This document shows positions 1 to 64,000 of a stretch of DNA of 64,000 nt, one piece after another. Position 1 is the stretch's first letter, and each line of letters starts with the position of its first letter. Origin of the DNA: Phenylobacterium sp. J426 (GTDB taxonomy: Bacteria > Pseudomonadota > Alphaproteobacteria > Caulobacterales > Caulobacteraceae). Location of the stretch: assembly GCF_024699945.1 (NCBI RefSeq), contig NZ_JAJOMY010000001.1, positions 2,170,001 through 2,234,000 on the forward strand, given 5' to 3'. Position numbers and translations under genes: made by a program. The notes under the pieces were generated by a model. The model saw only the letters and a list, made by a program, of their open reading frames with translations, was not told the DNA's origin and did not search any database.

Positions 1-523
1 CGCCGGCGATGGCGTCCGAGCCGTAGACGGCCGAGCCGCCGGCCTGGATGGTTTCGATGCGCTCGACGAGGCCGGTCGGGATGACGTTCAGGTCGACCTG
101 GCCGCCGGCGGCCGCGCCGGTGAAGATCGAGGCCGGGTTGCCGCCGACGAAGCGACGGCCGTTCACCAGCGTCAGGGTCCGGTTCGTGCCCAGGTTGAAG
201 ATGTTGATGAAGTTACGACCGACGCCGAACGAGCCCTGGTCGCCGACCGGGCTGATCGGCACGCCCGACGACGGCAGGTCGTTCAGGGCGTCGGCGACGT
301 TGGTGAAGCCGCGCTTTTCCATCGACTGGGTGGTGATGACCTGCAGCGGCTGAACCGAGGTCAGGTCAGGACGGCGAATACGCGAGCCGGTGACGACGAT
401 TTCGCCGACGGCCACTTCTTCCGAGCTCTGGGCCGCGGCGAAGGTCGGAACCGTCAGCGCGGCCGCCCCGGCGACCGACGCCAGCAGCGCGGTTCGAAGC
501 AAGTTTCTGGGAGAGGAATTCAT
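1..523 (-). CDS. TonB-dependent receptor, N-terminal part (runs off the window)
   Basis: Only the first ~174 codons are present; the gene continues beyond base 1. The N-terminus is a signal peptide (hydrophobic core about residues 8-28, likely cleavage after AAA near residue 31). A TonB-box-like stretch EIVVTGSRI follows at about 40-48, and then a plug domain with PLQVITTQSMEKRGF and the TLTLVNGRRF and YGSDAIAG motifs typical of the family. These outer-membrane proteins import ferric complexes, vitamin B12, sugars or other large nutrients using TonB energy. The substrate cannot be read from the plug alone. The plug resembles the receptors that are numerous in Caulobacterales. The ATG at 521-523 is chosen because the signal peptide starts there. 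Confidence 0.9.
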   Translation of the reverse strand, partial: MNSSPRNLLRTALLASVAGAAALTVPTFAAAQSSEEVAVGEIVVTGSRIRRPDLTSVQPLQVITTQSMEKRGFTNVADALNDLPSSGVPISPVGDQGSFGVGRNFINIFNLGTNRTLTLVNGRRFVGGNPASIFTGAAAGGQVDLNVIPTGLVERIETIQAGGSAVYGSDAIAG

Positions 524-795
524 TTTGCTGCCCCGCAAATGATTTTCTGATGATCGGGCGCCCTTGGGCGCTCGAAACCGGTGGAAATTCGCTCGGCTCA
601 GCACGGATTCGCGCAGCCCCAAGAGCTCAACCCCACGGTGGTGGCGGAAGCTGTCACGCGACCGTCACAGCAGCAACCCAAAGCGGTCGCAAAGTCGCCG
701 CCTGCTGCGGAAGTCGGCCTATTTGACCGCGGGGTGCGCCAAAACTGTCACAGTCCGGCGTAACCCGGGGCAAATTTTGACCCTTTTCAACGCCT

Positions 796-1809
796 TCAGA
801 CGAGGCTTCGAAGCGTAACCGACAGCTCGTCCACCGCCTCGCCGGTCGTCGCCCACGAACACATGAACCGCACCGAGCCGTCGAGGAACCGGTATGCGAA
901 CCATCCCGCGGCGTGCAGGCGCGAGAGCGCAGCCTCGTCCATCTCGACAAACACGCCGTTGGCCTCGACCGGATGGGTGACGCGGAACGGCATGGCGTCG
1001 GCCAGCTTGCGCGCCATGGCGTTGGCGTGGGCGGCGTGGCGCAGGAACGCGCCCGAGCCCAGCATCCCGATGAACGGCGCGGCGTAGAACCTTCCCTTCG
1101 ACGGCAGTTGTCCAGCCTGTTTGAGGCGCGCGTCAAAGCGCCGGGCGAGGGCCCGGTCGAAGATGACCACCGCCTCCGTGGGCGGCATGCCGGCCTTGGT
1201 GCCTCCGACCACGAGCAGGTCGACGCCCAGGTTCTTGATCACCTTGAGGTCGAAGCCCGCGGCCGCGGCGTTGGCCAGCCGCGCGCCGTCCAGATGCACG
1301 CCGTAGCCTTTCGCCTTCACCGGCGAGATCAGGGCGCGCAGCTCATCGGCGGTGTACACCGTGCCGTATTCCGTGGCGTTCGTGAGCGAGAGCGCGGCGG
1401 CCGGCTGACGGTAGGAGACGTCGGGCGCCTCCAGCGGCCCTGTGAGGGCGGCGGGGTCGATCTTGCCTGAAGCGCCCGGCAGCCGGATCAACCCGACGCC
1501 CTGCCCGAAGAAGCCGGGCGCGCCCGTCTCGTCAGTGCACACGTGGGCGTGCTCGTGGGCCAGGACCGCCTCGAACGGCCGGGCCAGCGCGGCCAGCGAC
1601 ACCGCATTGGCCGCGGTGCCCGAGGCCACGAAGCGGACCTCGGCGTCGGCGTCCAGCAGCTCGCGGATCAGGTCGGCGGCCTTGGCGGTCACGGGGTCAG
1701 TCCCGTAGCCCGAGGTGAAGCCGGTGTTCGCCGCCACGAGCGCCTCCAGGGCCTCCGGCGCGGCCGGGGCGGTGTTGTCCGAAGCGAAGTCGTAGCGGGC
1801 GTGGGTCAT
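796..1809 (-). CDS. Low-specificity threonine aldolase / beta-eliminating lyase family
   Basis: 337 residues, the usual length for PLP-dependent threonine aldolases, which cleave L-threonine or allo-threonine to glycine and acetaldehyde. The start MTHARYDFASDNTAPAAPE carries the SDN motif of the family. The phosphate-binding SGTAANA lies near 63-69, the cofactor aspartate in HLDGARL near 172-178, and the PLP lysine in GGTKAG (Lys205). The gene begins 16 bases after the end of the upstream epoxide hydrolase gene on the same strand, so the two are probably co-transcribed. Substrate stereospecificity is not visible. A related beta-hydroxyamino-acid lyase role is possible. Confidence 0.88.
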   Translation of the reverse strand: MTHARYDFASDNTAPAAPEALEALVAANTGFTSGYGTDPVTAKAADLIRELLDADAEVRFVASGTAANAVSLAALARPFEAVLAHEHAHVCTDETGAPGFFGQGVGLIRLPGASGKIDPAALTGPLEAPDVSYRQPAAALSLTNATEYGTVYTADELRALISPVKAKGYGVHLDGARLANAAAAGFDLKVIKNLGVDLLVVGGTKAGMPPTEAVVIFDRALARRFDARLKQAGQLPSKGRFYAAPFIGMLGSGAFLRHAAHANAMARKLADAMPFRVTHPVEANGVFVEMDEAALSRLHAAGWFAYRFLDGSVRFMCSWATTGEAVDELSVTLRSLV

Positions 1810-1825
1810 GCCCGCCCTTTAGCCG

Positions 1826-2974
1826 TCAGACCGAACGGCCCCAAGCCCTGACCTCGCCCACGAACAGATCCGGCTCCTCCATCGCCGCGAAGTGGCCGCC
1901 GCGCGGCATGTCGGTCCAGCGGACGATGTTGTAGGCGCGCTCCGCCCAGCTCCGGGGCGGGGCGGTGTAGAGGGGTTCGCCGGGAAAGTTCGCGAAGGCG
2001 GTCGGCGTCTCGCAGCGCTCGCCCGCCTTGAGCGCGACACCGCCCTCCTCGATGAGGCCGCGGTAGTACCAGGCGCCGGTCGTGAAGCTGTCGGTCATCA
2101 CGTAGAGCATGATGTTGGTGAGCAGGCGGTCCTTCGGGAACGCCTCGTCCAGGCTTTTGGCCGAGAGATCGGCCCAGTCGTGGAAGCGCTCGGTGATCCA
2201 GGCGGCCTGGCCCACCGGATTGCCCGCCGCCATCCAGGCCAGCGACTGGGGTTTCGACGCCTGCAGGCGGAAGTAGGCCCCCATCACGTCCATCATGCCC
2301 TGCTGGCGCTGGATCCAGCCGATCTCGGCCTCGTCCTGGGGCCCGCCGGCCGGGCGGAAACCGATCATGTTCAGGTGGATCGCCTTCGCATGGGCCCCAT
2401 GATCGTGGCCGAGCCAGGACGTGACGAGGCCGCCCCAGTCGCCGCCCTGGGCCAGGTAGGTCTCGTAGCCCAGCACCTGCGTCATCAGGATGTTGAACAG
2501 CCGGGCCGTCAGCCTTTGCCCCACAGGCCGGGGCGGCTTCGACGAGAAACCGAAGCCGGGCAATGAGGGGATGACCAGGTCGAAGGCGTCGGCTGGATCG
2601 CCGCCGTGGCGGCTGGGGAAGGCCAACTTTTCGGCCGCCTGCCAGAACTCGTAGTGCGACCCCGGCCATCCGTGGGTGAGGATGAGCGGCCGCCTGCCGC
2701 CGGCCTCGCCCACCAGATGCACGAAATGGAGATCGAAGTCCTCGATGCGCGCCGTGAACTGGGGAAACCGGTTGAGGTCGGCCACGGCCGCGCGCCAGTC
2801 GTAGGCCTCGGTCCAGTGACGGCAGAGGTCCTGCAGGTAGCCGGTGTCGCAGCCGTAGGCCCAGCCGTCAGGGACGGCCGGAGCCGGCGGCCAGGGATAG
2901 GCCCGCACCTGCGCGAGCACCGCCTCCACCTGCGCGGCGGTCCACTCCACCTCGAACGGCGTGCTTTTCGGCAT
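1826..2974 (-). CDS. Epoxide hydrolase, alpha/beta-hydrolase fold with N-terminal EHN domain
   Basis: 382 residues. The N-terminal ~110 residues match the epoxide hydrolase N-terminal (EHN) domain (FEVEWTAAQVEAVLAQVRAYPWP, later LNRFPQFTARIEDFDLHFVH). The catalytic alpha/beta-hydrolase domain follows. HGWPGS near 101-106 is the oxyanion-hole motif and GGDWGG holds the nucleophile Asp179. The general-base histidine is probably in PRGGHFAAMEEP near the C-terminus. The family opens epoxides to diols through a covalent aspartyl ester. It is first in a two-gene unit with the threonine aldolase and is divergent from the RDD gene, 79 bases away. The natural substrate is unknown. Confidence 0.9.
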   Translation of the reverse strand: MPKSTPFEVEWTAAQVEAVLAQVRAYPWPPAPAVPDGWAYGCDTGYLQDLCRHWTEAYDWRAAVADLNRFPQFTARIEDFDLHFVHLVGEAGGRRPLILTHGWPGSHYEFWQAAEKLAFPSRHGGDPADAFDLVIPSLPGFGFSSKPPRPVGQRLTARLFNILMTQVLGYETYLAQGGDWGGLVTSWLGHDHGAHAKAIHLNMIGFRPAGGPQDEAEIGWIQRQQGMMDVMGAYFRLQASKPQSLAWMAAGNPVGQAAWITERFHDWADLSAKSLDEAFPKDRLLTNIMLYVMTDSFTTGAWYYRGLIEEGGVALKAGERCETPTAFANFPGEPLYTAPPRSWAERAYNIVRWTDMPRGGHFAAMEEPDLFVGEVRAWGRSV

Positions 2975-3053
2975 GTGGATCCTCCTCGGCCCATAGAGCC
3001 TCGACGGATGACGCGGCGGCGGTCAAGCTCGCGCGGGAGTCGGGGGAAGGCGG

Positions 3054-3812
3054 ATGGGCGAAGAGGGCAGGGCCGCAATCTGGCGGCGGCTGGCGGCGGC
3101 GGCCGTGGACGCGGTGTTCTTCATCCTGGCGGCGAGCCTTATCTCGGTCGCGCTCTACAACCTGTCGGACGGGCGCTTGCGCGCCTATGTCTTCCAGCCG
3201 GTCGACCGTTGCGAGGCCGTCGGCAGCATCTCGCCTGCCGTCGCCCGGGCCGCGCTGGCCGCGATCCCGGGGTCGGCCTCGCGGGTGGTGGGCGCGACCG
3301 CTTGCCGGCGGCTCTTCCTCGGGCTGGAGAGCGGCCGCTTCGTCTCGGTGAATGTCGAAGTCCAACAGGGCGAAACCGTGATGGGCGCCGCGGTGCTGCA
3401 GCCGGTGGACCGCGCCGGCGAACCGGTGCGTCCGCTGGCGTTCGGCTGGGCCTATCCGCTGGCCTTCGTGGTCTCGATGGCGATCGGTGAGGGGCTGCTG
3501 GGCGGCACGCCGGGCAAGGCGGGCTTCGGCGTGCGGGTGGTGCAAGCGAGCGGCGGTCGCCTGGGCCTGCCGAAGGCCCTGGTGCGGAACGCGATCGTCT
3601 ATGCTTGGCTCTTGGCGGGTGCGGCGACCGTGTTCGCGCTGCCGAAGCTTGGGACGGCCCTGCCGGGCCTCTTGCCCTACGGTGGAGCGGTCCGGGCGCT
3701 CGAACTCGCGGTGGTGGGCCTGCTGGCGCTGGCGGTGCTCGCCCAGTTGCTGATCGGCCGCCCCGATCCCGCCTACGACCGCTGGACGGGCGCGCGGGTG
3801 GTCCGCGCCTAG
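3054..3812 (+). CDS. RDD family membrane protein
   Basis: 252 residues. The N-terminus WRRLAAAAVDAVFFILAASL is the first RDD-type transmembrane segment with its Arg and Asp. A large extracytoplasmic loop with three Cys (residues about 45-130) follows, then three further hydrophobic segments (about 140-158, 184-205, 220-240). The glycine-rich GGTPGKAGFGVRVVQASGGR is the conserved cytoplasmic motif of RDD proteins. Some members act in ion or small-molecule exchange, but the role of this one is unknown. Its stop codon overlaps the stop of the converging TetR gene in a shared CTAG (3809-3812). Confidence 0.8.
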   Translation: MGEEGRAAIWRRLAAAAVDAVFFILAASLISVALYNLSDGRLRAYVFQPVDRCEAVGSISPAVARAALAAIPGSASRVVGATACRRLFLGLESGRFVSVNVEVQQGETVMGAAVLQPVDRAGEPVRPLAFGWAYPLAFVVSMAIGEGLLGGTPGKAGFGVRVVQASGGRLGLPKALVRNAIVYAWLLAGAATVFALPKLGTALPGLLPYGGAVRALELAVVGLLALAVLAQLLIGRPDPAYDRWTGARVVRA

Positions 3813-4414
3813 GCGGGATCGGGCCGCAGGCCCCGGCTCATGGCCTGGCCCATGGCGTGGTGCAGTTCCTTGGCCGTGCCCGGCGGCAGCTTGCCGGAGA
3901 GCTCCAGCACGACGGCGCCGTGGGCTGCGGCCCAGAACATCGTCTCGACGGTCTCGGGATCGCCTGCGAGGACGCCTTCAGCGATCAGCCCCTTCACGTA
4001 GTCGCGCAGGGTGGCGCGCGCCCGACGCCCGGCTTCCACCAGGTCAGGGTACCGGCCCTCGTCGGGCTGGTTCAGGTCGAACATCAGCTTGTAGGTGTGA
4101 GGATGCTCCAGGGCGAAGGTCACATAGGCGTCGCCCACAGCGGCGCCCTTGTGACGCGCGTCGCCGGCGGCGTGGTCGCTGGCCTGCTCCAGCGCCTCGG
4201 CGAAACGGTTGAAGCCGTTGGCCCGCACCGCCGCGAGGATCTCGTCCTTGTCCTGGAAGTAGCGGTAGGGAGTCATCGGCGAGACGCCCAGCTCCGACGC
4301 CAGCTGGCGCATCGTCACCGCGTCCGGCCCGCGCTCGGCGAACAGCCGCTCGGCCGCGGCGCACAGCCGTTCGCGGAAGTCGGCGACGTCGGTTTCGGTC
4401 AGGACGCGGGGCAT
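3809..4414 (-). CDS. TetR/AcrR family transcriptional regulator
   Basis: 201 residues. The N-terminal helix-turn-helix reads FRERLCAAAERLFAERG, then AVTMRQLASELGVSPMTPYRYF, with the DKDEIL that follows in most TetR repressors. The C-terminal half is a TetR_C_33-like ligand domain. It is transcribed away from the carotenoid oxygenase gene, and the 92-base gap contains an inverted repeat at 4470-4485. The natural inference is repression of the divergent oxygenase-alkylsulfatase pair, and probably of itself, relieved by a hydrophobic ligand. No ligand can be named from sequence. Confidence 0.9.
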   Translation of the reverse strand: MPRVLTETDVADFRERLCAAAERLFAERGPDAVTMRQLASELGVSPMTPYRYFQDKDEILAAVRANGFNRFAEALEQASDHAAGDARHKGAAVGDAYVTFALEHPHTYKLMFDLNQPDEGRYPDLVEAGRRARATLRDYVKGLIAEGVLAGDPETVETMFWAAAHGAVVLELSGKLPPGTAKELHHAMGQAMSRGLRPDPA

Positions 4415-4469
4415 CGGGACTCAGCTGCTCACAAAGCGCTTGCCAAGGCCTAGCCCTTGCCACATAAAT

Positions 4470-4485
4470 TTACAACGTAAGTTGT
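4470..4485. promoter_or_regulatory. Probable TetR operator in the divergent intergenic region
   Basis: The sequence TTACAACGTAAGTTGT contains two overlapping dyads: TTAC-AAC-GTAA and ACAAC-GTAA-GTTGT. It lies between the TetR start and the oxygenase ribosome-binding site (GGAGGA about 4495-4500). Size, symmetry and position suit a TetR dimer, but binding is inferred. Confidence 0.5.
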
Positions 4486-4506
4486 CGGGGCGGCGGAGGA
4501 ACGGCG

Positions 4507-5898
4507 ATGGACGGCGATGCGCGCATCAACCCCTACCTGGCGGGCAACTTCGCCCCCGTGCGGTCCGAGGACGACTTTGATCTCGCCGTGAAGGGCGAGA
4601 TCCCGCGCGAGCTGCGCGGCGCCCTCTTCCGCATCGGTCCCAATCCGCAGTTCGAACCGAGGGATCCCAACCACCACTGGTTCGGCGGCGACGGCATGGT
4701 CCACGGCTTCTACGTCGAGGACGGGAAGGTGTCGTATCGCAACCGCTACGTCCGCACGCCGAAATGGGAACTGGAGCACGAGCACGGCCGCTCGCTGTTC
4801 GGGTCCTTCGGCAATCCGATGACCACCGACCCGCTGGCCTTCGGGAACGAGGGCGGTGTCGCCAACACCAACATCGTCTGGCACGGCGGCCGGCTGCTGG
4901 CGCTTGAGGAGGGGCACCACCCCTTCGAGATGCACCCGAATGATCTTTCGTCCCGCGGCTACGTTCGCGACTACCGGGGCCGGGTCACGGCGCATCCGAA
5001 GATCGATCCCGTCACCGGCGAGATGGTCTGGTTCGCCTACGGCGTCGGCGAGATGCCGCTTTCGGCCGGGATGAGCTACGGGGTGACCGACGCCTCGGGC
5101 CGGGTGGTCCGCCGCGACGACTTCCAGGCCCCTTACGCCTCGATGATCCACGACTTCATGGTGACCGAGAACCATGTGCTGTTCCCGGTCCTGCCCCTGA
5201 CGGCCAGCCTGGAACGGGCGATGAGCGGCAAGCCGGCTTTCGCCTGGGAGCCGGAGAAGGGCGCCTACGTCGGCGTCATGCGCCGCGACGGCTCGGTGGA
5301 TGACATCCGCTGGTTCAACACCGAGGCCTGCTACGTCTTTCACCCGCTGAACGCCTGGGAGGCGGACGGCAAGCTCTACGCCGACGTCATGCGCTATGAC
5401 GCGGCCCCGCTGTTCCCGAACGCCGACGGTTCGCCGGGCCGCAAGACCGCCGCGCGGCTGGTCCGCTGGACGTTCGACCTCGACGGCGACAGCGACGCGA
5501 TCCGGGAGGAGGCGCTGGACGACCTCGACGGCGAGTTTCCGCGCGTCGATCCCCGCGTCGAGACGAGGAAGCACCGGCACGGCTGGTACGCCGCCGACCC
5601 CTCGGGCGCGAAGACGATCAAGCAGACCGCCATCGCCCACCTCGACCTTTCGACCGGCCGGCGCCAGGCCTACGAGCTGACCGGCGGCGACATGACCTCC
5701 GAGCCGGTATTCGTGCCCCGCGCCGCCGACGCCCCCGAGGGCGACGGCTGGCTGACGGCGGTGGTCTGGCGGGCGGCCGAGAACCGCTCGGACCTGCTGA
5801 TCTTCGAGGCCCAGGATGTCGCGAAAGGTCCGATAGCCACGGCCGAGATGCCGCGGCGTGTGCCCTTCGGCTTCCATGGCAACTGGGCCAGCTTCTAG
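4507..5898 (+). CDS. Carotenoid oxygenase (RPE65/lignostilbene dioxygenase family)
   Basis: 463 residues, full length for the non-haem iron carotenoid cleavage dioxygenase family. The start NPYLAGNFAPVRSEDDFDL is followed by GALFRIGPNPQFEP and WFGGDGMVHGF, hallmark N-terminal blocks. The four iron-ligand histidines appear to lie in VTAHPKIDP, SMIHDFMVTENH, CYVFHPLNAWE and the C-terminal GFHGNWASF. Such enzymes cleave a double bond of carotenoids, apocarotenoids or stilbene-like phenylpropanoids, and the sequence does not separate these. The gene is divergent from tetR and 54 bases upstream of the alkylsulfatase gene, with which it may form an operon. Confidence 0.9.
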   Translation: MDGDARINPYLAGNFAPVRSEDDFDLAVKGEIPRELRGALFRIGPNPQFEPRDPNHHWFGGDGMVHGFYVEDGKVSYRNRYVRTPKWELEHEHGRSLFGSFGNPMTTDPLAFGNEGGVANTNIVWHGGRLLALEEGHHPFEMHPNDLSSRGYVRDYRGRVTAHPKIDPVTGEMVWFAYGVGEMPLSAGMSYGVTDASGRVVRRDDFQAPYASMIHDFMVTENHVLFPVLPLTASLERAMSGKPAFAWEPEKGAYVGVMRRDGSVDDIRWFNTEACYVFHPLNAWEADGKLYADVMRYDAAPLFPNADGSPGRKTAARLVRWTFDLDGDSDAIREEALDDLDGEFPRVDPRVETRKHRHGWYAADPSGAKTIKQTAIAHLDLSTGRRQAYELTGGDMTSEPVFVPRAADAPEGDGWLTAVVWRAAENRSDLLIFEAQDVAKGPIATAEMPRRVPFGFHGNWASF

Positions 5899-5923
5899 AC
5901 ACCGTCGCCGGAACATGATCCTG

Positions 5924-5952
5924 CGGACGCCTCTGCCATAAGGAGGCGTCCG
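5924..5952 (+). promoter_or_regulatory. Perfect hairpin covering the alkylsulfatase Shine-Dalgarno
   Basis: CGGACGCCTC (5924-5933) pairs perfectly with GAGGCGTCCG (5943-5952) around a 9-base loop. The right arm contains most of the Shine-Dalgarno AAGGAGG (5940-5946) and ends one base before the ATG at 5953. In RNA this would bury the ribosome-binding site. Translational control is inferred. The dyad could instead be a DNA operator. Confidence 0.6.
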
Positions 5953-7809
5953 ATGCGGAAGTGGCTGTGCGGCCTGGCGGTCGCGGCGTTGGCCGGCAGC
6001 GCCTGGGCGGCGCCCGATTTCCGGGATCGCCAGGACTTCGAGTTCGCCGACCGCGGCTTCCTCGGCACGCGTCAGGACCCGAAGATCACCACCGCCGACG
6101 GCCGGGTCGTTTGGGACCTCTCCGCCTACGACTTCCTGAAGGCCGACGCGCCGGCCAGCGTGAACCCCAGCCTGTGGCGCCAGTCGCAGCTCTTGGCCCG
6201 GCACGGCCTGTTCAAGGTCACCGACGGCGTCTGGCAGGTGCGAGGCTTCGATCTCGCCAACGCCACCTTCATCGCCGGCAAGACCGGCTGGATCGTCATC
6301 GATCCGCTGACCTCGGCGGAAACCGCGAAGGCCGCGCTCGAACTGGTCAACGAGAAGCTGGGCGCCCGTCCCGTCGTCGCCCTCGTCTACACCCACAGCC
6401 ACGTGGACCATTTCGGCGGCGCGCGCGGGATGGTCGACCAGGCCGAGGTCGACGGGGGTCGCGTGCAGGTGATCGCGCCTGCGGGCTTCCTCGAGCACGC
6501 CGTCAGCGAGAACGTCATCGCCGGCCCCGCCATGCAGCGGCGGGCGACCTATCAGTTCGGCAGCTCCCTGCCGAAGGGACCTGAGGGGCAGGTCAACGCC
6601 GGCATCGGGATGGCGGTGAGCGCCGGGACCCAGACCCTCGTGCCGCCGACCCTGGAAATCGCCCGCACCGGCCAGACGCTCACCGTCGACGGCGTCCGCA
6701 TGGAGTTCCAGCTGACGCCCAATACCGAGGCGCCGGCCGAGATGAACATCTACCTGCCGGACCTGAAGGCGTTGTGCCTCGCCGAGAACGCCAACGCCAC
6801 AATGCACAACGTGCTCACGCCGCGCGGCTTCCTGGTGCGGGACGCCAAGGTCTGGGCTGACGCGCTGACGGAATCGCTGCGCCTGTACGGTGATCGCTCG
6901 GACGTGGTGTTCACCAGCCACGCCTGGCCGCGTTTCGGGCGAGAGGCCATCGCCGAGTACGTGTCCAAACATCGCGACGCCTACAAGTTCCTGCACGACC
7001 AGACCGTGCGGCTGATGAACGACGGCCTCACCGGAAACGAGATCGCGAACCGGCTGAAGCTGCCCGAGGTCCTGGATCGGGAGTGGTACAACCGCGGCTA
7101 CTACGGCACGGTCAGCTTCAACAGCCGCGCGGTCTATCAGCGATACATGGGCTGGTACGACGCCAACCCCGTGAACCTCGCCCCGCTCGAGCCCGCCGAC
7201 GAGAGCGCCCGCTACGTGGCCGCGATGGGCGGGCGGTCGAAGGTGCTGGCGCAGGCGCGCAAGGCCTACGAGGCGGGCGACGACCGCTGGGCCGCAACGC
7301 TGGCCAACCGGCTGGTGCTGGCGGATGCGCAGAACCGCCAGGCCCGCGAGCTGTTGGCGCGGATCTACGACCGTCAGGGCGCCGGGGCCGAGAGCGCGCT
7401 GTGGCGGAACATGTATCTCTCCGGCGCCCGGGAGCTGCGCCAGGGCGTACCGACCGGCGGCGGCCGCGGCGCCACGTCCGAGCTGATCCGCAACACGCCG
7501 ACCGGCATGCTGCTCGACCTGTTGTCGGTGCGGTTGGACCCCGCGAAGTCGAATGGCCAGGGGGCCAGCGTCGATCTGGTGTTTCCCGAGCGCAAGGAGC
7601 GGTTTCGGGTCGCGGTGCGCAATGACGTCCTGACCTGGGAGGCCGAACCGACGTCAGGGGCTGCTGACGGCGTGGTCAGCCTGCCGCGCTCGCAGTTCCT
7701 GGCGACGGCCCTGGGGGCCGCGCCGGCGCCGGCAGGCGCCGAGCCGCTGACGAGGATCCTGGGCTGGCTGTCGGCGCCCAGGGCCGACTTCCCGATCGTG
7801 ACCCGCTAG
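5953..7809 (+). CDS. Alkyl/aryl-sulfatase, metallo-beta-lactamase fold (SdsA-like)
   Basis: 618 residues with a signal peptide (MRKWLCGLAVAALAGSAWA) predicting periplasmic export. The metallo-beta-lactamase zinc motif THSHVDHFGG lies at 147-156. The extended N-terminal region (DRGFLGTRQDP, SAYDFLKADAPASVNPSLWRQSQL) is typical of class III alkylsulfatases. It is followed by the alkyl-sulfatase dimerisation domain and a C-terminal SCP2-like lipid-binding domain. Relatives such as Pseudomonas SdsA1 hydrolyse primary alkyl sulfates such as SDS to alcohols. It follows the carotenoid oxygenase and an SD-covering hairpin, and its stop overlaps the converging small gene in a shared CTAG (7806-7809). 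Confidence 0.9.
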   Translation: MRKWLCGLAVAALAGSAWAAPDFRDRQDFEFADRGFLGTRQDPKITTADGRVVWDLSAYDFLKADAPASVNPSLWRQSQLLARHGLFKVTDGVWQVRGFDLANATFIAGKTGWIVIDPLTSAETAKAALELVNEKLGARPVVALVYTHSHVDHFGGARGMVDQAEVDGGRVQVIAPAGFLEHAVSENVIAGPAMQRRATYQFGSSLPKGPEGQVNAGIGMAVSAGTQTLVPPTLEIARTGQTLTVDGVRMEFQLTPNTEAPAEMNIYLPDLKALCLAENANATMHNVLTPRGFLVRDAKVWADALTESLRLYGDRSDVVFTSHAWPRFGREAIAEYVSKHRDAYKFLHDQTVRLMNDGLTGNEIANRLKLPEVLDREWYNRGYYGTVSFNSRAVYQRYMGWYDANPVNLAPLEPADESARYVAAMGGRSKVLAQARKAYEAGDDRWAATLANRLVLADAQNRQARELLARIYDRQGAGAESALWRNMYLSGARELRQGVPTGGGRGATSELIRNTPTGMLLDLLSVRLDPAKSNGQGASVDLVFPERKERFRVAVRNDVLTWEAEPTSGAADGVVSLPRSQFLATALGAAPAPAGAEPLTRILGWLSAPRADFPIVTR

Positions 7810-7997
7810 TCGTCGTCGCGCTTGCACTCGACTTCGTCGATGAGCTGCTGCCCGCGCCAGACCTCCACGAAGGGAGCGCCGTCCTCGCAGAGCTCTGCGG
7901 CCTTCGCCTTGGCGGCGGCGTCGTTGGGGGCGTGAACCCACACGCCGGTGCGGATCTCACGGTGTTTGTCCAGGCGGAACGCCCGATAGGTCGCCAT
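7806..7997 (-). CDS. Small conserved hypothetical protein (63 aa)
   Basis: 63 residues, not recognised as a named family. It starts MATYRAFRLDKHREIRTGVW and has an alanine-rich middle (NDAAAKAKAAELCEDG) and an EVWRGQQLID end. The same layout (YR near the start, an Ala-rich helix, then EVW-x-G) recurs in the small gene at 49484-49681, which supports both as real members of one small-protein family. Predicted soluble with one Cys pair spread out. It lies between convergent alkylsulfatase and co-directional flavin monooxygenase genes. Confidence 0.7.
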   Translation of the reverse strand: MATYRAFRLDKHREIRTGVWVHAPNDAAAKAKAAELCEDGAPFVEVWRGQQLIDEVECKRDDD

Positions 7998-8055
7998 GTT
8001 GAGCCTTTCTCCGAGGCTGAACAGAACGACTCATCTGGCGAAGCGTTGCCGCACG

Positions 8056-9447
8056 CTACGCCGCGGCTTGCGACGTCCCGCCGGAGGCTGCGGCCTCGGC
8101 CCGCGCCGGCACGGGCAGGGCGCCGCCGGTCGCCTTCGCCCGCTTCGCGCCACGCTCGATCTCGCGCATCAGGTCGTGGACGTAGCGGCCGAAGTCGACC
8201 TGGATCGTGTGCCGCGCGGACTTGTAGTACGGCCCCAGGTGATCGGCCTCGTCCTGCGCGGTGATCTTCCGCATCTCGTCGGCCGGCGGCGGCCGGTAGG
8301 CTCCGGTCAGGTACGCCCCTGCGAGCTTCGCCTGCTGCTCGGCGAAATTCACCAAGGTCGGCAGCGGCTGCGCCAGGCCCATGAAGAACAGGTTCGGGAC
8401 CTCCGGCTTCATCATCCGCTTGAAGAGCGGGAAGCGGTGCTCCGCGTCCGGCAGCAGGTCCGGATCCGAGAAGAACGGGAAGCTGATCCTGTAGCCGGTG
8501 GCGTAGATGATGGCGTCCACGTCCTCGACGCTGCCGTCCTCGAACCGCACCTGCTTGCCCATCAGCTCGGCGATGTTCGGCTTGAACTTCACGTCGCCGC
8601 AGCCGGCCCGCGTCAGGAACTCGCCAGACACCGACGGATGGGCCTCCAGCGGCTCGTGATCGGGCTTGGGCAGGCCATAGTCCTCCATCGCGCCGATGGT
8701 CTTCTTGATCTTCTTGCGGGCCAGCGCGAGGCCCAGCTTGCGCGGGAACCACGGCGGCAGGGCCGCCTTGTCGGCCGGCTTGCCGTCCATGTACTTCGGC
8801 AGCACCCAGACACCTCGTCGCGCCGCGACCCACAGGCGTTTGGCGATCGGCCGCTGGGAGAGCTCTGAGGCGATATCCATCGCCGAGTTGCCCATGCCGA
8901 CGACCACGATGGTCTTGCCGCGCATGTCCACCGGGTCGAACGGGTCGCGGTACTCGTGGGCGTGGAAGTGCGGCCCGTCGAAGTGGCCGGGATACTCGGG
9001 CACGCGCGCGTCCCAGTGGTGGCCGTTGCAGACGAACAGCACGTCGTAGAGCCGCGTCTCGCCGGTCGACAGCGTGACCGCCCACAGGCCGTCGGCCGTG
9101 CGCTCGGCCCGGGTCACCGCGGTGTTGAAGGTGATCAGCGGCCGCAGGCCGAAATGGTCCACGTAGTCGTGGAAGTACTGCAGCAGCTGGGCGTGGTGCG
9201 GGAAGTCGGGCCAGTCCGCAGGGACCGGATAGTCCTCGAAGGCCAGGCGCCACTTCGAGGTGTCGATGTGCAGGCTCTCGTAGCAGGCCGACAGCCCGTT
9301 CGGGTTCTTGAAGTACCAGTTGCCGCCGATGTCGTCCGACATCTCGAAGCAGTCGAACGGCACGCCCAGGTCCTTCAGCCGCTTGGCCGTGGTGAAGCCG
9401 GAGCAGCCTGCGCCGATGATGCAGGCCTTCGGCAGGGGCGCGCCCAT
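8056..9447 (-). CDS. Flavin-containing monooxygenase (FMO family)
   Basis: 463 residues from the chosen ATG at 9445-9447, which is preceded by GGGAGGT; an ATG 33 bases upstream lacks such a site. The FAD-binding motif IIGAGCSG lies at 10-17 and the NADPH-binding VVVGMGNSAMD near 165-175. FDGPHFHAHEY matches the FMO fingerprint FxGxxxHxxx(Y/F). The family oxygenates soft nucleophiles (N- or S-oxidation) or performs Baeyer-Villiger reactions using NADPH and O2. It is divergent from the GMC oxidoreductase gene with a 105-base gap, suggesting a shared oxidative catabolic role. Substrate unknown. Confidence 0.9.
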   Translation of the reverse strand: MGAPLPKACIIGAGCSGFTTAKRLKDLGVPFDCFEMSDDIGGNWYFKNPNGLSACYESLHIDTSKWRLAFEDYPVPADWPDFPHHAQLLQYFHDYVDHFGLRPLITFNTAVTRAERTADGLWAVTLSTGETRLYDVLFVCNGHHWDARVPEYPGHFDGPHFHAHEYRDPFDPVDMRGKTIVVVGMGNSAMDIASELSQRPIAKRLWVAARRGVWVLPKYMDGKPADKAALPPWFPRKLGLALARKKIKKTIGAMEDYGLPKPDHEPLEAHPSVSGEFLTRAGCGDVKFKPNIAELMGKQVRFEDGSVEDVDAIIYATGYRISFPFFSDPDLLPDAEHRFPLFKRMMKPEVPNLFFMGLAQPLPTLVNFAEQQAKLAGAYLTGAYRPPPADEMRKITAQDEADHLGPYYKSARHTIQVDFGRYVHDLMREIERGAKRAKATGGALPVPARAEAAASGGTSQAAA

Positions 9448-9552
9448 GGTGGTGACCTCCCGATGTTCTTCTGGCGGCAAGTCTGACGGGGTTACGCGAG
9501 GGCCGGCAAGAGCGCTGGTCGGCGGCGGCGATTCCGCGCAAAGGGGTGGCTC

Positions 9553-11178
9553 ATGACGGCCAGGCTCCTCGACGGCGAGTACGACGACATCGTGGTCGGC
9601 GCGGGCTCGGCCGGCTGCGTCGTGGCCAACCGACTATCGGCCGACCCGTCGAGGCGGGTCCTGCTGTTGGAGGCCGGCGGCAACGACGACTGGGTCTGGT
9701 TCCACGTCCCCGTCGGCTACCTCTTCGCCATCGGCAATCCGCGCTCGGACTGGCTGTTCGAGACCGAGCCCGAGCCGGGTTTGAACGGGCGGGCGCTCAA
9801 GTATCCCCGTGGCAAGGTGATCGGCGGCTCCTCGGCCATCAACGCCATGATCTCCATGCGCGGCCAGGCGGCGGACTACGACCACTGGCGGCAGCTGGGG
9901 CTCTCAGGCTGGGGTTGGTCGGACGTGCTGCCGGTCTTCCGCCGGCTGGACGACCACTTCCTGGGCGACAGCGAGCACCACGGGGCCGGCGGCGAGTGGC
10001 GGGTGGAGCGGCCTCGCGTCCGCTGGGACGTGCTGGACGCCATCGCCCGCGCCGCCGCCGAGATGGGCGTGCCGGCGGTGGACGACTTCAACACCGGCGA
10101 CAACACAGGCGTCGGCGCCTTCCACGTGAACCAGCGCCGCGGCCTGCGCTGGTCGGCGGCCCGCGGCTTCCTGAAGCCGGCGCTGAAACGGCCGAACCTG
10201 CGGCTGGAGACCGGCGTCACGGTCGAGCGGGTGCTGATCGAGGCCGGCCGCGCCGCCGGCGTGGCCTTCCGGCGCGGCGGCGAGGCGTTCGAGGCTCGCG
10301 CCCGCGGCGAGGTCATCCTATCCGCCGGCGCCATCGGTTCACCGCAGATCCTGCAGCTCTCGGGCATAGGCCCCGGGGAGTGGCTCTCGGAGCTCGGCCT
10401 GCCCGTCATCGCCGACCGGCCGGGCGTCGGCCGCAACCTGCAGGACCACCTGCAGCAGCGGGCGATCTACAAGGTCAGCGGCGTGCGCACGCTGAACGCC
10501 GCCTACCATTCGCTGCTGGGCCGCGGGCTCATGGGGCTGGAATACGCCTTGCTGCGGACGGGGCCGCTGACGATGGCGCCGTCCCAGCTCGGCCTCTTCA
10601 CCACCTCGTCGGCCGAGCACGACCGGCCGAACATCCAGTTCCACGTCCAGCCGCTGTCGCTGGACCGCTTCGGCGAGCCGCTGCACCGCTTCCCGGCGGT
10701 GACCGTGGCGGCCTGCAACCTGCGCCCCACCTCGCGCGGCACGGTCCGCCTGCGCTCGCCCGATCCCGCCGATGCGCCCCGGATCGCGCCCAGCTACCTG
10801 GCCACGCCCGAGGATCGCCGCGTCGCCGCCGACGCCATCCGCGTCACCCGCCGGCTCATGAGCCAGCCGGCGCTCCAGCCCTATCGTCCCGAGGAATACC
10901 TGCCGGGCCCCGCCGTGGCCGACGACGACGCGTCGCTCGCGAAGGCCGCCGGCGACATCGGCACGACCATCTTCCACCCGGTCGGCACGGCGAAGATGGG
11001 CCTGGCGTCGGACGCCTACGCCGTGGTCGACGAACGCCTGCGGGTGCTGGGGGTCCAGGGGCTGCGGGTGATCGACGCCTCGGTGATGCCGACCATCACG
11101 TCGGGCAACACCAATACGCCCACGGTCATGATCGGCGACCGCGGCGCGAGCTTCATCCTGGATGACGCCCGCCGCTGA
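9553..11178 (+). CDS. GMC family oxidoreductase (choline/alcohol dehydrogenase type)
   Basis: 541 residues. The N-terminal FAD motif DDIVVGAGSAGCVVANRLS at 12-30, the GMC signature 1 region GRALKYPRGKVIGGSSAINAM near 75-95, and signature 2 GAIGSPQILQLSGIGP near 260-275 are all visible. The catalytic histidine region FHPVGTAKMG and the C-terminal MPTITSGNTNTPTVMIGDR complete the fold. Members oxidise alcohols, choline, sugars or cholesterol-like substrates with FAD. With the divergent FMO, carotenoid oxygenase and alkylsulfatase it may serve degradation of hydrophobic alcohols. That link is inference from neighbourhood only. Confidence 0.92.
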   Translation: MTARLLDGEYDDIVVGAGSAGCVVANRLSADPSRRVLLLEAGGNDDWVWFHVPVGYLFAIGNPRSDWLFETEPEPGLNGRALKYPRGKVIGGSSAINAMISMRGQAADYDHWRQLGLSGWGWSDVLPVFRRLDDHFLGDSEHHGAGGEWRVERPRVRWDVLDAIARAAAEMGVPAVDDFNTGDNTGVGAFHVNQRRGLRWSAARGFLKPALKRPNLRLETGVTVERVLIEAGRAAGVAFRRGGEAFEARARGEVILSAGAIGSPQILQLSGIGPGEWLSELGLPVIADRPGVGRNLQDHLQQRAIYKVSGVRTLNAAYHSLLGRGLMGLEYALLRTGPLTMAPSQLGLFTTSSAEHDRPNIQFHVQPLSLDRFGEPLHRFPAVTVAACNLRPTSRGTVRLRSPDPADAPRIAPSYLATPEDRRVAADAIRVTRRLMSQPALQPYRPEEYLPGPAVADDDASLAKAAGDIGTTIFHPVGTAKMGLASDAYAVVDERLRVLGVQGLRVIDASVMPTITSGNTNTPTVMIGDRGASFILDDARR

Positions 11179-11196
11179 GGGCGGCGGCGCCGGTCC

Positions 11197-13953
11197 CTAG
11201 ACCAGCGCCCCGTGGCAGTGCTTGAACTTCTTGCCCGAGCCGCAGGGGCAGGGCTGGTTGCGGCCGGTGTCTTCCCAGCCGTCCGGCAGCGCCGTCACCG
11301 GCAGGGCCTGGCGCTGTTCGGCCGAGATGTTGTCCGGCACGAAGCCGCGCTCCAGCTCGTTCTCGCCGGTCAGCGGGTCGAGGTGGACCTCGAACATCTC
11401 CGGCGCCACCTGCGGCGGCTCCTCGTACTGGATCTCCACGTTCATGATCCAGCGAGTGACCGTCTGGCGCAGGTCCACCAGCAGCTTCTCGAACAGCGAG
11501 AAGGCCTCGGTCTTGAACTCGTTCAGCGGGTCGCGCTGGCCGTAACCGCGCAGGCCGATGACGTTGCGCAGGTGGTCGAGGTGCATCAGGTGCTCGCGCC
11601 ACTGCGTGTCCACGACATTCAGCAGGAAGCTCTTCTCGACCTGCCGCATCCGCTCGGGGCTCAGCAGCTCCTCGCGCTCGGCGGCGCGGGCGTCGGCGGC
11701 GGCGTTGATCCGCTCCTCGATCTCCTCGTTGGCGATACCTTCCTCGGCGGCCCACTCGGCGATCGGCAGGTCCAGGCCCAGGTACTCACGCACATGGGCG
11801 GTCAGGCCCTCGACGTCCCACTGCTCGGCGTAGGCCTTGGGCGGCAGATGACGTTCGACGAAGTCGGCGATGGTGTCGCGGCGGAACTCGGTGATGGTCT
11901 CCGAGAGGTCCTGCGCCTCCAGGAACTCGTGACGCTGCTCGAAGACCGCCTTGCGCTGATCGTTGGTGACGTCGTCGTACTTCAGCAGGTTCTTGCGGAT
12001 CTCGTAGTTCCGCTGCTCCACACGCTTCTGGGCCGTGGCGATGGCGCTGTTCAGCCACTTGTGGGTGATGGCCTCGCCTTCCTGGACGCCGAACGTGCGC
12101 ATGATCGCGTCCAGCCGGTCGCCGGCGAAGATGCGCAGCAGGTCGTCCTCGCACGACAGGAAGAACTTCGAGTGGCCGGGGTCGCCCTGACGGCCGGTCC
12201 GGCCACGCAGCTGGTTGTCGATCCGCCGGCTTTCGTGGCGTTCGGTGCCCAGCACGAAGAGGCCGCCGGCGGCCAGCGCCTGCTCCTTGAGGTCCTTGAT
12301 GTTGGCCTCGATGTTCGCGCGTTCGGCGAAGGCCTGCTCCGGCGTCGGCTCCTGGCCCAGCGCGCGTTGCTCGTCCCGCCACTTCGCCAGGCGCATGTCG
12401 ACGTTGCCGCCCAGCTGGATGTCGGTGCCGCGGCCGGCCATGTTGGTGGCGATGGTCACCGCGCCCGGACGCCCGGCGTCGGCCACGATCAGGGCCTCCT
12501 GCTCGTGATAGCGGGCGTTCAGCACGTTGTGCGGGATGCCGGTCTGGGTCTTGCCGTCCTTCTCGAACCTGTGCGCCTTGAGCAGGTCCGCGAGCTGTTC
12601 CGACTTCTCGATCGAGACGGTGCCCACCAGGATCGGCTGGCCGCGCAGGTAGCATTCCTCGATCTGCTTGATGATCGCCGCGTTCTTCTCGGCCGAGGTC
12701 CGATAGACCTCGTCGTCGTCGTCGATCCGCTGGATCGGCCGGTTGGTCGGGATCTCGGCGACATCCATCTTGTAGATGTCGAGGAATTCCTGGGCCTCGG
12801 TCGCCGCCGTGCCGGTCATGCCGGACAGCTTGGAATAGAGGCGGAAGTAGTTCTGGATGGTCACCGAGGCCAGGGTCTGGTTCTCGGGCTGGATGACCGC
12901 GCCTTCCTTGGCCTCGATAGCCTGGTGCAGGCCCTCGGACAGGCGACGGCCGTGCATCATGCGACCGGTGAACTCGTCGATCAGCACCACCTCGCCGGCG
13001 CGGACGATGTAGTCCTTGTCCCGCGTGTAGAGGACATTGGCCCGCAGGGCCTGGTTCACGTGGTGGACGACCGAGACGTTGGCCGGGTCGTAGAGGCCGG
13101 CGCTGTCCTCGGCGAGGTGGCCGTTGGCCTCGAGGATCTGCTCGATCTTCTCCGAGCCCTCCTCGGTCAGGATGACCTGACGCTGCTTCTCGTCGTGGTC
13201 GAAGGTCGTCGGATCCTGGATCAGCTCTTTGATGAGCAGATCGATGGTCTTGTAGAACTCCGAGCGGTCCTCGGTCGGGCCCGAGATGATCAGCGGCGTG
13301 CGCGCCTCGTCGATCAGGATCGAGTCCACCTCGTCGACGATCGCGAAGTTGTGGCCGCGCTGGACCATCTCGCCCTTGTCGTAGACCAGGTTGTCCCGGA
13401 GGTAGTCGAAGCCGAACTCGTTGTTCGTGCCGTAGGTGATGTCGCTGTTGTAGGCCGCCTGGCGCTGGCCCTGGCTCAGGCCGTGGACGATGACGCCGGT
13501 GGTCAGGCCGAGGAAGCGATAGACCTGGCCCATCCACTCGCTGTCGCGCTGGGCGAGGTAGTCGTTGACGGTGATGACGTGGACGCCCTTGCCGGTCAGG
13601 GCATTCAGGTAGGTCGGGGCGGTGGCGACCAGGGTCTTGCCTTCACCCGTCCGCATCTCGGCGATGCCGCCCTGGTGCAGGATCATCCCGCCGACGAGCT
13701 GCACGTCGTAGTGGCGCTGGCCCAGCACCCGCTTGGCGGCTTCGCGCACCACGGCGAAGGCTTCGTCCAGGATCTGGTCCAGGGTCTCGCCCTTGGCGAG
13801 CCGGGCCTTGAACTCGTCGGTCTTGCCCCGCAGCTCGGCGTCGGACAGGGCCTCGATCTTGGGCTCCAGCGCCGTGATCTTCAGCGCGCGCGCCTGGAAG
13901 GTCTTGACCTTGCGGTCGTTGGAGGAGCCGAAGAACCGTTGGAAAATGGTCAA
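11197..13953 (-). CDS. secA: Preprotein translocase subunit SecA
   Basis: 918 residues, the normal SecA length. It is the ATPase that drives unfolded preproteins through SecYEG. Visible landmarks are the Walker [12 protein letters not shown] near 100-110, the DEAD-like [20 protein letters not shown], the [22 protein letters not shown] block, [15 protein letters not shown], and the C-terminal zinc/SecB-binding motif [14 protein letters not shown]. The reading frame begins at TTG (13951-13953), giving [16 protein letters not shown], which aligns with the usual SecA start. No better ATG/GTG lies just upstream and no strong Shine-Dalgarno is visible, so the start is less certain than the gene. 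Confidence 0.97.
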
Positions 13954-14097
13954 GGGAGGTATCCGATCGGCGGCGACTGAGGCCCTTCGCCCGCCGGAAA
14001 AAGCCGCTCTTTTGGGGCGTTGGTGACTTAAGGACTGGGCGCCTCCAAGTCAACGCGACGGCTTGACCGGATCCCTGCGGAGACCTCGAAACGAAAA

Positions 14098-14120
14098 GGC
14101 CCTCCCGCGAGGGGAGGGCC
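14098..14120 (-). terminator. Rho-independent terminator after the thiolase gene
   Basis: GGCCCTCCC (14098-14106) and GGGAGGGCC (14112-14120) form a perfect 9-bp stem with a 5-base loop. On the minus strand it is followed by TTTTCG. It lies 25 bases beyond the stop of the minus-strand thiolase, so it serves that gene. Confidence 0.75.
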
Positions 14121-14144
14121 GGTCCGTTCAGCGCTGTTGCGGCC

Positions 14145-15318
14145 TTAGAACACTTCGAAGAGGCCGGCTCCGCCCATGCCGCCGCCGATGCACATGGAGA
14201 CGACGACGTGCTTGGCGCCGCGGCGCTTGCCTTCCTGCAGGACGTGGCCCGCCAGGCGTGCGCCGGTCATCCCGAAGGGGTGGCCGATGGCGATCGAGCC
14301 GCCGTTCACGTTGTACTTCTCCGGGTCGATGCCCAGCTTGTCGCGGCTGTAGAGACATTGCGAGGCGAAGGCCTCGTTCAGCTCCCACAGGTCGATGTCG
14401 TCGATCTTCAGGCCGTGGCGCTCCAGCAGGCGCGGGATCGCGAACACGGGGCCGATGCCCATCTCGTCCGGCTCGCAGCCGGCGACGGCCCAGCCCTTGA
14501 ACACGCCCATGGGCTCGAGGCCGCGGCGGGCGGCTTCCTTGGCTTCCATGACCACGACGGCGGCGGCGCCGTCCGACAGCTGCGAGGCGTTGCCGGCGGT
14601 GATGTACTTGCCCGGGCCGCGGACCGGCTGCAGGCCGGCGAGGCCTTCCAGCGTCGTGTCGGGACGGTTGCACTCGTCGCGGTCGACGACGTAATCGACG
14701 ATCGACTCTTCCTTCGTCGCCTTGTCGACCACCTTCATCTTGGTCTTCATCGGGACGATCTCGTCGGCGAACTTGTTGGCCTGCTGGGCGGCGGGCCATG
14801 CGGCGCTGGCTTTCCAGCGAGTACTCGTCCTGGGCCTCGCGGCTGACCTTGTAGCGCTCGGCCACGATGTCGGCGGTGTCGATCATGGGCATGAAGATCG
14901 CCGGGTACATCTCGGTGAGCTTCGGATCGAAGTTCTCGACGCTGCCCGGACCCGGGTTCGGCATCGAGATCGATTCCACGCCGCCGGCCACGACGACGTC
15001 GGCGCCGCCGTTGCGGATGTAGTCGGCGCCCATGGCGATCGTCTGCAGGCCCGAGGAGCAGAAGCGGTTCACGGTGACGCCCGAGGTGGTGATCGGCAGG
15101 CCGGCCAGCAGCCCCGCCTGGCGGCCCATGTTGCCGCCGCCGTGCGCGACATTGCCCATGAACACGTCCTCGACCTCGGCCGGGGACACGCCCGAACGCT
15201 CCACGGCGTGCTTTACCGCGTGGGCGGCCATCGAGACCGTCGGGGTCATGTTGAAGCCGCCGCGGGCGGATTTGGCCAGCCCGGTGCGGGCGTACGAGAC
15301 GATGACGGCTTCGCGCAT
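14145..15318 (-). pseudogene. Acetyl-CoA C-acyltransferase (thiolase), one frameshift
   Basis: Thiolases condense or cleave acyl-CoA with acetyl-CoA in beta-oxidation and related routes. The N-terminal half reads MREAVIVSYARTGLAKSARGG with the acyl-accepting Cys in RFCSSGLQ. The C-terminal half contains [14 protein letters not shown] and the second catalytic Cys in [15 protein letters not shown]. The halves lie in different frames. One extra base in the run 14793-14795 separates [10 protein letters not shown] from [14 protein letters not shown]. Removing it restores a full-length ~390-residue enzyme. A GGAGGA site precedes the ATG. The break is probably a sequence error. A perfect palindrome lies upstream at 15357-15366. 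Confidence 0.85.
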
Positions 15319-15356
15319 TCTAAATGATCCTCCGGAAGAATGGTCGGGCGCTTTTA

Positions 15357-15366
15357 AACGATCGTT
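15357..15366. promoter_or_regulatory. Perfect palindrome AACGATCGTT upstream of the thiolase
   Basis: A 10-base perfect dyad lies 39 bases upstream of the thiolase ATG, flanked by TTTTA and CTAA. Short AACGnnCGTT palindromes are typical of TetR-type operators near acyl-CoA metabolism genes. The regulator is not identified here and binding is inferred. Confidence 0.4.
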
Positions 15367-15464
15367 CTAACGCGGGGGCAACCTTTGCATCCCGCAATGG
15401 AAATGGCTAGGGACGGCCCGCGTCCGCGCGAGCGGCGCCGCTCCGCAACTCGTGGGTGATCCGC

Positions 15465-16386
15465 ATGGCGGCCGCAAAGCCTCTCCGCACCGTTTGCCTG
15501 GTCCTGGCGCTCGCCGGGGCGGTGGCCGCGTGCGGCCGCGGCGGCGACCGCGACCAGCCGCCGGAGCGGGGCGACCTGGCCGTGGCCCGGGTGGACGGCC
15601 GCACCGTCTGGACCTCGGACGTCAAGCGCGAGGCCGTCGCGCAAGGCCTGATCGGCGAGGGCGAGCCGCTGGATCCGTCCTCCGAGCTGTTCCGCCGCGT
15701 GCTGGACGAGGTGGTCGACCAGAAGCTGCTGGCCGCCGAGGCCCTCAACCGCAAGCTCGACAAGAACCCGGTGGCGCAGCGCCGGCTGGACGCCGCCCGC
15801 GATCGCATCCTGGGCGACATGCTGGTCGAGAGCGTGGTGTCCAGCGCCGTCACCGAGAACAACATCCGCGGCCTCTACGCCGAGCAGCAGCGCCTGGCCA
15901 AGCGCTCCGAGGAGATCCGCGCCCGCCAGATCGTGCTGGCCACCGAGGCGGACGCCGAGGCGGTGAAGAAGCTGCTGGCCGCCGGCGCCCTCGTTCGAGG
16001 CCCTGGCCATGGAGCGCTCGCGCGATCCCGCCACCCGCTTCAACGGCGGCGATCTCGGCTACTTCACCACCGACGTCATGCCGGAGGCCTATGACACGGC
16101 GCTCAAGGAGGCCAAGCCGGGCCAGATCGTTGGCCCCTTCGCGGTCGAGAACGGAGTCGCCTTGGTCAAGGTCGAGGACCGGCGCCTGGAGCAGCCGATC
16201 ACCCTGGAGGCCGCGCGGCCGCAGATCGTCCGCTTCCTGACCTACGACCGCATCCGCGACCTGCTGGAAAAGCTGCGCGGCAAGGCCAAGATCGAGACGC
16301 TGATCAAGCCGGCCGACGGCGCGCCGCGCGAGACTCCGCCGGCGGATGCGCCCAAAACGACGCCCAACAAGGGAACGCCCTCATGA
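15465..16386 (+). pseudogene. PpiC/parvulin-type peptidyl-prolyl isomerase lipoprotein, one frameshift
   Basis: The N-terminus MAAAKPLRTVCLVLALAGAVAAC is a lipoprotein signal with lipobox VAAC, so the protein should be lipid-anchored in the periplasm. The next ~150 residues form a SurA-N-like chaperone region (VDGRTVWTSDVKREAVAQGL, LDEVVDQKLLAAEALNRKL). The parvulin domain (ARQIVLATEADAEAVKKLLAAG, then MERSRDPATRFNGGDLGYF, IVGPFAVENGVALVKVED) is split by one extra C at about 15988-15990. Correcting it gives ~306 residues. Its stop overlaps the argJ start (ATGA at 16383-16386), implying translational coupling. A GTG at 15456 is an alternative start. The break is probably a sequence error. Confidence 0.8.
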
Positions 16387-17825
16387 GCCGCAAGCCCACC
16401 AAGTCCCCGGCGGCCAAGTCGAAGGCGCCGGCCAAGCCGGTCGAGGTGGTCGGCCAGACCCTCGAGCGGGCGCTCGATCCGCTGACCAGCGCCCTCAAGC
16501 GCGCGGCCCTGAAGCGGGCCGACAAGCTGGCGCACGCCTTCGACCGCGAGCCGGCCGCCGCCGCCGCGCCGGCCAAGGCGGACAAGTCCGCCATGCCCGT
16601 CTCGCCGCTGGCCGTGCCGTTCCCGGCGATGCCCCCCATCGCCGGCGTCCAGCTCGCCGTGGGCCGGGCCGGCTTCTACAAGCATGAGCGGGACGACCTG
16701 CTGGTCATGGCCTTCCCCGAGGGCGCCAGCGCCGCCGGCGTCTTCACCCGCCACGGCGTCGGCTCCGCGCCGGTCGACTGGTGCAAGCGCCACCTGGAGG
16801 CCACGAAGGGCGAGGGCGCCCGGGCCCTGGTGGTCAACGCCGGCTGCGCCAACTCCTTCACCGGCAAGCCCGGCGCCGACGCCGTGCGCCGTGTGGCCGC
16901 GGGCGTGGCCAAGCGCTTCGACTGCCGCCAGCGCGACGTGATGGTGGCCTCCACCGGGGTCATCGGCGTGCTGCTGGACGACACCAAGATCACCGCCCGC
17001 CTGCCCGAGCTCGAGCAGACGCTGTCGGCCGACAACTGGGCGGCGGCGGCCCGGGCGATCATGACCACCGACACCTTCCCCAAGGGCTCTTACGCCGAGG
17101 CCCAGATCGACGGGGTGACGGTGCGGATAGGCGGCATCTGCAAGGGCTCGGGGATGATCGCGCCCGACATGGCCACCATGCTGGCCTTCGTCGTCACCGA
17201 CGCCGCCATCTCCCCGGCGGCGCTGCAGAACCTGGTGAACCTCTACACGCGCAACACCTTCAACGCCGTCACGGTCGACGGCGACCGCTCGACCAACGAC
17301 ACGCTTCTGCTGTTCGCCACCGGCCAATCGGGCGCGCCGAGGATCAGCCGCGCCGGCGACAGGCGATTGGCCGACTTCCGCGACAAGCTGGAAGGCGTAC
17401 TGATGGACCTCGCCCACCAGCTGGTCCGCGACGGCGAAGGGGCCACCAAGTTCATCAAGATCACGGTGACCGGCGCAGACACCGCCGCCTCGGCCCGCAA
17501 GATCGCCAAGTCGATCGCCGACAGCCCGCTGGTCAAGACCGCCTTCGCCGGCGAGGACGCCAACTGGGGCCGCATCGTCATGGCGGTGGGCAAGGCCGAC
17601 GAGCCCGTCGACCGCGACTCGATCAGCGTGAAGTTCGGCCCCCACTGGGCGGCCCAGGACGGTCTGATCGCGCCGACCTACGACGAGGTCAAGATGAGCG
17701 CCTACATGAAGCAGCAGGAGCTCGAGGTCGCCGTCGACGTGGGCGTCGGCCGCGCCAGCTCCACCGTGTGGACCTGCGACCTCACCAAGCGCTACGTCGA
17801 GATCAACGGAGACTATCGCAGCTAG
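16383..17825 (+). CDS. argJ: Arginine biosynthesis bifunctional protein ArgJ (ornithine acetyltransferase)
   Basis: 480 residues. ArgJ transfers acetyl from N-acetylornithine to glutamate, in some forms also from acetyl-CoA, in arginine synthesis. The core starts at about residue 80 (GVQLAVGRAGFYKHERDDLLVM). It includes NAGCANSFTGKPG and the self-cleavage motif KGSGMIAPDMATML, where the Thr becomes the catalytic nucleophile of the beta chain. The C-terminus AFAGEDANWGRIVMAVGK and KRYVEINGDYRS is typical. The first ~80 residues are a Lys/Ala/Pro-rich extension longer than in most ArgJ proteins (about 400 residues). The start overlaps the PpiC gene stop by four bases. Confidence 0.95.
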   Translation: MSRKPTKSPAAKSKAPAKPVEVVGQTLERALDPLTSALKRAALKRADKLAHAFDREPAAAAAPAKADKSAMPVSPLAVPFPAMPPIAGVQLAVGRAGFYKHERDDLLVMAFPEGASAAGVFTRHGVGSAPVDWCKRHLEATKGEGARALVVNAGCANSFTGKPGADAVRRVAAGVAKRFDCRQRDVMVASTGVIGVLLDDTKITARLPELEQTLSADNWAAAARAIMTTDTFPKGSYAEAQIDGVTVRIGGICKGSGMIAPDMATMLAFVVTDAAISPAALQNLVNLYTRNTFNAVTVDGDRSTNDTLLLFATGQSGAPRISRAGDRRLADFRDKLEGVLMDLAHQLVRDGEGATKFIKITVTGADTAASARKIAKSIADSPLVKTAFAGEDANWGRIVMAVGKADEPVDRDSISVKFGPHWAAQDGLIAPTYDEVKMSAYMKQQELEVAVDVGVGRASSTVWTCDLTKRYVEINGDYRS

Positions 17826-17835
17826 GACTGAGCAA

Positions 17836-17974
17836 TCCCTCCTCTTTAGGGGAGGGTGGACCGAGCGAAGCTCGGGACGGGTGGGGGTGTCCAGAGCAAG
17901 CTGGGCGCGTCGCGACTGGACGCCGTTCCCCACCCTGTCCGCTACGCGGACTGTCCCTCCCTAAAGAGGAGGGA
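17836..17974. repeat. Long palindromic intergenic repeat, copy A
   Basis: The ends are inverted copies: TCCCTCCTCTTTAGGGGAGG on the left and CCCTCCCTAAAGAGGAGGGA on the right. Each is followed inward by its own small hairpin (CCGAGCgaaGCTCGG; GTCCGCtacGCGGAC) and by a GGGTGGGG/CCCCACCC pair. It sits between the convergent argJ and helicase genes. Copies B, C and half-copy D are at 22454, 51084 and 54429. Confidence 0.85.
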
Positions 17975-17983
17975 CTGGAAGCA

Positions 17984-19417
17984 CTACCGATTGCTCCAGA
18001 CGCCCGAACGGTTGCCGCCGCCGCTCGAGCGGTTGCGACCGCCGCCGCCGCCGCCGCCGCGGCGCGGGCCCTTGAAGGCCGGACGCTCGCCGCCGCCATG
18101 GCCGCCTTCGCGAGCCGGGCCGCCCTCCTGGCGGTGGCCGGGCTTGGCCTGGCTATGGTTGCGGTTCGGCTTCTTCGCATGGCCCTGGCGGTGCGGCTGG
18201 GCCGCCCGTTCCGGGCGCTCGGGCTTGCCGCCCGCCTCCGGCATCGCCGCCGTTGCGGCGCCGAGGTGGCGGTCGTTGCGGCGGTCGAAGTTCGGAATCC
18301 GCTGCCGGGTCACCTTCTCGATGTCCTTCAGCAGGTTCCGCTCGTCGTCGGCGCAGAAGGCGACCGCCGAGCCGTCGGCGCCCGCCCGGGCGGTCCGGCC
18401 GATCCGGTGCACATAGGCCTCGGGCACGTTCGGCAGCTCGTACTGGACCACGTGACTGACCGCGTCGATGTCGATGCCGCGGGCGGCGATGTCGGTGGCC
18501 ACCAGGGCGCGGACCTCGCCCTTCTTGAACGAGGCAAGCGCCCGCTCGCGCTGGCCCTGGCTCTTGTCGCCGTGGATGGCGGCCGCCTCGACGCCCACCT
18601 GTTCCAGGCTCTTGGCCACGCGGTCGGCGCCGCGCTTGGTGCGGGTGAAGACGATCACACGCTTGAAGGCGGCGTCGTCGAACAGCTCGGCCAGCAGGGC
18701 GCGCTTGCGCTGCTGCTCGACGAACACCACGCGCTGGTTGATGCGCTCGACGGTCGTCGACGCCGGCGTCACCGAGACCTTCAGCGGGTTCGGGTTGAGG
18801 ATCTCGCCGGTCAGCTTCTCGATCTCGCTCGGCATGGTGGCCGAGAAGAACAGGTTCTGCCGCTGCTTTGGCAGGAACTTCACGATGCGCCGGATGGGCA
18901 CGATGAAGCCCATGTCCAGCATCTGGTCGGCCTCGTCGAGGACGAAGGTCTCGACGCCGTCCAGGCTGATCGACTTCTCCTGCAGGTGGTCGATCAGGCG
19001 GCCCGGGGTGGCCACCAGCACGTCGATGCCGCCGGCCAGGGCGCGCATCTGCGGGCCGTGCTTCACGCCGCCGAACACCACGGCGACCGAGACGCCGAGT
19101 TGCTTGCCATAGGTCTTGAAGCTCTCGCCGATCTGGGTGGCGAGCTCGCGGGTGGGCGACAGGACGAGGACGCGGGCGCTGCGGCGGGGGGCCGGCTTCC
19201 GGTTCTCCGCCAGGCGGTGGAGGATCGGCAGGGCGAAGGCCGCGGTCTTGCCGGTGCCTGTCTGGGCGATGCCCAGCAGGTCTCGGCCGGCCATGACGCC
19301 CGGGATCGCCTGGGCCTGGATCGGGGTGGGGTTGACGTAGCCTTCGTCGGCCAGGGCCTTGAGCAGCGGCTTGGCGAGGCCAAGGTCGGTGAATTGAGTC
19401 AAAGAGGTATCTTTCAC
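17984..19417 (-). CDS. DEAD-box ATP-dependent RNA helicase, RhlE type
   Basis: 477 residues. All core motifs are visible in order: the Q motif (NPTPIQAQAIPGVMAG), motif I AQTGTGKT, Ia PTRELATQIG, Ib TPGRL, II DEAD in VLDEADQMLDMGF, III SAT, then domain-2 motifs VATDIAARGID and HRIGRTARAG. The C-terminal ~90 residues are basic and Gly/Arg/Pro-rich with a run of Gly after RGPRR, an RNA-binding tail common in RhlE/CsdA-like helicases. Such proteins remodel rRNA and mRNA structure, often under cold conditions. It ends just beyond repeat copy A. Confidence 0.92.
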   Translation of the reverse strand: MKDTSLTQFTDLGLAKPLLKALADEGYVNPTPIQAQAIPGVMAGRDLLGIAQTGTGKTAAFALPILHRLAENRKPAPRRSARVLVLSPTRELATQIGESFKTYGKQLGVSVAVVFGGVKHGPQMRALAGGIDVLVATPGRLIDHLQEKSISLDGVETFVLDEADQMLDMGFIVPIRRIVKFLPKQRQNLFFSATMPSEIEKLTGEILNPNPLKVSVTPASTTVERINQRVVFVEQQRKRALLAELFDDAAFKRVIVFTRTKRGADRVAKSLEQVGVEAAAIHGDKSQGQRERALASFKKGEVRALVATDIAARGIDIDAVSHVVQYELPNVPEAYVHRIGRTARAGADGSAVAFCADDERNLLKDIEKVTRQRIPNFDRRNDRHLGAATAAMPEAGGKPERPERAAQPHRQGHAKKPNRNHSQAKPGHRQEGGPAREGGHGGGERPAFKGPRRGGGGGGGRNRSSGGGNRSGVWSNR

Positions 19418-19700
19418 GTATGCGCCGAGCGCGCCCCATCGAACGGTTCGAGGGCGCGGACATCGCGGGGTCTATGGGGAAGCGCCCCGCGTGATGGGCG
19501 AATCTTATGAGATCGGTGGGCTCGACAGGCTGAGCCCCCTTCTGGAGGCCCCACGCGGCTGGAGCGCCGATAGCGCCGTCTCTAGGGCGCACGGTGCAGA
19601 TCGGTGTTCGCGGGGACAAAGTCAACCCAGCGGGACCATTCGGTCGCGGCCAGGTCGCGACCTGTGGCGGATATGGCGCGCTCGCGGTAAGGCCCTCGTC

Positions 19701-20105
19701 ATGACCAAGCGCATGGTGCTGGTGGCCGCCGCCGCCCTGATCGACGTCGACGGCCGGGTGCTGATCTGCCAGCGGCCGGAGGGCAAGCAACTGGCCGGCC
19801 TGTGGGAGTTTCCCGGCGGCAAGGTGGAGGCGGGCGAGACGCCCGAGGCCTGCCTGATCCGCGAACTGGACGAAGAACTGGGCATCCGGGTGACGAAGTC
19901 GTGCCTCGCGCCGTTCGTGTTCGCCAGCCACGAGTACGACGACTTCCACCTGCTGATGCCGCTCTACCTGATCCGCCGCTGGGAGGGGCAGCCGGTCGCC
20001 CGCGAGCACAAGGCGATGAAGTGGGTGAAGCCGGTGAAGCTGGACGACTATCCGATGCCGCCGGCCGACGCGCCGCTGGTCGCCTGGCTCAGGGACCTCA
20101 TCTGA
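19701..20105 (+). CDS. Nudix hydrolase, MutT-type (8-oxo-dGTP diphosphatase)
   Basis: 134 residues from the ATG at 19701. The Nudix box GGKVEAGETPEACLIRELDEELGI (within residues 36-60) fits GX5EX7REUXEEXGU exactly. The front MVLVAAAALIDVDGRVLICQRPEGKQLAGLWEFPGG is diagnostic of MutT-like enzymes that remove oxidised dGTP. Its stop TGA shares one base with the ATG of the next gene, so the two are translationally coupled. The 280 bases upstream to the helicase hold no gene that I can support, only a GGGCTC/GAGCCC hairpin near 19518-19537. Confidence 0.9.
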   Translation: MTKRMVLVAAAALIDVDGRVLICQRPEGKQLAGLWEFPGGKVEAGETPEACLIRELDEELGIRVTKSCLAPFVFASHEYDDFHLLMPLYLIRRWEGQPVAREHKAMKWVKPVKLDDYPMPPADAPLVAWLRDLI

Positions 20106-20521
20106 TGAGACAGGCCTCGCGGACACTCTCGGTCGCCACGCCAGGTCAGGGCCTGCACGAGATCACCCGCGACGTCGCCGCCTTCGTGGCGGGCGAGGCC
20201 ATGACCACCGGCCTGCTCACCGTCTTCTGCCGTCACACCTCGGCCAGTCTGCTGATCCAGGAGAACGCCGACCCCGACGTCCGCCGCGACCTCGAGGACT
20301 GGGTCGCGCGCCTCGCGCCGGAAAGCTCGGCCTACCGCCACCACGACGAGGGCCCCGACGACATGCCGGCCCACCTGCGGACCGCGCTCACCACCGTCCA
20401 GCTCTCGATCCCCGTCACCGGCGGCCGTCTGGCGCTCGGGACCTGGCAGGGGATCTACCTCTTCGAGCACCGCACGCGCCCGCACCGTCGCGAGGTGGTG
20501 CTGCACCTGCTCGGCGACTGA
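20105..20521 (+). CDS. YjbQ family protein (UPF0047)
   Basis: 138 residues. The family blocks HTSASLLIQENADPDVRRDLEDW and HTRPHRREVVLHLLGD, with GGRLALGTWQGIYLFEHR, are all present. The conserved His residues resemble a metal or phosphate site. E. coli YjbQ shows weak thiamine-phosphate synthase activity in vitro, but its real role is unsettled. It begins within the stop codon of the mutT-like gene (overlap of one base), indicating an operon. Confidence 0.88.
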   Translation: MRQASRTLSVATPGQGLHEITRDVAAFVAGEAMTTGLLTVFCRHTSASLLIQENADPDVRRDLEDWVARLAPESSAYRHHDEGPDDMPAHLRTALTTVQLSIPVTGGRLALGTWQGIYLFEHRTRPHRREVVLHLLGD

Positions 20522-20532
20522 CGCCGGTCGCC

Positions 20533-21366
20533 TCAGTCCGCCGGGGCCCAGCCGGTGAGGGTGATGATCTCGAAGGTCGCCGTCACGCGGCCGTCGGCGT
20601 CCTGGAACCGCTCGGCATAGATCTGGAACGTCCGGTCCAGCAGCGCCCGCGTCAGGCGTTTCGGGTGCCGGTCGGACAGCACGCTCGTCTCGCCCATCTG
20701 GCGCAGGTCGATGAGCAGCTTCAGTGGGTGCTCGTAGCTCACCGTCACCTTGTCCACGTCGGTCACGGGCATGGAGAAGCCGGCCCGCTGCAGCAGGCCC
20801 GCGGCGTCCTGGCTGTCGGCGAAGGGCGAGACGCGGCTGCCCGCCCCGCCCAGAATCTCGCTTTCGGCGGCCATCAGCGACTGGCGAAGCTCGGTGAGGG
20901 TCGTCCCGCCCAGGAACGCGCCGATGAAGAGGCCGTCGGGCCTCAGCGCCCGCCGGGCCTGGATCAGCGTCCCCACCACGTCGTTGGTCCAGTGGAGGCC
21001 CAGCGACGAGACGATGAGGTCGAGACTGCCCTCCGCGAACGGCAGCCGCTCCTCGTCCAGCACGACCCGGGCTCCGCCCCGGCCGCCCAGCATCCGCGGC
21101 GACAGGTCAGCCTCGATCAGCAGGTCCACCTTGCCTGGCGCTTCGCGGGCCAGGGCCTCGGCGAAGGCGCCCGTCCGCGCCGACAGGTCGACGGCGAGGG
21201 GGAAGTTGCGCAGGATCGGCGCCAGGCGCTCGGCCAGGTCATCGGCGGCCCGGCGCTGGAGGAAGTCGGCGTTCGCAAACGTTCGCGCCGCCCGATCCAG
21301 GCGCTTGCGGTGCAGCGGCCGGTCGAACAATCTGGGCGGGCTTGACGGAGGCGGCGGGGCGGACAT
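20533..21366 (-). CDS. SAM-dependent methyltransferase (BioC/NDUFAF5-like)
   Basis: 277 residues from the chosen ATG (MSAPPPPSSPPRLFDRPLHRKRLDRAA). That start was preferred because the longer open frame upstream lacks recognisable homology and enters comF. The FDRPLHRKRLDRAARTFANADFLQRRAADDLAERL start and the LGLHWTNDVVGTLIQARRALRPDGLFIGAFLGG block resemble the alphaproteobacterial/mitochondrial NDUFAF5-type methyltransferases, linked to complex I assembly in eukaryotes. A motif I-like AVDLSARTGAFAEAL is seen but is divergent (no GxGxG). It is divergent from comF with only 30 bases between starts. Confidence 0.85.
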   Translation of the reverse strand: MSAPPPPSSPPRLFDRPLHRKRLDRAARTFANADFLQRRAADDLAERLAPILRNFPLAVDLSARTGAFAEALAREAPGKVDLLIEADLSPRMLGGRGGARVVLDEERLPFAEGSLDLIVSSLGLHWTNDVVGTLIQARRALRPDGLFIGAFLGGTTLTELRQSLMAAESEILGGAGSRVSPFADSQDAAGLLQRAGFSMPVTDVDKVTVSYEHPLKLLIDLRQMGETSVLSDRHPKRLTRALLDRTFQIYAERFQDADGRVTATFEIITLTGWAPAD

Positions 21367-21396
21367 GGCCGCGGAAGATGGCGACTTCAGCCGCCG

Positions 21397-22143
21397 ATGG
21401 GAACCGGGCCCGCGCCTGAAAGGCTCTGGCGCGCCGCGCTGGACCTCGTCTTCCCGCCGCAGACCCTCGACGGCGGACCGCGCCCGCTGGCCGGCGGGCT
21501 GTCCACCCCGGCCTGGAGCCGCATCCACTTCCTGGACGGGCCGGTGTGCGACGGCTGCGGCGCGCCGTCCGAGTACGATCCCGCCTCGCGCTGCGGCGCC
21601 TGCCAGGCGAAGCCACGCGCGTTCGATCGCGCCCGCGCCGCCTGCCTCTACGATGAGACCTCGCGCGAGCCGATCCTGAAGCTCAAGCACGCCGACCGCA
21701 CCGACCTCGCGCCGCTGATGGCCCGCTGGCTCTCCCGCGCCGCGCGCGAACTGATCGACGACGCCGACGCGATCGCGCCCGTTCCCCTGCACCGCCTGCG
21801 CCTGCTGTCGCGGCGCTACAACCAGGCCGCCGAGATCGCCCGGGCCCTCAGCGCCCTGACCGGCACGCCATATCTGCCCGACGCCCTGGTCCGGCGGCGC
21901 TCGACGGACAGCCAGGCCGGCAAGTCCGGCTCGGGCCGCCGCCGCAACGTGGCCGGCGCCTTCGAGGTCCCGCCCGCCCGGCGCGAGCGGATCGCCGGCC
22001 TGCGCGTCCTGCTGATCGACGACGTGCTCACCACCGGCGCCACCGCCGAGGCCTGCGCCCGCGCCCTGAAGGTGGCCGGCGCGTCGGCCGTCGATCTGGC
22101 GGTGGTCGCGAGGGTTAAGGAAGCGGCGGGACTCACCATATGA
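21397..22143 (+). CDS. comF: ComF family phosphoribosyltransferase-like protein
   Basis: 248 residues. The N-terminus carries a zinc-ribbon-like Cys set (CDGCGAPSEYD...CGAC). KLKHADRTDLAPLMARWL leads into the phosphoribosyltransferase domain, with the PRPP-binding motif VLLIDDVLTTGATAEAC near 200-216. The VPLHRLRLLSRRYNQAAEIA block is typical of ComF/GntX. In competent bacteria ComF helps DNA uptake; in others the role is unclear. It is divergent from the methyltransferase and 46 bases upstream of the glutaredoxin gene on the same strand. Confidence 0.88.
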   Translation: MGTGPAPERLWRAALDLVFPPQTLDGGPRPLAGGLSTPAWSRIHFLDGPVCDGCGAPSEYDPASRCGACQAKPRAFDRARAACLYDETSREPILKLKHADRTDLAPLMARWLSRAARELIDDADAIAPVPLHRLRLLSRRYNQAAEIARALSALTGTPYLPDALVRRRSTDSQAGKSGSGRRRNVAGAFEVPPARRERIAGLRVLLIDDVLTTGATAEACARALKVAGASAVDLAVVARVKEAAGLTI

Positions 22144-22189
22144 AGCTCTGCAGATGAACCCTGCGCGACAGGTCCGTCGTTAGAGCGCC

Positions 22190-22447
22190 ATGGCAAACGT
22201 CACGATCTACACCAAGCCTTACTGCCCCTACTGCATCCGCGCGGTCAGCCTGCTCGAGCAGAAGGGCGTCGAGTTCACCGAGATCGAGGCCGCCTTCGAT
22301 CCAGAGAAGAAGGCCGAGATGGTCCAGCGGTCCGGCCGCATGACCTTCCCGTAGATCTTCATCGGCGACCGCCACATCGGCGGCTGCGACGACATGATGG
22401 CGCTGGAGCGCGCCGGAAAGCTCGACCCGCTGCTGGAAGCGGCGTGA
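22190..22447 (+). pseudogene. Glutaredoxin (GrxC type) interrupted by an in-frame TAG
   Basis: The frame from ATG 22190 reads MANVTIYTKPYCPYCIRAVS with the CPYC redox site, and continues to LERAGKLDPLLEAA and TGA at 22445-22447. That is 85 codons, the right length. Codon 55 is TAG (22352-22354), in MTFP-stop-IFIGDRHIGGCDDM. The family has Gln here (TFPQIFI), so a single C-to-T change of CAG explains it. The stop falls before the conserved glutathione-binding region, so the truncated product should be inactive. Unlike the other broken genes this is a substitution, not an indel. The gene lies between comF and repeat copy B. Confidence 0.85.
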
Positions 22448-22453
22448 CGCCAA

Positions 22454-22590
22454 TCCCTTCTCTTTAGGGGAGGGACAGCTCGCGGAACGCGAGCAGGGTG
22501 GGGGACCCTCTCGTCCAGCGCGGCGCCTGGTCGCAAATCCCCCACCCGTCCGAGGCTTCGCCTCGTCCACCCTCCCCTAAAGAGGAGGGA
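22454..22590. repeat. Long palindromic intergenic repeat, copy B
   Basis: Inverted ends TCCCTTCTCTTTAGGGGAGG and CCTCCCCTAAAGAGGAGGGA bracket two inner hairpins (GCTCGCggaacGCGAGC; CGAGGCttcGCCTCG) and a GGTGGGGG/CCCCCACC pair. It is the same element as copy A. Its right end places a GAGGAGGG sequence 18 bases before the nitrilase ATG. Confidence 0.85.
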
Positions 22591-22606
22591 TGGCTATGCT
22601 GGCCCC

Positions 22607-23422
22607 ATGAAAGTCGGCCTGATCCAGACGCGCACCCCCGCGAGGCATGAAGCCGCGCTGGCCGAGCTTCAACCCCTCGTCCGCGAGGCCGCGGCCGGCG
22701 GCGCCCGGCTGATCGCCACGCCCGAGGGCTCCAACATCCTGCAGAGGGACAAGGCGAGGCTGTTTCCGCAGTTGAAGCCGCTGGAGCAGGACCCCGTGAT
22801 CCTGGGTCTCCAGGCGCTGGCGCGCGAGCTCGGCGTCTGGATCCTCTGCGGTTCGGCCTTGGTGCTGCGCGAGGACGGCAAGGCCGCCAACCGGCAGGCG
22901 CTGATCCGCCCGGACGCGACCATCGCGGCCATCTACGACAAGCTGCACATGTTCGACGTCGACCTGCCGACCGGCGAGACGGCGCGCGAGAGCGAGACCT
23001 ACGAACCCGGCGACCGCGCCGTGCTCAGCGAGGTGGAGGGCCTGAGGCTCGGGCACTCCATCTGCTATGACCTCCGCTTCCCGGCGCTCTACCGGGCCCT
23101 GGCCCTGGCCGGCGCCCAGGTCATGGCCATTCCGGCCGCCTTCACCCGGCCGACCGGCGAGGCCCACTGGGAGGTGCTGATGCGCGCCCGGGCCATCGAG
23201 ACCGGCAGCTACGTCATCGCGCCCGCCCAGGGCGGCTTCCACGAGGACGGCCGCGGCACCTGGGGGCGGTCGCTCGTCGTCGGCCCCTGGGGAGAGATCA
23301 TCGCCAAACTTGACCACGACGAGCCGGGCGTGCTTCTCGCCGAGCTCGATCCGGCGGCGGTGGCCCGGGCCAGGGCCGCCATTCCGGCGCTGGCCAATGC
23401 ACGGGCCTTCAACGGTCCCTAA
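22607..23422 (+). CDS. Carbon-nitrogen hydrolase (nitrilase superfamily, NIT1/NIT2-like)
   Basis: 271 residues. The catalytic Glu-Lys-Cys triad is visible: Glu in IATPEGSN near 41, Lys in YDKLHMFDVDLPTGE near 110, and Cys in GHSICYDLRFPALYRALAL near 150. The layout matches the NIT/omega-amidase branch, where members hydrolyse deaminated glutathione or alpha-ketoglutaramate-like amides. The exact substrate is not certain. It is followed after 12 bases by the DUF1178 gene, a pairing common in alphaproteobacteria and probably an operon. Confidence 0.9.
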   Translation: MKVGLIQTRTPARHEAALAELQPLVREAAAGGARLIATPEGSNILQRDKARLFPQLKPLEQDPVILGLQALARELGVWILCGSALVLREDGKAANRQALIRPDATIAAIYDKLHMFDVDLPTGETARESETYEPGDRAVLSEVEGLRLGHSICYDLRFPALYRALALAGAQVMAIPAAFTRPTGEAHWEVLMRARAIETGSYVIAPAQGGFHEDGRGTWGRSLVVGPWGEIIAKLDHDEPGVLLAELDPAAVARARAAIPALANARAFNGP

Positions 23423-23434
23423 ATACAAGGCGCG

Positions 23435-23866
23435 ATGATCAAGTACGCCCTCGTCTGCGAGCGCGATCACGGCTTCGAAGGCTGGTTCGGCTCCTCGACC
23501 GACTACGATGACCAGCACGCCCGCGGCCTGCTGGAGTGTCCGGTCTGTGCGACCAGGGCTGTGCGCAAGCAGATCATGGCCCCGGCGCTGGCCGGCGTCC
23601 GCAAGACCGCACAGGACGAGGTTTCGGGGCCGCCCCAGGCGATGATGATGGAGGCGCTCTCCCGCATCCGCCGGCACGTGGAAGAGAACTTCGACGACGT
23701 CGGCGACGCCTTCGCCAAGGAGGCCCGCGCCATCCACGAAGGGAAGTCCGAGGAACGCGGCATCTACGGCCAGGCCTCCCCCAAGGAGGTTCGCGAGCTC
23801 GTCGAGGACGGCATCCCCGTCGCGCCGCTTCCGCCAGAGCCCCCGAAGAAGACCCAGTTGAACTAG
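23435..23866 (+). CDS. DUF1178 family protein
   Basis: 143 residues. The N-terminus MIKYALVCERDHGFEGWFGSS and the CPVC pair near 35-38 (LLECPVCATRAVRKQIMAPAL) match the DUF1178 family, which looks like a small zinc-ribbon protein. The C-terminal half, with AKEARAIHEGKSEERGIYGQASPKEVRELVEDGIPVAPLP, is highly conserved in the family. Function unknown. It lies immediately downstream of the nitrilase-family gene. Confidence 0.88.
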   Translation: MIKYALVCERDHGFEGWFGSSTDYDDQHARGLLECPVCATRAVRKQIMAPALAGVRKTAQDEVSGPPQAMMMEALSRIRRHVEENFDDVGDAFAKEARAIHEGKSEERGIYGQASPKEVRELVEDGIPVAPLPPEPPKKTQLN

Positions 23867-23935
23867 CCCGGCCTTGCGGGCGCCGACCCGTCGCTGCAAT
23901 CTGAGATCGCAGCGTTCTGGGGGGAAAGCTTGCCT

Positions 23936-25858
23936 ATGTTCTTGGTACGCGTTGTCGCCGCGCTCCTTGCAGCGCTGGCATGTTCTTCCGCGGCCGCCGC
24001 GCCACTCGAAGCCTACGGGAAGCTCCCGACCATCGAAACCGCGGCCGTCTCGCCCTCGGGCCATGCCGTCGCGCTGATGCTCACCAACGGCGAGCGGCGG
24101 ATGCTGGTCGTCCACGATCTCGCGCGGAACAAGGCCGTGGTCCGCGCCGACGCGGGCGAAGCGAAGGTGCGGGACGTCAGTTGGGCCGGCGACAAGCACC
24201 TGGTGATCGTGACGTCCCAGGTCGCGGCGCCAATGGAGATCCGAAGCGCGCGGCGGGAATGGCTGCTGGGCTTCGTCTTCGACATCGAGACGCAGAAGAC
24301 CCAAATGCTCCTGCGGAACATCGAGCGGGTGGAGGCGATGAACTCGCTCGCCGGTATGCCGCAGGTGCGGATCATCGACGGCAAGCCGGTCATCTTCGTG
24401 GAAGGCACCGTCTTCCAGAACAACTACGGCAACGTCGCGCTCTTCCGGCAGCAGGTCGGCGCGCCGCGTCCGTCGATCGTGGAACTGGGGCAGCGGCACA
24501 CCTGGGGCTGGGTCATCGGACCGGATGGCGAGCCGCTCGCGCAGGAGGTCTACGACAGTGACAAAGGCTACTGGGCCCTGAAGCTACGGGGCCGCGGCGG
24601 TTGGCGCGAGGCCATGCTGGCGACAGGCACGGACAGTCCGCCGTCGGTGCTGGGTCTTGGTCGGGACGGCAAGTCGGTGCTGATCCGACAGGCCGACGAG
24701 CAGAACCGGCTCGTGTGGAACGAGATGCCCCTCGACGGCGTCGGTGCTGGCGGCCCTACGCCCGCCCGCGAGGAGCAGACAGCGATATTCGATCCGGGCG
24801 ATGGGCGGCTGATCGGTCACGCCATGCTGGTGGGGGACGAGCACAGTTACACATTCTATGGCGAGAACGACGCCCGCATCTGGAAGGCCATCCGCGCCGC
24901 CTATCCGGATGACGCCGTAGAGCTGGTCTCTTGGTCGAATGACAGGAAGATCTCGGTGGTCCGTGTCGACTCCGCTACGGACGGGCCGGCGTACGCCCTG
25001 GTGGATCTCGACGCCCGCCGCGCGAAGTGGCTTGGCGGCGAGTATATTGACCTGAAGCCGCAGGACATCGCGCCCAAGCAGCCGATCCGATTCAAGGCGG
25101 CCGACGGTCTGGAACTCACAGGCTATCTCACCCTGCCGCGCGGCAGGCCGGCCAAGGGGCTCCCGCTCGTCGTATTTCCGCACGGTGGGCCGGCCTCGCG
25201 CGATACGCCCGGCTTCGACTGGTGGGCCCAGGGCATGGCCTCGCGCGGCTACGCCGTCCTGCAGGTGAACTTCCGGGGGTCCGACGGCCTGGGCGAAGCG
25301 CTCCTTGAGGCGGGCTACGGCCAGTGGGGCCGCAAGATGCAGACCGATCTCTCGGACGGCGTGCGCCATCTGGCCGCCCAAGGAATGGTCGACCCCAAGC
25401 GGGTGTGCATCGTCGGGGCCAGCTACGGCGGCTATGCGGCCGCGGCGGGCGCCACGCTCGACCGCGGGACCTATCGCTGCGCCGTCTCGGTCGCGGGCGT
25501 CACCGACCTCAAGCGGCACATCGTCTATGCACGCGGACGCGGCGGACGGTCGAGCGAACGCTACTGGACGAACTTCATCGGCGCGAAGGACCTCGGCGAT
25601 CCGGTCCTCGCCAGCTACTCGCCCGCGATGCAGGCCGACAAGGCCGACATCCCGATCCTGCTCATCCACGGCAAGGACGACACTGTGGTTGCGTTCGAGC
25701 AAAGCCGCGTCATGGCCGATGCGCTGAAGCGGGCAGGCAAGCCGGTCGAACTGCTCAGCTTGGCCGGCGAGGACCACTGGCTCTCCCGCGGCGACACGCG
25801 CCTGCAGACGCTGCAGGCGACCGTCGCCTTCCTCGAGAAGCACAACCCGCCGAACTGA
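23936..25858 (+). CDS. S9 family (prolyl oligopeptidase-like) secreted peptidase
   Basis: 640 residues from the ATG at 23936, preceded by GGGGAAA; a TTG two codons earlier is possible. A signal peptide (FLVRVVAALLAALACSSAAAA) predicts export. The first ~370 residues are a degenerate beta-propeller-like region. The C-terminal alpha/beta-hydrolase domain holds GASYGGY (Ser496), HGKDDTV (Asp581/582) and GEDHWLS (His614), a complete catalytic triad in S9 order. VVFPHGGPASRD is the oxyanion region. It likely cleaves peptides in the periplasm. Such proteins are numerous in Caulobacterales. Confidence 0.92.
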   Translation: MFLVRVVAALLAALACSSAAAAPLEAYGKLPTIETAAVSPSGHAVALMLTNGERRMLVVHDLARNKAVVRADAGEAKVRDVSWAGDKHLVIVTSQVAAPMEIRSARREWLLGFVFDIETQKTQMLLRNIERVEAMNSLAGMPQVRIIDGKPVIFVEGTVFQNNYGNVALFRQQVGAPRPSIVELGQRHTWGWVIGPDGEPLAQEVYDSDKGYWALKLRGRGGWREAMLATGTDSPPSVLGLGRDGKSVLIRQADEQNRLVWNEMPLDGVGAGGPTPAREEQTAIFDPGDGRLIGHAMLVGDEHSYTFYGENDARIWKAIRAAYPDDAVELVSWSNDRKISVVRVDSATDGPAYALVDLDARRAKWLGGEYIDLKPQDIAPKQPIRFKAADGLELTGYLTLPRGRPAKGLPLVVFPHGGPASRDTPGFDWWAQGMASRGYAVLQVNFRGSDGLGEALLEAGYGQWGRKMQTDLSDGVRHLAAQGMVDPKRVCIVGASYGGYAAAAGATLDRGTYRCAVSVAGVTDLKRHIVYARGRGGRSSERYWTNFIGAKDLGDPVLASYSPAMQADKADIPILLIHGKDDTVVAFEQSRVMADALKRAGKPVELLSLAGEDHWLSRGDTRLQTLQATVAFLEKHNPPN

Positions 25859-25895
25859 TCGCCGAACTGAGCGGCCAGCCGGGCGTTCCGTTCGC

Positions 25896-26180
25896 ATGCC
25901 AGCGTTCCGCACCGATCAGATCAAGCGCTACAGCCTTGAGCTCTACGGTCCGAAGGCCGACGAGCTGCTCTGGAAGATCGATAGCGACGATCCCTTCACG
26001 CCGATGGCCCGGGGCGACCACATCCAGCCGCTCGACCTGCCGGGTGCCAACCCCGACCTCGCGCACGAGATCGTCGGCATCGAGCACGTCATCTGGACGG
26101 CCGGCGAACAGGTCCGCTACGTCACCCGGGTGTACAGTCGGCCGGCGCGTCCGCTGGGCGGTGGGGCGGGCCTCGACTGA
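25896..26180 (+). CDS. Hypothetical protein (94 aa)
   Basis: 94 residues with no family that I recognise. The sequence MPAFRTDQIKRYSLELYGPKADELLWKIDS, then PMARGDHIQPLDLPG and HVIWTAGEQVRYVTRVYSRP, reads like a real soluble domain with mixed strands and helices rather than a shadow frame. It starts 37 bases after the peptidase stop and ends 129 bases before clpB, on the same strand as both. No signal peptide or membrane segment. No function proposed. Confidence 0.6.
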   Translation: MPAFRTDQIKRYSLELYGPKADELLWKIDSDDPFTPMARGDHIQPLDLPGANPDLAHEIVGIEHVIWTAGEQVRYVTRVYSRPARPLGGGAGLD

Positions 26181-26220
26181 GGCATATCAATTTCCCCGCC
26201 GGCTAGCCCTGCTATGCCTT

Positions 26221-26240
26221 GTGTGGCCGTAATGCCACAC
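26221..26240. promoter_or_regulatory. Inverted repeat in the clpB leader/promoter region
   Basis: GTGTGGC (26221-26227) and GCCACAC (26234-26240) form a perfect 7-bp dyad around CGTAAT, 70 bases before the clpB ATG. A CTTG at 26218-26221 touches its left end and could be part of a heat-shock -35, but no convincing -10 follows. The site may be an operator or an RNA hairpin. Confidence 0.4.
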
Positions 26241-26309
26241 TAAATCGGGTGCGTCGGCGAGCGTGCTTCCGTGAAGGCGCTCGGTGAATTCCGCCTGAGT
26301 AGGGGACGC

Positions 26310-28895
<2,586 letters not shown>

Positions 28896-28900
28896 GAAGA

Positions 28901-28930
28901 ACGCCCGCCGGTCTCCCGGCGGGCGTTTCT
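28901..28930. terminator. Bidirectional rho-independent terminator after clpB
   Basis: AACGCCCGCCGG (28901-28912) and CCGGCGGGCGTT (28917-28928) form a perfect 12-bp stem around TCTC, followed by T-rich TTCTCTT. It lies between the convergent clpB and Tyr-rich protein genes and can serve both. Confidence 0.85.
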
Positions 28931-28931
28931 C

Positions 28932-29354
28932 TTACCGGCTCCAGCACTCCCGGCGTACCGTCGTGCCGTAGTAGCCGTCGCTGGTCCGGCGCAGCTTGCA
29001 TTTGATCCGCCGGCCATCGGGACCGATCATGCCGTTCGGGTCTGGGCCGTAACGGTCGACCGGGACGTTCGAATAGAAGCTCTGCGGATAGCTGAGCCCC
29101 AGCACCGAGCCCAGCACCGAGCCCAGGACCCCGGCCGACGAGCCATAGCCGCCGTAGTAGCGGTTATCGTAGCCGCGGTTGTCGTAGTAGCCGTAGGGCT
29201 GCGGATAGGCCGGCGCCCGGTAGTAGCCGTCGTAGTAGGGACTGTAGCTGGGGGCGGGCGGGTAATAGTACCGCTGGGCCATGGCCTGGCCGGCGATGGC
29301 CGCGCCGCCGGCGACCGTCGCGCCGGCCAGCGCAGCGGTGAGCCACTTGCGCAT
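28932..29354 (-). CDS. Exported Tyr/Pro/Gly-rich protein (140 aa)
   Basis: 140 residues. An N-terminal signal peptide (MRKWLTAALAGATVAGGAAIAGQAMA) predicts export. Residues ~28-75 are strikingly rich in Tyr, Pro and Gly (RYYYPPAPSYSPYYDGYYRAP, YGGYGSS), a low-complexity tract seen in surface or matrix proteins. The C-terminal 50 residues are ordered, with two Cys (IKCKLRRTSDGYYGTTVRRECWSR) that could form a disulfide. The YxxYY-with-C-terminal-Cys layout occurs in many unnamed alphaproteobacterial proteins. Function unknown. It converges on clpB. Confidence 0.75.
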   Translation of the reverse strand: MRKWLTAALAGATVAGGAAIAGQAMAQRYYYPPAPSYSPYYDGYYRAPAYPQPYGYYDNRGYDNRYYGGYGSSAGVLGSVLGSVLGLSYPQSFYSNVPVDRYGPDPNGMIGPDGRRIKCKLRRTSDGYYGTTVRRECWSR

Positions 29355-29454
29355 CGTATAACTCCGTTCGGCGCATCCCTCGGGCCGGCTAAAGGTCCGA
29401 CGCGCCGTACGGGTTCCGAAAGCCCCGCTTGATCAGGGGCTTAGGAGCGCGCGA

Positions 29455-30021
29455 CTAGAAGGTCACCTGGGTGACGCGGCCGCCGCGGGTGACCACCCGG
29501 CGCATCAGGGCCACGGTCGCGCCCTGCGGCTGGCCGGCCGGCCTGGCGATGGTGATCGCATACCAGGCCCCGTTCGGCAGGCCCGTGAAGCTGAAGCGGC
29601 TGTTGGCGTCGCAGGTGGTCCGTTTGACGAAGGGGCCGGCGTCTCCGGGCGGAGCTGACGGCGTCCGCTTGCGCACCTCGTCGGCCGGCAGCGCCGCCCG
29701 CTCGGCCGAGCCGTACAGCACGGTCATCCGGCGGCGCGACCATGGCGTTTCCGGCGTCAGCACGACCCCGGAGCCGGCGCAGGTGTAGACGCCGCCGCCA
29801 TTGCGATAGCCGAGCTGGCCCTGGATGCCGTTGCGGCCCGGCGCCTGGGCCCAGGCGAAGTCCGCGGCCGAGAAGCTGGCCGGCCCGCTGGGCGGCGGTT
29901 CCGGGCGCACCGGACGACCCATGGGGCGGCCGCCGGGCGGCGGCGGGCCGAGCGTCGGTGCGCAGGCGGCCAGGGTGAGGGCCGACAGGCCCACCGCGGA
30001 GAACAGGCTGAAGCGTGTCAT
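29455..30021 (-). CDS. Putative lipoprotein with carboxypeptidase-regulatory-like fold (188 aa)
   Basis: 188 residues from the ATG at 30019-30021, which directly precedes a lipoprotein signal MTRFSLFSAVGLSALTLAAC with lipobox LAAC. A Pro/Gly-rich linker follows (PPPPGGRPMGRPVRPEPPPSG). The remainder has TCAGSGVVLTPETPWSRRRMTVLYG and CDANSRFSFTGLPNGAWYAITI. The latter resembles the carboxypeptidase-regulatory/beta-sandwich motif in which a short-range transport of small molecules is described by a 'phase' of strands. No enzymatic site is visible. Membrane-anchored, role unknown. Confidence 0.7.
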   Translation of the reverse strand: MTRFSLFSAVGLSALTLAACAPTLGPPPPGGRPMGRPVRPEPPPSGPASFSAADFAWAQAPGRNGIQGQLGYRNGGGVYTCAGSGVVLTPETPWSRRRMTVLYGSAERAALPADEVRKRTPSAPPGDAGPFVKRTTCDANSRFSFTGLPNGAWYAITIARPAGQPQGATVALMRRVVTRGGRVTQVTF

Positions 30022-30082
30022 TGCCGGGCCAGCATATAGGCCAATGCGGCGAAACCTTGCCAGCAAAGACGCGCGACCGGCG

Positions 30083-30505
30083 TTAGTCGAGCCGCGGCCG
30101 GCCGCGCCCGGCCTTGACGCCCGACCGCTGCGACTTGGCCTTAAGGCGCCGTTCCTTCGACGCCCGGGTGGGCTTCGTCTTCTTGCGCGGCGGGGGCGGC
30201 GGCCTGGCCGCCTCGCGGACCAGTTCGACCAGCCGCTCGACGGCGGCCTGCCGGTTCAGCTCCTGGGACCGGTGCTCCTGGGCCACCAGCACCAGCACGC
30301 CGTCCATCGTCAGCCGATTGCCCGCCAGCCGGTAGAGCCTCGCCCGCACCGGCTCCGGCAGCGACGGCGAGCCCCGCACGTCGAACCGCAGCTCGATGGC
30401 CGCCGAGACCTTGTTCACGTGCTGCCCGCCCGGCCCCGACGCGCGGACGGCGCGCAGCTGCACCTCCTCGTCGGCGAGCTGGATGGCGGGCGTGACCTCG
30501 ATCAT
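30083..30505 (-). CDS. arfB: Alternative ribosome-rescue factor ArfB (YaeJ, RF-1 domain)
   Basis: 140 residues. The GGQ catalytic motif sits in RAVRASGPGGQHVNKVSAAIELRFDV near residue 25-30. The C-terminus is strongly basic and Lys/Arg-rich (KKTKPTRASKERRLKAKSQRSG), the tail that ArfB inserts in the mRNA channel of a stalled ribosome. It hydrolyses peptidyl-tRNA on ribosomes without a stop codon. The ATG at 30503-30505 is chosen because the N-terminus then matches the family (MIEVTPAIQLADEEV). It is divergent from ilvC. Confidence 0.9.
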   Translation of the reverse strand: MIEVTPAIQLADEEVQLRAVRASGPGGQHVNKVSAAIELRFDVRGSPSLPEPVRARLYRLAGNRLTMDGVLVLVAQEHRSQELNRQAAVERLVELVREAARPPPPPRKKTKPTRASKERRLKAKSQRSGVKAGRGRPRLD

Positions 30506-30596
30506 GCCGGACAGTTGCCACGCTTCGCCCCCCGTCGCGAAGGGGAGGGCCATGACGGGCGCGACGTTTTCGCGGCCCCGATCACCTCGGGTTCCC

Positions 30597-31710
<1,114 letters not shown>

Positions 31711-31754
31711 CCGCGAAGCGGCTCATCCCCGCGAACGCGGGGAGCCAGGACAGG

Positions 31755-31785
31755 AAGGCCCCGGAGCGATCCGGGGCCTTTTCTT
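31755..31785 (+). terminator. Rho-independent terminator after ilvC
   Basis: AAGGCCCCGG (31755-31764) and CCGGGGCCTT (31771-31780) pair perfectly around AGCGAT and are followed by TTCTTT. A smaller hairpin (CCCCGCgaacGCGGGG, about 31727-31742) precedes it. Confidence 0.85.
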
Positions 31786-31810
31786 TCCTCCCCGAACGAG
31801 GGCGGGACGG

Positions 31811-32887
31811 CTACTCGTCCGGGCCCTTGCGCTTCTGCTTGATCCAGGCCCGCGCCTGCTTGTGCCGCCCGGCCCACAGCTTCCTGTTCTCCTGGGCCGC
31901 CCGCGGGTCCTCTCGCCGGTGCTCGTAGGCCAGCTCGGCCTGCAGCTTCTGGAAGCTGGCCCAGCGGTCGGCATCGAGCGTCCCGGCCTCCAGAGCCGCC
32001 CGCACCGCGCACCCCGGTTCGCGGCCGTGGCTGCAGTCCGAGAACCGGCACGCGGCGACCAACTGCTCCACGTCCTCGAACGCCGCCGAGACGCCGCTGT
32101 CGGCCTCCCACAGCCCCAGCTCGCGCATGCCGGGCGTGTCCAGGATCAGCCCGCCCGACGGCAGCAGCACCAGTTCGCGGTGGGTGGTGGTGTGCCGGCC
32201 CCGCTCGTCGCCCTCGCGGATCTCGCCGGTCGACATCCGCTCGCTGCCGGCGAGCGCGTTCAGCAGGGTGGACTTGCCCGCCCCCGACATGCCGAGCAGC
32301 ACGGCGGTCTTCCCCGGCTCCAGCCAGGCGGCGACCGCCTCCAGCCCCTCGCCGCGCTTGGCGGCGATCGGCAGCACCGGCGCGTCCTGGGCGATGGTCC
32401 GCACCTGGTCCACGAACCCTGCCACGTCCTCAGCGAGGTCGGCCTTGGTCAGCACGATGACCGGCTGGGCGCCGCTCTCGTAGGTGGTCGCCAGGTACCG
32501 CTCCAGCCGGCGCAGGTTGAGGTCGGAGTTCAATGAGGTGACCAGGAAGGCGACGTCCACATTGGCCGCCACCACCTGGGCGTGGAGGCCCCGTCCGGCC
32601 GCCTTGCGGACGAAGGCGGTGCTGCGCGGCAGCACATGCTGCACGAACAGCGGCTCGGGGGCTTTCCGCGGCTCGAACGCCACCCAGTCGCCCGCCACCG
32701 GCCGGGTCATCTCTTCCTTCGACCGCATCAGCTTCGAGGCCGCCTTGGCCTCGGCCTCGCCGTCCTCGGTGATCAGGCGATAGCCGCCGCGCTGCTGCAC
32801 GATCACGCGGCCGGCCTTCAGGCCCTGCGCCGCATAGGGCGCGAAGTCGTGCTGGAGCCGTTCGCTCCAGCCGTATTGGTCTAGCAC
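31811..32887 (-). CDS. rsgA: Ribosome small-subunit-dependent GTPase A
   Basis: 358 residues. The circularly permuted GTPase order is clear: G4 TKAD (IVLTKADLAED), G5, then G1 GMSGAGKSTLLNALAG near 200-215, G2, and G3 DTPGMREL. The C-terminal zinc motif is CRFSDCSHGREPGCAV. RsgA checks late 30S maturation. An N-terminal OB-like domain (VAGDWVAFE) precedes the GTPase. It converges on ilvC across the terminator, and its start (MLDQYGWSERLQHDFAPYA) is typical. Confidence 0.94.
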   Translation of the reverse strand: MLDQYGWSERLQHDFAPYAAQGLKAGRVIVQQRGGYRLITEDGEAEAKAASKLMRSKEEMTRPVAGDWVAFEPRKAPEPLFVQHVLPRSTAFVRKAAGRGLHAQVVAANVDVAFLVTSLNSDLNLRRLERYLATTYESGAQPVIVLTKADLAEDVAGFVDQVRTIAQDAPVLPIAAKRGEGLEAVAAWLEPGKTAVLLGMSGAGKSTLLNALAGSERMSTGEIREGDERGRHTTTHRELVLLPSGGLILDTPGMRELGLWEADSGVSAAFEDVEQLVAACRFSDCSHGREPGCAVRAALEAGTLDADRWASFQKLQAELAYEHRREDPRAAQENRKLWAGRHKQARAWIKQKRKGPDE

Positions 32888-33115
32888 TGGGAATGTCCTT
32901 GAAGTCGATTGCCGGAAAGGCGTCGACCGTGGGGACCCGTCCTCTTCAGGAGAGCGGCTGCACTCACGCAGCCATCACGGCGACGCAGCGAAGGGCTGCG
33001 TGGACAATGGGCGACACGAGCATCCTCCTTTGGTTTGCGTGGCCGTTGAGGGGGAGAGCTTGGCGACCGGCCTGCTTCGCGTCAAGAAGACCGCTGAAGC
33101 GAAGGAGTGCCAGCC

Positions 33116-33427
33116 GTGTCCGAAGCCCTGAACGTCGTGATGAACGAGGCCGAGCAGCAGTTCCAGGTGAAGCTGGGCGGCGAGACCGCCTTCGCCGAAT
33201 ACCGCCTGGTCGACCATGGCATCATCCTGCCGCACACCGTCGTACCCGAGAGCTTCGAAGGGAAGGGCGTGGGTTCCGCGCTCGCCAAGGCCGCCCTCGG
33301 CTACGCCCGCGAGCACGACCTGAAGGTCATCCCCACCTGCCCCTTCATGGCCGGCTACATCGGCAAGCACCCCGAGTGGCACGACGTCGTCCACGACGCG
33401 TACCGGGCACAGCTGGGGATCGGTTAG
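33116..33427 (+). CDS. Small GNAT-fold N-acetyltransferase (COG2388/YidJ-like)
   Basis: 103 residues from the GTG at 33116, which has AAGGAG nine bases upstream. The core VVPESFEGKGVGSALAKAALGYAREHDLKVIPTCPFMAGYIGKHPEW matches the small single-domain GNAT proteins of the COG2388 type, with the acetyl-CoA loop GKGVGSAL. Substrate unknown. A second protein of this type lies at 53133-53405. The 228 bases upstream, to rsgA, hold two short hairpins (GGCTGC/GCAGCC at 32956-32973; CGCAGC/GCTGCG about 32984-33000) and no gene. Confidence 0.8.
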   Translation: MSEALNVVMNEAEQQFQVKLGGETAFAEYRLVDHGIILPHTVVPESFEGKGVGSALAKAALGYAREHDLKVIPTCPFMAGYIGKHPEWHDVVHDAYRAQLGIG

Positions 33428-33508
33428 GGGCAGGAGCGCTCCTCTCCACGGCGCTTCCCACCTGGAGCGTTAACGGTCGGGACGTCTGCTCGTCGGACGG
33501 CGGCGAAC

Positions 33509-33522
33509 GTCCGCTACCGACC
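33509..33522. other. Split target palindrome of the insertion sequence (left half)
   Basis: GTCCGC (33509-33514) before the element and GCGGAC (35096-35101) after it become a dyad GTCCGC-N12-GCGGAC once the insertion and one GACC copy are removed. The IS therefore landed inside a small palindrome, within the loop. Confidence 0.6.
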
Positions 33523-35087
33523 GAGGCTGTGTAAAAACGCGAAGCAGGGCAGACTCCTGACACACGGGTCGGGAGGCGCTGATGAGCCGCTTCGTCGAGG
33601 GTGAAGATCGCCGTCAGCCGGTGCTGCTTCCCAGCTGTCTGGACGACTACGTCAGCGACGAGAACCCGGCTCGGCTGATCGACGTCTTCGTTGATGAGCT
33701 GGATCTCGGCGGCCTGGGTTTCGAGATCGTCCCGGCTGCGACGGGCCGGCCGGCGTATCACCCGGCGATGCTGCTGAAGCTATACATCTATGGCTACCTC
33801 AACCGGGTGCAGTCGAGCCGGCGGCTGGAGCGCGAAGCACAGCGCAACGTCGAGCTGATGTGGCTGACGGGGAAGCTCGCGCCGGACCACAAGACCATCG
33901 CCAACTTCCGGAAGGACAACGGCGCAGCGATCCAGGCGGCCTGCGCCCACTTCATTGTGCTGTGCCGTCAGATCGGCCTGTTCACTCAGGCGGTGGCTGC
34001 GGTGGACGGCAGCAAATTCAAGGCGGTGAACACCCGCGACAAGAACTTCACGCCGGCCAAGCTGAAGAAGCGGATCGAGCAGGTCGCGGAGCACATCGCC
34101 GGCTATCTCCAGGAGCTGGACACCGCCGACCGTCTCGAGGGCGAGGCGGTCGAAGCCCGCACCGTGAAGCTCAAGGACAAGATCGCCACGCTGCGGGCGC
34201 AGATGCAGGCGCTGAAGGCGATGGAGGCGCAGGTGGAGGCGTCCCCTGACGGCCAGGTATCGCTGACCGATCCGGACGCGCGATCCATGGCCACGAGCGG
34301 CCGCGGCAGCGGCATCGTCGGCTACAACGTCCAGAGCGTCGTCGACGCCGAGCACCACCTGATCGTCGCCCATGACGTGATCACCACGGGCAGCGATCGC
34401 CAGCAGCTCGCCGAGATGAGCGGCAAGGCCAAGGACGCCATGGGCGTGGAGCGGCTCGAGATGCTGGCCGACCGAGGCTACTTCTCCGGCGAGGAGATCC
34501 TGGCCTGCGAGCAGATCGGCGTGACGCCGTACGTGCCCAAGCCGCTCACCTCAGGTGCCAAGGCCGATGGACGCTTCGGCAAGCAGGACTTTGCTTACGT
34601 GCCCGAGCAGGACGCCTATCGCTGTCCCGGCGGGAGCCTGCTCCGGCGGCGCATGACGACCGTCGAGAAGGGGCTCACCCTGCATCGCTACTGGGATCGG
34701 GCGAGCTGCCAGGCCTGCGCGCTGAAGCCCCAGTGCACGCCCAGCGTCGAGCGCCGGATCACCCGCTGGGAGCATGAAGCCACGATCGAGGCGCTGCAGC
34801 GGCGGATGGATCTCGCGCCCTACGCCATGCGGGCCCGCCGGCGGATCGTCGAACACCCCCTTCGGGACGATCAAAGCCTGGATGGGCCACACCCACTTCC
34901 TAATGAAGCGGCTCCCGAACGTGAAGACGGAGATCAGTCTCCACATCCTCGCCTACAACATGAAGCGGGTGATGCAGATGCTCGGAACGGGGCCGCTGAT
35001 CGCGGCGATCCGGACCTGAGGGAGCGGCGCGTCTAGCCCGCCTGCCATCAGCGGCTCAGCGCCGGCAGCGAGTTTTTACACGGCCTC
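33523..35087 (+). mobile_element. Insertion sequence, IS1182-type, with terminal repeats and 4-bp target duplication
   Basis: The element is 1565 bp. The terminal inverted repeats are GAGGCTGTGTAAAAAC (33523-33538) and GTTTTTACACGGCCTC (35072-35087), 15 of 16 matching. GACC directly flanks both ends (33519-33522 and 35088-35091) as a target-site duplication. It contains a single transposase gene that currently shows one frameshift. The intact duplication and near-identical ends suggest recent insertion. Confidence 0.85.
33582..35019 (+). pseudogene. IS1182-type DDE transposase, one frameshift
   Basis: The transposase begins MSRFVEGEDRRQPVLLPSCLDDYV and shows the DUF772-type N-terminal domain (GRPAYHPAMLLKLYIYGYLNRVQSSRRLE). 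Catalytic blocks include AVDGSKFKAVN, VGYNVQSVVDAEHHLIVAHDV and MLADRGYFSGEEI, with a C-terminal Cys set (CQACALKPQC). After ARRRIVEHP the frame is lost. One extra C in the run 34856-34860 separates it from FGTIKAWMGHTHFLMKRLPNV, the conserved C-terminal Glu-containing region, which ends at 35019. Corrected length is ~478 residues. It may be functional if the indel is an error. Confidence 0.85.
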
Positions 35088-35154
35088 GACCCGTTGCGGA
35101 CCTTGGCGGCACCACAAACCAAACAAGCCTCAGTCGCGGAAGTGGCCGTGGCTC

Positions 35155-35379
35155 TTGGCAGCACACTTCAAAGCCTTGCTCTTGGAGACCCAAGCGCTCG
35201 AAGGACCGCCTGGCAACTGCGATGAGTCGAGCGACGGATCGTACTGGCTGGTCGAAGCGCGCAGGGCGGGCGAGTATCGCTTTTTGGGCCGTCGTACGCC
35301 GAGAGACGATGATCCGGTGAAGGTGTTGGGCTTGGAGATGCGGCGGCTGACCGGTTGGACGTTCAGGACCGACACATGA
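35155..35379 (+). pseudogene. Probable 3' remnant of a small conserved protein gene
   Basis: The frame reads AAHFKALLLETQALEGPPGNCDESSDGSYWLVEARRAGEYRFLGRRTPRDDDPVKVLGLEMRRLTGW. The pattern of Asp-Gly-x-x-Trp, a strand, Arg-Thr/Ser-Pro, and Val-x-x-Leu-Gly before a terminal Trp looks like the end of a real Caulobacterales protein. There is only a TTG start and no ribosome-binding site. The N-terminal part is missing, and the IS lies 68 bases upstream. Decay of a formerly longer gene is the simplest reading. The antisense frame (35130-35498) is less convincing. The rest of 35092-35488 shows nothing I can support. Confidence 0.35.
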
Positions 35380-35488
35380 TGCTCCTGTCGGGGTGGCGCT
35401 GCCCACGCTGCCGTGAACGTCGGCAAACCACCCATCTCTGAAGTCGTCGGAGTCCGCTCTCGGATCACGCCGCGCCGACCGCATATGG

Positions 35489-36229
35489 CTAGGCCCATTG
35501 CACACCCGCCTCACCCCTCATCACCGCCTCGGCCTCCGCCGTGTGCTTCGCCCCGCCGCGCTCGTGCAGCACGAGCGGCGGCAGCAGCTTCAGCGGCGCC
35601 TTGCCGGTCTTCACGGCGCGGACCAGCACCCGCTTGGCCGGCTCGTCGGCATAGGGGTGGACGGACCGGATCTGGAACGAGCCGGCCTTGGCGCTGAGCA
35701 GGTCCAGCAGGTCGGCCAGCCGGTCGGCGCGGTGGATGATCGTGATGGTCCCGCCCTCGCGCACGGCCTTGGTCAGGAACGGCGTCCAGGCGGCGAGGCC
35801 GCCCTCGGCCATCCAGGCGTTGGTCTTCTCCGGGGCTGGCGCGCGCAGCGCCGTCGGGTCGTCGAAGAACGGCGGGTTGGCGATCACCGCGTCGAAGGGT
35901 TCGAGGCCGAGCTTCGCGAACGGGACGTTCACGTCGCCCGCCAGGATCTCCACGCGGTCGCCCAGCCCGTTCAGCCCGACGTTCCGCTCCGCCAGGCCAC
36001 GCGCCGTCTCGTCGCGCTCGACGCCCGTGAACCTCGCCTGCGGCCGCCGCACCGCCGCCGCCAGCAGCGCGCCGCCCGCGCCGCAGCCCGCCTCGATCAC
36101 CCGCTGGCCGGGCAGGGCATCGCAGGCCGCCGCCAGCAGGGCCGCGTCCAGCCCGGCGCGATAGCCGCGGGCCGGCTGCAGCAGCCGCACCCGGCCATCC
36201 AGCAGCCGGTCTTCGGTCGTGGCGTCCAT
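35489..36229 (-). CDS. tRNA1(Val) (adenine-37-N6)-methyltransferase-like protein (TrmN6/YfiC family)
   Basis: 246 residues. The start RLLDGRVRLLQPARGYRAGLDAALLAAACDA is typical of the family. The SAM motif is VIEAGCGAGGALLAAA near 43-58, and the adenine N6-methyltransferase motif IV NPPFFDDP is near 113-120. The family methylates N6 of A37 in a valine tRNA in E. coli. In alphaproteobacteria this branch is usually annotated only as a methyltransferase. It is divergent from the polyprenyl synthase gene. Confidence 0.85.
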   Translation of the reverse strand: MDATTEDRLLDGRVRLLQPARGYRAGLDAALLAAACDALPGQRVIEAGCGAGGALLAAAVRRPQARFTGVERDETARGLAERNVGLNGLGDRVEILAGDVNVPFAKLGLEPFDAVIANPPFFDDPTALRAPAPEKTNAWMAEGGLAAWTPFLTKAVREGGTITIIHRADRLADLLDLLSAKAGSFQIRSVHPYADEPAKRVLVRAVKTGKAPLKLLPPLVLHERGGAKHTAEAEAVMRGEAGVQWA

Positions 36230-36360
36230 ACCCGGCCCTTGCTAGAAGGCGAGACACACGCGTGTCGGTCGCTTGACCGTGACCTAGCGCGTCACCATTG
36301 TCCCGGCAAACGGCGGACGGACGGGGCCCGGACGCTTACGTCGCTAAGGAATTCGTCGTT

Positions 36361-37367
36361 TTGGAAGCCGCCCAGGCCATCGCCCGACCCAAGCCATCCA
36401 TCGATACGCTGCTGGAGCTGGCGGGTCCTGACATGGCGGCCGTCGACGGCCTGATCCGCCAGCACATGGACAGCCCGGTGCCGGTGATCCCGGCCCTGGC
36501 CGACCACCTGATCGCCGGCTCCGCCAAGCGCCTGCGGCCGCTGCTGACGGTGGGCGCCGCGCGCCTCGCCGGCGCCCGCGACGACGCCTGCCTCAAGCTG
36601 GCCGCCGCCGTCGAGTTCATCCACACGGCCACCCTGCTGCACGACGACGTGGTGGACTCGTCCGAGCTGCGCCGCGGCCGGGTCGCGGCCCACCTGATCT
36701 GGGCGCCCCCTCCAGCGTGCTGGTCGGCGACTTCCTGTTCGCCCGCGCCTTCGAGCTGATGGTCGGGGCGGGTTCGATGCCGGCCCTGGAAGTGCTGGCC
36801 CGCGCCAGCCGGGTGATCTCCGAGGGCGAGGTGCTGCAGCTCACCCGCAGCCACGACCTCGACCTGACCCAGGACGTCTATATCGAGATCATCGGCGCCA
36901 AGACCGCCGAGCTGTTCGCCGCCGCGGCGGAAGCCGGCGCCATTTCGGCCGGCGCCTCCCCGAGCGCTGCCGCAGCCTTCGCCAGTTCGGCCAGGACCTG
37001 GGCCTGGCGTTCCAGCTCGTCGACGACGCCCTCGACTACTCCGGCGACGCCGGCACGCTGGGCAAGAACGCCGGCGACGACTTCCGGGAGGGCAAGGTCA
37101 CCCTGCCGCTGCTCTACGCCATGGCCCGCACGGGGGGCTGCCGAGCGCGACTTCTGGGTCCGCACCGTCGATCGACGCGAGCAGACCGACGCCGACTTCG
37201 AGCGCGTTCGCGCCCTGATGGCCGAGACCCGCGCGCTGGACGACACCCTGGCGCTGGCGGCCCGTTACGCCGACGGGGCGAAGGCCGCCCTCGCCGACTT
37301 CCCCTCGAACAGCTGGCGTCCGGCGCTCGAGGACCTGGCCGACTTCGCCGTGCGCCGGCAGGCCTGA
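36361..37367 (+). pseudogene. Polyprenyl diphosphate synthase (octaprenyl type, IspB-like), three frameshifts
   Basis: Trans-polyprenyl synthases build the ubiquinone side chain. Pieces in three frames join into one protein: LEAAQAIARPKPSIDTLLELAG, the first Asp-rich motif in LLHDDVVDSSELRRG, then VLVGDFLFARAFELMVG and VISEGEVLQL. QLVDDALDYSGDAGTLGKNAGDDFREGKVTLPL, the second Asp-rich region, follows, and the end is ALEDLADFAVRRQA. Breaks are a missing G at about 36701-36703, a missing base at about 36955-36960, and an extra G in 37132-37137. A TTG at 36361 with AAGGA upstream is the likely start. Because ubiquinone synthesis is expected to be essential, errors in the sequence are more likely than gene death. 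Confidence 0.85.
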
Positions 37368-37430
37368 ACAACCCAGGATCGGCCTTGAGTCCGCGCGCCG
37401 ACACAGGAACCTGACAGGGATTTGCGCGCT

Positions 37431-37449
37431 CCTCCCGTCCGGACGGAGG
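37431..37449 (+). promoter_or_regulatory. Hairpin pairing with the Shine-Dalgarno of the diiron-protein gene
   Basis: CCTCC (37431-37435) and GT (37437-37438) can pair with AC and GGAGG (37443-37449) around a CCGG loop with one bulged C. GGAGG is the ribosome-binding site of the gene starting at 37456. The same bases are also a near-perfect DNA palindrome, so an operator role is an alternative. Confidence 0.45.
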
Positions 37450-37455
37450 TTGTAC

Positions 37456-38388
37456 ATGTTCCCTGGAACGAGACTGGCGCGCCTGGGCGCGTTCAATCCC
37501 GAATTCCCCGACGCCGAAGCGCTGCACCTGGGCCTCGCCCACTGGAACCACGAGCGGCTGGCCCCGCAGCTGGCCGGGCCGAACTGGCTGGCCGACCTGA
37601 ATCGCGACACCCGGATGCTGCGGCTGGAGGGCGCCTTCGTCGAGGCGTTCCGCGCCCACGTCGCCCCGCTGGTGGAGGACGTGCCCGAAGACCCGGACGG
37701 CTTCATCGCCTGGTTCGAGGCGCTCAAGGACTCCGGCCCGGGCCAGTACGACCCGCTGTTCGACTGGCTGGCCTCCGAGGCCAGCCTCGACCAGATGAAG
37801 TGGTTCCTGACGCAGGAAGCGGCCGGCGAGGCGGGCTTCGACGACCTCGTCGCCTACACCCAGGTGAAGCTGCCTGTGCGGCCCAAGCTGGAGCTCGCCC
37901 GCAACTACTGGGACGAGATGGGCCGCGGCAACGAGGGCGGCATGCACGGTCCGATGCTGGACCGCACCATCCAGCTCCTGGGCCTTACCCCGTCGATCGA
38001 CGGCACCGCCTGGCAGTCGCTGGCGCTCGCCAACACCATGACCGCGCTCGCGACGACGCGACGCTACGTCTACCAGTCGGTGGGCGCCCTGGGCGCCGTC
38101 GAACTCACCGCGCCGACCCGCGTGGCGATGGTGGCCGAGGGGCTGAAGCGCCTTGGCGTCGAACCCGCCGGGCGGAAGTACTTCCAGCTCCACGCCCAGC
38201 TCGACGTCGAGCACTCCCGGGCCTGGAACGCCGAGGCGCTGATCCCGCTGGTGAGCGAAAACCCGGCCTGCGCCCGCCACATCGCCGAGGGCGCGATCAT
38301 GCGCCTGATCCTCGGCGAGCAGTGCTTCGAGAGCTACCGCGCCCACCTGTGGGCCCACCACCACCCGGTGGTCTACGCGGCGGAGTAG
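37456..38388 (+). CDS. Iron-containing redox enzyme family protein (haem-oxygenase-like fold)
   Basis: 310 residues from the ATG at 37456 with GGAGG seven bases upstream. The helical sequence has the metal-ligand pattern of haem-oxygenase-like diiron oxidases: EGAFVEAFRAHVAPL, NYWDEMGRGNEGGMHGPM with Glu and His, and HAQLDVEHSRAWNAEALIPL with His-x6-His. Known members of this broad fold oxidise amino acids, fatty acids or amines, and the present one has no assigned substrate. It stands alone between the polyprenyl synthase and fumC. Its leader can form a hairpin over the Shine-Dalgarno. Confidence 0.75.
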   Translation: MFPGTRLARLGAFNPEFPDAEALHLGLAHWNHERLAPQLAGPNWLADLNRDTRMLRLEGAFVEAFRAHVAPLVEDVPEDPDGFIAWFEALKDSGPGQYDPLFDWLASEASLDQMKWFLTQEAAGEAGFDDLVAYTQVKLPVRPKLELARNYWDEMGRGNEGGMHGPMLDRTIQLLGLTPSIDGTAWQSLALANTMTALATTRRYVYQSVGALGAVELTAPTRVAMVAEGLKRLGVEPAGRKYFQLHAQLDVEHSRAWNAEALIPLVSENPACARHIAEGAIMRLILGEQCFESYRAHLWAHHHPVVYAAE

Positions 38389-38422
38389 GGAGGTCGGGCC
38401 CCTGTGAGGGGGCAGCCGTGCC

Positions 38423-39813
38423 TCAGCCCGGCGAGATCATCTTCTCCGGCCGCACCCACTCGTCGAACTCCTCGTTCGTCAGATAACCGCCGCCGACGGC
38501 TTCCTCGCGCAGGGTGGTGCCGTTCTTGTGCGCCGCCTTGGCGATCTTGGCGCAGTTGTCGTAGCCCAGCTTGCCGTTCAGCGCGGTCACCAGCATGAGC
38601 GAGCGCTCGAGGTTCTGGCGGATGTTGTCCTCCCGCGCCTCGGTCCCCTTCACCATGTTGTCGGTGAAGCTGATCGCGCCGTCCGCCAGCAGGCGGCACG
38701 ACTGCAGGAAGTTGTAGGCCATCACCGGGTTGAACACGTTCAGCTCGAAGTGCCCCTGGCTGCCGGCGAAGGCCATCGCCGTCTGGTTGCCCATGATGTG
38801 GGCGCAGACCATCGTCAGGGCCTCGGCCTGGGTGGGGTTCACCTTGCCGGGCATGATCGAGCTGCCCGGCTCGTTCTCGGGCAGCGCCAGCTCGCCGAGG
38901 CCGGCGCGCGGTCCCGAGCCCAGGAAGCGCAGGTCGTTGGCGATCTTGAACAGGGCCCCGGCCGCCGCCGTCAGCGCGCCGTGGCTGAACACCATGGCGT
39001 CGTGCGCCGCCAGGGCCTCGAACTTGTTCGGCGCGGTGACGAAGGGCAGCTTGGTGATCTTGGCGATCTTCTCGGCCACCAGCTCGGCGAAGCCCACCGG
39101 CGCGTTGAGGCCCGTGCCCACCGCGGTGCCGCCCTGGGCCAGCTCGTAGAGTCCGTAGAGCGTCTCCTTGATCCGCCGCACCGACATGGCGACCTGGTGC
39201 GAATAGCCGCCGAACTCCTGGCCCAGGGTCAGCGGGGTGGCGTCCTGGGTGTGGGTGCGCCCGATCTTGATGATGTGGGCGAACTCGTCCGACTTGGCCT
39301 TCAGCGCCGCGTGCAGGTGCTCCAGCGCCGGCATCACCGACCGCGCCACCTCTTCCGCCGCGGCGATGTGCATCGCCGTCGGATAGGTGTCGTTCGACGA
39401 CTGGCTCATGTTGACGTGGTCGTTCGGGTGGACGGGCGTCTTCGAGCCCATCTCGCCACCCATCATCTCGATCGCGCGGTTCGAGATCACCTCGTTGGCG
39501 TTCATGTTCGACTGGGTGCCCGACCCGGTCTGCCAGACCACCAGCGGGAAGTGGTCGTCCAGCTTGCCGTCGATCACCTCCTGGGCGGCCAGCACGATGT
39601 ACTTGCCGATCTCGGGATCGAGCTTGCCGAGCTCCATGTTGGCCTCGGCGGCGGCGCGCTTCACGACGCCCAGCGCCTTGATCACCGGCTTCGGCTGGCG
39701 CTCCCACCCGATCTTGAAGTTGCCGAGGCTGCGCTGGGTCTGGGCCCCCAGTACCGGTCGGCGGCGACGTCGATCGGGCCGAAGGTGTCGGTCTCGGTGC
39801 GGGTGGCGCTCAC
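38423..39813 (-). pseudogene. fumC: Class II fumarate hydratase FumC, one frameshift near the N-terminus
   Basis: Fumarase hydrates fumarate to malate in the TCA cycle. The main frame runs [27 protein letters not shown] and has [36 protein letters not shown] and the signature [13 protein letters not shown]. The first ~22 residues ([22 protein letters not shown]) are in another frame from a GTG at 39811-39813, which has GGAGG just upstream. One base is missing near the C run 39745-39749. Corrected length is about 464 residues, normal for FumC. It is probably a sequence error. Confidence 0.9.
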
Positions 39814-39897
39814 GGCGGGGACCTCCAAAGGAAACAGGCCGCCGGTTTAGCGAGACGGCGCGAGACTGCAAGGCGCCCTTGCGTCTAGGTAGGGCGC

Positions 39898-40254
39898 ATG
39901 ACCGACGGCTGGACATCCCACGGCAAGGTTCGCGCCCGCGAGGCCGAGGGCCTGCTCGAGGTCACCGTCGACGGCCTGACCACCCAGGCCAAGTACTACA
40001 AGCCGCTGATCTACGAGTTCTTCCGCAAGGCCTGGCGCGGCTCGCGACCCGCCTGGGGCGAGTTCTCGGTCGAGATCGGCATGGAATACGTCGGCGACCC
40101 GCCCTGGCTCGATCTCGACAACCTGGCCAAGGCCATCCTCGACGCCATCAAGGGCTACGCCTTCCACGACGACGCCCAGGTCGCCCGTCTGCTGGTGGAG
40201 CGCCGCCCCGGCGAGCGCGAGCGCATCACCGTCCTCGTGCGGAAGCTCAGCTAG
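39898..40254 (+). CDS. RusA-family Holliday-junction endonuclease-like protein
   Basis: 118 residues. The block [26 protein letters not shown] contains the acidic residues that define RusA resolvases (DLDN, the later Asp of LDAIKG, and DD before QV). [12 protein letters not shown] and a basic N-terminus also fit. RusA cuts four-way junctions and is usually found in prophages. Here no other phage gene is nearby, so it is either a domesticated chromosomal copy or a related nuclease. It overlaps the 3' end of the opposing DUF4440-like gene by eight bases. Confidence 0.8.
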
Positions 40255-40723
40255 CCTCGATCGCCGAGACGTGGTTGAGGGCGATCACCCAGCGCCCGCC
40301 CACCTTGCGCATCAGCCGGGTGTTGATCCCCTCCTGCGCGCGCCGCCCGCCTTCCAGCTTGTAGCGGCTGATCAGCTGCGCCGCATCGGGGCCGAGCATC
40401 TCGACCTTGATGTCGTGGAAGTGAAGCTGCCCTTGCGAGCCTGGCGCCCCGCCGTAGTCGCGGACGTAGTGGTCCAGCGTCCCCTGCCAGCCGTCCTGGA
40501 ACTTGCCCCGAGAGACGAACACCACGCCCGGGTTCAGGAAGCCCGCCATGTAGCCCTCGAAGTCGCCGCGGTTCCACGCCGCCTCCATGTCGGCGATCAC
40601 CCGGCGGATCGCCGCGGCCTCCCGGGCCTCGTCCACCGGCGGGCAGGTCGCCGCGGACGCCGGTTCCGCGGCCAGGCTGGCGGCGGCGAGGGTCAGCAGG
40701 TCGCGGCGGGCAGGGCGGGGCAT
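40247..40723 (-). CDS. Exported SnoaL/DUF4440-like (NTF2 fold) protein
   Basis: 158 residues. The N-terminus MPRPARRDLLTLAAASLAAEPASA carries a twin-arginine-like RRDLLTL before a hydrophobic stretch, so Tat or Sec export is likely. The mature part (EAAAIRRVIADMEAAWNRGDFEGYMAGF, VVFVSRGKFQDGWQGTLDHYVRDY, ending with RWVIALNHVSAIE) is the cone-shaped NTF2-like fold of the DUF4440/SgcJ group. It includes enzymes and binding proteins of unknown role. No clear catalytic set can be assigned. Confidence 0.75.
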   Translation of the reverse strand: MPRPARRDLLTLAAASLAAEPASAATCPPVDEAREAAAIRRVIADMEAAWNRGDFEGYMAGFLNPGVVFVSRGKFQDGWQGTLDHYVRDYGGAPGSQGQLHFHDIKVEMLGPDAAQLISRYKLEGGRRAQEGINTRLMRKVGGRWVIALNHVSAIEAS

Positions 40724-40784
40724 GGAGATCTCCGGAGCGGCGTAGGCCGGACCCTGGCCAGCGCCGCGCCGCCGCGCAAGCCGG

Positions 40785-41198
40785 TCAGTGTTGGTTCGGC
40801 GTGATCGTCCGGGCCGCGTCGGCGCAGGCCTGGGCGCAGCGCCGGCAGGCCTCGGCGCAGATCCGGCAATGCTCGTGCATCCCGGCGTGCTGCTCGCATT
40901 CGGCCGCGCACAGGCTGCACGCCTGTTCGCAGGTGTTCAGCATGGTCAGCAGCAGCTCCTCGTTCGAGCCGGTTCGCCGGGTGGCGACGCTGGCCGTCAC
41001 CGCGCAGATGTCGGCGCAGTCGAGGTCGGTGCGGATGCACTGGCGCAGGTCGGCGACCATCTCCTCGCCCAGGCACGCGTCGGCGCAGCTGGTGCAGATC
41101 TGGGCGCAGTCCAGGCATTCCTCGATGCAGCGGATCAGGGTGTCGTTGGTGCTGCCGCGGACGTGCGGATGCGTCGAGATCATCTCGTGGGCGTGCAT
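40785..41198 (-). CDS. Cys-rich four-helix-bundle copper-storage-type protein (DUF326/Csp)
   Basis: 137 residues from the ATG at 41196-41198, which has AAGGAG eight bases upstream. About 21 cysteines are spaced at CxxxC and CxxC intervals through all helices (RCIEECLDCAQICTSCADAC; CIRTDLDCADIC; CEQACSLCAAECEQHAGMHEHC; CRRCAQACADA), with several His. This is the pattern of Csp proteins, whose Cys-lined bundle core holds many Cu(I) ions. There is no signal peptide, so a cytosolic Csp3-like store is likely. Binding of copper is inferred, as no other copper gene adjoins it. Confidence 0.85.
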   Translation of the reverse strand: MHAHEMISTHPHVRGSTNDTLIRCIEECLDCAQICTSCADACLGEEMVADLRQCIRTDLDCADICAVTASVATRRTGSNEELLLTMLNTCEQACSLCAAECEQHAGMHEHCRICAEACRRCAQACADAARTITPNQH

Positions 41199-41281
41199 CG
41201 CCGGTCTCCTTCGCGTGGGTGGCTCGAGGTCCAACCCACGGGCGCGCCGGCTGTTCCGCCGTCACGTCGGCTGACCTGCCG

Positions 41282-41617
41282 TCAGGGCCAGCGGCCGTCC
41301 GGCTCGCCCACGTGCAGGACGACCTCGTCCCGGGGGCCGGCGCAGGCCCAGCCCGAGGCGGTCGCGGTCTTCCAGCGGTAGCCTTCCCGCGCCCGCCAGC
41401 ACTCCGGGCCTTCCATCTGGGCGACCTCGGCCGCGCCGTGGCCGGCGCGCGCCACCGCGCGTTCCACATTGTCCATCCGGCGGTCGACGGTCCAGACGTG
41501 CGCCGCCAGGCCGGCGCCCGCCAGCACGACCAGGCTGACCGCGCCAATCAGGAGCGGCAGCCGCGCCCCGGGGCCTCGGGCGCCGTCGAGGGTGTTGTCC
41601 AGGGGGTTGCCGCGCAT
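41282..41617 (-). CDS. Single-pass membrane protein of unknown function
   Basis: 111 residues from the ATG at 41615-41617, preceded by GGGAG; an in-frame ATG at about 41648-41650 is possible. A single transmembrane helix (RLPLLIGAVSLVVLAGAGLAAHV, residues ~20-42) is followed by a ~65-residue extracytoplasmic domain. That domain has two Cys (ECWRAREGYRWKTATASGWACAG) that could pair. No family is recognised. It lies downstream of the sciP terminator on the same strand. Confidence 0.6.
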   Translation of the reverse strand: MRGNPLDNTLDGARGPGARLPLLIGAVSLVVLAGAGLAAHVWTVDRRMDNVERAVARAGHGAAEVAQMEGPECWRAREGYRWKTATASGWACAGPRDEVVLHVGEPDGRWP

Positions 41618-41665
41618 CGCCTGCGCTCCCGTCCAGTTGACAGCTGTCATTTGTCCAGGGAGCCG

Positions 41666-41691
41666 CGTTCCGGTCAAGCGAAACCGGAACG
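41666..41691. other. Hairpin in the intergenic region upstream of the membrane-protein gene
   Basis: CGTTCCGGT (41666-41674) and ACCGGAACG (41683-41691) pair perfectly around an 8-base loop. It lies just beyond the sciP terminator and 49 bases before the downstream gene start. It may be an operator or a second terminator stem. Confidence 0.5.
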
Positions 41692-41695
41692 AAAA

Positions 41696-41725
41696 CGGCC
41701 GCGCCCGGAGGGATGGGCGCGGCCG
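41696..41725 (-). terminator. Rho-independent terminator after sciP
   Basis: CGGCCGCGCCC (41696-41706) and GGGCGCGGCCG (41715-41725) form an 11-bp stem. On the minus strand it is followed by TTTTCG. It lies 36 bases beyond the sciP stop. Confidence 0.8.
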
Positions 41726-41760
41726 GTACTTCGCGAACCTGTCCGGGGGAAGTTAGCGGT

Positions 41761-42051
41761 TCAGCGATACTGTTGCAGGCGGGTGGTCCGCAGGCCGGCC
41801 ATCCCGTGACGATCGATGGAACGCTGCCAGGACAGGAACTCGTCGCTGGTCAGCGAATAGCGCTCGAGGGCGTCCTCCAGCGAGATCAGCCCGCCGCGCA
41901 CGGCGGCGACCACCTCCGCCTTGCGACGGATCACCCACCGGCCCGTGTTGGGCGGCGGCAGGTCCTTGATCGTCAGAGGCGCGCCGGTCGGGCCGATGAC
42001 GTAACTCTCGCCCCGGCTGTTCGTGCGCAGCTGCTGCGTCTGTTGCAACAT
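41761..42051 (-). CDS. sciP: DUF1153 protein, CtrA inhibitor SciP
   Basis: 96 residues. The block GPTGAPLTIKDLPPPNTGRWVIRRKAEVVAAVRGGLISLEDALERYSLTSDEFLSWQRSIDRHGMAGLRTTRLQQYR is the DUF1153 winged-helix-type fold. SciP in Caulobacter binds CtrA and blocks its access to RNA polymerase in swarmer cells, and also recognises DNA. The Caulobacter gene likewise sits by the hook genes. Here it follows flgE on the same strand with a 168-base gap containing its own putative control elements. It therefore ties cell-cycle control to flagellar timing, as inferred from the family. Confidence 0.88.
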   Translation of the reverse strand: MLQQTQQLRTNSRGESYVIGPTGAPLTIKDLPPPNTGRWVIRRKAEVVAAVRGGLISLEDALERYSLTSDEFLSWQRSIDRHGMAGLRTTRLQQYR

Positions 42052-42180
42052 GGCTATTCTAGCCTTCCCACCATCACTGTTGATGGGGACAATAGGCCGC
42101 GCCCGTTACCGGCCGCTGAATCGCTACAGTAAAGAAACAACTAACCATACACTCCCCCGTGTACCAATTTGATACTGTTC

Positions 42181-42211
42181 TAACCGTTTACGCCGGTTAA
42201 CCTATGCTAAC
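42181..42211. promoter_or_regulatory. Candidate CtrA-type/dyad site upstream of sciP
   Basis: TAACCG (42181-42186), seven bases, then CGGTTA (42194-42199) is a perfect dyad. Overlapping it, TTAA (42197-42200), six bases and CTAAC (42207-42211) nearly match the CtrA box TTAA-N7-TTAAC. The site lies about 130-160 bases before the sciP start. Binding by CtrA is inferred. Confidence 0.35.
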
Positions 42212-42219
42212 GGGAAGTT

Positions 42220-43596
42220 TTATCGCTTGATGTTGATGAGCTCTTCCAACATCTGATCTGCGGTCGTGATGATCTTGGATGATGCTGAATAGGCCTTCTG
42301 CGTTGCAATCAGGCCCGTGAATTCAGCGGAAAGATCGACGGTCGAAGCCTCGAGGCTGGAGGGCGAGATCGCGCCCGCGCCGCCGATGCCGGCCTCCTTG
42401 ATGGTCATCTCGCCCGCCGGGATCGTCGGCCGGTAGGCGTTTCCGCTCACCGAGCGGAGGGCATTGGCGTTCGGGAAGGTGGCGACGCCGATCTTGGCGA
42501 TCCTGCGGATCTGGCTGTTGTCGTAGATCGCCGAGACGATGCCGTCCTCGTCCACCTCGATGGCGATGACGTTGCCCACGCCCGCGCCGTCCGAGGCGAT
42601 CGAGTTCACGGTCGAGGTCGACGAGTACTGGCTGAGCTTGGCCAGGTCCAGGTCCAGCGACTGGGCGGCCAGGCCCAGGCCGGCCGCCCAGCGCGGCGTG
42701 GCGCCGGCCGAGGCGTTGAGGTTCAGCGTCTGCAGCGCCGCCGTGGTGGTCCCAAGGTTGATGGTGCCGTCGGCGTTGAAGTTCACGGTGCCGCGCGCCA
42801 GTTGGCCCGGCGGCGTGCCGGCGGCCAGGTCCACCGCCGTGGCCGGCACGGCGTAGATCTCGGCGTGCCAGGCGTTGGCGACGTCGTCCTTCAGGAACGA
42901 CATGGCGATCTTGCGGCTGCCGCCGGCCGAGTCGACGACGTTCATCTCGATCACGAAGTCGGGCCGCACGCCGGTGGCGCCGCCGCTGCTCGCGTATTCG
43001 GCCATCGAGGTGGCGGCGACGGAGCCGTTGTAGGTCGCCTCCTGGGCCGACACCGTGCCGTCCTTGTTCACGTTGGCGCTGACGCCCAGCCGGGTCGTCG
43101 GCGCCACGGCCGCGCCCAGGTTCTTGACGTTGATCGAGGCCATCGCGTTCAGGTCCGACGGGTTGACGTTGAACGTCCCGTTCGGCTGCACCGGCCAGCC
43201 CTGCAGGTACAGGTTGGCGTCGTTCACCAGGTAGCCGTCGCTGTCGACGCCGAACGAGCCCGAGCGGGTGAAGCTGCGCGCGTCCGCCGGGGTGAGGCCC
43301 GGGCCCTTCTGCGCGACCACGAAGAAGCCGTCGCCGGAGATCGCCAGGTCGGTGGTCGAGCCCGAGGCCTGGATCAGGCCCTGCTGGCTGATGAACTGGC
43401 GGGTCACGCTCTGGACGCCGCCGGCCGAGTACTTGCCCTTCACGGCCTGGGCCGTGACCACGTTGGCGAAGTTCACCTGGTTGCGCTTGTAGGCCACGGT
43501 GTTGACGTTCGCGATGTTGTCCGAGATCGCCGCGAGCGCCGAGGAGTTGGCCACCAACCCCGAGACGCCTGCGAGCATGGCCGAATTGATGCTCAT
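42220..43596 (-). CDS. flgE: Flagellar hook protein FlgE
   Basis: 458 residues. The N-terminal rod/hook motif MSINSAMLAGVSGLVANSSALAAISDNIANVNTVAYKRNQVNF and the domain ISGDGFFVV are diagnostic of FlgE. The C-terminus VDLSAEFTGLIATQKAYSASSKIITTADQMLEELINIKR is the matching coiled-coil half. The middle has repeated Thr/Ala/Asn-rich beta domains. FlgE forms the flexible hook outside the outer membrane. It is last in the minus-strand unit fliK-flgD-flgE, 98 bases after flgD, with sciP downstream. Confidence 0.95.
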   Translation of the reverse strand: MSINSAMLAGVSGLVANSSALAAISDNIANVNTVAYKRNQVNFANVVTAQAVKGKYSAGGVQSVTRQFISQQGLIQASGSTTDLAISGDGFFVVAQKGPGLTPADARSFTRSGSFGVDSDGYLVNDANLYLQGWPVQPNGTFNVNPSDLNAMASINVKNLGAAVAPTTRLGVSANVNKDGTVSAQEATYNGSVAATSMAEYASSGGATGVRPDFVIEMNVVDSAGGSRKIAMSFLKDDVANAWHAEIYAVPATAVDLAAGTPPGQLARGTVNFNADGTINLGTTTAALQTLNLNASAGATPRWAAGLGLAAQSLDLDLAKLSQYSSTSTVNSIASDGAGVGNVIAIEVDEDGIVSAIYDNSQIRRIAKIGVATFPNANALRSVSGNAYRPTIPAGEMTIKEAGIGGAGAISPSSLEASTVDLSAEFTGLIATQKAYSASSKIITTADQMLEELINIKR

Positions 43597-43694
43597 GGCT
43601 TAGTTCCGTTCTTCTCCATTGGGTCCGCTTCCTGCGGAGGGCCGGCTCAGCGAGCCGCCGGTGGAGACGACGTTCTGCCGTCCGGGTTGTGGTT

Positions 43695-44417
43695 TCAGTC
43701 CTCGGCCGTCGTCGGCGGCGGGTTGGGGGTGTCGCCCCCGGTCCCGGTCGGCGTCGGTGCGGCCTGGGCCTGTTTGATGGTGGTGATGTGGTTCCACAGG
43801 ACCGGAGCCCCGTTGACCGTGATCAGCGTCTCGCCGTTCGACTGCTCGACGCCGGTGACCATGCCCTCGATCGAGATCATCGTCGGCACCGTGGCGTAGT
43901 CGCTGTCCTTGGCCGAGACCCTCAGGCTGTAGATGCCGTCGGGCATCTTCGTGCCGTTCGCGTCCTTGCCGTCCCAGGTCACCTTGTGGTCGCCGGCCTT
44001 CGTGCCCTTGTCGACCGGCGGCAGGACCTTCACGACCTTGCCCCGCGAATCCAGGACCTCGATCTTCACGTCGTTGGCGTCGCGCGGCAGGGTGTAGATC
44101 CACTCCGCCTTGCCGTTCTGCAGCTTGGCGTCGGTGGTGGCCGCGCGGACCTCCTTGCCGATCAGGCTGACGGCGGTGGCGACGCCGTTGGTGGTGTTGG
44201 CCACCAGCGACTTCAGCAGGTCGTTGGTCAGGAGCTGCTGCTCCACGCCGGTCATCTGCACGATCTGCTGGGTGAACTGGTTGGAATCCAGCGGCGACAG
44301 CGGGTCCTGGTTCTTCAGCTGTGCGGTCAGCAGCGCGAGGAAGGTGTCGAAGCTCTCCGCCAGCCGGGTGCGGCCCAGGGCGCTCTTGTCTGTCGCTGCG
44401 GAAACGGCGTCGACCAT
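43695..44417 (-). CDS. flgD: Flagellar hook assembly (scaffolding) protein FlgD
   Basis: 240 residues. The N-terminal FDTFLALLTAQLKNQDPLSPLDSNQFTQQIVQMTGVEQQLLTN is the signature of FlgD, the hook cap on which FlgE assembles. The C-terminal two-thirds fits the Tudor-like and FlgD Ig-like domains (WDGKDANGTKMPDGIYSLRVSA). It starts one base after the fliK stop, so the two are tightly coupled. Export signal is in the N-terminal segment and needs no cleavage. Confidence 0.95.
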   Translation of the reverse strand: MVDAVSAATDKSALGRTRLAESFDTFLALLTAQLKNQDPLSPLDSNQFTQQIVQMTGVEQQLLTNDLLKSLVANTTNGVATAVSLIGKEVRAATTDAKLQNGKAEWIYTLPRDANDVKIEVLDSRGKVVKVLPPVDKGTKAGDHKVTWDGKDANGTKMPDGIYSLRVSAKDSDYATVPTMISIEGMVTGVEQSNGETLITVNGAPVLWNHITTIKQAQAAPTPTGTGGDTPNPPPTTAED

Positions 44418-44418
44418 G

Positions 44419-46033
44419 TCAGATCCTCACGTCCACGCCGGCGCTCACGCCGCGCCGCAACCTCAGTTCGCCGGACCCTGCCGCGAGGTCGGCCTCGTTG
44501 GCGGTCTCCAGCGCCTGCTGGAAGGCCCGGCCGCGGAAGCCGTCCCTGCCGTCCTGCCAGTCCTGGCGCGCCTGGCCGCGGTCGCCGGGCGTGTCGAACG
44601 ACAGCCCGCCCGACAGGTCGAAGCCCGCCTGTTCCAGCGCCTTCTGCAGTTCGCCCGACCGCGCCTTCAGGTCGGCGGCGGCCTGCGGGTTCTCGAAGCT
44701 GAGGGCGGCGGTCATCCGGCCGTTCGCGCCGATCTCGACGCGGACGTCCACCTTGCCGAGGCCCAGCGGGTCGAGCTCGACGTCGAAGCGGGTGGAGCGG
44801 GCGTCGAGCTTCTTGATGATCTCGGCGGCCAGGCTGGCCACGGTCTCCGGCGCGCCGCGCACCGGGTGGGCGGCCGGGCCGGCGGCCTGGGCGGCTGGGC
44901 TGGACGCGCGGCTCTCCGCCGCCTGCACCGGGTCGAACCGCTCCGGCCGGTCGGACGGCCGGGCGTCCAGCTCCGGCGCCGCCGGCTTCGGCGCCTTGGC
45001 GGCGGCCGGCCCGCCCTGGCTGGTCGCGGCCGCGGCGGCCGTCGGTCGGGCCGCTTCGCCGCGAGTGTCGGCGCCGGCGTCGCCCAAAGCCTCGGTCCGG
45101 GTCTCGCCGCCGCCCTTGGCGGCCGCGCCCGGCTTGTTCTTCTCGGTCCTCGACGGCGGCAGGCCCGGCGTCGCATCCGCCGCCCGCGCGATCTGCTCCG
45201 GGGGCGCCGGCCTGGGCCAGCGCCGCCGGCGGCGGGACGACCGCGGGATCGGCGGCGCTCGACGGCGCGTCCGTCGGCTGTGCGGCGTCGCCCGTCACGG
45301 CGCTCCCGGCGGCGCCCGGAGCGGCGGCGGCCGGGGCCGGCGTCTGCGCCGCGGCTTGCGCCGCCGCTGGAGGCCCTGCGGCAGGCGCAGCGTGGGCCGC
45401 AGGCGTGGCCGCCTGGGCGGCCGTCGCGAACTGCATCGCCTCGGCCCGGACGGGGCCGGCAGCGGCGCCCGTCGCGGTCGCGGGGATGGTCGCGGCGTCG
45501 GCGTCGGTCTTGCCCGTGGCCGATGCGTCGACGTCCGCCTGGCCCGTCGGCGGATCCGTCGCCCGGTCCGTCACCTGACCGGCCGCCTGACCCATCGCCT
45601 GGCTGGCGGCGACGGCGGGTTGGCCGGCGTCCGGCGCCGCGGCCGTGGTTTCGGCAACCGCCGGCGCTTGTGCGGGCGGCGCGGCCGCCAGGGCCAGCAG
45701 CGCGTCGGGAACGGGCAGGGCGTCGGCGGCGTCCCCGCCGACCGCGGCGATCTCCGCGGGCGGCGTCTCCGGACGCGCGGCGGGGTCTTCGAAACTGGCG
45801 AAAAGCGGCGCCGCGACCGGCGGACCGCCCGGGGGTCTGCCGGCCAGCGCGGACATCGGGGCGGCCGGGGCGAGCGAACTGGACCCTCCCGTCACGCCGG
45901 CGATGTCGGCCTCGCCGAACAGGGCGGCGAGCAGGGCTTCGAAGCCGGCCAGCGGACCCGCGGCCTGACCGTTCCCGCCGCCGGCCAGGCCGGGCAGGGC
46001 AGAGGTCACAGGACTGATCGCAGGTGCGGTCAT
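44419..46033 (-). pseudogene. fliK: Flagellar hook-length control protein FliK, one frameshift
   Basis: The N-terminal ~280 residues are Ala/Pro/Gly-rich and disordered, as in FliK, starting MTAPAISPVTSALPGLAGGG at 46031-46033. The C-terminal Flg_hook domain (VELDPLGLGKVDVRVEIGANGRMTAALSFENPQAAADLKARSGELQKALEQAGFDLSGGLSF) is clear but in another frame. One extra base in the G run 45200-45204 explains the break. FliK is secreted as a molecular ruler and switches the export gate from hook to filament substrates. A sigma-54 type promoter precedes it at 46100-46115. It is the first gene of the hook operon. Confidence 0.88.
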
Positions 46034-46099
46034 GGGGCGGCGGGACACCAGGGCTCGAGGATCAGCGCGTCTTGCGCCGGGTTCATTCGACCGGTCCGC

Positions 46100-46115
46100 A
46101 GCAACCTTCGCGCCA
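46100..46115 (-). promoter_or_regulatory. Sigma-54 promoter for the fliK-flgD-flgE operon
   Basis: On the minus strand TGGCGCG-AAGG-TTGCT fits the -24/-12 consensus TGGCACG-N4-TTGCA with the correct GG-to-GC spacing. It ends 67 bases before the fliK ATG. Caulobacter hook genes are known to be sigma-54 and FlbD dependent. Confidence 0.8.
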
Positions 46116-46266
46116 GAATCGCAAGTGATTGAAAACGCATCGGAACCGCTCTTTCGGCTCCGGACCGGGAGGCGCCGGCGAGGGCCGAAATTGCCGAGCC
46201 GGTGGGGCGTTCCCTGCCGCCCTGCAGACCTTGGCCCTGCAGCGCCGTCCAGGCCCTGCCGCGCTC

Positions 46267-46282
46267 TGGCGCCGGAATTGCG
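46267..46282 (+). promoter_or_regulatory. Sigma-54 promoter for flgK-flgL
   Basis: TGGCGCC-GGAA-TTGCG matches the sigma-54 -24/-12 layout with the same spacing as the divergent promoter. It lies about 145 bases before the flgK ATG, leaving a leader that contains the dyad at 46372-46390. Confidence 0.7.
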
Positions 46283-46371
46283 CAGCACAGCCCAAGCTCA
46301 CCGGGCCTAGAAGGGCCCACCCTTGAAACGATTAGGTTTTCCCGGCGGCGTACGCGCGCGTTCATCCTTCT

Positions 46372-46390
46372 CCCGGCAGAATCCGCCGGG
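46372..46390. promoter_or_regulatory. Candidate FlbD (ftr-like) site between the divergent flagellar operons
   Basis: CCCGGC-AGAATCC-GCCGGG is a perfect 6-bp dyad with a 7-base spacer, downstream of the plus sigma-54 promoter. In Caulobacter flaN/flbG, ftr elements bound by FlbD lie downstream of the promoter in similar fashion. A related CCCGGCGGCG occurs at about 46341. Identity with ftr is inferred. Confidence 0.5.
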
Positions 46391-46427
46391 CGCGGGGGTG
46401 AGCCTTTGCCGGGCGGAGCGTTAAGCG

Positions 46428-48530
46428 ATGTCGCTGAACGTCACCTTGCAGACCGCCTCCTCGGGCCTCAATGCGGCCCAGGCCGCCTTGCGCGCGGTCT
46501 CCGACAACATCGCCAACGTCAACACGCCCGGCTACGTCCGCAAGGCGGTCGACCAGCAGCCGCTGGTGGTGGACGGGGTCGGCATGGGCGTCCGCGTCCA
46601 GGGCGTGAAGCGGATCACCGACGACTATCTGCAGATGGCCAGCCTGACGGCGGCGTCGGACTCCAGCCGCTGGGCGATGGTCTCCCAGTACCTGGACAAC
46701 GCCCAGAGCCTGTTCGGCAACCCGTCCAGCGACACCTTCTTCTTCAACCGCCTCGATGCGATCTACGGCGCCTTCGCCACGGCGGCCGACGATCCGTCGT
46801 CCAGCCTCCTGCGCAGCCAGGCGCTGTCCAACGTCCAGGATTTCCTGGCCGAGGCCGACCGGATCAACGTTCAGCTGAAGGAGCTGGGCGGCACGATCGA
46901 GACCAAGATCATCGCCGACATCGACCGGGCCAACAGCCTGCTCACCCAGATCAACCAGCTCAATGTCGAGATCGGCCGGGCGAAGCTGGTGAACGCCGAC
47001 GCCTCGGGCTCCGAGAATATCCAGAGCCAGCTCCTCGACGAGCTCTCGACGCTGATGAACGTCCGCATCATCCAGCGGGATTCCGGCGGGGTGACGGTGC
47101 GCTCCAACGAGGGCGTGCTTCTGGCGGGCGACGGCGTGGCCGCCAAGCTGGCCTATGTGCGCAGCGACACCACGCCGGGCTACATCACAGCCCAGCCCAG
47201 CGCCGGTTCGGCCGCCCAGCCGATCCAGATCGCCAGCGGCGAGCTGCGCGGTCTGATGGACCTGCGCGACGTGGAGCTGCCGCAGCTCTCCGACCAGATG
47301 GGCGAGTTCCTGACGCGGGCCGCCGACCGGATCAACGCCGCCCACAACGCCTCGGTCGCCTATCCCGCGCCCAACTCGCTCACCGGCCGCAACACCGGGC
47401 TCGACCTGCCGACCGCGGTCAGCGGCTTCAGCGGCCAGACCACCATCGCGGTGATGGGCGCCACCGGGGTGCTAGCCCGCCGCGTCGACATCGACTTCAC
47501 GGCCGGCACGATGAGCGCCAACGGCGGCCCGGCGGTGGCGTTCACGCCCGCCACCTTCCTGGCGACGCTGAACGGCGAGCTTTCCGGCCAGGCGACCGTG
47601 GCGTTCACCAACGGCACGATGTCCCTTACCGGCAACGGCACGAACACGGTCGCGGTGGACGAGGGCACCTCGATGAAGTCCGGCCGGGCGTTCTCGCACT
47701 TCTTCGGCCTGAACGACCTGATCCGCTCCAACGGCTTCACCAACTACGACACCGGCCTGACCGGAACCGACGCCCACGGCTTCACCGCCGGCCAGCAGAT
47801 CTCGCTGCGGCTCTCCAGCCCCGAGGGCCTGCCGCTGCGCGACGTCGCCGTGACGGTGCCGGCCGGCGCCACGATGAACGACCTGCTCGCCGCGTTGAAC
47901 AACACCACCAGCGGCGTCGGCCTCTACGGCAGCTTCAGCCTGGACGCCCGGGGCAACCTCACCTTCCAGGGCGCGCCGCCGACGGACGCCAAGCTGTCGG
48001 TCATCACCGACAACACCGAACGCGGCGGCGCGGGCGGCCCCTCCATCAGCCAGCTGTTCGGCCTGGGCGGCCTCGAGCGCGCCAGCCGGGCCAGCCGGTT
48101 CCGCGTGGACACCACGCTGGACAGCGACCCTACGCGGCTCGCCTTCGGCAGGCTCGACTTCTCCGGCGGCTTCACCCAGCCGCTGATCCGCCCCGGCGAC
48201 GGCCGCGGCGCGCTGGCGCTGTCGCAGGCCGGGGACGTGCCGACCGGCTTCCAGGCCGCCGGTTCGCTCGGCGATGTGACCATGACGGTCTCGCGCTACG
48301 CCTCGGAGTTCGGCGGCTCGATCGGCCGCAAGGCGGCGGCGGCCGAGACCCGCAAGGAGAGCGCCGCGGCGGTGATGACCGAGGCCACGGCCCGCCGTCA
48401 GTCCGTCGAGGGCGTGAACCTCGACGAGGAACTGGTGAACATGACGACCTACCAGCAGGCGTTCAACGCCTCGGCCCGGGTGATCCAGGCGGCCAAGGAC
48501 CTCTACGACGTCCTGCTGGGCATGGTGTGA
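46428..48530 (+). CDS. flgK: Flagellar hook-filament junction protein FlgK (HAP1)
   Basis: 700 residues. The N-terminus MSLNVTLQTASSGLNAAQAALRAVSDNIANVNTPGYVRKAVDQ and the C-terminus ESAAAVMTEATARRQSVEGVNLDEELVNMTTYQQAFNASARVIQAAKDLYDVLLGMV are the paired coiled-coil D0/D1 halves of FlgK. The middle is a large variable beta domain. It is the first filament-side hook-associated protein and follows the sigma-54 promoter and an ftr-like dyad. flgL begins 13 bases after it, with a GGAG site between, so they form an operon. Confidence 0.96.
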   Translation: MSLNVTLQTASSGLNAAQAALRAVSDNIANVNTPGYVRKAVDQQPLVVDGVGMGVRVQGVKRITDDYLQMASLTAASDSSRWAMVSQYLDNAQSLFGNPSSDTFFFNRLDAIYGAFATAADDPSSSLLRSQALSNVQDFLAEADRINVQLKELGGTIETKIIADIDRANSLLTQINQLNVEIGRAKLVNADASGSENIQSQLLDELSTLMNVRIIQRDSGGVTVRSNEGVLLAGDGVAAKLAYVRSDTTPGYITAQPSAGSAAQPIQIASGELRGLMDLRDVELPQLSDQMGEFLTRAADRINAAHNASVAYPAPNSLTGRNTGLDLPTAVSGFSGQTTIAVMGATGVLARRVDIDFTAGTMSANGGPAVAFTPATFLATLNGELSGQATVAFTNGTMSLTGNGTNTVAVDEGTSMKSGRAFSHFFGLNDLIRSNGFTNYDTGLTGTDAHGFTAGQQISLRLSSPEGLPLRDVAVTVPAGATMNDLLAALNNTTSGVGLYGSFSLDARGNLTFQGAPPTDAKLSVITDNTERGGAGGPSISQLFGLGGLERASRASRFRVDTTLDSDPTRLAFGRLDFSGGFTQPLIRPGDGRGALALSQAGDVPTGFQAAGSLGDVTMTVSRYASEFGGSIGRKAAAAETRKESAAAVMTEATARRQSVEGVNLDEELVNMTTYQQAFNASARVIQAAKDLYDVLLGMV

Positions 48531-48543
48531 GGAGACTGAAGCG

Positions 48544-49473
48544 ATGGTGACCCGCGTCTCGACCCCCGGAAACTATTCCGCCGTCCTCTCCAACCTTCTG
48601 GCCGCCCAGCAGCGCCAGATGGCGGCCGGCGTGAAGGTGGCCACCCAGAAGAACGGCTCGGACCTCAAGGACTACGCGCGCGACGCCGAGATGCTGACGG
48701 CCATGCGCTCGCTGAAGACCCGCATCGAGGTCTATCAGGACCAGAACACCTTCATCTCCGAGCGGCTGGCCACGCAGGACACGGCCCTGAACGCCATCGC
48801 CAATTCCGCCCAGGGCGTGCGCCAGGCGATCGCGGACGCCCTGGCCTCCGGCCGGGTCGACACCCTGATGGAGGACCTGCAGGCCCATTTCCGAACCGCC
48901 ATCGAGGGCATGAACGCCCGCTACGGCGGCAAGTACGTCTTCGCCGGCGGCCAGGTGGATACGCGGCCGGTCACCGCCACCGCCCTGGCCGACCTGACTT
49001 CCGGGCCGCCGATCGCCAGCTGGTTCCAGAACGACCAGTTCGTCGTCGAGGCGAAGGTCGACGAGGCCACCAGCGTGCAGCTGGGCATCCTGGCCAACAA
49101 CCTCGGCACGGGGATGCTGACCGCGCTCCAGACCATCCAGACCTTCCACGAGGGCGGCTCCGGCCCGTTCACGGGCCAGATGACCGCCGCCCAGCGGACC
49201 TTCCTGGAGGGCCAGCTCTCAACCTGGGACGGGGTGCGGGAGAACCTGACCAACATCACCGCGCGCAACGGCCTGCTCCAGAAGCGCGTCGAGAGCGTGC
49301 GCGACGACCTGCAGACCCGCCACAACCAGCTGTCCGGCATGATCGGCGACATCACCGACGCCGACATGGCCGAGGCGGTGGCCCAGCTGGAGCAGGCGCA
49401 GCTGGCGGTGCAGTCGGCGGCCCACGTCTTCACGACGCTGCAGGAAAGCTCGCTGCTGAACGTTCTCCGCTAG
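48544..49473 (+). CDS. flgL: Flagellar hook-filament junction protein FlgL (HAP3)
   Basis: 309 residues. The start RVSTPGNYSAVLSNLLAAQQRQMAAGVKVATQKNGSDLKDYARDAEML and the end DITDADMAEAVAQLEQAQLAVQSAAHVFTTLQESSLLNVLR are the flagellin-like D0/D1 halves. The YGGKYVFAGGQVDTRPV block is typical of FlgL. It links FlgK to the filament and is secreted through the flagellar gate. It lies directly after flgK. Downstream is a convergent small gene with an 10-base gap. Confidence 0.95.
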   Translation: MVTRVSTPGNYSAVLSNLLAAQQRQMAAGVKVATQKNGSDLKDYARDAEMLTAMRSLKTRIEVYQDQNTFISERLATQDTALNAIANSAQGVRQAIADALASGRVDTLMEDLQAHFRTAIEGMNARYGGKYVFAGGQVDTRPVTATALADLTSGPPIASWFQNDQFVVEAKVDEATSVQLGILANNLGTGMLTALQTIQTFHEGGSGPFTGQMTAAQRTFLEGQLSTWDGVRENLTNITARNGLLQKRVESVRDDLQTRHNQLSGMIGDITDADMAEAVAQLEQAQLAVQSAAHVFTTLQESSLLNVLR

Positions 49474-49483
49474 GCCGGCCTTC

Positions 49484-49681
49484 TCAGGCCGGCAGGCCCA
49501 GCCTGAGCTCGCCGCCCAGGCGGGCGACCAGCCGCTCGCCCTGCCACACCTCGGCGGCGTAGCCGTGGCCCAGGGCGGTCTCGGCCCGCCGCAGGGCCGC
49601 CGCGTCGGTCTCGAACACCGCCTCGATCAGGTCGGCGATGCGATCATGCGGGTTGAGCACATAGATCCGGTAGGAGGTCAC
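49484..49681 (-). CDS. Small conserved hypothetical protein (65 aa), paralogue of the 7.8-kb gene
   Basis: 65 residues from a GTG at 49679-49681, which has AGGGGA upstream; a GTG 21 bases farther out is possible. The sequence TSYRIYVLNPHDRIADLIEAV, then an Ala-rich helix (ETDAAALRRAETALGHG) and AAEVWQGERLVARLGGE, mirrors the 63-residue protein at 7806-7997 (YR start, DAAA helix, EVW-x-G end). No function is known. It converges on flgL. The 186 bases to mnmA show no gene. Confidence 0.65.
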   Translation of the reverse strand: MTSYRIYVLNPHDRIADLIEAVFETDAAALRRAETALGHGYAAEVWQGERLVARLGGELRLGLPA

Positions 49682-49888
49682 GACGCGTCCCCTCTGCTGC
49701 ACAAAGGGAGGCGGGAGCCCGTCACAAGTCTCTCGGCCGCCGACGCCTCGTGGAATACATGCCGGCGATGGGACCTATCCTACGCCTGGACTATGACGGG
49801 GCTGCCATCACGAATCCGAGCGCTTGCCGTTTGTGATGTGAAGGCCGCACCCTCGAAAAAGTCCGGCCCAACCGCTACATAGGCGCCC

Positions 49889-51082
49889 ATGAGCGTCTGC
49901 ACGGTGCCCGCCGCCATCACCGCCGATCGTCTGTCCGACGGCCTCGTCGAGGCCGCGCGCGACGCCGTGCGCCTGCCGGTCGGGACCCGCATCGTCGCCG
50001 CCATGTCGGGCGGGGTGGACTCCACGGTCACCGCGGCCCTGCTGGCCCGGGCCGGCTACGACGTCGTGGGCGTCACGCTGCAGCTCTACGACCACGGCGC
50101 CGCCATCCAGAAGAAGGGCGCCTGCTGCGCCGGCCAGGACATCCACGACGCCCGCACGGCGGCCCAGTCGCTGGGCATCCCCCACTACGTCCTCGATTAC
50201 GAGAGCCGCTTCCGGCAGCAGGTCATCGACGACTTCGCCGACGCCTACCTTCGCGGCGAGACGCCGATCCCCTGCATCCGCTGCAATCAGACGGTGAAGT
50301 TCCGCGACCTGCTGGACGTCGCCCGCGACCTGGGCGCCGAGGCCATGGCCACCGGCCACTACGTCCGACGCGTCGAGGGCCCGGCCGGTCCCGAACTCCA
50401 TCGGGCCTTCGATCCGGCCCGCGACCAGTCCTACTTCCTGTTCGCCACGACGGCCGAACAGCTGGCCTACCTGCGCTTCCCGCTGGGCGGGATGCCGAAG
50501 CCGGCCGTGCGCGCCGCCGCGGCCGAGCTGGGCCTCGCCGTGGCCGACAAGCCGGACAGCCAGGACATCTGCTTCGTGCCCGAGGGCAAGTACACGACCC
50601 TCATCGACAAGCTCCGCCCGCAAGGGGCCGAGCCCGGCGAGATCGTGCACCTCGACGGCCGGGTGCTCGGCCGTCACGACGGCGTCACCCGCTACACCAT
50701 CGGCCAGCGCCGCGGCCTCAACGTCGCCGTGGGCGATCCGCTGTTCGTGGTGAAGATCGACGCCGAGGCGCGCCAGGTCATCGTCGGGCCGCGCGAGGCG
50801 CTGCTGACCCGCGCCCTGTCGCTCAAGGAAACCAACTGGCTGGGCGACGAGGCCTCCATCGACGCCGCCTGCGGCGCCGGGCGTCCGGTGCTGGCCCGCG
50901 TCCGCTCGACCCGCGAGCCCGCGCCCGCGCGGCTGGCCATCGTCGACGGCGTCCCGGGGCTCACCTTCGACGCCCCCGAAGAAGGCGTCGCCCCCGGCCA
51001 GGCCTGCGTCCTCTACGCGCCGGAGGCTCCCACCCGCGTCCTCGGCGGCGGCTTCATCTCCGGAACCGTCCGCGACCACTAA
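49889..51082 (+). CDS. mnmA: tRNA-specific 2-thiouridylase MnmA
   Basis: 397 residues. MnmA makes 2-thiouridine at wobble U34 of Lys, Glu and Gln tRNAs. The PP-loop [34 protein letters not shown] near 37-70 binds ATP. The first catalytic Cys lies in [11 protein letters not shown] near 132, and the second in the [10 protein letters not shown] block near 230. The end [22 protein letters not shown] is typical. Like other alphaproteobacterial members it lacks a long extra N-terminus. Repeat copy C begins two bases after the stop. Confidence 0.96.
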
Positions 51083-51083
51083 G

Positions 51084-51235
51084 TCCCTCCTCTTCAGGGG
51101 AGGGACAGGCCGCGCAGCGGCCAGGGTGGGGGGGGACCGTGACCGGGCGCAAGGTCGGCCCGCGGCCCACCCGGTCGACACACCCCCCACCCGACCTCGG
51201 CTTCGCCTCGGCCACCCTCCCCTAAAGAGGAGGGG
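51084..51235. repeat. Long palindromic intergenic repeat, copy C
   Basis: The ends TCCCTCCTCTTCAGGGGAGG and CCTCCCCTAAAGAGGAGGGG are inverted copies and enclose two inner hairpins (GGCCGCgcaGCGGCC; CGAGGCgaaGCCTCG on the complement) and a GGTGGGGG/CCCCCACC pair. Its right end carries an AGGAGGGG that lies 13 bases before the thiolase ATG and may act as its Shine-Dalgarno. Confidence 0.85.
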
Positions 51236-51248
51236 TGAAGTTCATCGC

Positions 51249-52462
51249 ATGCCGAATTATATCCCGCCCATGACCCAGACCTCCGATCCCGTCGTCATCG
51301 CCGCCTACGCCCGCACGCCGATGGGCGGCTTCCAGGGCGTCCTTACCGGCGTGAAGGCCACCGAACTCGGCGCCGCGGCGGTGAAGGCGGCGGTGGAGCG
51401 CGCCAAGGCGCCCCGCCGACGCCGCCGAGCAGATCCTGATGGGCTGCGTGCTCCCGGCGGGCCTTGGCCAGGCGCCGGCCCGCCAGGCCGCGCTCGGCGC
51501 GGGCCTTCCGAAGTCGGTGGAGGCCACCACGGTCAACAAGATGTGCGGCTCGGGCCTGCAGGCCGCGATCCTCGCCCACGACGCGCTCGCCGCCGGCACG
51601 GCGGACGTCATCGTCGCCGGCGGCATGGAGAGCATGACCGGCGCGCCCTACCTGATGACCAAGCACCGCGGCGGCGCCCGCATCGGCCACGACACCATGT
51701 ACGACCACATGTACCTGGACGGCCTCGAGGACGCCTACGAGCCCGGCCGGCTGATGGGCTCCTTCGCCGAGGAGACCGCCCGCCAGTACCAGTTCACCCG
51801 GGAGCAGCAGGACGAGTACGCCATCGGCTCCTTGACCAAGGCCCGCGCCGCCGCCGAGAGCGGCGCCTTCGCCCGCGAGATCGTCCCGGTCACCGTCCCG
51901 GGCCGCAAGGGCGACACGGTGGTCGAGCACGACGAGCAACCGCTGAAGGCCGACCCGGCCAAGATCCCGACGCTCAGGCCCGCCTTCGCCAAGGACGGCA
52001 CGATCACCGCCGCCAACGCCAGCTCGATCTCCGACGGCGCCGCCGCCCTGGTGATGACCCGCGAGAGCGTCGCCCGCCGGCTGGGCATGACCATCGTCGC
52101 CCGCGTCGCCGGCCATGGGGCGCACGCCCACGAGCCCGGCCTGTTCACCACCGCCCCCGTGCCGGCCATGCAGAAGGCGCTGAAGCGCGCCGGCTGGAGC
52201 GTCGACGACGTCGACCTGTTCGAGGTCAACGAGGCCTTCGCCGTGGTCGCCATGATCGCCGAGCGCGAGCTGGGCCTCGACCGCGACAAGCTGAACGTCA
52301 ACGGCGGCGCCTGCGCGCTCGGCCACCCGATCGGCGCGTCCGGCGCCCGCATCCTGGCCACCCTGCTCAGCGCCCTGGAAGCCCGCGGCAAGCGCGAAGG
52401 GCCTGGCCTCGCTCTGCATCGGCGGCGGCGAGGCCGTGGCCATGGCGGTGGAGCTGGCCTAG
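51249..52462 (+). pseudogene. Acetyl-CoA acetyltransferase (thiolase), two frameshifts
   Basis: The three segments give a complete thiolase: MPNYIPPMTQTSDPVVIAAYARTPMGGFQG first, then the nucleophile Cys in TTVNKMCGSGLQAA with SISDGAAALVMTRES and NGGACALGHPIGASGARIL. The third segment, in frame with the stop at 52460-52462, has LCIGGGEAVAMAVELA with the second catalytic Cys. Extra bases in the C run 51411-51414 and the G run 52399-52401 cause the shifts. Corrected length is ~403 residues. It makes or cleaves acetoacetyl-CoA. A second start at 51270 is possible. The breaks are probably sequence errors. Confidence 0.85.
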
Positions 52463-52480
52463 GGCCCTGGCGCATCGGCC

Positions 52481-53035
52481 CTAGCGCATGGGCCGGGTGT
52501 TCAGCAGGCTGAAGCGCTCGCCGTTCTCAAGCCGCACCTCGCCCGGCCGCCAGCCGTCCGGGCAGGGGCCTTCCAGCTCGGCCTCGATGCGCGTCTGGTG
52601 ACGGCCGTTGGCCTGGGCGAACGCGGCGCCTTCGACGATCGAGGTGGCGGTCATCGCCCAGCGCCGGGCCAGGTCGCCGGTCACATGGCCGGTCACCTCC
52701 TGGCGCCCGTCGCTCAGCAGGTCGCACTGGTGCTCGAACGACCAGCCGTCGCCGTCGCGCCAGGTGCGGTTGGCCACGCACCGGAACCGGGCCAGCTCGT
52801 CGCCCATCAGGTTCAGCCGCCGCGCCGCCGCCGCGTCCAGGCAGATCCGCCGCGTCTGGGCGCTTCCGTCGGCCGTCACCGCCTCGCGCCACAGCCCGGG
52901 CGCCCGGTTCGGCATGATCTCGCCCGGCGCCGGCGTCTCGCCCGCCGGCCGGCGCTCCTGGCAACCGTTCAGGCCGGCCGCCAGCCCCCCGGCCAGCGCC
53001 AGCCCCGTCATCATCGTCCAGACACGCCCCCGCAT
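52481..53035 (-). CDS. DUF3617 domain lipoprotein
   Basis: 184 residues. The N-terminus MRGRVWTMMTGLALAGGLAAGLNGC ends in a lipobox (LNGC), so the protein should be lipid-anchored to a membrane. The mature part contains PGLWREAVTADGSAQTRRICLDAAAA and a Cys-containing FRCVANRTWRDGDGWSFEHQCDL that fit the DUF3617 family of small beta-rich periplasmic proteins. Function unknown. It converges on the thiolase gene and is divergent from the following GNAT gene. Confidence 0.85.
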   Translation of the reverse strand: MRGRVWTMMTGLALAGGLAAGLNGCQERRPAGETPAPGEIMPNRAPGLWREAVTADGSAQTRRICLDAAAARRLNLMGDELARFRCVANRTWRDGDGWSFEHQCDLLSDGRQEVTGHVTGDLARRWAMTATSIVEGAAFAQANGRHQTRIEAELEGPCPDGWRPGEVRLENGERFSLLNTRPMR

Positions 53036-53132
53036 CTTGCCGACTCCCTCGCGACGTCCAAGCTTAGGCGGGAGCCGCCGGGCCGGCGAGGGGTTCTAGG
53101 CCTGACGACCGCAATCCGAGGAGACCTGCCCG

Positions 53133-53405
53133 ATGGACAAGAGCACGCTTCGCGATACGGGCGACCGCTACGAGATGGACGAACAGGGCCTGACCTCCCA
53201 CGCCGACTACCGGCTGAAGGACGGCGTGCTCTACATCGACTACGTCTTCGCCCCGCCGGCCCTGCGCGGCACCGGCGCGTCGGACCGGCTGATGAAGGCC
53301 ATCGGCGCCGACGCCCGCGCACGCGGCCTCACCATCACCCCCATCTGCGGCTACGCCGCCACCTGGCTCCGCCGCTCCAGCGAGTTCCGCGACCTGTTGA
53401 ACTAG
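53133..53405 (+). CDS. Small GNAT-fold N-acetyltransferase (COG2388-like)
   Basis: 90 residues. DGVLYIDYVFAPPALRGTGASDRLMKAIGADARARGLTITPICGYAATWLRRSSEF matches the short single-domain GNAT proteins of the YidJ/COG2388 type, with the acetyl-CoA loop RGTGASDRLM. A short GAGG site lies before the ATG. It resembles the 103-residue protein at 33116-33427 in size and motif order but is only loosely similar in sequence. Substrate unknown. Confidence 0.82.
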   Translation: MDKSTLRDTGDRYEMDEQGLTSHADYRLKDGVLYIDYVFAPPALRGTGASDRLMKAIGADARARGLTITPICGYAATWLRRSSEFRDLLN

Positions 53406-53477
53406 CCCCGCCCGCATACCCCATCTGGGGGAGGCGGGGCCGCGCGACCCCATGCTTAAGCTTCACCCGAGGGGAAC

Positions 53478-53494
53478 GCCGGTCGCCGACCGGC
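53478..53494 (+). other. Leader hairpin upstream of the 268-aa exported protein
   Basis: GCCGGTC and GACCGGC pair perfectly around GCC. The stem lies nine bases before the GGGGGAG ribosome-binding site (53503-53509) of the next gene. A translational or transcriptional role is inferred. Confidence 0.5.
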
Positions 53495-53517
53495 ATCTTT
53501 TAGGGGGAGCTACCACT

Positions 53518-54324
53518 GTGAGGACCACTCTGTTCGCCGCGGCCTTCGTCGCGGTCGTCGCGCTCGCGCCCATCGGCTGCGCCTCCGCCTTCGCGGGCGA
53601 GCCCATCCAGGGCGCCACGGGCAAGTACATGAGCCCGTTCACCACCGACGGCACCACGTCGGGCTGGGTCACCAAGTCGATGCAGGTGCGGGCCACCGGC
53701 CAGGTCGCCGGCCTCGCCGGCCAGTACGCCGCCCAGAAGGCGCTCGAGAACGTCCCGTTCGTCGGCATGTTCGGCAAGCAGATCGGCGAACAGGCCGGCC
53801 GCGCCGTCGCCCTGCAGTCGATCGGCGGCGAGGAGTTCCTGAAGTCCACCTCGGACCTGTCCTTCGCCACCGCCCAGGACCTGGCCGACTATGTGAAGGC
53901 CCACCACGCCGACCATCCCGAGATCGGCAAGGTGATGGAGGCCACCTACGCCATCTACCCCGACGTCCAGCAGGCGTGGCTGATGGCCAAGCGGCCGCTG
54001 GCGGTGGGCCAGGCGCTGAAGGCCACCGGCCCCGCGCCCGCGGCCTTCGACTACTACCGGATCTCGAACGTGAAGGCGGGCCAGGCGCTCTCCGTCACCC
54101 TCGAATGCGACACCATGGAGCCCACCGTCAGCCTGACCGACGCCAAGGGCCGCAAGGCGCTGGGCTACGTCCAGGCCAAGAAGGGCGAGAAGACCGTCAC
54201 CTTCGACGCCACGGCCCCGGCCGACGGCGAGTACCTGCTGATGGTCACGCCCACCTCGCGCTTCATGGGCGGCTCGCCCGGCGGCGGCGTCTACACCGTG
54301 ACCGTCGCCGAGAAGAAGCTCTAG
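53518..54324 (+). CDS. Exported protein with PPC-like C-terminal domain (268 aa)
   Basis: 268 residues from the GTG at 53518-53520 with GGGGGAG nine bases upstream; a longer frame to 53452 lacks such a site. The N-terminus MRTTLFAAAFVAVVALAPIGCASAFA is a signal peptide with either a lipobox (PIGC) or a classic AFA site. A helical middle (about 60-140; VAGLAGQYAAQKALENVPFVGMFGKQ, Gly/Ala-rich) may interact with membrane. The C-terminal ~90 residues (FDYYRISNVKAGQALSVTLECDTMEPTVSLTD) resemble a PPC (pre-peptidase C-terminal) domain. Role unknown. Confidence 0.75.
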   Translation: MRTTLFAAAFVAVVALAPIGCASAFAGEPIQGATGKYMSPFTTDGTTSGWVTKSMQVRATGQVAGLAGQYAAQKALENVPFVGMFGKQIGEQAGRAVALQSIGGEEFLKSTSDLSFATAQDLADYVKAHHADHPEIGKVMEATYAIYPDVQQAWLMAKRPLAVGQALKATGPAPAAFDYYRISNVKAGQALSVTLECDTMEPTVSLTDAKGRKALGYVQAKKGEKTVTFDATAPADGEYLLMVTPTSRFMGGSPGGGVYTVTVAEKKL

Positions 54325-54382
54325 GGCGTCCGCGCCCTCCCGAGCTGCGGGCCCACTGACTACCCCAAGGGGGCCCAGCGGC

Positions 54383-54417
54383 CCCGCGCCGCGCCGCCGT
54401 ACCCGGCGCGGCGCGGG
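54383..54417 (+). terminator. Strong hairpin, possible terminator
   Basis: CCCGCGCCGCGCCG (54383-54396) and CGGCGCGGCGCGGG (54404-54417) form a perfect 14-bp stem with a 7-base loop, 59 bases after the exported-protein stop. Only TT follows, so a rho-independent role is uncertain. Confidence 0.5.
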
Positions 54418-54428
54418 TTGCCGGCAAG

Positions 54429-54453
54429 TCCCTCCTCTTCAGGGGAGGGACGG
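54429..54453. repeat. Palindromic intergenic repeat, half copy D
   Basis: TCCCTCCTCTTCAGGGGAGG plus GACGG matches the left arm of copy C base for base. The inner hairpins and the right arm are absent, so this is a truncated copy. Confidence 0.7.
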
Positions 54454-54778
54454 CCGCACCGAACCCTGCGACGGCCGACGCCGCGCCAGGCTGATCCAAC
54501 AGGCTGAAGAACCGCAGTTAATGGCCGGCTGCGTCCGGCTTTGCATCTCGTGGGGCGCCACGGTTAAGGCGGGAATGACCCATCCGCCTCGCGGTCCGCC
54601 GGCGCTTCTGCGCCGCGGCCGACCGCCCTCCGGCCCCTTCGAACTGTCCGCCCGCCGCCGGCCCCTCGCGCGCCGGCCATGCAGGTGTCAGCTCGTGCTC
54701 ATCGTCGTTCGCCGGTCACGGCCCCGATGGGAGGCCCGACACGGAGAGACGCGCGCCACGACGAGCGCGTCGCCGCGA

Positions 54779-55072
54779 TCAGGTGCGGGCGACGATGGCT
54801 TCCAGGGTCTGGACGCGGCTGTCCATGTCTTCCACCAGCCGGCGGGCCAGGTCGCGGACGCCCGGCGGATAGGCTTCGCCGCCCTCGGCGATCTCGGCGG
54901 CCATCTCCTCCACGGCCACGATCTGGGCGGTCAGCGCCTTGATGTGGTCCTTGGCGAGTTGCTTGGCTTCCTGCTGCAGACGCTTCACGCGCTGCGCGAC
55001 GGTCTCTGTCTTCGAGACGTTCGGACTGATCTTCAGGTCGTTATCGGCGACCACACTGAGAGACGGTGACAT
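54779..55072 (-). CDS. Conserved helical protein of unknown function (97 aa)
   Basis: 97 residues from the ATG at 55070-55072; a TTG 15 bases upstream is possible. It is strongly helical and charged (KTETVAQRVKRLQQEAKQLAKDHIKALTAQIVAVEEMAAEIAEGG), with a coiled-coil-like stretch around 25-65 and a second helix (GVRDLARRLVEDMDSRVQTLEAIVART). No family is recognised. A large hairpin (55097-55158) lies immediately upstream of the start and may regulate it. The gene marks the left edge of the accessory island. Confidence 0.7.
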   Translation of the reverse strand: MSPSLSVVADNDLKISPNVSKTETVAQRVKRLQQEAKQLAKDHIKALTAQIVAVEEMAAEIAEGGEAYPPGVRDLARRLVEDMDSRVQTLEAIVART

Positions 55073-55096
55073 CCTCAAATACCTCAAAATCCCAAC

Positions 55097-55158
55097 CCAG
55101 GTGCTTGGGAAGATCCGCGGTCCACAATGGTCCGCTGCGGACGATCTTCCCGCCCTGG
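55097..55158. promoter_or_regulatory. Extended hairpin/palindrome upstream of the helical-protein gene
   Basis: CCAGG-GGGAAGATC at the left and GATCTTCCC-CCTGG at the right pair around a 27-base core that itself contains GTCCGCtGCGGAC. It is placed 25 bases before the minus-strand ATG and at the junction between host-like and lower-GC sequence. An operator, attenuator-like leader or junction scar are all possible. Confidence 0.55.
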
Positions 55159-55419
55159 CTGTCTCAACTTACGCTCATTGACAGCACAGGTTCCCTGTCT
55201 CCCGCATGAACGGCGCCAGTTAAGGCTGTTACAGCCGGAGGTGGGGATTTGTGGTCACGGTGTGTGGTTAGCGGGGATGGTTAGAGGGCATCGCGCAGGT
55301 AGGAGCTCGAGTTCTACCAACGAGCGAGTTTGACAAGAACGAAAACAGAACGTAATGTCTTGCGGTTGCTAGCCAGCTCGACTCGCCCATGGGTTTAATC
55401 TCAGCGGGAGGCGTACCGA
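55159..55419. other. Left flank of the accessory island, no gene seen
   Basis: The sequence shifts from very G+C-rich to more balanced composition (for example around 55310-55390). No tRNA, integrase or convincing direct repeat was seen. A GGGAGG at 55406-55411 is the ribosome-binding site of the first island gene. Confidence 0.5.
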
Positions 55420-56355
55420 ATGGCGATGCTAGAGCTGTCTTCGCGATGGGTTTTGCACTTGGAGATTGCGATGCTGAGCAATCCTGCCGAAGCGCCCACG
55501 CTGTGGCTACGGGACGAAATGGGGGTGTTGTTCGAAGCCCTAGAAACCGGCCAAGCTGTTCAGTTAATCAACAACGAGACGGCAGCCATTCGGCTTCGAG
55601 ACATCCGCTTCGATGCTGAGCACGACGCCTTGATCCTGCTCTTTAACTATTCAGATAAGAACATCTCTGACCCGGTGTTCGAGAACCTTGAGACAGGCGA
55701 CCTGCGCACCGAACCTAAGCTTGAGGGCGAAGGCGTGGCAGTATCTGCTCACATGGTAGTGGATCTGCGGCCGGTACAGGCCGGCGTGTCTGCGTACAGG
55801 GCAGTCTTGGAAGATGCGCCAGGCATCGGGCGATCGAAGATCGAGCCGTTCCTTACCTACCTCTACAGGATCGCTTCTCGCATCCAGTTCGCAGCGCCGG
55901 ATGGGCGGGTGAAGCGGTGTCGGCCGCTGTTTGAAATGTCGGGCAGGCAGAGCGAGACCCTGCGTAATGATCTCCAGAACGGCAGACTGTCTATGATCGA
56001 GCTAGTCCAGCATCTGCCGGCGGGCGACGGTTTCGATGAGGATGGCGGCGTCAGGGTCGAAGCAAGAACTCTCAAGCTCAGCGTGGAACAACATGCGGGT
56101 GAGCAAGCTATCGACCTTCTCAACCGCGTACGCGGGCGTGCCCGCGAGCTCGGCTATCCGAACATGAAAGTGCGTTGGACCCAGGGGCGACAAAAAAGCG
56201 CCGAGTTTGGCACTGCTAGAGAGGATGCTGGCGACGTTTTGGTCTTCAGAACTACCGAAATCCGGTCCGACGTGCCTTTGCCTCAATGTGAAAGCCGCAT
56301 CCGTGATGCCTCGGCCACGCGCCTCATTGAGGTCCTGCGCGCCGACGAGGAATGA
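55420..56355 (+). CDS. Island protein 1, soluble, unknown function (311 aa)
   Basis: 311 residues. The ATG at 55420 has GGGAGG eight bases upstream; an ATG at 55471 with GGAG is an alternative. No signal or membrane segment. The N-terminal ~80 residues look like a beta-rich domain (ALETGQAVQLINNETAAIRLRDIRFDAEHDALILLFNYSD). The rest is alpha/beta with IQFAAPDGRVKRCRPLFEMSGRQSETLRNDL. No nuclease, kinase or ATPase motif is evident. Codon use is visibly less G/C-biased than neighbours. It ends eight bases before the start of the membrane-protein gene. Unknown; a role as one half of a two-part system is likely from the pairing. Confidence 0.75.
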   Translation: MAMLELSSRWVLHLEIAMLSNPAEAPTLWLRDEMGVLFEALETGQAVQLINNETAAIRLRDIRFDAEHDALILLFNYSDKNISDPVFENLETGDLRTEPKLEGEGVAVSAHMVVDLRPVQAGVSAYRAVLEDAPGIGRSKIEPFLTYLYRIASRIQFAAPDGRVKRCRPLFEMSGRQSETLRNDLQNGRLSMIELVQHLPAGDGFDEDGGVRVEARTLKLSVEQHAGEQAIDLLNRVRGRARELGYPNMKVRWTQGRQKSAEFGTAREDAGDVLVFRTTEIRSDVPLPQCESRIRDASATRLIEVLRADEE

Positions 56356-56362
56356 TGTCTAA

Positions 56363-56941
56363 TTGAACCGGCTACTTCAACCGTTGGCCTACTGGCGTAT
56401 CCGTCATCCTGCGAAGTGGCGGTATGATCTGGGGCTGCCTGCAGCCGTTGCCGTGCCGCTAGCGGCGCTTCTGCTGTGGGGGCCGCTAGATCTTAATCTG
56501 GTCGGGCAAAATGGCCTGCTCGACAAGATAAACGGTCTAATTGGCATCCTGTCGGGATTTTTCATTGCGGCTTTGGCCGCAGTGGCAACGTTTGATCGCC
56601 CTTCTATGGATGATCCGATGCCGGGTGACCCGCCGAAGCTGCGAATTGTCGAGCGTGGCGCAGCATATGATGTTGCGATGTCGCGTCGTCTATTCCTGAG
56701 CATGCTGTTCGGATATTTGAGCCTCGCTTCGTTCGGAATTTACTTCTTCGGGAGCGTCCTGCAACTCGCCGCTCAAGCTGATGCGGATATAAGCGCGCGG
56801 GTCATGTTTTTTGCTCGACCCGTACTAACTGCCAGTTATCTATTCGTTGTGTCGAACATATTCGTCAATACTGCTCTCGGAATATACTATTTATCTTATC
56901 GGCTCCATGATGTGACGTCGAAGCTTGTCCAAAGAGAATAG
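56363..56941 (+). CDS. Island protein 2, four-pass membrane protein (192 aa)
   Basis: 192 residues from a TTG at 56363, seven bases after the preceding stop, so probably translated together with island protein 1. Four transmembrane segments are visible: residues ~24-41, 58-77, 110-136 and 153-177. A cytosolic loop of ~30 residues between segments two and three (FDRPSMDDPMPGDPPKLRIVERGAAYD) is acidic and proline-rich. There is no enzyme motif. Membrane partners of soluble sensors are common in phage-defence and stress modules, but that role here is an inference. Its stop is eight bases from the converging partner gene. Confidence 0.75.
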   Translation: MNRLLQPLAYWRIRHPAKWRYDLGLPAAVAVPLAALLLWGPLDLNLVGQNGLLDKINGLIGILSGFFIAALAAVATFDRPSMDDPMPGDPPKLRIVERGAAYDVAMSRRLFLSMLFGYLSLASFGIYFFGSVLQLAAQADADISARVMFFARPVLTASYLFVVSNIFVNTALGIYYLSYRLHDVTSKLVQRE

Positions 56942-56949
56942 TTACTCCG

Positions 56950-57342
56950 TCATCCGCCGCGAATAGCAAGAGAATTAAGTCGAGCTCCCACCAGTGCTTC
57001 CACCAGCTTCTGCTCAAGAGTTCCGATATTATCTTCTTTGACGATGTGGACGTTGCGGTATTTTGCTAATGCAGCAAGCTCGCGTCTGCTGAGATTCAGT
57101 TTCTCCATCTGACGCAGCGCGTCTTCCCGGCTCGCCGCGCTGCCAAGCTCTTGCAATGTTTTCTCGACCCAGATGCGGTCAATCTTCTCCGTTGGCCCGC
57201 GTCGAGGAGCGATGTCGCGCCCACGCACGGGCTTGGGTCGTTTGCTCATGCCATTAATGAGCGCCTCGACATCCTCGGGGGAGGCGTTCTCGACCGCTCG
57301 TGCGAGAGCCCGCAACAGCTTCGCGAATGTTGGTCCATCCAT
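56950..57342 (-). CDS. Island protein 3, small partner of the ParA-like ATPase (130 aa)
   Basis: 130 residues. The N-terminus MDGPTFAKLLRALARAVENASPEDVEALINGM is helical. A basic linker (SKRPKPVRGRDIAPRRGP) leads to a C-terminal helical domain (ELAALAKYRNVHIVKEDNIGTLEQKLVEALVGARLNSLAIRGG). It starts two bases after the stop of the ParA-like gene, so the pair is one operon. Size, charge and position suit an adaptor or DNA-binding partner of the ATPase. No ParB or known toxin motif is visible. Confidence 0.75.
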   Translation of the reverse strand: MDGPTFAKLLRALARAVENASPEDVEALINGMSKRPKPVRGRDIAPRRGPTEKIDRIWVEKTLQELGSAASREDALRQMEKLNLSRRELAALAKYRNVHIVKEDNIGTLEQKLVEALVGARLNSLAIRGG

Positions 57343-57344
57343 GG

Positions 57345-58274
57345 CTAAATTCCGAGAGTTGTAGCGAACTCAGTCGTAACGGCCTCTAGGCCGTCGACTA
57401 CGCTTTGATGGCTTTGATTGTTGTGGGCGGTTAAGACCACGGGCACCCCGTACTCCGGAGCGCCTGCGAACAACGTGTCGTTCCGTTTGATATAGGATTC
57501 GAAGACGGGGAGCTCGCTGTCGCGCTGCACGCGCGCGATATAATTGCGCTGAGCCGAAATGGGTCGGTCACCGTACTCTTGGATCATCGTAAACACGATG
57601 CCGACGACCGCCGGCTCGATTGGCTCGTCACCATCCACTGAGTCTACGGCTACATATTCGTTGTAGTCTTTAATCAATCCGCGAATGCTTCGCATCAGGT
57701 AGTCAATGCCAAGGGTTGATAGTTCATCGGGGCGAGTTGGGACTAGGATGTAGTCACTGGCAATGATCGCGGTTTTTGTGACGATGTTGAAGTTGGGAGG
57801 GCAGTCAATCAGGACGATGTCATAGTCCATTTCCTCGGCGAGGACTTCCAGGCCTTCGGCGAGGCGTCGGTGGATTGCGATGAAGTTTTTCTTGGCTTGG
57901 GAGAGATTCGCGCCACCCAGCTTCGTTGCCAACTCCAAATCAACGTTGATCAGGCCAAGGTGCGAGTAGATCACATCGAGCTCACCGCGGCCTCTGAGCT
58001 TTTGCTTCATGCGCTCAGGGCTGTGGACCAACTCGGATAAAGGCATCGGCGCGCCAGACTCGTGCGCGTCGAACCAGGCTTTGATTGTCCCGGACGCCTC
58101 GAAATTTGAACTCCATTCATCAGGCTTGATAAACGAAAAGGTCAGGCTTGCTTGTGCGTCCAGATCGATGAGCAGCACGCGTTTGCCTCGCCAAGCTAGC
58201 TCTGCGCCAAGGTTGGCGGTGAGTGATGTTTTGCCGACGCCACCCTTGTAGTTAATGACCGAAACTACCTTCAT
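57345..58274 (-). CDS. Island protein 4, ParA/MinD-family ATPase
   Basis: 309 residues. The deviant Walker A KGGVGKTS lies at 10-17, Walker A' in LLIDLDAQAS near 35-44 and Walker B in YDIVLIDCPPNFN near 155. The fold is that of ParA/MinD/Soj ATPases that position cargo or partition DNA. There is no adjacent parB and no parS-like repeat. The cargo is therefore unknown, and the small gene after it is the likely partner. It is more A+T-rich than the chromosome and probably acquired. Start ATG fits the family's MKVVSVINYKGGVGKT. Confidence 0.92.
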   Translation of the reverse strand: MKVVSVINYKGGVGKTSLTANLGAELAWRGKRVLLIDLDAQASLTFSFIKPDEWSSNFEASGTIKAWFDAHESGAPMPLSELVHSPERMKQKLRGRGELDVIYSHLGLINVDLELATKLGGANLSQAKKNFIAIHRRLAEGLEVLAEEMDYDIVLIDCPPNFNIVTKTAIIASDYILVPTRPDELSTLGIDYLMRSIRGLIKDYNEYVAVDSVDGDEPIEPAVVGIVFTMIQEYGDRPISAQRNYIARVQRDSELPVFESYIKRNDTLFAGAPEYGVPVVLTAHNNQSHQSVVDGLEAVTTEFATTLGI

Positions 58275-58414
58275 CTTCCGTCCCCGGCCCCTCGCTTTGG
58301 CGCACCTTATCTACCGGGGTTTGGAGGCGCTAGACGGTTGGGTCGGCTTCCGTGCAGTGGTGGGATCGGCCGATAGCTGCTGAGCCACATTACGCGTTAC
58401 GCCTCACTCTGCTC

Positions 58415-58792
58415 CTAGTCCTCCCGATCCCGCGCATAGCTCCGCGCCAGCGGAAACGGCGGCAACCACCCCTCCCGCCGGATGGTCCAGTTCTCGTAGG
58501 TCGGGGTGAGCTGGTCCGGGGCGTCGAGCGCCCCTAGGTGCACCTCCACCTCGTCGGCGTAGCGGGCGAAGACGGAGGAGCCGCAGCGGGGGCAGAAGTG
58601 GCGGTTCTTCCAGTGGCGGGTCTCGCCCTCGATGGCGACCGAGGCCTCCGGGAAGATGGCGGCGGCGAAGAACAGCGCCCCGTGGTGCTTGCGGCAGTCG
58701 AGGCAGTGGCAGATCCCCACGCGGTTCGGCTGGCCTGTCGCCGTGAGCCGCACCTCGCCGCACAGGCAGCCGCCGGTGAAGGTCTCGGACAT
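58415..58792 (-). CDS. GFA family protein (Gfa-like zinc fold)
   Basis: 125 residues. The zinc-binding cysteine pattern GGCLCGEVRL, CHCLDCRKHHGALF and CPRCGSSVFAR is diagnostic of the GFA fold, found in glutathione-dependent formaldehyde-activating enzyme and many relatives. Most such relatives have no proven formaldehyde role. A short Asp/Glu-rich middle follows the first site. It lies between the island and uvrB, on the same strand as both, and separates island from housekeeping DNA. Confidence 0.88.
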   Translation of the reverse strand: MSETFTGGCLCGEVRLTATGQPNRVGICHCLDCRKHHGALFFAAAIFPEASVAIEGETRHWKNRHFCPRCGSSVFARYADEVEVHLGALDAPDQLTPTYENWTIRREGWLPPFPLARSYARDRED

Positions 58793-58904
58793 CGTGGGGC
58801 TCCGGTTCGATGGGGACGGTCGGGGTTTAAGTTCTGGCGGGGAGGTTGGCTCCGCCTTGCCGGCGCCTCAAGGCGCAGGCTCGGCCCGGCCTTAGGCGCC
58901 GCCC

Positions 58905-61154
58905 CTACCGCCGCCCACGGCCCTTTCGGAACGCTTCGGCCTTCTCGGCCCGCGCCTCGGCCCGGACGCGCTTGACCGCATCCTTGTCGCCCGTCTCGCC
59001 CTCGCCCGCCAGGGCGTCGGCGGCGAACTCCAGGTCCAGCAGCTTCAGCCGCTTGACCTCGTCGCGCAGGCGGGCGGCCTCCTCGAACTCGAGGTTCGAG
59101 GCCGCCTCGCGCATCCGGTTCTCGAGGTCGCGCAGGGTGGCCTTGAAGTTGTCGCCCATGAACGGCTTGCCGTTCTCGGCGACGCCGACCGGCACCAGCA
59201 CGTGGTCCTTCTCGTAGGGGCTCGCCAGGATGTCCTTGATCTGGCTCTTCACGCTCTCGGGCGTGATGCCGTGCTCGAGGTTGTAGGCCTCCTGCTTCTC
59301 GCGGCGGCGCTGCGTCTCGGCCATCGCCCGCTCCATCGAGCCGGTGATGTGGTCGGCGTAGAGGACCACCTTGCCCTCCACGTTCCGCGCCGCCCGGCCG
59401 ATGGTCTGGATCAGCGAGGTCTCCGAGCGCAGGAAGCCCTCCTTGTCGGCGTCGAGGATGCCCACGAAGCCGCACTCGGGGATGTCGAGGCCTTCCCGCA
59501 GTAGGTTGATGCCGACCAGGATGTCGAAGGCGCCGAGCCTGAGGTCGCGGATGATCTCGATCCGCTCCAGGGTGTCGACGTCGGAGTGCATGTAGCGCAC
59601 GCGCAGGCCCTGCTCGTGCATGTACTCGGTCAGGTCCTCGGCCATCTTCTTGGTCAGCACGGTGATCAGGCTGCGGTAGCCGTTCGCCGTCGTCTGGCGG
59701 ACCATGTCGATGACGTCGTCCACCTGGCTGAAGCCGTCCTTCGAGACCGGGCGCACCTCCACCGGCGGGTCGATGAGGCCCGTCGGGCGGATCACCTGCT
59801 CGGCGAAGACGCCGCCCGAGCGTTCCATCTCCCACGGCCCCGGCGTGGCCGACACGTGCACCGTGTCCGGCCGCATGGCGTCCCACTCCTCGAACTTCAG
59901 CGGCCGGTTGTCGATGCACGACGGCAGCCGGAAGCCGTACTCCGCCAGCGTGAACTTCCGCCGGTAGTCGCCCCGGTACATGCCGCCGATCTGCGGCACG
60001 GTCTGGTGGCTCTCGTCGACGAACAGCAGGGCGTTGTCGGGGATGTATTCGAAGAACGTCGGCGGCGGCTCGCCCGGCCGGCGGCCGGTCAGGTAGCGCG
60101 AATAGTTCTCGATGCCGGCGCAGGAGCCGGTGGCCTCGATCATCTCGATGTCGAAGGTGGTGCGCTGCTCCAGCCGCTGGGCCTCCAGCAGCTTGCCGTT
60201 GGCCACCAGCCAGTCGAGGCGCTCCTTCAGCTCCACCTTGATCTGGTTGATCGCCTGCCGGAGCGTCGGCCGCGGCGTCACGTAGTGGCTGTTGGCGTAG
60301 ATCTTCACGCCCTCCAGCTCCGAGGTCTTCTTGCCGGTCAGCGGGTCGAACTCGACGATGGCCTCGATCTCGTCGCCGAACAGGCTGATGCGCCAGGCGC
60401 GGTCTTCGTAGTGGGCCGGGAAGATCTCGATGGTGTCGCCGCGCCGGCGGAACGTGCCGCGCTCGAAGGCCTGGTCGTTGCGCTTGTACTGCAGGGCCAC
60501 GAGGTCGCCGAGCAGCTTCTTCTCGTCGATCCGGTCGCCGGGCTTCAGCTGGAAGGTCATGGCCGAATAGGTCTCGACCGAGCCGATGCCGTAGATGCAC
60601 GAGACCGAGGCCACGACGATGACGTCGTCGCGCTCCAGGATCGCCCGCGTCGCCGAGTGGCGCATCCGGTCGATCTGCTCGTTAATCGAGCTGTCCTTCT
60701 CGATGTAGGTGTCCGTCCGCGGCACATAGGCCTCGGGCTGGTAGTAGTCGTAGTAGGAGACGAAGAACTCGACCGCGTTCTCGGGGAAGAAGCTCTTGAA
60801 CTCGGAATAGAGCTGGGCCGCCAGCGTCTTGTTGGGCGCCAGGATCAGCGCCGGCCGCTGGGTCTGCTCGATGACCTTGGCCATGGTGAAGGTCTTGCCC
60901 GAGCCGGTGACGCCCAGCAGCACCTGGTCGTGCTCGCGGCCCTCGAGCCCCTCGACCAGCTCCTTGATCGCCTGCGGCTGGTCGCCGGCCGGCTCGTAGC
61001 TGGAGACCAGCTTGAACTTGCGGCCGCCCTCGCTCTTCTGCGGCCGCTCCGGACGGTGCGGCTTCCACAGCAGCGGCATGGTGTTCTCGTCGTAGTCGAA
61101 GGCTCCGGACATGTCGGAGACGCCGGCAGGCGCGGGAACTTGGGCTTTGGGCAT
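58905..61154 (-). CDS. uvrB: Excinuclease ABC subunit UvrB
   Basis: 749 residues from the ATG at 61152-61154; a longer open frame reaches upstream but lacks homology. The helicase motifs [17 protein letters not shown], the beta-hairpin region ([21 protein letters not shown]), [17 protein letters not shown] and TIGRAARN are present. The C-terminal UVR motif lies near [22 protein letters not shown]. UvrB loads at DNA damage with UvrA and nicks with UvrC. The C-terminus is basic ([13 protein letters not shown]). The gene is divergent from the cyclophilin gene, whose start lies 85 bases away. No clear SOS box (GTTC-N7-GTTC) was found in the gap. Confidence 0.97.
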
Positions 61155-61239
61155 GGGCGTGAACGTAGGTATTCCAGGCTGTGTCCGCCACCATAACGCA
61201 CAGGGCTGCTGACAGCAGAGTGGCAGCATCGGAGGAGAG

Positions 61240-62000
61240 ATGATCGCGCTGGCTCTGGCGGCCGCCCTGGCGGCTTCCGACTTCCGGCCGCTGGACCCGG
61301 AGAACACCCTGGTCATCGAGACCAGCAAGGGCCGGGTGGTGGTCGAGATGCAGCCGGCGATGGCGCCCAGGGCCGTCGCGCGGATCAAGACGCTGGCCCG
61401 GGAGGGCGTCTACGACGGCCTGCAGTTCCACCGCGTCATCGACGGCTTCGTCGCCCAGACCGGCAACCCCGACAACCGCGACGGCGGGGCCTCGGGCCAT
61501 CCGGACCTGCCGCCGGAGTTCCAGTTCCGCGTGCCGGCCGAGGCGGTGTCGATCGCCGTGGAACGCAGCGACGGGATCGAGGGCCTGATGGGCGCGACGC
61601 CCTTCGCCGGGGTGAGGATGGCCGACGGCCGGGTGCGCGGCTGCTGGGCGCCTACTGCCCGGGCGTGGTCGGGATGGGCCGGCAGGCCGACCCCGGCACC
61701 GCCAACTCGGAGATCTTCTTCATGCGGGCTCCGGCCCGGAGGCTGGATCACGAGTACACCGTCTGGGGCCGGGTGGTGCAGGGGCAGGCGGCGATCCTTG
61801 CCGTCGCCGCCGGCGAGCCGCCGAAGGTCCCCGACCTGATGCTGAAGGCCCGGGTCGCCGCCGACCTCCCCGCCGCCGAGCGCCCGACCGTCCGGGTGCT
61901 CGACGAGAAGGGTCCCGCCTTCGCCGCCCGGCTGGCTGCGCTCAAGGCCGAGAAGGGCGCCGCCTTCACGATCTGCGACGTGGACCTGCCCGTCCGGTAG
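61240..62000 (+). pseudogene. Cyclophilin-type peptidyl-prolyl isomerase, one frameshift
   Basis: GGAGGAG precedes the ATG at 61240. The N-terminus [12 protein letters not shown] may be a short signal peptide. [57 protein letters not shown] is the cyclophilin core. After GRVRGCW the frame is lost and resumes as VGMGRQADPGTANSEIFFMRAPARRLDHEYTVWGRVVQG. One base is missing in the GGG run 61646-61648, where expected GGGG would give WGAYCPGVVGMG. Corrected length ~253 residues. Isomerises prolyl bonds, probably in the periplasm. The break is probably a sequence error. Confidence 0.85.
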
Positions 62001-62073
62001 CGCCCAGGTATTTCTACGGCTGCGACTCTCCGTCCGGTTGTTGCCCTCTCCTCAGACGCGTAAGCGGCGCCGT

Positions 62074-62248
62074 ATGAGGTACGAGGTGGTGGAAAACTCC
62101 GGCGAGTGGGTCGTCTCCCCGCGACGGCCAGGAACTCGCCCGGTTCGCCGGTCAGGACGAGGCGTTGCACGACGTCGCCGCCCGCCTCCGTGGCGCGGAC
62201 ACCACCCAGGCCACCACGCTCTGCATGCGCTACGAGCGCCGCAACTAG
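62074..62248 (+). pseudogene. Small protein gene (about 57 aa), one frameshift, DUF2188-like
   Basis: The frame begins MRYEVVENSGEWVVS. Removing one C from the run 62117-62120 gives RDGQELARFAGQDEALHDVAARLRGADTTQATTLCMRYERRN and a stop at 62246-62248. This resembles small DUF2188-like proteins with a 'GEW' strand and a terminal R/K-rich end. The restored product has a clear strand-helix pattern, which supports a real gene hidden by an error. Its stop is shared as CTAG with the converging 60-residue gene. Confidence 0.6.
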
Positions 62249-62427
62249 TCCGAGTTCGCGGGCTGCCGGCGCGCCTCGGCCGCGGCGGTCGTGAGCCGGC
62301 GGGCGGACTCCTCCGCCGCCTCCGGCGTGAGGGCGACGGCCACGGAGTCGGGGCCGAGCACGACAACCTCGCCCTCCACCGCATGGGCGGTCATGGCTTC
62401 CGAGAACGGTACTCTGAGCTCATTCAT
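62245..62427 (-). CDS. Small hypothetical protein (60 aa)
   Basis: 60 residues: MNELRVPFSEAMTAHAVEGEVVVLGPDSVAVALTPEAAEESARRLTTAAAEARRQP. It is a compact beta-then-helix pattern; the AVALTPEAAEESARRLTTAAAEA helix looks real. No family is recognised. Its stop overlaps that of the converging 57-residue gene in CTAG (62245-62248). It is divergent from the Crp/Fnr gene. No further function can be proposed. Confidence 0.6.
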   Translation of the reverse strand: MNELRVPFSEAMTAHAVEGEVVVLGPDSVAVALTPEAAEESARRLTTAAAEARRQPANSD

Positions 62428-62518
62428 CTTCTAGACCCTGCGCCGCCCACAACCCGGCGCCCGGGCAAGCTGTTCCCGACCCTGTGAACTGGCCAAGCCT
62501 CACCGCGTTGTGTGACGC

Positions 62519-63211
62519 GTGAGCCGCATCAATCACTTCCTGGACAGCCTGGACGCCCAGGACTTCGCGGCCATCGAGCCGCGGCTGGAGCGGGTGTCGC
62601 TGCGGCGTGACGACGTGCTCAACCAGACCGGCACGCCCGTCACCCACGTCTACATGCCCGTCGACTGCATCCTGTCGGTCGTCGTCGTCATGCGCGACGG
62701 GGCCCAGATCGAGAGCCGCACGATCGGCCGGGAAAGCGCTTACGGCCTGCTCCACGCCCTCGGCTCGCGCATCGCCTACGAGACGATGCTGGTGCAGGTG
62801 GCCGGCGACGCCTGGCGCATGCCCGCCGCCGAACTGCAGGCGGCGGCGGCGAAGAGTCCCGCGCTGACCCGGGCCATCGTCCAGCATGCCCAGGCGACGA
62901 GCGTGCAGTCGGCGCGGGCCGCGGCGTGCAACGCCCTGCACCCGGCGGAGAAGCGGCTGTGCCGCTGGCTGCTGATGACCCAGGACCGTCTCGACGCCGA
63001 CCTGGTGCCGCTCACCCAGGAACATCTGTCGATCATGCTGGGCGTGCAGCGGACCACGGTCACGGGCATCGCCTCGCAACTGCAGGCGCGCGGCGCGATC
63101 CGCTACTCCCGCGGGCGCATCCGGATCCTCGACCGCGGCTCGCTCGAGAGCTGCGCCTGTGAGTGCTACGGCGCGATCCAGGAGGCCGCGCGGCGGATCC
63201 TGGAGGACTGA
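62519..63211 (+). CDS. Crp/Fnr family transcriptional regulator
   Basis: 230 residues from a GTG. The N-terminal cyclic-nucleotide-binding-like domain (LERVSLRRDDVLNQTGTPVTHVYMPVDCILSVVVVMRDGAQIESRTIGRESAYGLL) lacks the Arg-Ser of cAMP-binding Crp and has no Fnr-type Cys cluster, so its signal is unknown. The C-terminal winged helix shows PLTQEHLSIMLGVQRTTVTGIASQLQARGAIRYSRGRIRILDR. It is a regulator of this broad family, probably of local genes or of a wider regulon that cannot be deduced here. Confidence 0.88.
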   Translation: MSRINHFLDSLDAQDFAAIEPRLERVSLRRDDVLNQTGTPVTHVYMPVDCILSVVVVMRDGAQIESRTIGRESAYGLLHALGSRIAYETMLVQVAGDAWRMPAAELQAAAAKSPALTRAIVQHAQATSVQSARAAACNALHPAEKRLCRWLLMTQDRLDADLVPLTQEHLSIMLGVQRTTVTGIASQLQARGAIRYSRGRIRILDRGSLESCACECYGAIQEAARRILED

Positions 63212-63271
63212 TCGCGCTTGCGGCGCCCCGGCGTTCCGGGCCAGATCGCGCGTTCCTCTGGAGGGTTGGGG

Positions 63272-64000
63272 TTGGGTCTTCTGAAGTCCTTGAGCGTGCG
63301 GGTCCTGCTGGGCCTGATCCTCGGCCTTGTCATCGGCGCGGCGGCCGCGGCGGCCGGCGACCCCATGGTGACCCGCGTGATCGAGGGGATCGAGGCGTTC
63401 GGCGGCCTTTGGCTCAACGCCTTGAGGATGACGGTCATCCCGCTGATCTTCGCGATCCTGGTGACCGGGATCGCCCAGGTCTCCGACGCGGCGGCGACGG
63501 GCAAACTCGCCGGCCGCGCCCTGGGCTGGTTCCTGGGCCTCCTGCTGCTGGGGTCGCTCTACAGCATCGCCTTCACCAACGGCCTGCTCGCGCTGTGGCC
63601 CGTCTCGCCGGAGGGGGCGATGGCGCTCCGCGCCGGCGCGCCCGGGACCTCGATCGAGAGCGCGACGCCCGACTTCGCAGCCTGGGTGCGCAGCCTCGCG
63701 CCGTCCAACCCGGTGAAGGCGGCGGCGGAGGACGCGGTGCTGCCGCTGGTGGTTTTCGCCATCTTCACCGGCTTCGCCCTGACCCGTCTGCCGCCGGAGC
63801 GTGGACGCCCCCTGGTCGAAATCTTCCAGGCCGTCGGCGACGCCATGATCATCATCGTCCGCTGGGTGCTGCTGGCCGGTCCGATCGGCGTCTTCTGCCT
63901 CGGCCTGGGCGTTGGCCTGCGCGCCGGCGTCGGCGCGGCCGGGACGCTTGGCCACTACATCGCGGTGGTTTCTCTGGCGGGGCTCGGGATCACCATCATC
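63272..64000 (+). CDS. Dicarboxylate/amino acid:cation symporter (DAACS), N-terminal part
   Basis: About 243 residues are present; the gene runs off the window. The start GLLKSLSVRVLLGLILGLVIGAAAAA and GLWLNALRMTVIPLIFAILVTGIAQVSD are the first membrane segments of the DAACS family (GltP/DctA fold). It takes up glutamate, aspartate or C4-dicarboxylates with Na+ or H+. At least five hydrophobic segments are visible. A TTG at 63272 with GGAGGG upstream is the likely start. The family's substrate-binding hairpin motifs lie beyond the window. Confidence 0.85.
   Translation, partial: MGLLKSLSVRVLLGLILGLVIGAAAAAAGDPMVTRVIEGIEAFGGLWLNALRMTVIPLIFAILVTGIAQVSDAAATGKLAGRALGWFLGLLLLGSLYSIAFTNGLLALWPVSPEGAMALRAGAPGTSIESATPDFAAWVRSLAPSNPVKAAAEDAVLPLVVFAIFTGFALTRLPPERGRPLVEIFQAVGDAMIIIVRWVLLAGPIGVFCLGLGVGLRAGVGAAGTLGHYIAVVSLAGLGITII

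Follow-up and report, generated by a model that had tools for sequence, protein, structure and literature searches.

A Shine-Dalgarno-masking hairpin at an alkylsulfatase gene of Phenylobacterium and its association with the orientation of the upstream gene: a candidate shield against translation of read-through RNA

Why should a bacterial gene carry, directly in front of its start codon, a perfect hairpin that hides its own Shine-Dalgarno (SD)? The question is raised by an alkylsulfatase gene of Phenylobacterium sp. J426, located in a stretch of 64,000 nucleotides (64 kb) that was analysed as a whole and is called the window here. An earlier note on this DNA had described a 10-bp perfect stem over AAGGAGG next to the ATG, and this description proved exact: the arms CGGACGCCTC and GAGGCGTCCG (5924-5933 and 5943-5952) are 100% complementary and form 10 bp with 9 nt between them, and the right arm ends at 5952, immediately 5' of the ATG at 5953-5955 (Table 1). 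As RNA, the stem with the additional U·G pair comprises 11 bp and a 7-nt loop; GGAGG (5942-5946) is paired in the stem, and the two A of AAGGAGG lie in the loop. The isolated hairpin has predicted energies of -23.0 at 30 C, -20.9 at 37 C and -19.2 kcal/mol at 42 C, and the predicted cost of opening the SD is 14.2 kcal/mol with 65 nt upstream, or 13.3-14.2 kcal/mol across all six folding frames used. According to these folding models, the SD is buried within a stable stem of the long RNA.

Table 1. Features of the alkylsulfatase locus and its neighbours, with positions in the window.
Feature	Position	Strand	Remarks
Left (anti-SD) arm	5924..5933	+	CGGACGCCTC
Spacer	5934..5942	+	TGCCATAAG; T5934/G5942 able to add a U·G pair
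Right arm	5943..5952	+	GAGGCGTCCG; contains most of the SD core; directly abuts ATG
Shine-Dalgarno (SD) AAGGAGG	5940..5946	+	6 nt before ATG; from motif and spacing
Alkylsulfatase, 618 aa	5953..7809	+	Metallo-beta-lactamase fold, dimerisation and C-terminal domains; Pfam PF00753, PF14863, PF14864
RPE65/carotenoid-lignostilbene type dioxygenase	4507..5898	+	Pfam PF03055; 54 nt upstream of alkylsulfatase, same direction; presumed source of read-through RNA
TetR-type regulator	3809..4414	-	Pfam PF00440, PF13305; divergent from dioxygenase
Promoter-like TTGCCA-N17-CATAAA before dioxygenase	4440..4468	+	Suggested by motif and spacing only
Operator-like AATTTACAACGTAAGTT	4467..4483	+	Putative; near-palindrome between TetR-type gene and dioxygenase
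TAGACA, weak -35-like hexamer	5896..5901	+	Overlaps dioxygenase stop; 57 nt before ATG; no convincing -10
Possible 8-codon leader ORF MILRTPLP	5915..5941	+	Read from sequence; spans left arm; stop TAA abuts SD; without good SD

The full hairpin sequence occurs a single time in the 64-kb window with up to 3 mismatches permitted, and the 8-bp core of the dyad, spaced in this way, is found at one place in the genome (4.64 Mb, 3 contigs), which rules out a dispersed repeat. When the upstream sequence of the window gene was dinucleotide-shuffled 1000 times, a stem of equal length arose in 4, and the opening cost of 14.2 kcal/mol has a shuffle p of 0.006; the whole 102-nt fold is less remarkable, with 7 of 200 shuffles folding equally well. 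Background genes were taken from stretches of ten genomes of the same genus, where 703 of the 1899 genes called by our home-made, rough gene callers had a usable SD and neighbour. None of these 703 genes reached 14.2 kcal/mol (maximum 13.0), and none displayed a perfect Watson-Crick stem of at least 10 bp over the SD with a loop of up to 20 nt. The rarity of one gene picked from a 64-kb window is, alone, suggestive but not decisive evidence, to which the comparison of relatives adds weight. Such a stem might still be the work of chance, as GC-rich spacers and a G-rich SD give occasional long stems and this one was spotted by a scanning reader. With a per-gene shuffle p of 0.004-0.006, finding a single such gene in a 64-kb window is not remarkable, the long stem is absent from most near orthologs, and a background of 429 genes lies close to shuffle expectation (14 perfect stems of at least 6 bp observed vs 10.3 expected); strong genus-wide enrichment of SD masking was looked for in the background genes of the genus stretches and was not seen. 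We nevertheless consider chance unlikely, though a contender to be reckoned with, because two relatives cover the same SD with perfect 11-bp stems that differ in sequence and because the opening cost depends on the orientation of the upstream gene.

The ortholog set comprised 21 Phenylobacterium loci, namely the window and 20 other genomes of the genus, at 71-78% identity. GGAGG serves as the SD in 18 of the 21 orthologs (window included), with GGAG in L213, GGGA in L015 and none recognised in L007, which was for this reason excluded from the opening-cost counts, so that 20 of the 21 were used. The stem is more variable. Watson-Crick stems of 11 bp are present in L009 and L017, where the sequences differ from that of the window and the loops measure 15 nt against 9 in the window, and stems as long were obtained in 8 of 1000 shuffles for L009 and in 0 of 1000 for L017. 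L004 harbors a near-perfect stem (-27.5 kcal/mol) and L008 one of 8 bp with U·G, and the remaining orthologs have a shorter stem or none. Within the columns of the L009 stem, pairing is 11 of 11 in L009, 10 of 11 in L004 and 8 of 11 in L032, whose upstream gene is divergent (L015 lies outside this count). Because the stem varies among orthologs, it represents neither a single operator nor a single conserved RNA. The possibility of one RNA conserved with covariation was considered and rejected, since the stems of L009 and L017 fall in separate clades and each clade includes a divergent member without a stem of this kind; the two stems therefore look like separate gains, and pair swaps between them were not scored as compensatory change. 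Beyond the near orthologs, conservation was not seen, a stem of at least 8 bp being detected in 1 of 62 relatives (L187, shuffle p 0.08). Over all orthologs, pairing is thus not conserved while the SD is, which the earlier note had named as evidence against its proposal; yet the loss of pairing follows the orientation of the upstream gene.

In the same-direction group (10 orthologs), the dioxygenase gene lies upstream in the window, L008, L014, L016 and L017, a DUF2855 gene in L006, L012 and L019 (the last judged by its end sequence), and, in L004 and L009, an ORF that matches no Pfam family. The divergent group (11 orthologs) has a PF00144 beta-lactamase-family gene in L003, L005, L011, L015 and L032, and an FAD-binding PF01494 gene in L007, L010 and L018; L213 was assigned to the group from its sequence and its likeness to L010, and L013, by its small divergent ORF, and L020, by the divergent ORF nearest to the gene, were placed there on visual inspection. 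With 65 nt upstream, the opening costs in kcal/mol were 14.2 (window), 10.0, 6.2, 6.6, 16.0, 7.1, 3.4, 10.6, 11.1 and 7.3 in the same-direction group, and 1.8, 0, 2.5, 2.6, 1.3, 3.8, 8.8, 3.4, 2.7 and 2.7 in ten divergent orthologs. The medians of 8.6 (10) and 2.7 (10) differ with a Mann-Whitney U p of 0.00057, or 0.00095 without the window, in a post hoc grouping of small numbers that was picked after the stems had been seen. When 30 nt of the gene were added, p was 0.0077 (0.014 without the window). Only the same-direction group departs from its own shuffles, with a combined shuffle p of 0.00016 for its nine members other than the window, compared with 0.95 for the divergent group and 0.017 when all 19 orthologs other than the window are combined. 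Masking is moderate only (3.4-7.3) in five of the ten same-direction orthologs, and the divergent L018 stands at 8.8. The orientation signal weakens to p = 0.076 without the window when 150 nt upstream and 36 nt of the gene are folded, and is p = 0.012 with the window included when the 150-nt upstream frame carries 60 nt of the gene. In a first test by duplex energy, whose right-hand region truncated the longer stems in part, orientation had p = 0.038, or 0.065 with the window left out; without the window the combined shuffle p of this test was 0.51, with 0 of 19 orthologs at p of 0.01 or less.

The protein tree indicates that orientation has switched repeatedly, with 9 changes by parsimony and at least 5 forced by the starred branches. 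All five tree contrasts with values on both sides agree in that the same-direction member is costlier: the window (14.2) vs L003 (1.8); L017 (11.1) vs L018 (8.8), at a fork that is not starred (88/93); L006 (6.2) vs L011 (2.6); L019 (7.3) vs L010 and L213 (2.5 and 2.7); and L004 and L009 (10.0 and 16.0) vs L015 and L032 (3.8 and 2.7), these four being within one unresolved clade. No sister contrast came from L012, L013 and L014, which are unplaced in the tree, nor from L007 with the clade of L008 and L016.

Same-direction alkylsulfatase genes, taken without the window, also exceed same-direction background genes in opening cost (n = 207, p = 0.0003), including a same-direction background restricted to GGAGG (n = 60, p = 0.0075). 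They likewise exceed (p = 0.0003) the dioxygenase gene that served as a control, with a median of 1.9 over 20 loci, whose upstream neighbour is the divergent TetR gene in all 20 loci and whose SD cost reaches 6.1-9.1 in 5 of the 20. Between divergent alkylsulfatase genes and divergent background genes, no difference in opening cost was found (p = 0.85). The background genes themselves show the same trend with cruder gene calls (p = 0.003; cost of at least 10 in 9 of 139 same-direction vs 0 of 169 divergent genes), and with better gene calls at gaps of 30-150 (p = 0.011), where it is mostly explained by composition (p = 0.28 when shuffle p values are compared). Since this trend runs in the same sense, part of the orientation effect may be general, and same-direction spacers may be somewhat more structured in general.

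Several side observations concern the SDs of other genes. In the background stretches, GGAGG SDs have a median cost of 5.3 (60) behind same-direction genes and 3.1 (58) behind divergent ones (p = 0.0025), and this difference is not significant once shuffle-controlled (p = 0.14). In L092, near position 1072, a perfect 9-bp stem (CCTCCAAAC/GTTTGGAGG) covers the SD of a nitronate-monooxygenase-like gene (named by eye) that lies 71 nt behind a same-direction gene. An identical 7-bp stem, CTCCATC/GATGGAG, covers the SD of the gene just after alkylsulfatase, aminotransferase-like as named by eye, in L081 (genome G265) and L083 (genome G006).

The stem, its rarity and, in relatives, the association of masking with a same-direction neighbour are results of computation, and a loss of pairing that tracks upstream-gene orientation points to insulation from read-through, a reading missing from the earlier note. 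We put about even confidence in the proposal that the hairpin is an RNA fold-back shield against translation of read-through RNA. Transcripts that run into the alkylsulfatase gene, in the window those of the dioxygenase gene ending 54 nt before it, would carry both arms; the anti-SD arm would pair with the SD and block 30S entry, and translation would need RNA without an intact left arm, most simply supplied by a promoter that belongs to the gene itself and lies inside or just upstream of the stem. On this reading, the stem would form in cells and block translation, and the translated RNA would start past the left arm.

Promoter-like elements of the relatives are consistent with this arrangement. 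Of the 21 orthologs, 14 have TTGCCA at a distance of 35-55 nt from the ATG and 3 have GTGACA at 51-76 nt, and from motif and spacing we take these hexamers as putative -35 boxes, each followed by a -10 after about 17-18 nt. In the scanned stretches, a TTGCCAA-type element, in most cases followed by CA or AA at a spacing of 17 nt, was noticed at 8 dioxygenase and 5 alkylsulfatase sites (window 4440-4468; L081, L083, L087, L089 and L091), which suggests a promoter type common to both genes. Altogether 13 of 33 TTGCCAA sites precede alkylsulfatase or dioxygenase genes, which is not an unbiased rate because, among the first 60 background stretches, 9 had been picked for their alkylsulfatase locus. 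The left arm is located between the box and the expected start, within the spacer of the element, in L004, L009 and L017, and overlaps the -10-like position in L008. As the left arm is inside the promoter-like element in these relatives, RNA from the gene's own promoter should lack it. In these four loci, RNA from the assumed start opens at 0-4.4 kcal/mol vs 5.7-16.6 for the long forms, a low cost that is partly true by construction because the pairing partner is removed. The geometry of a shield, with an own start beyond the 5' arm, thus fits L004, L008, L009 and L017, and the window offers the weak TAGACA only. This counts against the shield: the window gene has no TTGCCA, and a sigma-70-type scan of 5600-6050 returned no site; TAGACA is plausibly spaced, and RNA initiated from it would begin near 5931, within the left arm. 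We infer that the window gene also possesses an inner start or a processing site. With neither of these, the hairpin would simply silence it; without an inner start, processing or a helper would have to open the stem, or the gene would be nearly silent.

The most serious functional rival of the fold-back shield is that the stem belongs to the 3' end of the upstream gene, where it would cap or terminate the dioxygenase mRNA as an exonuclease barrier and mask the SD as a by-product; we regard this rival as quite unlikely. This equally predicts stems where a same-direction gene ends upstream, it fits the weak background trend, and the stem does begin 25 nt past the dioxygenase stop. Yet the stem is followed by ATGCGG without a U tract and a terminator scan of 5600-6050 gave 0 sites, on which grounds an intrinsic terminator was rejected; L008 and L016 appear by eye to carry a separate stem nearer the dioxygenase stop; and a 3'-end stem need not include the SD. 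The rank of the SD among spacer windows (3rd to 44th of 61) does not separate the two readings.

The earlier note had proposed translational control, which in the form of a masked SD finds support in the comparison, or else a DNA operator. Of the opening routes it offered, an RNA thermometer is unlikely, as the helix is predicted not to melt within the growth range (-23.0 at 30 C and still -19.2 kcal/mol at 42 C), and so is coupled translation from the dioxygenase, whose stop ends at 5898: the usual footprint of a terminating ribosome falls short of the stem start at 5924. A regulated switch, in which a small RNA, a protein or ribosomes translating the 8-codon leader ORF open the stem when required, would suit a gene without a clear promoter of its own, and that ORF crosses the left arm and stops at the SD; we hold it to be improbable all the same, given that the ORF has no good SD and is by eye not kept in the upstream regions of relatives that were inspected, that Rfam yields 0 matches at the gathering score in the 64-kb window, which also led us to reject an Rfam riboregulator, and that the dependence on orientation is left unexplained. 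Binding of a dimeric repressor to the dyad as DNA appears very improbable, despite a TetR-type gene nearby and a perfect dyad placed where a repressor could block. Arm sequences and spacing vary between relatives (9 nt apart in the window, 15 in L009 and L017), which weighs against one DNA operator, and the core dyad at this spacing has one genomic place. A better candidate, whose sequence is conserved, occupies the region from the TetR gene to the dioxygenase: the first 15 letters of AATTTACAACGTAAGTT precede the dioxygenase gene in 20 of 20 loci examined, and in relatives AATTTACAACGTAAG is found again upstream of the dioxygenase gene, the divergent TetR gene being 52-71 nt away (20 of 20 loci), so that this element is probably the TetR operator.

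Bacterial genes are tightly packed and transcription often continues into the next gene, and a hairpin formed by the long RNA alone would let a gene ignore read-through without a terminator. A chromosomal case that tracks neighbour orientation would make insulation testable generally and warn against calling such neighbours operons. More tentatively, and in our view less likely than not, orientation may itself drive the gain and decay of anti-SD arms concealed within promoters, the arm being selected behind a same-direction neighbour and decaying after a flip; the stretch from -35 to start would then be selected for SD pairing, so that only own-promoter RNA is translated. Adjacent genes would in that case be separated by a bacterial insulator that has evolved repeatedly and acts on translation, not on termination.

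The fold-back logic would be shared with IS10, a mobile element, whose transposase is protected from external promoters because transcripts reading in from outside fold back on themselves and yield little protein. An SD held in a helix beside the start codon is also a feature of RNA thermometers and riboswitch platforms, but the alkylsulfatase stem is predicted to be too stable to melt at growth temperature and the window has no Rfam match. Literature searches, among them for longer transcript isoforms that escape translation, led to no chromosomal case of this design among the matches listed, which is not a claim of absence from print, and a weak search on Phenylobacterium, alkylsulfatase, Shine-Dalgarno and promoter gave, among the matches listed, none on this gene by title. 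The homing endonuclease genes I-TevI and segB of phage T4 and mobE of phage Aeh1 are described as having the SD in a stable structure, whose formation in the case of I-TevI is limited to transcripts initiated at upstream promoters (PMC2988022). Like the alkylsulfatase gene, they are embedded downstream of others with the SD in such a structure, but they are mobile endonuclease genes under phage timing, and no such timing is known for alkylsulfatase. A close parallel in layout concerns the lysozyme gene e of T4, where the long, upstream-started RNA is described as folding and hiding the initiation region with a 100-fold reduction, and where promoters lie within the DNA of the 5' strand and their RNA, lacking that strand, is translated (PMC3014915). 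Both systems would share a left arm within a promoter-like element (here in relatives) and a long RNA that hides the SD; gene e has T4 late promoters and a measured effect, whereas the alkylsulfatase gene is chromosomal, its folding and starts are predicted from sequence, and its stem varies with upstream-gene orientation. The shield logic is already documented in phage T4, and by analogy the chromosomal alkylsulfatase gene is a candidate further case.
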